Shown: in pieces, positions 1 to 10,482 of the stretch
Layout: each line of letters begins with the position of its first letter
How positions within the stretch are numbered: the stretch's first letter is position 1
From: a bacterium
Lineage (GTDB): Bacteria > Krumholzibacteriota > Krumholzibacteriia > LZORAL124-64-63
Direction: 5' to 3'
DNA: 10,482 nt
Assembly: GCA_018652925.1 (NCBI GenBank)
Contig: JABIBH010000033.1
Span: 1 to 10,482 of the forward strand
Position numbers and translations under genes: made by a program
Notes under the pieces: model-generated
Databases searched by the model: none
Told to the model about the DNA's origin: nothing
What the model saw: the letters and a program-made list of their open reading frames with translations, nothing else

Positions 1-1
1 A

Positions 2-148
2 GTGACTGAAGGTCAGGAGCTGCTGGTTATTGAAGCGATGAAAATGAACACCTCCATTGTTGCTCCAGTTGCAGGCAAAATCAAAGCTGTACTTGTTGCT
101 GCAAGTGACAGCGTTCGTGAGAGCCAACAACTAATAGATTTTGAGTAG
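2..148 (+). CDS. Biotin carboxyl carrier protein/domain, 3' end only
   Basis: This is the last 48 codons of a gene that begins before the window. The visible peptide contains the biotinyl-lysine motif EAMKM (Lys codon at 41-43). Around it are the usual biotinyl-domain features: a VTEGQ turn before it, and a second half reading APVAGKIKAVLV with a VRESQQLIDFE end. In the family, a biotin ligase attaches biotin to this Lys, and the arm carries carboxyl groups between the carboxyltransferase and the membrane decarboxylase. The stop TAG is 8 bases before the next gene, a decarboxylase beta subunit, so the two are surely co-transcribed. The biotin domain could be a separate small subunit (as MmdC or GcdC) or the C-terminus of an OadA-type alpha subunit; the part outside the window would decide. 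Confidence 0.9.
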   Translation: MTEGQELLVIEAMKMNTSIVAPVAGKIKAVLVAASDSVRESQQLIDFE

Positions 149-156
149 GAGTTAAA

Positions 157-1284
157 ATGGAAGTCCTGTTCGATTTTCTAGCAGTCGGCGCATTTGGCAA
201 CTTCACTTTAGGCAACCTGATGATGTTGCTTGTCGGCGGCCTGTTTATTTATCTGGCAATTGCCAAGGATTATGAGCCACTACTATTAGTGCCAATCGGT
301 TTTGGTATCCTGGTTGGCAATGTGCCGTTCAGCGATGGTATGAAAATTGGTATCTATGAAGAGGGTTCTGTTTTTTCGATTTTATATCAGGGAGTAACTA
401 ACGGTTGGTATCCACCACTGATTTTCCTGGGTATTGGCGCAATGACAGATTTCTCATGTATGCTGAGCAACCCACGCCTGGTAATGCTTGGCGCAGCTGC
501 TCAAGCCGGTATTTTTCTGACTTTTATGGGTGCTCTTTTTCTTGGTTTTGAAGTAAATCATGCTGCCGCTATCGGTATTATTGGCGGTGCAGATGGCCCT
601 ACGGCAATCTTCCTTGCAAGTCAGCTTGCCCCTGAATATTTGGGTGCCATTGCCATTGCCGCATATTCATACATGGCCCTTGTTCCGGTTATTCAGCCGC
701 CGATTATCAAGCTGCTCACTACAAAGCAAGAGCGACTGATAAGAATGAAACCGTCAAAACCGGTTAGTAAGCGATTGCGAATTATGTTTCCGATTATTGC
801 TTTTCTGCTTGCCGCAATGGTAGCTCCAGGTGCAATCACATTATTGGGAATGTTATTCTTTGGTAACCTGCTGAAAGAGAGTGGCGTTACTGAGCGATTG
901 GCAAAAACTGCACGTAATTCAATGATTGATATTATTACAATTCTGCTTGGACTTTGTGTCGGCATCTCAACCGATGCATCTCGTTTTCTGACTCCGGAAT
1001 CTTTAAAAATATTTGTTCTGGGTGCTGGTGCATTTGCTGTAGCAACTGCTTCTGGAGTTTTATTTGCCAAGCTGATGAATGTTTTCCAGAAAGATAAAAT
1101 CAATCCAATAATTGGTGCTGCCGGAGTTTCTGCTGTCCCAGACTCAGCCCGAGTATGCCAGATGGTTGGAGCAAAAGAAGACCCTCAGAACTTCCTGATC
1201 ATGCATGCGATGGCACCAAATGTCGCGGGGGTTATCGGTTCAGCTGTTGCTGCTGGTGTATTCTTGTCGAGGCTTGTTAACTAA
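157..1284 (+). CDS. Na+-translocating decarboxylase, beta subunit (OadB/MmdB/GcdB family)
   Basis: A 375-residue polytopic inner-membrane protein. In this family the beta subunit decarboxylates carboxybiotin and uses the energy to pump Na+ out of the cell. Visible signatures are GGADGPTAIF (residues 143-152, with Asp146 in the position of the family's essential Asp) and NPIIGAAGVSAVPDSARV (316-333), both in the conserved Na+/carboxybiotin region. Hydrophobic segments run through the whole length. The ATG follows an AGGAG at 147-151 that overlaps the stop of the biotin-carrier gene. The length is in the usual range. Members act on oxaloacetate, methylmalonyl-CoA, glutaconyl-CoA or malonate. 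The beta subunit alone does not show which, so I give no symbol. A biotin carrier followed directly by beta fits both the mmdC-mmdB and the oadA-oadB order. The family call is firm; the substrate is unknown. Confidence 0.95.
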   Translation: MEVLFDFLAVGAFGNFTLGNLMMLLVGGLFIYLAIAKDYEPLLLVPIGFGILVGNVPFSDGMKIGIYEEGSVFSILYQGVTNGWYPPLIFLGIGAMTDFSCMLSNPRLVMLGAAAQAGIFLTFMGALFLGFEVNHAAAIGIIGGADGPTAIFLASQLAPEYLGAIAIAAYSYMALVPVIQPPIIKLLTTKQERLIRMKPSKPVSKRLRIMFPIIAFLLAAMVAPGAITLLGMLFFGNLLKESGVTERLAKTARNSMIDIITILLGLCVGISTDASRFLTPESLKIFVLGAGAFAVATASGVLFAKLMNVFQKDKINPIIGAAGVSAVPDSARVCQMVGAKEDPQNFLIMHAMAPNVAGVIGSAVAAGVFLSRLVN

Positions 1285-1285
1285 T

Positions 1286-1309
1286 AATATCCCACGCGTG
1301 TGGAATATT
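1286..1309. terminator. Hairpin between convergent genes, possible two-way terminator
   Basis: An inverted repeat lies between the decarboxylase beta gene (+) and the BrnA-like gene (-), and covers the antitoxin stop codon. AATAT and CCAC on the left pair with GTGG and ATATT on the right, with one C/A mismatch and a GCGT loop. T-runs on both sides are short (ATCTTTAA to the right), so termination strength is uncertain. The position in a 23-base convergent gap is the main support. Confidence 0.4.
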
Positions 1310-1523
1310 AATCTTTAACCCAAGTCATTGTGAGTTTGCGGTTGTTTGCCGCACAATCTCGTAGGTAAAGGTTGATAAGAGTCTGGTAAGGAACGCCAAC
1401 TTCTTCAGCCATATTTTTGAAATAGGATATTGTCAACTCCTCAAGCCTGATTGTGACCTGTCGTTTTAATCTATTAGAGTAGGGATTCTCTTTTGCATTT
1501 TTAAAATCGTAGTTTTTTCTCAT
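1308..1523 (-). CDS. brnA: BrnA-like antitoxin, ribbon-helix-helix type
   Basis: A 71-residue basic protein. Residues 22-33 (RQVTIRLEELTI) look like the DNA-contacting beta strand of a ribbon-helix-helix fold. They are followed by a helix and by VPYQTLINLYLRD, a segment typical of the BrnA/CopG-type antitoxin family. In that family the antitoxin binds and neutralises BrnT, and the complex represses its own promoter. The ATG overlaps the toxin stop codon by 4 bases (ATGA, 1520-1523), which implies translational coupling. Toxin-first order is the norm for brnTA. The short basic N-terminus (MRKNYDFKNAKENPY) before the strand is usual for this group. The identification rests on motif, size and neighbour rather than on a database search. 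Confidence 0.85.
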   Translation of the reverse strand: MRKNYDFKNAKENPYSNRLKRQVTIRLEELTISYFKNMAEEVGVPYQTLINLYLRDCAANNRKLTMTWVKD

Positions 1524-1810
1524 CGTTTTGCTCCATATTGCTTGCGTTCCTGTTTATTCGCTTTTCTAGCTGATATTATTCTGATTTCTGCTGATGCTCG
1601 CCGGTAGCAATGGCTTACAACAAGAAGATTCAAAGACCAGCTTAGTCCCATAATCAAGAATCTGTCTTCACTATCTGAATGATCTGGATCATTGATAACT
1701 TTGCCATTCAAATCAAAGAAAACAGTAACTGCATCATCAAATGAAATCCCGTGTTTCGATTTGTTGGTTTCAGCTTTTTCAGGGTCCCATTTTATGCTGA
1801 TGATAGCCAT
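1520..1810 (-). CDS. brnT: BrnT-like toxin (DUF497), putative ribonuclease
   Basis: A 96-residue protein with the hallmarks of the BrnT/DUF497 family. It starts with IKWDPEKAETNKSKHGISFDDAVTVFFD (residues 5-32), where the WD-x-KA-x(2)-NxxKHGI-x-F-x-DA pattern is diagnostic. It continues with DRFLIMGLS (about 48-56) and ends with EIRIISARKANKQERKQY, the usual C-terminal strand and helix. BrnT has a RelE-like fold and is known as a translation-blocking ribonuclease. The reading frame stays open 85 codons further upstream, to 2065, but that stretch is low-complexity, has no family similarity, and runs through the terminator of the next gene. I therefore use the ATG at 1810, where the family's N-terminus begins. 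The ribosome-binding site is weak (TAGG before TATACT-ATG), which fits a toxin kept at low level. Confidence 0.88.
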   Translation of the reverse strand: MAIISIKWDPEKAETNKSKHGISFDDAVTVFFDLNGKVINDPDHSDSEDRFLIMGLSWSLNLLVVSHCYRRASAEIRIISARKANKQERKQYGAKR

Positions 1811-2021
1811 AGTATACCTACAAAGCACATACAGTGCAAATATAAAGTAAAAGGTTATCAAATTTATTAAAATTTGAATTTCTAAAAATACGAACGCAAG
1901 AGATATGCTCAAATTATTGCAATAAAGAAAATTCATGTAACAGGTTGTGGTTGTTGGAGCCATTAAATTGTTATGGCCAAATAAGGAAACTACGTATGTT
2001 CTTATTGTGGGTCTTGACGTT
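1811..2021. promoter_or_regulatory. Upstream region of brnTA with candidate operator palindromes
   Basis: This AT-rich stretch must carry the brnTA promoter, reading leftwards. Two palindromes stand out. One is GCAC-N5-GTGC at 1825-1837, centred about 20 bases before the BrnT start. The other is TCAAATTT-ATTA-AAATTTGA at 1858-1877, a perfect 8-bp inverted repeat. Either could be the site where a BrnA-BrnT complex represses its own transcription, as known for the family. A possible minus-strand promoter (TTGAGC, 16 bases, TATTTT) lies further up but matches consensus only moderately. I see no gene here. Confidence 0.35.
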
Positions 2022-2057
2022 AACAAAAACCCGGAAGCGCCGCAGCACTTCCGGGTT
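2022..2057 (-). terminator. Intrinsic terminator of the porin-cytochrome operon
   Basis: There is a perfect 10-bp inverted repeat: AACCCGGAAG at 2028-2037 and CTTCCGGGTT at 2048-2057, with a 10-base loop. Read on the minus strand, the GC-rich stem runs into a T-run (GGGTTTTTGTTAA). It lies 19 bases after the TAG at 2077-2079. This placement supports 2077, and not the internal TGA at 2503, as the true end of the barrel gene. Confidence 0.9.
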
Positions 2058-2076
2058 ATTTCCATATGCAGGGGGA

Positions 2077-4296
2077 CTAGAAGTCCACTGTCATTCCTGC
2101 ACTATAGATGGTCAGTTTGCCATCCAGATCTCCATAGACATAAGGTTGTCCATCGTCCAAATCCATTACGGTAATTGAACCATAGAGTCTTGAATCTCTG
2201 TCGATTTGGAATGACGCACCGTATGTCAAGCTTAGCATACGGTAGTCAAGGTCGCTGTATCCAGGCATGTTATCGAAGCTCACGTCTGCGTTTGCAGGGT
2301 GCTCTTCAGGCATTTCGAATACAAATTCTTCGTGAGATGCGTTTGACTCTGTGAGTGATCCGTCCATGTAGAAACGGAATCTCTCGGAAGCATTGATTGA
2401 TGTGTTAAAGAACAACACGCCTGCTTCACTTGTATAGTTTTGAACATCTTCCAGCGAATCATAGTGATGTAGCTCCGAACCGGAGCCTTCAATGTGACCC
2501 GCTCAGCCACCGAAGAGCGGAATGCACATTGATGCATTCGACTCAACAGAGTTAAATGAGTAACCCATAGTGACCATCATTTTGTCAGTTGGCGCCATCC
2601 ACAGTGTAGCACCAGGAGAGAAGACAGTACGAGTGAACTCATAAGTGTTCATCTCATCGTTTTTCTCATCGGCAAAATTCAAGTAACCGTTAAGTGACAT
2701 ACGAGGTGACAACTGATAAGAGCTGCGTAAAGCCAACTTGTGTGACTTGTTTGGCATGCTAGTTGCGTTGCCAGTGCGCAGGCGCTGGAAGTAATAAACA
2801 TTCCCGTTACCAGGAAGAGTATATGATTCCCCGCGCATCTCATCTTCGCAGATACCAAGGATATTCATATACTGTTTGTTGACATTAGTGAAGGTGTAGG
2901 TCATGCGGGCATTACCCTTGTTACCTAAACGTTTACGATAAGCAGCACGGAAGCGATCCGTGGTAGTTTCCCATGGTTGAGCTTCAGAACCAACACCAAT
3001 GATTTCTTCGCCAGCAGCAAAGTAAGTTGTTTGAGTTTGATTCATAGCAGCACGGTCAATGACCTTGTGACGCCAGTCAAAGCTCAACAAGCTACCTTTG
3101 GCCAGACGATAGCGAAGTGCCATGTCGGTTTGCAGAACTTCACGATTGGCAGCGGAAACCCGTGTCCAATCAAAGTCCTGATCGCCACCAGGGCGGCCTT
3201 CACGATATATGTCCATGTCTACAAAGTAGTCATCAACTTTTACGTCATATTTCAGAACGCGAGCTGTAAGACGAGTCTTCTTGTTAGGTTTTGCAACCCA
3301 ACCAGCAGCCCAAGCATCCATTGTACCAACTACACTTGTGCCCATGTTCTCATTGCGAGTGCTGGTGAAAGCACTTTTCAGAACATTTTTCTCATTTACA
3401 TCAAAGTTCAACTTCAGAGCGTGCGAACGCTTTTCAGTTGTAGTTCCTTGATCAAATGGCATTGGTTCTTCCTGGTAAGCCAGGCGAGATCCAAATTCAA
3501 CATTGTAGTTTGATGATTCGTAAGTGTCTCCACGAGTAGGGTGCATTGCACGGTCATACACGTGAGTGTTTGCAGATGATCTATCAGTGTAATCAACTGC
3601 TCCCAAGTTGTATGAGAATGACAATTTACCCATCGCGCCTTCAAGACCAAAGTCCCAGGTGCGTGTCTGATTGTTTACTTCAGTACCCTGACCTTCAACA
3701 TGACAGAATGTACAGTGGTCCAATGTCATCGACTGTTTCCAACCATGTTTGTTCTGGTCGGTGTAGTTGACATACATTTTTCCATTTTCAAATGTGTCGA
3801 TGTTGTATGCGGCGTGAGCCTCAATCTTCTCGTAGTTGATTGAGTATTGGCCGTTAGGATCATGGTCTGTGTAATAAACCTGTTTTCCTGCTGGTCCACC
3901 TTCACCGTTAGCTTCCTTGGCCTGCATATTTGTCAGCAGGTCATGGTCAAGGCGGTGCAGGAATGATTGATAGTTGAAACTGGCTGATACTCTACCGTTT
4001 GCATTCGTACTGAATCCAAATGATTTTGTATCCTGGTCCATATATTGACCGTTCATCTCAAACAAGGCATGGTCTGTGCCGCCATTCATGTCGAATGTTG
4101 CATCAGCCTGGTATCCATCGGAACTGTTAGTGCCGGTGAATTCGCCAACCTTGCCAAAGAAGCCAGCCTCGTCGTAGTAATGGAATCCGACAGTAGAAGA
4201 TCCGCTAATAAAAGCAGCTCCCTCATCGGCCATCACTGTGGCACAGAATCCCATAAGGATTACTGCCGCCAACATTGTGACAAAGCTCTTTTTCAT
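2077..4296 (-). CDS. MtrB/PioB-like outer-membrane beta-barrel, probable selenoprotein (in-frame UGA, Sec598)
   Basis: A 739-residue barrel if the UGA at 2503-2505 is read through. The signal peptide is residues 1-23 (MKKSFVTMLAA to VMA). After it come many alternating amphipathic strands with aromatic ends, short turns, long polar loops and a final KLTIYSAGMTVDF, whose terminal Phe is the usual BAM signature. In MtrB/PioB systems the barrel sheathes a decaheme cytochrome across the outer membrane. The gene for such a cytochrome ends 16 bases upstream, so the two genes form one operon. The ATG at 4296 is chosen for its AGAGAGG site and for the signal peptide. A CxxCH (CTFCH, 195-199) lies in a long loop, which is odd for a barrel. 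A stop at the UGA would leave 597 residues lacking the last strands. Automatic annotation would probably give two fragments (2503-4296 and 2077-2418). A nonsense mutation is the alternative. The similarity is a family-level reading, not a search result. Confidence 0.8.
2454..2502 (-). promoter_or_regulatory. Candidate bacterial SECIS element
   Basis: On the minus strand, the first 8 bases after TGA (GCGGGTCA, 2495-2502) pair fully with TGATTCGC (2454-2461), including two G-U pairs. Above an unpaired region, GGCTCC pairs with GGAGCT (2471-2487, one G-U pair) and closes a GGTTC loop, or a GTT loop if G and C also pair. The loop begins 21 bases after the UGA and has G in its first two positions. 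Known bacterial SECIS elements are likewise a stem-loop just after the UGA with a G-containing small loop that binds SelB, at roughly this distance. The pairing is read from sequence; its function is inferred. Confidence 0.6.
2503..2505 (-). other. In-frame UGA, putative selenocysteine codon
   Basis: TGA at codon 598 of the barrel gene. The flanking translation is SNASMCIPLFGG before it and AGHIEGSGSELHHY after it. The frame stays open for 141 more codons of barrel-like protein. Cys591 lies seven residues before the UGA, giving a C-x6-U arrangement. Ordinary decoding ends here. UGA is used as a normal stop in the brnT-like gene and in the transglutaminase-like gene, and Trp is UGG, so a changed genetic code is not a good explanation. 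Confidence 0.6.
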
Positions 4297-4312
4297 GATT
4301 ACCTCTCTGTTA

Positions 4313-5266
4313 CTAGCGAACAAGTGCGCGCCCTTGTCCAGGGATAGACTGTGATGGTAAATCAGTACCGTGAACAGTCTGGTGACACTGTGAACACTTA
4401 GTTAGCATTACTTGTTTGAAACTGTCGGCTTGTGAGTGACCGCTAAGTCCTTCATAACCGGCGTAGTCGTCGAGTGTGTTTTGAGGGGCACTATAATCGC
4501 CCTCCCAAGACATCAGCCCAGCATGGAAGTGTGGTTGGTGGCATTGCAAGCATAAGAACGGCTCGTTCTGTATTAGCAGGTTGTTTGCCACTGTTCCGTG
4601 AGCATCGTGACAGATGCCACAATCTTCTTCAACTGGAGAGTGTTCAAAGATGAATGGTCCTCTGTGCTGTCCGTGACAGCTGAGGCACAATTCACGACTC
4701 TCTTCACCGGCGAAAATACCCTGGTAGTTTCCACCATGAACATCATGGCAATCTACACAGGTCATAAAGCCTTCTTCAAGGGGATGATGACTAGGCATCA
4801 TGTTTTTTGTTGCTTGTTCCTGGTGGCAGCTACCGCAAAGATCATTGACATTATCAATGAGCATTGACTCACCATGAACAGAGTGGCAACTCATACATGA
4901 AAGATCGGCAGCAGCGTGTGCGCCCATATCCCAGTTCATTGTAACACCAGTTTTGTGGCATTCCAGACACATATCAGAAGCGTCGTCATTCAGATCACCG
5001 CTATAAGCGATAATATCTGCAGGCTCTTCTGACTCAGAGTGTACGCTACCAGCACCGTGACAGGATTCGCATCCTGTTATAGCGCTTGTCAGGCGGAATT
5101 CGCCAATCCGTCCATGAACGGATTTTTCAAATTCACCTTCAAGGGTATCGTGACATTCGTAACATATGTCTGCACCCACATAACCAGCATTTGCACTGCT
5201 GATTGGGAAGGCAACAGCCAACCCCATCAGTACTAGCAGTACGGCTTTAGTGGTACAGCGATCCAT
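4313..5266 (-). CDS. Periplasmic decaheme c-type cytochrome, MtrA/DmsE/PioA family
   Basis: A 317-residue exported protein with ten CxxCH motifs (residues 35, 66, 100, 124, 144, 170, 194, 216, 239 and 291). Ten hemes and about 320 residues are the family norm. Family marks include RGPFIFEHSPVEEDCGICHDAHG (seventh to eighth heme) and a C-terminal HGTD(L)P segment with a basic end. The signal peptide is about residues 1-27 (hydrophobic core AVLLVLMGLAVAF, cleavage after SANA). In MtrA-type systems the protein forms a heme wire inserted into the MtrB barrel, and that barrel gene follows here. I start at ATG 5266, preceded by AGGTGAGG at good spacing. The in-frame GTG four codons earlier lies inside that ribosome-binding site. 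Maturation would need the cytochrome c (Ccm-type) system, not in view. Which of the MtrA, DmsE or PioA roles it has cannot be told. Confidence 0.95.
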   Translation of the reverse strand: MDRCTTKAVLLVLMGLAVAFPISSANAGYVGADICYECHDTLEGEFEKSVHGRIGEFRLTSAITGCESCHGAGSVHSESEEPADIIAYSGDLNDDASDMCLECHKTGVTMNWDMGAHAAADLSCMSCHSVHGESMLIDNVNDLCGSCHQEQATKNMMPSHHPLEEGFMTCVDCHDVHGGNYQGIFAGEESRELCLSCHGQHRGPFIFEHSPVEEDCGICHDAHGTVANNLLIQNEPFLCLQCHQPHFHAGLMSWEGDYSAPQNTLDDYAGYEGLSGHSQADSFKQVMLTKCSQCHQTVHGTDLPSQSIPGQGRALVR

Positions 5267-5310
5267 TTCTGACCTCACCTTAAGTTTGGTGATAAATGTT
5301 ATGTATTCCG

Positions 5311-5339
5311 ATTATTCGAAATACTGTTACTTCCGACAA
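5311..5339 (-). promoter_or_regulatory. Possible promoter of the decaheme/barrel operon
   Basis: Reading leftwards, TTGTCG (5334-5339) and AATAAT (5311-5316) are separated by 17 bases, a fair sigma-70-like pair. The start would fall near 5304, about 40 bases before the ATG. A direct repeat of TATGACA (5346-5352 and 5357-5363, 11-base period) sits just behind the -35 element, where an activator would bind on one helical face. Confidence 0.4.
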
Positions 5340-5345
5340 AGTCAT

Positions 5346-5363
5346 TATGACAGTTCTATGACA
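5346..5363. repeat. Tandem TATGACA direct repeat, candidate activator site
   Basis: Two identical TATGACA heptamers are separated by GTTC, giving an 11-base period close to one helical turn. They end seven bases from the proposed -35 box of the decaheme operon. This is the usual geometry for a response-regulator dimer bound to direct repeats. No regulator can be named. Confidence 0.4.
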
Positions 5364-5415
5364 TTTGCCGCTGCTGACAAGTAGCTGTAAAGAGGCATGG
5401 ACCCCAAGGAGACTT

Positions 5416-5437
5416 AATTTAATTGTTTAATTAAATT
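5416..5437. repeat. AT-only perfect palindrome in the divergent region
   Basis: AATTTAATT and its exact reverse complement AATTAAATT flank a GTTT spacer, making a perfect 9-bp inverted repeat without any G or C in the arms. It lies near the middle of the divergent region. It could be an operator for a dimeric regulator acting on both operons. The AT-rich background makes chance more likely than for a mixed-base palindrome. Confidence 0.4.
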
Positions 5438-5575
5438 GCCAACCTGTCAGTTCGTTAACAAACATTAACCTATACTGAAAAGATGTCAATAGGATAACTC
5501 TTTATTTTTCAATACCATACAAGACCTATCCACATAGTGTGATATTATATGTAAGATAAGATATATTGACTAAGT

Positions 5576-5600
5576 TGGTATGATATAGCAATATTATCAT
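5576..5600 (+). promoter_or_regulatory. Possible extended -10 promoter with overlapping inverted repeat
   Basis: TGG followed by TATGAT (5576-5584) fits an extended -10 element (TGn plus a 5/6 match to TATAAT); no good -35 is present. A start near 5591 would give a leader of about 57 bases for the 19-heme gene. ATGATA (5580-5585) and TATCAT (5595-5600) form an inverted repeat overlapping the -10 and start site, where a repressor could act. Confidence 0.35.
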
Positions 5601-5647
5601 CGAAACATCGCAACTGATTACCGATTCCCCTGCAGGAAGATTGTTTG

Positions 5648-8440
5648 ATGAACAGACCAGTCTACTTACTCTGTTTGCTTTTTGTTATAGCATTTACCGC
5701 TCCTTTAGCAGCACAAGATGCTGATGCATGTCTTGATTGCCACGATGATCCCGAGTGGACAGAAAATCGAGAAGGTAGAGTTGTGTCAATGCATGTGGAC
5801 ATTGAGCAATTCAACAACTCGATTCACGGTAAAGAAGAAGTTACCTGTGTTGATTGTCATGCTGATCTCGATGGTTTCGATCTTGATGAGGATGAGCATC
5901 CAGAGCGATTGGAACCAGTAGATTGTGCTGAATGTCATGATGATGTTGCCGACATTTATATGGCGAGTATGCATGGTACCGAGATTGATAACGGAAATCC
6001 ACATGCACCTCATTGCTGGGACTGTCATGGTGCACATAATATTCTGCCTCCCCAGAACCCGGATTCAAAAGTTAATAAATTCAATATTCCAATTATGTGT
6101 GGAAGTTGTCATAAAGAGGGTGCTGCTGTTGCAAGAATGTACGACATCCCTCAAGACAGTATCCTGACCAACTACTCATTAAGTATTCACGGTGAGGGGC
6201 TATATAAAAGAGGTCTGACAATTTCTGCCGTTTGCTCGGATTGTCATACTGCACACTCGGTATTACCACACACTGATCCTTTTTCTTCTATTCACAGGGA
6301 TAATGTAGCTGGAATGTGCCAGCAGTGTCACGGCAGAATTGAACAGGTTCACCAGAAAATAATTGCTGGCGAGCTCTGGGAATCAGAACCGGATAAAGTA
6401 CCAGCCTGTATTGAATGTCACCAGCCTCATAAAGTTAGAATGGTTTACTATGAAGAAGGTGTTTCATCCAAGGAATGCCTTGATTGCCACGGTAAACATG
6501 ATCTGACAACAACCCGTAAAGGCGAGATTGTCTCTTTGTATGCAGATGCTGCAGTTATGCATGATTCAGCTCACAAAGATGTATCTTGTGCACAATGTCA
6601 CACAGGTGCAACCCCATCCCTTGAAAGATCATGCTCAACCATAATTGACAAAGTCGATTGTTCCATCTGCCATGCTGATCAAGCTATACAGTATGCTTCA
6701 AGTACACATGGTCAATTACTGGCAAAAGGTGATTCTGACGCACCGGATTGTGACTCTTGTCACGGAACCCACGACATTATGAGTAACAGTGACGTAGATT
6801 CTCCAACCTACGTCAGTAACATCGCTACTCTTTGTGGCAAATGCCATGGCTCTGGAGAAGTTGTTGCCAATCGTCGTGAAGATGGTATGGCTAATATGGT
6901 TGAAAACTATGAAGCAAGTGTTCATGGCCGTGCAATGCAGGAAAGTGGACTTGTAGTTTCTGCTACCTGTACTCATTGCCATACTTCTCACCAGGTGCTT
7001 CCTCAAGATAACCTGGAGTCAAGCATACACAGGGCCAATATTGTTGATACTTGCTCCCTGTGCCACAAAGGTATTTTCGAGACCTTTAAAAACAGTATTC
7101 ACTTTACTGGTGAAGAGACTGAAAATGCCAAGTTGCCAATGTGTGACGATTGCCATACTTCACATACAATTTCCAGAACAGCTGGAACAGGATTCAAGCT
7201 GGAAGTAGTTGAGTCTTGCGGTCATTGTCATGAAGATGTTATGGAAACATATTTTGAGACTTTCCACGGCAAAGTATCCGGCCTTGGTTTCGATGCTGCC
7301 GCTAAATGTCAAGACTGTCACGGTGCTCATAATGTGCTTTCACTATTGGATCCGGACTCAATGACTTCACGATCAAACATTGTCGCCACCTGTGGCCAAT
7401 GCCATGAAGGTAGCCATGAGCGATTTGCCGGATTTATGCCTCATGCAACACATAGGGACAAGGAAAAGTATCCAGGAGTTTACTGGACATGGTTTGCAAT
7501 GACTGGATTGCTAATCGGGACATTCTCATTCTTTGGACTTCATACATTGATGTGGATGCCAAGGTCATTCAAGGCAATGAGGCACGGTAGAAAGCTTCGG
7601 GAAAAATCCAAGGGCCAAAAAGAGGTTAAACGATTCTCAAGGCTTCACCGACAGCTGCATGTTCTGATTATTATTAGTTTCTTATCACTTGCTGTCACCG
7701 GTATGACCCTGAAGTACTCCTACCTGCCTTGGGCTCAATTTTTATCGAATTTCCTTGGTGGGTTTGCTGTAACCGGGTTTGTGCACAGGCTTGGAGCCGT
7801 AATCACATTCTTCTACTTTGCAGCACACTTGGTACAATTGACTATGATGTGGAAAAGATCAAAAAAGAGCATAAAGGAATTCTTGCTAGGACCGGACTCA
7901 ATGGTTCCAAATGCACGCGATGGTCACGAGCTTGTCCAGACAATAAAATGGTTTATCGGAATGGGCCACAGGCCAAGATATGGTCGATGGACTTACTGGG
8001 AGAAGTTTGACTACTTTGCTGTTTTCTGGGGTGTTGCAATGATTGGATTTACTGGTCTAACACTATGGTTCCCTGAATTCTTTACTAGATTCTTGCCGGG
8101 ATCATTTATCAATATTGCGACAGTAATTCACTCTGACGAGGCGTTGTTGGCAACTGGATTTATCTTTACAATCCACTTCTTTAACACTCACTTCCGTCCG
8201 GATAAATTCCCAATGGATCCTGTTATCTTTACAGGAAGTATTCCGTTGGAAGAGTTCAAAGAAGATCGACCAAGAGAATATGAGGAACTTGTTGAAAGTG
8301 GTAAATTGGAAGAACTTCTGGTCGATCCAAAGCCAACCTACATTGTGAGATGGCGTAAGGTGTTTGGGTTCGTAGCGCTGTTTATTGGACTGTCGCTTGT
8401 AATAATCATAATTGTAGCCCAGTTGATTGGTTATCATTAG
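5648..8440 (+). CDS. 19-heme cytochrome c fused to a cytochrome-b membrane domain (CbcL-like layout)
   Basis: A 930-residue inner-membrane protein. The signal peptide is about residues 1-22. Nineteen CxxCH motifs follow between residues 28 and 586, then about six membrane helices (612-635, 668-690, 705-735, 787-809, 823-848, 905-928). The membrane part resembles FdnI/HydC-type diheme cytochrome b. Candidate b-heme His residues are in HRQLH (667-671), [16 protein letters not shown] (712-727) and [23 protein letters not shown] (827-849). Geobacter CbcL has the same order of parts with fewer hemes and links menaquinol to periplasmic cytochromes, so that role is inferred here. The c part contains an internal duplication of an eight-heme block. 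I use ATG 5648, seven bases after AGGAAGA; a TTG one codon upstream is less likely. It is divergent from the decaheme/barrel operon. Electron direction and exact donor are not visible. Confidence 0.92.
5846..7231 (+). repeat. Duplicated eight-heme block within the 19-heme protein
   Basis: Hemes 2-9 (first Cys at residues 67, 93, 123, 151, 196, 224, 254, 277) match hemes 10-17 (314, 338, 368, 396, 441, 469, 499, 524). The six central pairs are all offset by exactly 245 residues, and the outer two by 247. Sequence agrees too, for example [21 protein letters not shown] against [21 protein letters not shown]. Within each block a two-heme unit with 28-residue spacing occurs twice, and once more at 554-586. 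Confidence 0.9.
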
Positions 8441-8450
8441 GATTTGAGTT

Positions 8451-8474
8451 GGGGCCCGTTAAAAACCGGGCCCC
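8451..8474 (+). other. GC-rich hairpin in the leader of the transglutaminase-like gene
   Basis: GGGGCCCG and CGGGCCCC form a perfect 8-bp, all-GC stem with an 8-base TTAAAAAC loop, in the 54-base gap between the 19-heme gene and the next gene. No T-run follows on either strand, so it is a poor intrinsic terminator. It may act as an mRNA stabiliser or processing point that lowers expression of the downstream gene. Confidence 0.6.
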
Positions 8475-8494
8475 GCTGGTAAAAGGAGTAAATC

Positions 8495-9946
8495 ATGAAA
8501 CGACTAATTACTATATCTATATTAGTAATACTGATGTCTATGTCTTTATTTGCAGAAGACTCAATCAAGTTTAACGGAACCTACTGGTATATTCTGGATA
8601 ACATTACCGAAGTTGGCCCAGACGCTGAATTCAAACTCTGGATGTCGATACCAACCAGTGACGCCTCGCAGGATCTTGTGATTCGCAACATATACCCAAA
8701 ACCGGCAGAAATCTCTGAAGATACTGAACAAGGCAATCGGATTGGAATCTGGAGTCTTGTACCGGTGGAAGATCAACTAACTTTACTTGTTAAAATTGAA
8801 ATTAGCGGGGAGTCGCACCCGGTTTTAACAAATATCAATGCAGCCGATGTAAAGCCGTACAACAAAGATTCAAAATTGTTCAAGCGATTTACAGCTTCAG
8901 GTCAGTGGATTGATACTGAAGGAGCAGCTTTGGACAGAGCTCTTTCAATTGTTGGCAACCAGACAAACCCATATCTTCAGGCAAAAGCTATATTCAGTTG
9001 GATGAATGATAATATGAATTTTATTCCAGCTAACCAGGCAGAACGGTCTGCGAAAACAACCTTGATGCTCAGAAGCGGAGATTGTGGTCAGTATTCAATT
9101 CTTTTTACTGCAATGTGCAGGTCCCTGGAAATACCAACAAGGGTTGTCAGTGGATTCTGGATTAATGGCGGACATCATCGCTGGTCTGAATTTTATATTG
9201 AGGGTGAGGGCTGGATTCCTGTAGATGTTGCAGCTGCTCAAATTCTAATGCCTGATCATGTAGTTTTTTCTGAAGCTGAAAAAAACAGCTTTCTTGAACA
9301 GAAAAAAATTACAACAAGTAATCCTGAATGGTTTTTTGGTAACAGTCCAGCAAGTCTGATAAGAGTAACTACTGGAAACAATATTACAGTTCCTTCAAAG
9401 ACAGGAAAAACTGCGCGATTTGTTTCACTCGAACCGGGTGGAGTAAATGCCTTTCCAGAAGCTTCAGAGGTTTATGGTCTGAATAATGATGTTGTTCAGG
9501 GTAGTTATTTCCTAACCGGGAAACAGTCAAATAATAGTGATTATGCTCACAACATTGCCCACCAGAAGCTTGCATCAAAATTTTTCAAACATGGTCTGCT
9601 TGATATTGTTGAGCGAGGTTGTTTATTTGCACAGGAAGAAGATCCTGATGGCGTAGCAAGCTGGATTAACCTGGGAAAAGTTGCTTTACGCAAAGGAAAA
9701 TACCCCAAAGCTGAAGCATATTTCAAGCGGGCAATGCGGGGTACTGTAACAGATAGAAAAGATAAACTTGAGAGTATAATCTGGGTTCACAATTATCTTG
9801 GTAATTGTTATGATTTGATTGGTCGCAGGGATATGGCTCTGGAGCAGTACAGGAAGGTACTCGCATTAGATAATAACTACAGAGGTGCTGTAGCTTATGC
9901 TGAAAAGTTCAGCAACAGACCGTTCATGAAGTCAGATTTTGAGTGA
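8495..9946 (+). CDS. Exported transglutaminase-like protein with C-terminal TPR repeats
   Basis: A 483-residue protein with a signal peptide (about 1-20, cleavage before EDSIKF). It has an N-terminal beta-rich part (25-135) and a transglutaminase-like core at about 155-250. The core shows the triad in family context: Cys197 in RSGDCGQY, His228 in HHRWSEFY and Asp244 in GWIPVDVA. Two TPR-like helical pairs follow at about 388-412 and 430-462. Proteins of this superfamily are often proteases or acyl-transfer enzymes rather than true crosslinkers. A complete triad suggests an active enzyme in the periplasm. AGGAG (8484-8488) gives a clear ribosome-binding site, and the gene follows the 19-heme gene by 54 bases, so it is probably in the same operon. 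A role in assembling or processing the cytochromes is a guess from position. No CxxCH is present. Confidence 0.85.
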   Translation: MKRLITISILVILMSMSLFAEDSIKFNGTYWYILDNITEVGPDAEFKLWMSIPTSDASQDLVIRNIYPKPAEISEDTEQGNRIGIWSLVPVEDQLTLLVKIEISGESHPVLTNINAADVKPYNKDSKLFKRFTASGQWIDTEGAALDRALSIVGNQTNPYLQAKAIFSWMNDNMNFIPANQAERSAKTTLMLRSGDCGQYSILFTAMCRSLEIPTRVVSGFWINGGHHRWSEFYIEGEGWIPVDVAAAQILMPDHVVFSEAEKNSFLEQKKITTSNPEWFFGNSPASLIRVTTGNNITVPSKTGKTARFVSLEPGGVNAFPEASEVYGLNNDVVQGSYFLTGKQSNNSDYAHNIAHQKLASKFFKHGLLDIVERGCLFAQEEDPDGVASWINLGKVALRKGKYPKAEAYFKRAMRGTVTDRKDKLESIIWVHNYLGNCYDLIGRRDMALEQYRKVLALDNNYRGAVAYAEKFSNRPFMKSDFE

Positions 9947-10127
9947 GAGCAAAGAATACAAGAATATTCGATATTAATGAATTTAAATCATAGTATATCA
10001 ATATGATATAACTATGTGAAAATAAATGAGTTATGGGTAACATCCTGCTTGTGGAAGGGTGTTTCAGTGCATAATGTTAGCAACTGGTAACTAGTTTGTT
10101 GATTACTTAACATGGAGGCATGAATTC
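9947..10127. promoter_or_regulatory. Intergenic region with a long imperfect palindrome
   Basis: A gene-free gap between the transglutaminase-like gene and the last cytochrome gene. At 9989-10016, CATAGTATATCA and TGATATAACTATG form a 12-bp inverted repeat with one bulged A and a 3-base spacer. It is a candidate operator, or part of the promoter region of the following gene. No clear terminator follows the TGA at 9944-9946; AATAT-TCG-ATATT at 9963-9975 is too weak to count. No convincing -35/-10 pair was found. Confidence 0.4.
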
Positions 10128-10482
10128 ATGTCGCGCTCAGTTTTTAAATTAATTCTTTTGGTCTTGCTCCTTCCTGTCATTTGCTTGTCACAGGAAAACG
10201 ATATCTGCGCAGATTGTCATACTGACTCAGGTGGTGATCCAGTTGAGGTTTCAACTGCATCATTAATGGGTTCTGCTCATGAAGATTTTGATTGTGTGGA
10301 CTGTCACTATTTAGAAGATCCTGAAGATCATGCTGAAGACCTTGATGATGTGGATTGTGGCGAATGCCATGATGAGGTGTCGGAACAATATACTATACAT
10401 GGTAGAGCAGTAGTTGGTGAATCTGCTTACGCACCCCAATGTAAAGATTGTCATGGAACTCACCGGATTTTACCGCCTAGAC
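10128..10482 (+). CDS. Exported multiheme c-type cytochrome, N-terminal part (cut by window end)
   Basis: 118 codons are visible with no stop before the window end. The signal peptide is about residues 1-21 (core LILLVLLLPVICL). Four CxxCH motifs follow: CADCH (27), CVDCH (56), CGECH (77) and CKDCH (105). The pattern follows the start of the 19-heme protein upstream. CGECHDEVSEQY matches its [12 protein letters not shown], and APQCKDCHGTHRILPP matches its [16 protein letters not shown]. It is therefore a paralogue, and may or may not carry the same membrane domain. The ATG at 10128 lies nine bases after GGAGG (10114-10118); two nearer ATGs (10112 and 10120) lead into other frames. Acidic residues are frequent between hemes (LEDPEDHAEDLDD). 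Confidence 0.9.
   Translation, partial: MSRSVFKLILLVLLLPVICLSQENDICADCHTDSGGDPVEVSTASLMGSAHEDFDCVDCHYLEDPEDHAEDLDDVDCGECHDEVSEQYTIHGRAVVGESAYAPQCKDCHGTHRILPPR

Follow-up and report, generated by a model that had tools for sequence, protein, structure and literature searches.

A GSU2204-family outer-membrane barrel gene with an in-frame UGA that is very likely read as selenocysteine

A gene on the minus strand of the window (the whole stretch of 10,482 nucleotides analysed here) raises the question of whether the barrel of an outer-membrane electron conduit can contain selenocysteine (Sec), and what the residue would do there. The gene extends from an ATG at 4294-4296 to a TAG stop at 2077-2079 (2077-4296, minus strand), and its frame contains a single TGA, at codon 598 counted from this ATG (2503-2505, minus strand). 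Read-through translation adds 141 codons (2080-2502, minus strand) that comprise the final barrel strands and end in a C-terminal Phe, resulting in a protein of 739 residues. An intrinsic terminator (2028-2057, minus strand), formed by a 13-pair stem that runs from 2057 to 2028 and a T-rich tail, lies 19 bases past the stop codon. The TGA, the further open codons ending in Phe and the spacing of the stop and terminator had all been pointed out in a preliminary description of this DNA, and each was confirmed. The source assembly amounts to 1.9 Mb in 420 contigs and is 76% complete.

Comparison with family models places the protein, with a score of 592.7 bits against a cutoff of 350, in NCBIfam NF041027, the "GSU2204 family CXXCH-containing (seleno)protein". 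The alignment spans residues 11-597 of the protein and positions 2-580 of the 580 in the model, and the end of the model directly precedes the UGA. Pfam MtrB_PioB (PF11854) reports 15.2 bits, under its gathering cutoff of 23. Of the earlier assignment to an MtrB/PioB-like electron-conduit barrel, the conduit barrel is retained, on the grounds of NF041027 and of the adjoining GSU2203-family decaheme cytochrome, whereas the generic Pfam family stays sub-threshold. The post-UGA part alone returns no NCBIfam model and no Pfam family above its cutoff, and an Rfam scan of the whole window reports nothing at gathering scores. The same description knew of no selenoprotein of this kind, but NCBIfam and two published catalogues list one. 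In their available text, the review PMC9312934 and the newer review PMC13188914 both count the family as predicted selenoproteins and describe it as an outer-membrane barrel of the MtrB/PioB family. PMC13188914 credits PMC2398784 for the prediction; the term "outer membrane" is absent from the main text of the latter as far as it could be searched, so the origin of the prediction is not confirmed there. The barrel selenoprotein family is thus already catalogued, though hardly studied.

Directly upstream of the barrel gene, positions 4313-5278 of the minus strand (likely ATG at 5266) encode a decaheme c-type cytochrome of the GSU2203 family, with 10 CxxCH motifs and a match to NF041028 (362.1 bits, cutoff 325); the DmsE-family model TIGR03508 also matches it. 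A multiheme frame is found upstream of the barrel in all 15 full-length loci, four partial loci being outside this count. Thirteen of these 15 frames contain 10 CxxCH, while the remaining two, with 4 and 8, are cut by the contig end. Inspection by eye detects no lipobox in the cytochrome of the window; a lipobox-like signal occurs in five genomes of other phyla (G385, G247, G100, G175, and G313; loci L028, L030, L031, L033, and L034), so the membrane side of the cytochrome may differ between genomes. The window contains further genes, all but one entry of which lie on the plus strand: the beta subunit of a sodium-pumping decarboxylase (157-1284; TIGR01109, 497.4 bits), a long protein in which 19 CxxCH motifs precede a membrane part resembling cytochrome b561 (5648-8440; sub-threshold Ni_hydr_CYTB), which is divergent from the conduit genes, a transglutaminase-core and TPR protein (8495-9946), and the start of another multiheme cytochrome (10128-10482). 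The minus-strand entry is a BrnT toxin/BrnA antitoxin pair (1315-1810; PF04365, 90.4 bits; PF14384, 26.5 bits for a cutoff of 26.1).

Relatives were collected in order to read the codon at the UGA column. When the read-through protein was searched against 80 genomes of the window's own phylum, 13 of them had a match, the own genome included; 12 of them carry exactly one TGA and no other stop. The thirteenth, the G074 copy (L036), has one TGA and two downstream in-frame TAA, and is either a decaying copy or affected by assembly errors. The family search over 387 genomes gave 39 matching genomes, 15 of them above the cutoff. The codon that follows the last NF041027 model position is TGA in all 19 loci that reach that far (one per genome), as well as in the second barrel copies of G385 and G175 and in seven more records from five further genomes. 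Two records of G391 are counted as one gene (the C153 record is cut off by the end of its contig, and C125 opens with the same stretch). Overall, TGA occupies the same column in 27 out of 27 family gene copies, from 24 genomes and four phyla as grouped by the search tool, and Cys in none. The alignment of homologues across the UGA, which had been proposed as a check, hence favours Sec. In other genera, the frame and its single TGA are kept at identities of 38-56% within the phylum and 21-25% outside. Two paralogous forms of the barrel are observed, one with mostly U-[AG]-G-H at the site and the other with U-A-G-[ST], G354 having U-A-N-I. The U-A-G-[ST] form (L087, L088, and L111) coexists with the main form in G385, G175, and G391.

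Further searches for relatives added no new family members. Single-sequence searches and searches with a 15-member profile, which reach only relatives sharing short words, return no full-length relative with a sense codon at the UGA column, at coverages of at most 81% of the query, and a search with the post-UGA part alone finds two fragments. When the open frames of eleven weak NF041027 hits were followed to their ends, none had the G-U-[AG]-G-H context; among them, L046 just terminates at a TGA, and the frame of L048 continues past the end of its contig. This reading excluded another thirteen weak rows, which had no locus. Database protein searches yielded 32, 2, and 34 hits, of which 41 distinct proteins cover the pre-UGA part (P0002 being that of the window). 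All but two of these (P0030 and P0032) end at the residue before the UGA, which is indirect evidence because the entries show no stop codon. Since 39 of the 41 stop at the UGA, the C-terminal fifth is missing from these 39, and their genes may be wrongly assessed in conduit surveys. C591 of the window protein is present in 38 of the 39 UGA-ending proteins, but 9 of the 15 records from outside the phylum lack it.

The sequence downstream of the UGA was analyzed for a bacterial SECIS element. The apical stem-loop is located at 2471-2487 (minus strand), with a GG-starting loop at 2481 and a hairpin energy of -9.8 kcal/mol, and the 48-nt fold after the UGA has an energy of -13.5. It can be drawn with six pairs and a GGTTC loop 21 nt past the TGA, or with seven pairs and a GTT loop at 22 nt. 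Both the hairpin and its energy satisfy the bSECIS constraints given in the available text of PMC13188914 (loop of 3-9 nt, stem of 4-16 bp, a G among the first two bases of the loop, a spacing of 16-37 nt from the UGA, energy of -7.5 or lower), a check that had also been suggested beforehand. All 27 family sites comply with the geometry, which alone says little because 2509 out of 4762 control windows, taken from the same genes before the UGA, comply as well. In contrast, a contiguous hairpin of -7.5 kcal/mol or lower is found at 23 of the 27 sites (weaker in G045, G175, G354, and G175b) versus 112 of the 4762 control windows. The energy of the 48-nt fold is -7.5 or lower at 26 of 27 sites, the exception being G354.

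Within the stem, 168 of 182 cells are paired over 26 sequences (12 from the own phylum and 14 others, G074 left out), while 5000 column shuffles average 123.3 paired cells and reach at most 139. This pooled test is helped by the differences between the two hairpin groups, and its slid control by stems centred by eye, and the energy comparison with control windows is the fairer control. Bases change and still pair at stem positions 1, 3, 4, and 5, with TA, TG, CG, GC, and AT at position 4 and CG, GC, AT, and GT at position 5. Taken separately, the hairpins of the other phyla have 86 of 98 cells paired versus a shuffle maximum of 82, while covariation among the own-phylum hairpins is not above the shuffles (82 of 84 cells, a level that shuffles reach at 82). 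Out of 21 sequences folded, the 48-base minimum-energy fold is devoid of the apical hairpin in G055 and G049. A two-tier stem-loop had been described after the TGA; its apical hairpin, with the GG-starting loop at 21 nt, is borne out, but the lower tier is not constant. Outside the apical hairpin, the minimum-energy folds vary from one relative to another, so that the support extends to the apical stem-loop only.

Regarding the machinery for Sec insertion, selA, selB, and selD are found in the window's genome. Its selD (L089, G000:C303) itself contains an in-frame TGA in the context SG-TGA-AAK, and is likely a second selenoprotein of this genome. The fourth gene that was to be looked for, selC, returns no tRNA-Sec above cutoff in this 76%-complete assembly, three weaker hits being tRNA-Trp, tRNA-Tyr, and tRNA-Leu, but tRNA-Sec is present in the genus-mate G046. 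Among the 19 member genomes, selB is above cutoff in 18, the exception being G175, where just part of it is seen (positions 187-580, 161.6 bits), and selD in all 19, with an internal TGA in 18 and a fragment in the remaining G062. The selA gene is found in 18 of the 19 (not in G175) versus 225 of the 387 genomes overall; within the own phylum its presence discriminates little, because nearly all genomes there have it. A tRNA-Sec is above cutoff in 16 of the 19, with the TCA anticodon assigned by ARAGORN in 17 of 17 loci checked, and the three member genomes lacking it are 75-82% complete.

These comparisons bear on what the UGA does. If it were a true stop, the functional protein would comprise 597 residues followed by an untranslated relic, as is implied by the gene predictions, which end there in the database proteins mentioned above. 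However, 26 of 27 copies keep the frame open past the TGA (G391 being read over two overlapping contigs), the final F739 is invariant in 15 of 15 full-length members, the barrel would be devoid of its last strands, and a strong hairpin follows the codon in 23 of 27 copies. Moreover, the window gene and that of its genus-mate differ at 33/11/65 first, second, and third codon positions before the UGA and at 1/2/10 after it, and the third-position bias after the UGA is seen in all four pairs compared. Because of this bias, the post-UGA part behaves as a translated and constrained protein, and we regard a true stop as very improbable. A genome-wide reassignment of UGA to Trp or Gly, with no Sec involved, would fit the open frame, the frame being open whatever residue TGA encodes, but it is at odds with the gene at 8495-9946, which ends in TGA, with other window genes whose family-model matches (TIGR01109 and NF041028) are complete with no TGA read, and with a TGA kept at one column of the family across four phyla in the company of selA, selB, and selD; its probability is very low. 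Lastly, an assembly in 420 contigs might harbour a point mutation or a sequencing error at this codon, but the same TGA in 26 other copies from 23 other genomes refutes this explanation, which retains practically no weight. UGA598 is thus very likely read as selenocysteine, judging from sequence comparison, and the original proposal of Sec in the barrel finds support in the unanimous UGA column, in the hairpin, and in selA, selB, and selD.

Beyond Sec598, the residues invariant in the 15 full-length members are C195, C198, and H199, which form a CxxCH heme c motif within the barrel protein (3700-3714, minus strand), C483 (2848-2850, minus strand), G600, H601, and F739. A PDB profile search reports no solved relative of the barrel, its best match being an antibody (E 0.44), and the strands of residues 151-739 were picked by hand. 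In this hand-made count, all loops of at least 9 residues are on one side and all turns of at most 6 residues on the other, and the CxxCH, C483, and Sec598 are all located in long loops. If the C-terminus faces the periplasm, as it does in known barrels, the face carrying them would be extracellular, an argument that is partly circular. What is new here with respect to the catalogued family is that no Cys form is seen, and that Sec appears to share one barrel face with a heme motif and a Cys that are both invariant, as judged from the hand-made strand counting.

Taken together, we consider it highly probable that the gene encodes a 739-residue selenoprotein barrel of the GSU2204 family, which pairs with the decaheme cytochrome as a conduit and acquires its Sec via SelB, tRNA-Sec, and the stem-loop. 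SelB and tRNA-Sec would decode UGA598 under the direction of the stem-loop 21 nt downstream, and the read-through would supply the last strands and the C-terminal Phe needed for barrel assembly. The barrel, predicted to bear a heme, would then assemble with the cytochrome encoded upstream into a porin-cytochrome conduit for extracellular electron transfer, in which Sec would most likely serve as a redox or ligand site beside the loop heme. The residue may also be correctly assigned and yet have a structural or metal- or heme-ligating function, for instance by bonding to Cys483 or by coordinating the loop heme axially, instead of a catalytic one. The invariance of Cys483, Sec598, and the CxxCH in 15 of 15 members and their placement, as counted from the strands, in long loops on the same face are in line with such a function; in contrast, the PDB search offers no solved relative to back it, and the absence of any Cys form is harder to explain. 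We hold it to be plausible, though somewhat short of an even chance.

Barrels of porin-cytochrome conduits are usually regarded as insulating sleeves. An electron-conduit barrel that keeps Sec, with no Cys form in any copy read, is an interesting puzzle. Tentatively, and with considerable doubt, we propose that this may be an obligate-Sec conduit, in which Sec would not be replaceable by Cys and would constitute, with the loop heme c and the invariant Cys, a redox site at the outer face, the barrel being an active terminal reductase or relay and not a passive sleeve. If this were true, the strictly kept Sec and the heme would make the barrel a redox partner, and could link extracellular electron transfer to selenium supply. 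The family owes its name to the Geobacter protein GSU2204, which belongs to a laboratory strain and in which the Sec question is directly testable.

Several known systems resemble the one described here. As in MtrB/PioB systems, an outer-membrane barrel adjoins a decaheme cytochrome, but the window barrel scores under the Pfam cutoff and has a CxxCH and a Sec, neither of which is known from MtrB and PioB. With the GSU2204 family (NF041027) it shares a score far over the cutoff, the CxxCH in the barrel, and the GSU2203-family neighbour, and no clear departure from that family is seen, GSU2204 itself being outside the comparison. According to the available text of PMC4070692, GSU2203 of G. sulfurreducens is up 2.68 fold with hematite and 1.65 fold with magnetite, and GSU2204 is up 2.36 and 1.53 fold, respectively; GSU2203 is named OmcK there and in PMC13194489. 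PMC10553843 reports a homologous OmcKL conduit from syntrophic sulfate reducers, and "seleno" returns no hit in its available text. The string "OMCL" in PMC12977616, as far as its text is available, denotes a clustering algorithm and not OmcL. No treatment of the role of Sec in a GSU2204-family conduit was found in the accessible text of the open-licence literature searched. The OmcK/OmcL conduit of Geobacter and of the syntrophic sulfate reducers has, like the window, a barrel beside a multiheme cytochrome; the available text of PMC10553843 describes this cytochrome as extracellular, whereas that of the window has no lipobox by eye. Lastly, in the available text of PMC5877670, the ExtKL selenocytochrome and the ExtI porin of Geobacter likewise bring together a porin and a predicted Sec protein within one electron-transfer cluster, but it is the cytochrome that carries the predicted Sec, and ExtI is said to have no significant homology to MtrB.
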